Shown piece after piece: positions 1-7,828 of a stretch of 7,828 bases of DNA. Source of the DNA: Bacteroidota bacterium. Lineage in GTDB: Bacteria > Bacteroidota > Kryptoniia > Kryptoniales > JAKASW01. The notes under the pieces were generated by a model, which saw only the letters and a list, made by a program, of their open reading frames with translations, made no database searches and was not told the origin of the DNA. Where the stretch lies: the NCBI GenBank assembly GCA_021796055.1, contig JAJYOS010000279.1, positions 1-7,828 of the forward strand, written 5' to 3'. A program made the translations under genes and the position numbers. Numbering within the stretch: the first letter of the stretch is position 1; every line of letters starts with the position of its first letter.

Positions 1-234
1 CAGTTCCAATTCCTGCAGCGCGAAGCCGGCAGAGTTACGTTCAACATTGTCAGGAACTCAGGCTACAGCGAAAAGGATACAAAGAAGATTCATTCTGAAC
101 TCATGAAAAAGCTCGGCGGCGATATGGAGCTCGACATAAAGTTTGTCGATTCGATCGAGGTTCCCAAAAGCGGGAAGTTCCGATTTCTGATACAGGAGCT
201 GCCTCTGTCATATGGAGACCATGAAAGACCTTAG
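1..234 (+). CDS. CapK/PaaK-like adenylate-forming enzyme, C-terminal fragment (5' end outside window)
   Basis: Frame 1 is open from the window edge to the TAG at 232-234 and gives 77 residues of a C-terminus. The pattern fits the small C-terminal domain of the phenylacetate-CoA ligase / CapK family: a beta segment (GRVTFNIV), a helix with KKIHSELMKKLGG, a strand DIKFVD, and the near-terminal IEVPKSGKFRFLIQ. The 'GKFR' motif close to the end holds the catalytic-type lysine/arginine of this domain. CapK members activate carboxylic acids as adenylates and are common in capsule and exopolysaccharide loci, whereas true PaaK makes phenylacetyl-CoA. The downstream DUF362 gene starts inside this one, so the two are translationally linked. 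That context favours a CapK-like envelope role over phenylacetate catabolism. The substrate cannot be read from this fragment. Confidence 0.72.
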   Translation, partial: QFQFLQREAGRVTFNIVRNSGYSEKDTKKIHSELMKKLGGDMELDIKFVDSIEVPKSGKFRFLIQELPLSYGDHERP

Positions 235-1747
235 TCAGTATTTCTCCAATCTCTCAGCTGCGATATACCAGGGTAAAACCGAATACCTCGGCGTGCCGCC
301 ATACGACGCTTCAGAACGGTATCCGGAATACGACACGAACTTCGGCATCAGCGGGACACACAATCCTGCATATGAAGGAGTCCGCGGAGTGTTGTACCTG
401 CTCGGTCTTGACGAGACTCACTACGGCACCCCGGAATGGAACCCGCTGAAGGATGTCATAACTCCGGGAGATACGGTCGTAATAAAACCGAATTTCGTGC
501 TGAGCGACCATTACAAGGGGGGAAACCTTTTCTCGATCATTACACATCCCTCCGTGATTCGGGCAGTTGTGGACTATGCTTACAAGGCGCTGGGCGGCGA
601 CGGGCGAATCATCATCGCCGACACCCCGCAGATGGATTGCGACTTTCAGGAGCTGCTCGAGCGGACACACCTCCTCTCTATATCCGATTTGTACCGGAGA
701 AAATTCGGATTCGAGATACCGATCAGAGATCTGAGGAATTTCTGGTTCAAATATAAGGACGAAAATTACGTCGCGAGCCAGGAGAACAGGAAGAAGCTTC
801 CCGGCGATCCGGAAGGAAGCGTCGTCGTCGACCTGGGGCAAAGGAGCGCTTTCGCCGCCGTTCAGAACACAAATTTCTACGGTGCCGACTACAACAGGGA
901 CGAAACCATAACACATCACATGAACGGCCGGCACGAATACATGGTGTCGAATACGATCCTCAGCGCAGATGTCCTGATATCGGTCCCGAAGCTGAAGGTG
1001 CATAAGAAAGTCGGGGTGACGCTGAATGCAAAGGGGCTGGTGGGTACGATCACGAACAAGAATTATCTCGTTCACTACACGCTCGGTACCCCCGAAAAGG
1101 GAGGCGACCAGTTTCCCGCTAACTTCCTGAAGGGGAAGGCGAAGCTAATAGTCAAAACGCAGAGGTTCCTCTACGACGCACTTCTCGCAAAGCAGAGCCG
1201 CTTCGGCAGCAAGTTGTTCCGACTGGCGTACGAGCCGTACCGGAAATTCCTCAAACCGTTTCTGAAGAGGACCACAGAGGAGCTTGTGCTCTTTGACGGC
1301 GGGAACTGGCACGGCAACGACAGTGCATGGCGAATGGTGTCAGACCTGATGAAGGTTTCCGTCTACGCCGACAAACGAGGCGTATTGCAGCAGAGCCCGC
1401 AGCGAAAGGTCTTCTCTGTAATAGACGGCATCGTCGGAGGCGAAGGAAATGGCCCGCTGTTCCCGGATGAAAGAAGAGCCGGGGTGGTGATTTCAGGCTA
1501 TAATCACCTCGGGGTCGATATCGCCGCCGCAAGGCTGATGGGATTCGACTGGCAGAAGCTTCCCTGGGTCATGGACCTGCTGCACAACAAGCATTTCAAC
1601 TTCTTCACGAGTGAGCCGGAGAATATCAGGACCGTGAGCAACAGGAACGAGCTGACCGACATCATGCATTCAGATAATTCATTCCTGTCTTTCGTACCGC
1701 ACCCCGGATGGGTGGGACACATCGAAATCAAGTTGCGACCTAAGTAA
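212..1747 (+). CDS. DUF362 domain-containing protein, probable cell-envelope/polysaccharide locus
   Basis: A 511-residue protein with the hallmarks of DUF362: VVIKPNFV at about residues 89-96, a Rossmann-like stretch with IIIADTPQ at 133-140, LISVPKLKVHKKVGVT at 255-270 followed by LNAKGLVGTI, and VIDGIVGGEGNGP at 403-415 followed by GYNHLGVDIAAARLMGF. There is no CxxC-rich ferredoxin domain; the only cysteine is near residue 143, so this is the non-Fe-S form. No signal peptide or membrane helix is visible. The biochemical activity of the family is not established. The start is uncertain: ATG 212 overlaps the upstream CDS by 23 nt with a GGAG 13 nt before it, while ATG 221 (residue 4) overlaps by 14 nt with a GGAG only 3 nt before it. 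The overlap implies translational coupling with the CapK-like gene. Confidence 0.85.
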   Translation: METMKDLSQYFSNLSAAIYQGKTEYLGVPPYDASERYPEYDTNFGISGTHNPAYEGVRGVLYLLGLDETHYGTPEWNPLKDVITPGDTVVIKPNFVLSDHYKGGNLFSIITHPSVIRAVVDYAYKALGGDGRIIIADTPQMDCDFQELLERTHLLSISDLYRRKFGFEIPIRDLRNFWFKYKDENYVASQENRKKLPGDPEGSVVVDLGQRSAFAAVQNTNFYGADYNRDETITHHMNGRHEYMVSNTILSADVLISVPKLKVHKKVGVTLNAKGLVGTITNKNYLVHYTLGTPEKGGDQFPANFLKGKAKLIVKTQRFLYDALLAKQSRFGSKLFRLAYEPYRKFLKPFLKRTTEELVLFDGGNWHGNDSAWRMVSDLMKVSVYADKRGVLQQSPQRKVFSVIDGIVGGEGNGPLFPDERRAGVVISGYNHLGVDIAAARLMGFDWQKLPWVMDLLHNKHFNFFTSEPENIRTVSNRNELTDIMHSDNSFLSFVPHPGWVGHIEIKLRPK

Positions 1748-1756
1748 GAACTGCCG

Positions 1757-2050
1757 TCATCGATGCCCGTGCGCGGCCTTGAGTGCCACCCGCTCCGCAC
1801 AAGAAGAGCGGAACCGCATTTGTTCTTGCTGCCAGGGCAGGCGGTTTTCCCAGTTCAGCATCAGTCCCCTGTCTATGTAATATGAAACCCCCAGGCTGGC
1901 GTTGTTTGTAATGTATCTTTGCTGTTCATTCCGGTCATGGAATGTCAAACCAAAGGATTCGGTGATCGACGTCACCAACCTGTCAACGCAATTGTCCGCG
2001 AAGGCACTTGAAATATCGGGAGTTTCTATCCAGCCGTATTTGAAACCAGT
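1757..2050 (-). pseudogene. Possible remnant of an outer-membrane beta-barrel gene
   Basis: This - strand frame is open from just after a TAA at 2051-2053 to the TGA at 1757-1759, about 97 codons. Its first part overlaps the end of the archaemetzincin gene in another frame. The central residues look like real protein: strand-like segments with alternating polar and aromatic residues, such as SITESFGLTFHDR, YITNNASLGVSYYIDRG and LMLNWENRL, resembling transmembrane hairpins of outer-membrane barrels. The tail (RSSCAERVALKAAHGHR) looks like random sequence. No ATG is present; the possible starts are TTG at 1978 and GTG at 1975, and neither has a convincing ribosome binding site. I infer a truncated relic of a barrel gene rather than a working gene. 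A chance open frame or a short functional gene are the alternatives. Confidence 0.33.
1790..1811. terminator. Weak stem-loop between convergent genes
   Basis: CCGCTC (1790-1795) pairs with GAGCGG (1806-1811) around a 10-nt loop, about 45 nt after the DUF362 stop codon. It lies where a terminator for the convergent transcripts is expected. No clean U-run follows on either strand; on the + strand there is only a loosely T-rich ATTTGTTCTT about 6 nt further on. It also lies inside the putative barrel remnant. The call rests mainly on position. Confidence 0.25.
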
Positions 2051-2565
2051 TTACCTCTGCATTCGGGGCAGAGCCTTTCCGTCTTCATGTCTATCTCTTC
2101 AACCCCCGTCGAGGAATGCATGACGCATAAATAATCGTTGCAGTGGAGCAAGCCGAAAGTGTGTCCGAGTTCGTGAACACTCTCTTTGAGGAGGCGCAGG
2201 TGGAGCAATTTCCTGTCTGCTCCGAGTCCGTATAACTCATCATTCAGCCTGTGCGAAGAGACCACTGCCACTTTACCGTCAAGCTGCGCCTCGCCGAACA
2301 CGTAGGTGAGAACCGGAACAAAGAGATCGCCCGAAGTCACCCCCAGTATTCTCCCGTCGAAGTCATCGAACCTATCGAGCAGAGCGGAGATTAGCGGTGT
2401 AGAGCCGTATTGGTTGCGCGACACATTGAAGGCAAACGACCCTTCGAGCGTCTGGGACCGGGATACTTCAACCCTCGGCCCAAACGCCCTGGTAAGGGGC
2501 TCCACCAGCGGATCGAGGAGGGAACGATCTATCGGGCTGATCGCCACGATTAGTATTGAAGACAT
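2026..2565 (-). CDS. amzA: Archaemetzincin family zinc metalloprotease
   Basis: A 179-residue protein carrying the full archaemetzincin signature. HELGH at 131-135 is followed by H141 (HExxHxxGxxH), giving three catalytic zinc ligands and the general base E132. C142, C147, C166 and C169 follow in the spacing that binds the second, structural zinc, and M149 corresponds to the family's Met-turn region. The length is normal for the family and there is no signal peptide, so it should act in the cytoplasm. Archaemetzincins are widespread in archaea, patchy in bacteria, and have no well-defined physiological substrate. The gene starts 32 nt after the sigma-54 regulator's stop codon on the same strand, so it is probably co-transcribed with the two-component system or under its control. 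The ribosome binding site is weak. The family call is firm; the role is unknown. Confidence 0.93.
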   Translation of the reverse strand: MSSILIVAISPIDRSLLDPLVEPLTRAFGPRVEVSRSQTLEGSFAFNVSRNQYGSTPLISALLDRFDDFDGRILGVTSGDLFVPVLTYVFGEAQLDGKVAVVSSHRLNDELYGLGADRKLLHLRLLKESVHELGHTFGLLHCNDYLCVMHSSTGVEEIDMKTERLCPECRGKLVSNTAG

Positions 2566-2597
2566 TGTCCAGGGCTCTGGTCCAGACGGGCAGGTTC

Positions 2598-3962
2598 CTA
2601 CGGTCTCTTCAAGCCGTACTTCGAGATTTTGCTGTACAGAGTCACGCGGTCAATTCCAAGAGCTTCGGCAGAACGCGTTATGTTCCATCCCATTTTCTGA
2701 AGCACCTTTTCGATGTGTATCTTTTCCCAGCTCGTCAGCAGATCGTTCTGGGGTGAATTCTGTTCCTGAATCTGAGACATCTGGAACGGCAGATCCTCCG
2801 GCCGGATAACGGGGGGTTTGGCAAGTACCATGGCGCGCTCGATCACGTTTTCAAGCTCGCGGACGTTACCAGGCCATCTGTTTCGGATTAGCAGGTCCAT
2901 AGCTTCCGGGTCGATATCGATCGTCGGCTTGCTCATCGAAGCGGCATATTTTTTCACAAAATGATTTACCAGCGGCGGAATGTCGACGCGCCTCTCCCTC
3001 AACGGGGGAATGAATATCGTAAACACATTTAACCTGTAGTACAAATCCTCGCGGAAACTTCTGTCGGCTATAGCCGCCTCCAGGTCTCGGTTGGTGGCGC
3101 ATATGATTCTGAAGTCGCTTGAGATCATTTCATTGCCGCCAACCCTTGTGAACTGTTTAGTCTCCAGGACCCGAAGAAGCTGAACCTGCATCTTTTGACT
3201 GATCGTCCCAATCTCATCGAGAAAGACTGTCCCTCCGTCGGCCATTTCAAATTTCCCTTTGCGGCGGTATTGTGCACCCGTGAAAGCGCCCTTCTCATGG
3301 CCGAAGAGCTCGCTTTCAAGGAGTGTCTCCGGAACCGCTCCGCAGTTGACCGTGATTATCGGGAAATACTTTCTCGAGCTGTTTGCATGAATCGTCCTGG
3401 CGACAAGCTCCTTGCCGGTACCGCTTTCTCCGCGAATCATGACGGTGGTATCCGTCTGGGCTACGGTTCTCGCCAGGTCGATCACCTTCTGCATCTGAGG
3501 GCTTTCCCCTACAATCTCATCCGCCCCTGAGAGCTCGGACATCTGCTGGCGCAGCCTCCAGTTCTCGTCGGTAAGTTTTTTCGCCCTGAACGCATTTTGA
3601 ACGAGATGTGTCAGGTGATCAGGATCTACCGGCTTTGTTATATAGTCGAATGCTCCCTCTTTCAACGCCTGAACCGCAGTGTCGACTGCGGCGAACGCAG
3701 TAATTATGATTATCGAGGCGTTCTTGTCGATCTCCTTCAGCCGCTTCTGCAGTTCCAGTCCGTCCATGCCGGGCATCTTTATGTCCAGAAGCATAACATC
3801 CCAGGGGCCTTCATTCATCAGACTCAATGCGCGATTGGCGTTTTCCGCCGTTCCGACCCGGTAGCCGTCTTCCTTGAACCATTTGCTAAGCGAGTCGCGA
3901 ACCGACAGCTCATCATCAACTACCAGTATGCTCGGTTGAAGCGCTTTATGATTGTTTGCCAT
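2598..3962 (-). CDS. NtrC-family sigma-54-dependent response regulator
   Basis: A 454-residue protein with the three NtrC-type domains. The receiver domain (about 12-125) has the acidic pair D16/D17, phosphoacceptor D60 in [12 protein letters not shown]88 and K110. The AAA+ sigma-54 interaction domain (about 148-385) has the Walker A GESGTGKE at 178-185, the sigma-54-contacting GAFTGA loop intact at 225-230, Walker B GGTVFLDE at 243-250, [10 protein letters not shown] at 303-312 and the sensor II motif [10 protein letters not shown] at 363-372. A Fis-type helix-turn-helix lies at about 412-452. All catalytic motifs are intact, so it should hydrolyse ATP and open sigma-54 promoters when phosphorylated. 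It starts 18 nt after the heme-kinase stop codon, which makes that kinase its likely partner. Its binding sites are unknown; no convincing -24/-12 promoter was found in the window. It resembles AtoC/ZraR-like regulators, but no specific gene name is justified. Confidence 0.96.
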
Positions 3963-3980
3963 GCTCTCTTCTCAATTCTT

Positions 3981-5600
3981 TTACAAGCTTGAAATCTTGT
4001 CCGCAACCGGCTCGGAAGGGTTCACCGGGAGAGTTATTGTGAACGTGGTCCCTACATTGGACTCCGATTGAACATCAACCCTTCCGCCGTGTCTCTCTAC
4101 GATACCGTGAACGACAGCAAGGCCGAGCCCCGTCCCCTTCCCGTCCTTCTTCGTCGTGAAGAACGGCTCGAAGATGTGTTCCATGTCTTCCTTGTTTATG
4201 CCAATTCCGGTGTCGACAATTTTTATCTCAACGCCGCGTTTTTTCTCCTTCATTCTCATCTCGACAATGAGTGTTCCCCCATCGGGCATTGCCTCTATCG
4301 CGTTTATTTCGAGTGCAATCAGGGCCTGCTCAATTTGCTGCGGGTCACAGGTAGCTTCAGTGTGCCCTTCCGGCATTTTAAGCTCACACTTCACGTTGTG
4401 CATCGTAAGATGATGGGCTATCAGCTTCAGACTCTGTTCTATGATTGACCTAAGGTCCTGCGGCTGGAAATCGCCCACCTTTTGCCTGGAAAACAGGAGA
4501 AGGTTGCTGACAATATTGCCGCATCGGGCGCTCTCGTCAGCTATCATCGCAAGTTCTTCCTGCATCTCTTTGATTCTCTCCTCGGGGATGCTTTCCTTGC
4601 CGATTTTCTTCCTCAGCAGCTTAGCATACGCGAGTATCCCCGCAAGAGGATTGTTGAGTTCATGAGCTACGCTTGCGGCAAGCTTGCCCAGCGATGCCAT
4701 TTTTTCCATCTGCACCATGTTCGACAGCGCCCTGCGCAGTTCCGCCGTCTTCTGCTCCACCTTGTCCTCAAGTGTGTATGCCCATTGTGTCAGTTCATCC
4801 CTTGCACGGCCGAGCTCTTCGGTCATTTCATTGAATGATGTCGCCAGATCCCCGATCTCGTCGGAAGAATGCACCCTTATCCTGTGGTCGAGGTTTCCCT
4901 TCATGATCTCCTGTGTTCCCTGTGTCAGTTTCCGTACGGGGATATTAACCATAATCCAAATAAATAGTCCGGCAAAGACCGTGACGCTCAACACCATTAG
5001 AGCGCTGCCCATGTAAGTCGACGCTCTCAATTGGGCAAGGTCCGCATCCATACCTTTCAGCGGAAGCATGACATCAAGCACTCCGAGCACAGTCTGGGAC
5101 GACGGATGCTCGTGACACGGGGCGTTGTAGCAGCTGGGCTCATTCCTGATCGGTGTTATCACTCCGAGAACCCTGTAGCCCCTCGGCGAATAGAAGATTC
5201 TGGTCAGGGCCGAGGTCCTGTTCGTCGGAAGACTCTTCCCGGGGCTGTGGCAGACATTGCAGGCTTCTGCGTTCATGTTGACATACCTGCCCACTTCCGT
5301 TTCGACGCTGGAATATGTTATCTCACCCCGCTTATTGTAAATCCGGATCGCCTCTATCCCGGGTTCGGTTCCCAGCGTGTTGATCGTCTGATAAATATCC
5401 TTGCGCCTGTTCTCGAGCATGCTGTACCGCGTCGATCTCTTTATGAGATCACTTGTCCGCAATGCCCAGTCCGTTGTAATGCTCAAATACTTTTCATAGT
5501 GCCAATTCAGCATGACGGTTGTGAAGATTCCCGTAGAAACAAGCATTACGAGAAGTACGATTACGAAAAGCCTGAAGGCCAGAAATTTAGTGATACGCAT
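3981..5600 (-). CDS. Sensor histidine kinase with periplasmic c-type heme motifs (HAMP, HisKA, HATPase)
   Basis: A 539-residue membrane kinase. Transmembrane helix 1 is about residues 7-31, the periplasmic sensor region about 32-195, helix 2 about 197-219, and HAMP about 218-270. A coiled-coil linker leads to HisKA with H313 in the HELNNP box, and to the ATPase domain with an N-box (N433 in INAIEAM), DTGIGI at 463-468 and GKGTGLGLA near 487-495. The sensor region holds two heme-attachment signatures: CNVCH (C114, C117, H118) and the CX4CH form CYNAPCH (C157, C162, H163), the latter of the kind known from cytochrome c3. I infer that it binds two covalent hemes and reads redox state or a gas such as NO or O2. 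It starts 181 nt downstream of the GcvH-like gene and is followed by its likely partner, an NtrC-type regulator, 18 nt later. The ATG at 5600 gives a sensible N-terminal signal anchor. Confidence 0.94.
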   Translation of the reverse strand: MRITKFLAFRLFVIVLLVMLVSTGIFTTVMLNWHYEKYLSITTDWALRTSDLIKRSTRYSMLENRRKDIYQTINTLGTEPGIEAIRIYNKRGEITYSSVETEVGRYVNMNAEACNVCHSPGKSLPTNRTSALTRIFYSPRGYRVLGVITPIRNEPSCYNAPCHEHPSSQTVLGVLDVMLPLKGMDADLAQLRASTYMGSALMVLSVTVFAGLFIWIMVNIPVRKLTQGTQEIMKGNLDHRIRVHSSDEIGDLATSFNEMTEELGRARDELTQWAYTLEDKVEQKTAELRRALSNMVQMEKMASLGKLAASVAHELNNPLAGILAYAKLLRKKIGKESIPEERIKEMQEELAMIADESARCGNIVSNLLLFSRQKVGDFQPQDLRSIIEQSLKLIAHHLTMHNVKCELKMPEGHTEATCDPQQIEQALIALEINAIEAMPDGGTLIVEMRMKEKKRGVEIKIVDTGIGINKEDMEHIFEPFFTTKKDGKGTGLGLAVVHGIVERHGGRVDVQSESNVGTTFTITLPVNPSEPVADKISSL

Positions 5601-5781
5601 GGTTTTTGAGACGCCTCTTGGCAGTTTTCACAATTCTTATGCCGAGAAGGGTCATGACTTCAGGAGAAGATAGTGGCTCAAATCAGGATGAAATCGGCCC
5701 CGAAAGAGATAGCCAGTGACGACTCAGGAGTCGGGGTCTCGAAATTGGGTTGGGACGTGGCATAATTCCGCGAACTTCTTT
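5601..5781 (-). promoter_or_regulatory. Intergenic leader of the heme kinase with a dyad-symmetric element
   Basis: This 181-nt gap is the longest spacing in the - strand block and probably carries a promoter or leader for the kinase, regulator and archaemetzincin genes. It contains the inverted repeat CGACTC-AG-GAGTCG at 5720-5733, a 14-bp dyad about 120 nt upstream of the kinase start. CCCCGA (5698-5703) can also pair with TCGGGG (5731-5736), which would be mutually exclusive with the dyad hairpin. A dimeric regulator's operator, an activator site for the adjacent NtrC-type protein, or a folded RNA leader are all possible. I found no convincing sigma-70 or sigma-54 core promoter by eye. Confidence 0.3.
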
Positions 5782-6606
5782 TCAAGTCCTGATAGCCAGC
5801 ATTTTCTGCAGGAGAAATAGGAGCTTCTGAGGCCCGAGAAAATCTCTCAAATTCCTCGTGCGGGTTCCACCATCCAACAAAGTGACGCCGAGAGACGGGA
5901 CATGCTGATACTCTTCGATTATCTCGTGTTTGAACTGCTCCATCTGACTGCTGTACTCCATTCCGATTTCCTGAGCGTTCAGGAAACGCCTCGTTGTATT
6001 CTCTCCATCGGTCACTTCCAGATCACTTATCCAGCCCTTTCCGTACGGATCATTCTTAATGAGGGCTGCCGAATCCTTCAGTTGGAAATTGCTTCGGACG
6101 ACCCTGCCGGACAACGGCGAACGGACCGCTACCGTCCCGTCTTCGCATATCATCCATGCGAGCGGATTGTTGATGGCCTGCAGGGCGCCCCGCGGGGACA
6201 GTATCACGCTCCCCAGGCTTTCAAGGAGAAAGGCCGCGTAATGGTCCAGCCCTATACGATATATGTTGTCTTGCTCTTTCATAACCCAGACGTGATTACG
6301 TAAATACGATCTGTCGGCAGGCAATGAGACAGACATTGGGAGGGCAAAGAAACCGTTGAGCAAGCTGACGAGCATTTCACAACCAGATACGGCCTTCTCT
6401 TCGATTTTCGCTTCTACTGATCCGGCCGCCTTGGCGGTTAGAGGCATAGAAGAGGGGTGGGACTGTCGGTGCATGACTTGATCGAACGGGCAGTCCTCAC
6501 ATTCAAAATTACGGTCACACAACTTGTACGAGACCAGTCCCGCTTCAACCCAAATACAATTCATTTCGCCATCCGGGATCACTCTGTTGATCATTTTGTT
6601 TTCCAT
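5782..6606 (-). CDS. Cys-motif protein with a GcvH-like (lipoyl-fold) domain lacking the lipoyl lysine
   Basis: A 274-residue soluble protein in three parts. The N-terminus has a Cys cluster, C17-x12-C30-x5-C36-x2-C39 (KLCDRNFECEDCPFD), which could bind zinc or an Fe-S cluster. Residues about 104-200 match the glycine-cleavage H-protein fold: HVWVMKE, IYRIGLDHYAAFLLESLG, SPLSGRVVRSN, then NDPYGKGW. Counting back from the P of SPLSG, the position of the lipoylated lysine (ESVKA in classical GcvH) is occupied by D156 in CEDGTVAV, so the domain should not carry lipoate. The C-terminal part (about 205-274) is helical and ends with a conserved-looking VTLLDGG and LGPQK. Automatic pipelines would likely call it glycine cleavage protein H, but there are no other gcv genes here. 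It follows HybB by 25 nt, which suggests a redox-sensing or scaffold role with the respiratory complex. This is inference. Confidence 0.75.
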   Translation of the reverse strand: MENKMINRVIPDGEMNCIWVEAGLVSYKLCDRNFECEDCPFDQVMHRQSHPSSMPLTAKAAGSVEAKIEEKAVSGCEMLVSLLNGFFALPMSVSLPADRSYLRNHVWVMKEQDNIYRIGLDHYAAFLLESLGSVILSPRGALQAINNPLAWMICEDGTVAVRSPLSGRVVRSNFQLKDSAALIKNDPYGKGWISDLEVTDGENTTRRFLNAQEIGMEYSSQMEQFKHEIIEEYQHVPSLGVTLLDGGTRTRNLRDFLGPQKLLFLLQKMLAIRT

Positions 6607-6615
6607 GCCGCACCG

Positions 6616-6620
6616 CCTCT
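6616..6620 (-). promoter_or_regulatory. Ribosome binding site of the GcvH-like gene
   Basis: AGAGG on the - strand lies 9 nt before the ATG at 6606. It supports that ATG over the in-frame ATG at residue 5. It lies in the 25-nt gap after the HybB stop codon, consistent with one transcript for both genes. Confidence 0.55.
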
Positions 6621-6631
6621 ATGAATCATGT

Positions 6632-7828
6632 TTATTTGGCTTCCATTCCAAACGTATGCGCACTTTTCAGTTGAGCATTGTCTTCCAGCACGACGACCTC
6701 GTAGCTCTCAGCATGCGCAGGGGCCTCCGCGTGAACCTCCTTGGGAAAGACCGCAAGATTCTTCGCTGCCCATGCGAAGGTGCCGAACCCGACCGCCACT
6801 ATCATCAATGTAACCGAAATTTCCATCCAGCTTGGGAAATAGTTGACGCCGAACTGGCTGTAATAACGCTCAATGGATGTAATGCTGACATCCATTCGGT
6901 TCAGGACGAATCCTGAAACAATGAGAAGCGCGGTGTAAAACAGGCCCCGCTTGCTCTCTCTCACTTTCGGGATCACTAGTAGTACCATAGGAAGAACCAC
7001 ACCGCCCAATATTTCGACCCAATACAATACCCCCTCCAGATTGAACGTGGAGAGATAAGGCGCAAGATGATAGTTCAATATATCTTCTATCTTCAAAACG
7101 AGGTATATCGCAAGGGCGACTGCACTTACTTTCCCCAGCTTTGAGAGTATCGGCATTTCGATCTCCCTGTGGAAAGCGCGGGAGCTGATGAACGACTCAA
7201 TTGTCACCATTGCAGGTCCGACCGCCACGGCAGATATGAAGAAGAAGAAAGGAAGGTTGCCGGAATACCACAGCGGGTACATCTTCTCGGGCACAATAAG
7301 GTAAAGTGATCCCAGCGATGACTGGTGCAAGGTGGAAAGCATTACGCCGAGTATCACAAGAGGGACGATCACTTTATGCACGGCGTGAACCGCCCTATGC
7401 ATTCTCAGCCGTTCGAAGAGCATCGGGCTGAACTCCAGAGCAAGGACCGCCGTATAGAGAATCACGCACCATGCAACCTCGAACATAACCGAATGGGGAT
7501 TCCACATCACCATCGGATGCCAGATGTTCCACGGTCGCCCCAGGTCGAATAGGAGTGCAAAGACGACCAGCACATAGCCAAGAAAGGCCGTAAGTACGGA
7601 AGGCCGCACGATCGCCTGATATTGGTCCAAGTTGAAGACGTAGACCGCAGATGCTACGACGAAGCCGCCGGCTGCCAGACCGACGCCGCACAACACGTCG
7701 AAGCCGATCCACAGTCCCCACGGGAAATCATCACTCAGATGAGTCGCGGCGCCAAGCCCAAACAAGAATCTCACCACAGTCGAGTATAACCCTGCGGCAA
7801 CGAGAGCCAGGAAAACAGATTTCCAGAA
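6632..7828 (-). CDS. hybB: HybB/NrfD-family membrane subunit, 5' end outside window
   Basis: The frame stays open to the window edge. A GTG at 7777 could be a start, but the 17 residues before it (KSVFLALVAAGLYST...) form the first transmembrane helix, so the true start lies beyond 7828. The visible 398 residues contain about ten membrane helices and typical HybB motifs: GLGAATHLSDDFPWGLWIGFD near the N-terminus, LFDLGRPWNIWHP, NPHSVMFEVAWC, STLHQSSLGSLYLI and PLWYSGNLPFFFFISA. HybB/NrfD proteins are integral membrane partners of Fe-S or cytochrome subunits and exchange electrons with menaquinone or ubiquinone; they bind no heme. The last ~40 residues, after the final helix, form a polar Ala/Glu/His-containing tail. 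The catalytic and Fe-S partners (hydrogenase or another oxidoreductase) must lie upstream outside the window, so hydrogenase function specifically is not shown. Confidence 0.88.
   Translation of the reverse strand, partial: FWKSVFLALVAAGLYSTVVRFLFGLGAATHLSDDFPWGLWIGFDVLCGVGLAAGGFVVASAVYVFNLDQYQAIVRPSVLTAFLGYVLVVFALLFDLGRPWNIWHPMVMWNPHSVMFEVAWCVILYTAVLALEFSPMLFERLRMHRAVHAVHKVIVPLVILGVMLSTLHQSSLGSLYLIVPEKMYPLWYSGNLPFFFFISAVAVGPAMVTIESFISSRAFHREIEMPILSKLGKVSAVALAIYLVLKIEDILNYHLAPYLSTFNLEGVLYWVEILGGVVLPMVLLVIPKVRESKRGLFYTALLIVSGFVLNRMDVSITSIERYYSQFGVNYFPSWMEISVTLMIVAVGFGTFAWAAKNLAVFPKEVHAEAPAHAESYEVVVLEDNAQLKSAHTFGMEAK

Follow-up and report, generated by a model that had tools for sequence, protein, structure and literature searches.

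A lysine-less GcvH-fold protein with a four-cysteine module, encoded beside a histidine kinase, an NtrC-type regulator, and an archaemetzincin: a candidate redox input adaptor

The window analyzed here is a 7,828-nucleotide stretch (C26:28648-36475) of a 4.97-Mb Bacteroidota genome. Its minus strand carries, in this order, the genes for an NrfD-family membrane subunit, a protein that we call CYS, a histidine kinase, an NtrC-type response regulator, and an archaemetzincin (Table 1). The last of these, a near-constant neighbor of CYS, had no part in the initial annotation of CYS, which had been made from the sequence alone. Upstream, just outside the window, the cluster continues with a HybA-like Fe-S subunit and a second GcvH-like protein, here termed the paralog. 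No evident Tat signal was seen at the start of the HybA-like subunit, and its relative at locus L078 opens with a twin-arginine-like stretch. Farther upstream lies a protein that matched Phosphoesterase (PF04185) and looks beta-propeller-like by reading; its homologues occupy the same place in several relatives. A DUF362 protein is encoded on the opposite strand.

Table 1. Features of the gene cluster; plain numbers are window positions, and L004 positions refer to the 15-kb locus that takes in the upstream part of the cluster
Feature	Position	Strand	Basis or remarks
NrfD-family membrane subunit (HmcC/HybB-like)	6632..7828, cut by window edge	-	Complete gene 431 aa, L004:2280-3575
CYS gene: Cys module, lysine-less GcvH-fold domain, T-x-x-D-G-G tail	5782..6606	-	ATG start, 274 aa; GCV_H match; family of 54; relatives in 80 loci
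Cys module of CYS, residues 10-48; C17/C30/C36/C39 = C-x12-C-x5-C-x2-C	6463..6579	-	Homologue conservation
GcvH-fold (barrel-sandwich hybrid) domain of CYS, residues 100-214	5965..6309	-	Pfam, structure-chain, and profile alignments
Asp156 codon, at the lipoyl lysine position of canonical GcvH by alignment	6139..6141	-	Alignments
C-terminal tail of CYS, residues 240-270, T-x-x-D-G-G	5797..5889	-	Homologue conservation
Conserved 17-bp near-dyad CGCGGAATTATGCCACG, just past the CYS stop	5756..5772	-	Gap alignment; weak in L015, missing in L016
Sigma-54 (-24/-12)-like GGCA-N6-TTG element, ~30 nt ahead of the kinase start	5629..5644	-	Gap alignment
Membrane histidine kinase, HAMP-HisKA-HATPase; CNVCH and CYNAPCH heme-c-like motifs N-terminally	3981..5600	-	Pfam
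NtrC-type sigma-54-dependent response regulator	2598..3962	-	Pfam and NCBIfam-type model searches
Archaemetzincin, full HExxHxxGxxHCx4CxM...CxxC site	2026..2565	-	NF033823, 155.1 bits, over cutoff 145
HybA-like Fe-S subunit, 268 aa, upstream outside the window	L004:3520-4326	-	Starts 26 nt after the paralog gene
GcvH-like lysine-less paralog, 244 aa, hydrophobic N terminus	L004:4353-5087	-	Same gene cluster, upstream, just outside the window
853-aa protein upstream of the cluster	L004:6492-9053	-	Phosphoesterase (PF04185) match
DUF362 protein, 511 aa	212-1747	+	

Over its GcvH-fold domain, CYS matched Pfam GCV_H (PF01597) at 61.9 bits (cutoff 22.2). The H-protein landmarks listed in the initial annotation, HVWV (residues 105 to 108), PLSG (164 to 167), and NDPYGKGW (185 to 192), are all present. 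Alignment with the solved Escherichia coli GcvH (3a8i_E; 6e-13) is ungapped over residues 94 to 202 and sets D156 in the lysine column. A family profile of 43 diverse members matched the same structure at 1.1e-27 with the register unchanged, its first gap falling only beyond the barrel. In a profile-profile comparison with hhalign, the CYS family and canonical GcvH were related with a probability of 99.8, and the solved structures matched by the family profile at E < 1e-5 were GcvH. By alignment, CYS is thus a GcvH-fold protein with D156 in place of the lipoyl lysine, as the initial annotation had proposed.

Motif conservation was read from 54 full-length homologues gathered with words from the whole CYS protein. 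C30, C36, and C39 were present in all 54 and C17 in 53, with one gap, so that the C-x12-C-x5-C-x2-C spacing of the initial annotation is exact and marks a conserved module; conservation this near to complete argues that the motif is not due to chance. Residue 156 was D in 32 homologues, G in 10, E in 7, N in 3, S in 1, and A in 1, and K in none; nor does K occur in residues 153 to 161 of CYS or in the columns compared in the 54 homologues. The lysine loss across the family, for which the initial annotation had asked for an alignment, therefore held throughout this set and with two exceptions in a wider one. In that alignment, K stood at the lipoyl column in 13/13 canonical GcvH proteins, in 2/301 rows of the Cys type, and in 0/42 rows lacking the motif; the latter two sets include near-duplicates. 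The canonical controls were the window genome's own GcvH and 12 proteins picked by score from the loci (the 11 top scorers and that of L149), and the weaker GCV_H matches outside them were mostly lysine-less family members or were left unexamined. The two exceptional rows, P0068 and one ORF of L128, have K in a context unlike the canonical E-[SA]-V-K and are among the 25/301 Cys-type rows in which K stands no more than two columns from the lipoyl lysine. A tree was built from 71 chosen rows over 99 columns, those of the hairpin left out, with 35/68 inner forks open; in it, the 58 lysine-less rows were separated from the 13 canonical GcvH proteins (SH-aLRT 98). Neither Cys-type nor paralog-type rows formed a single clade (6 and 5 changes).

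In the family layout, a variable linker joins an N-terminal Cys module of ~39 aa to the GcvH fold, and a D-G-G tail follows. For the Cys module of CYS, no Pfam match was found at E 0.01, and the best match among solved structures (PDB) reached only E 0.72. When seven varied proteins were searched against Pfam at E 0.1, only two matches, both sub-threshold, touched the module: BH4 in P0079 (13.1 bits, cutoff 20.5) and Fer4_16 in L117 (17.1 against a cutoff of 30), which reaches over from a neighboring 4Fe-4S site. We deemed both uninformative. The motif occurs at least twice per ORF in 46/81 ORFs, and two of the four Cys-rich copies in locus L182 are weak. In the tail, T242, D245, G246, and G247 were kept in 54/54 close homologues; in the wider set, D-G-G was near-invariant and T was not. 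The string GATLMDGG occurs in the cluster paralog too. Any hydrophobic segment of the membrane-anchor kind was detected in 1/81 Cys-type proteins, which for this test had been trimmed so as to begin 20 residues ahead of the motif. In L122, L123, and L124, Cys-GcvH proteins with a hydrophobic N terminus, an anchor by reading of the sequences, are encoded directly after NrfD.

The genome encodes a true GcvH elsewhere: its gene lies on contig C63, ahead of a P-protein gene (PF02347), and its hairpin reads EAVK. In the window and L004 (15 kb), a Pfam scan of the main ORFs, with small overlapping ORFs set aside, found no member of the P- or T-protein families. The initial annotation had warned that the name would mislead; the sources do label relatives "glycine cleavage system H protein," which is misleading. 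The cluster paralog has a K just beside the lipoyl column, at the +1 position, which is mostly K or R, and otherwise H or G, in 38 paralogs. All 38 have a hydrophobic N-terminal segment. The cluster paralog also gave a sub-threshold match to NQRA_N (13.8 bits, cutoff 25).

The initial annotation had placed CYS directly after HybB. An NrfD-family gene does lie upstream, although the choice of HybB fared less well: HmcC scored higher (339.6 bits, cutoff 550) than PRK10881 (297.6 bits, cutoff 450), the Ni/Fe-hydrogenase cytochrome b model that we take to be HybB, and neither cutoff was reached. The NrfD-type ORFs of L021, L028, L029, L031, and L074 have three CxxCH motifs, which hints at fusion to a cytochrome c part. 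On the other side of CYS, the histidine kinase shares its N-terminal motifs with the kinases that scored above 350 bits with it, which have CxxCH in 31/31 cases and C-x4-CH in 30/31 within the N-terminal part; this suggests a heme-c sensor. The kinases matched in Desulfobacterota loci are mostly without CxxCH.

The ~180-nt gap between CYS and the kinase gene (5601 to 5781) contains two conserved noncoding elements in 12 aligned sequences, i.e., the window and 11 relatives. GGCA and TTG were invariant in all 12, and the reading of this element as sigma-54-type is tentative because the C at -12 varies. We tentatively propose that the near-dyad may be an enhancer site and GGCA-N6-TTG a promoter of that type, for self-regulation. 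The exact 17-bp dyad has one copy in the genome, at the CYS locus; a genome scan allowing up to 3 mismatches gave 25 matches versus 12 for a reversed-pattern control, from which no regulon was readable. A scan for the sigma-54 consensus ahead of paralog-led genes was convincing in 2/12 relatives (L016 and L018) and gave none in the window genome.

Relatives of the locus were sought by an alignment scan of genome contigs, and the best 80 of 83 were kept as loci; since its seed patterns were drawn from the Cys motif, these 80 loci are no test of whether all members have it, and the 54-homologue set was used for that question. An earlier contig scan with the single CYS protein as the query found no relatives. 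The closest matches in the named genome collection were Bacteroidetes and Kryptoniota metagenome genomes. Flanks of ~8 kb were fetched on each side, and in 39 of the 80 loci the sequence extended 6 kb or more to either side of the gene start (full-flank loci). Among these 39, score thresholds recognized a kinase in 37, an NtrC-type regulator in 37, an archaemetzincin in 36, the paralog type in 22, NrfD in 20, and the Fe-S subunit in 20, kinases and NtrC regulators being large families whose counts may include unrelated members. Counted in the same way over all 80 loci, contig ends included, the archaemetzincin was present in 66, the regulator in 64, the kinase in 61, the paralog in 33, the Fe-S subunit in 30, and NrfD in 29. 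The full-flank loci without an archaemetzincin were L026, L056, and L065.

The association with NrfD was less regular. The paralog type was present in 20/20 full-flank NrfD loci, and NrfD was not found in the remaining 19/39, 17 of which kept the archaemetzincin. Without NrfD, the order was mostly kinase-regulator-archaemetzincin-CYS, often near HdrA-like ORFs, which were also seen near some Desulfobacterota relatives. Around extra module copies, 7 of 13 loci (L118, L119, L121, L122, L124, L126, and L127) had an archaemetzincin and 6 did not (L116, L117, L120, L123, L125, and L128), several of the latter being cut by contig ends. At L122, a molybdopterin-binding-domain protein (PF01568; L122:2-2026, plus strand) is encoded upstream of the Fe-S, NrfD, and membrane-anchored Cys-GcvH genes, with the regulator, archaemetzincin, and kinase on the opposite strand.

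The tie to the archaemetzincin was also apparent at the level of whole genomes. The Cys module was found in 22 and the archaemetzincin in 45 of 296 evenly drawn genomes from the window's phylum, with 20 having both, and in 47 and 76 of 198 genomes from the phylum of G019, with 42 having both; Fisher tests gave ~1e-16 in each case, ignoring shared ancestry and using samples probed with the Cys module itself, in which doubtful weak matches (e.g., G293 and G485) were kept. The two genes lay on one contig within ~6 kb in 17/22 and 33/47 genomes, a count that excludes second modules of a gene and archaemetzincins in genomes or contigs without a module. An archaemetzincin without a Cys module occurred in 25/45 and 34/76 genomes, which indicates that the dependence runs one way. 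The active-site pattern of the archaemetzincin was intact in 69/73 matches.

Fusions connect the family to both signaling and electron transfer. Among 113 relatives of P0079 (the query counted), 14 had a Cys module, a GcvH domain, and HisKA in one protein, 13 of them with HATPase_c as well, in a search that admitted only certain protein lengths, so that 14/113 is not a family-wide rate. All 14 kept the cysteines and lacked the lysine, and those placed in the tree fell into one clade that also contained the unfused P0145 and P0067. In four other ORFs (L116, L117, L183, and L184), Fer2 and a 4Fe-4S ferredoxin precede the Cys module and GcvH domain in one chain. The neighbors of the L117 fusion include NuoE-type (PF01257) and NuoF-type (PF01512 and PF10589) ORFs and a 1132-aa flavin/4Fe-4S protein, read as HdrA-like; judged by eye, the surroundings in L116 are alike. 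L185 has a ferredoxin followed by the second half of the Cys module, with no GcvH domain.

Loss of the lysine, gain of a four-cysteine module, and travel with a two-component system and a metalloprotease in several phyla make a redox-sensing adaptor, not a metabolic enzyme, the most likely role of CYS. In its specific form, that CYS is a soluble redox input adaptor linking electron-transfer complexes to the two-component/archaemetzincin cassette, we give this reading an even chance. The four-cysteine module would hold a metal or an Fe-S cluster, and the redox state of such a cluster would follow that of the neighboring electron-transfer complex, here presumably NrfD, the Fe-S subunit, and the membrane-anchored lysine-less paralog, and elsewhere one of NuoEF/HdrA type. 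The GcvH fold, armless as judged from the alignments, may act as a docking platform to the complex and to the kinase. CYS would then pass the redox state to its partner histidine kinase, which would act via the NtrC-type regulator, and the archaemetzincin, the steady third partner, would probably turn over or process a component. The initial annotation had likewise suggested, among other roles, an adaptor between a respiratory complex and the two-component system. Of those roles, it is the one favored by the kinase fusions and the steady kinase and regulator genes, but the link to NrfD proved optional.

Several observations count for the adaptor, namely, the kinase/regulator/archaemetzincin neighborhood, the co-occurrence with the archaemetzincin, and the two heme-c-like motifs of the kinase. 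Kinase fusions favor signaling, ferredoxin fusions and membrane-anchored forms favor electron transfer, and an adaptor between the two would satisfy all three. Others count against it: the kinase's own N-terminal sensor region may make a soluble input needless, the kinase fusions placed in the tree come from a single clade, and the three full-flank loci and 6 of 13 extra-module loci without an archaemetzincin do not fit the cassette. The membrane-anchored paralog and the anchored Cys-GcvH proteins of L122 to L124 would fit equally well with CYS being part of the redox complexes themselves (NrfD/Fe-S and NuoEF/HdrA), as a structural or electron-relay subunit in which the Cys module would carry a cluster, the GcvH fold would be a scaffold, and the two-component cassette would merely regulate the operons. 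The two lysine-less GcvH-like proteins flanking the Fe-S and NrfD genes, the constant company of NrfD and the paralog type, and the ferredoxin fusions point the same way. However, a subunit of this kind leaves no obvious place for the 14 kinase fusions, and it sits poorly with the 19 full-flank loci in which NrfD was not found and the archaemetzincin was mostly kept; we regard it as rather unlikely.

The near-constant archaemetzincin with its largely intact site and the Cys-rich module could instead mean that CYS helps Fe-S subunits to mature or controls their quality, or else serves the archaemetzincin as a substrate; its Cys module would then carry a cluster or zinc in transit. This role would leave the kinase fusions unexplained, as well as the many genomes in which the archaemetzincin occurs without the Cys module, and seems improbable to us. 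It is more doubtful still that CYS remains a carrier, its hairpin modified at another residue or its lysine shifted by one or two positions: some Cys-type rows do have K within two columns and the cluster paralog has it one position off, but the +1 position of the paralogs is not strictly lysine, and a shifted lysine was rejected for CYS itself because no K lies near its lipoyl position. The loss of the lysine might also be taken as the mark of a decaying, functionless GcvH pseudo-copy, to which we attach almost no weight given the full-length frame; chance or decay was rejected on the invariant Cys, W, and G positions, the near-invariant DGG across phyla, and the conserved gene cluster.

Taken beyond this locus, the adaptor reading leads to a broader proposal to which we give somewhat less than an even chance: that Bacteroidota, Ignavibacteria, Gemmatimonadota, Planctomycetota, Acidobacteriota, Desulfobacterota, and others share an undescribed redox-signaling system. 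In it, an armless GcvH fold with at least one four-cysteine redox module would sense the electron state of complexes of the NrfD or NuoEF/HdrA type. It would gate a dedicated histidine kinase, NtrC regulator, and archaemetzincin, and in some cases the kinase would be part of the same chain. Many genes labeled "glycine cleavage system H" may be misread as C1 metabolism and belong to redox signaling or electron transfer. If confirmed, the cassette would provide a new histidine kinase input module, an example of a swinging-arm carrier fold stripped and reused, and a direct handle on the archaemetzincins, and the system, if true, would set bacterial archaemetzincins in a physiological context and add sensing to the roles of the GcvH fold.

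Among known systems, the N-terminal barrel-sandwich hybrid domains of NqrA and RnfC also make no use of lipoate and sit inside redox pumps. CYS differs from them in having other partners and no NQRA_N-type match at E 0.01. Its likeness to GcvH (PF01597 and TIGR00527) lies in a fold aligned over the whole domain, and it differs by the missing lipoyl lysine, an N-terminal extension of ~95 residues that contains the Cys module, and an extra C-terminal tail. Against TIGR00527, it scored 58.2 bits, below the cutoff of 115.85; judged from these comparisons, CYS is in the GcvH superfamily by fold and falls outside GcvH proper on both the lysine and the curated cutoff. GcvH-like families are likewise recognized in NF045810 (GcvH-related; 34.3 against a cutoff of 150) and TIGR03077 (not_gcvH; 31.1 against 144.05), and CYS was under the cutoff of all four NCBIfam models listed. 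In eight relatives, too, GcvH-type models stayed below cutoff among the matches listed (the best 25 for L117 and P0151). A search of the literature found no description of the cassette among the open-licence matches listed, and no paper pairing "archaemetzincin" with "two-component." The neighbor gene shares the HExxHxxGxxHCx4CxM...CxxC site of the archaemetzincin family; according to the abstract of PMC3427221, very little is known of the biological importance of these proteins, and no two-component or GcvH-like neighborhood turned up for them among the open-licence matches listed. In the LbpA proteins of the sHdr sulfur-oxidation system, as described in PMC6067878 and PMC10332631, GcvH homologues were recruited to a redox system with the lipoate-binding lysine kept, and one Cys lies near each end, except in some archaea. 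No Hdr-like protein was recognized among the main ORFs of L004 by Pfam models, none of them specific for shdr. On those descriptions, CYS resembles LbpA as a GcvH homologue with extra cysteines in a redox setting, and it differs in having no lysine, which places it outside LbpA, in gathering its four cysteines in one N-terminal module, and in lying in a signaling neighborhood.
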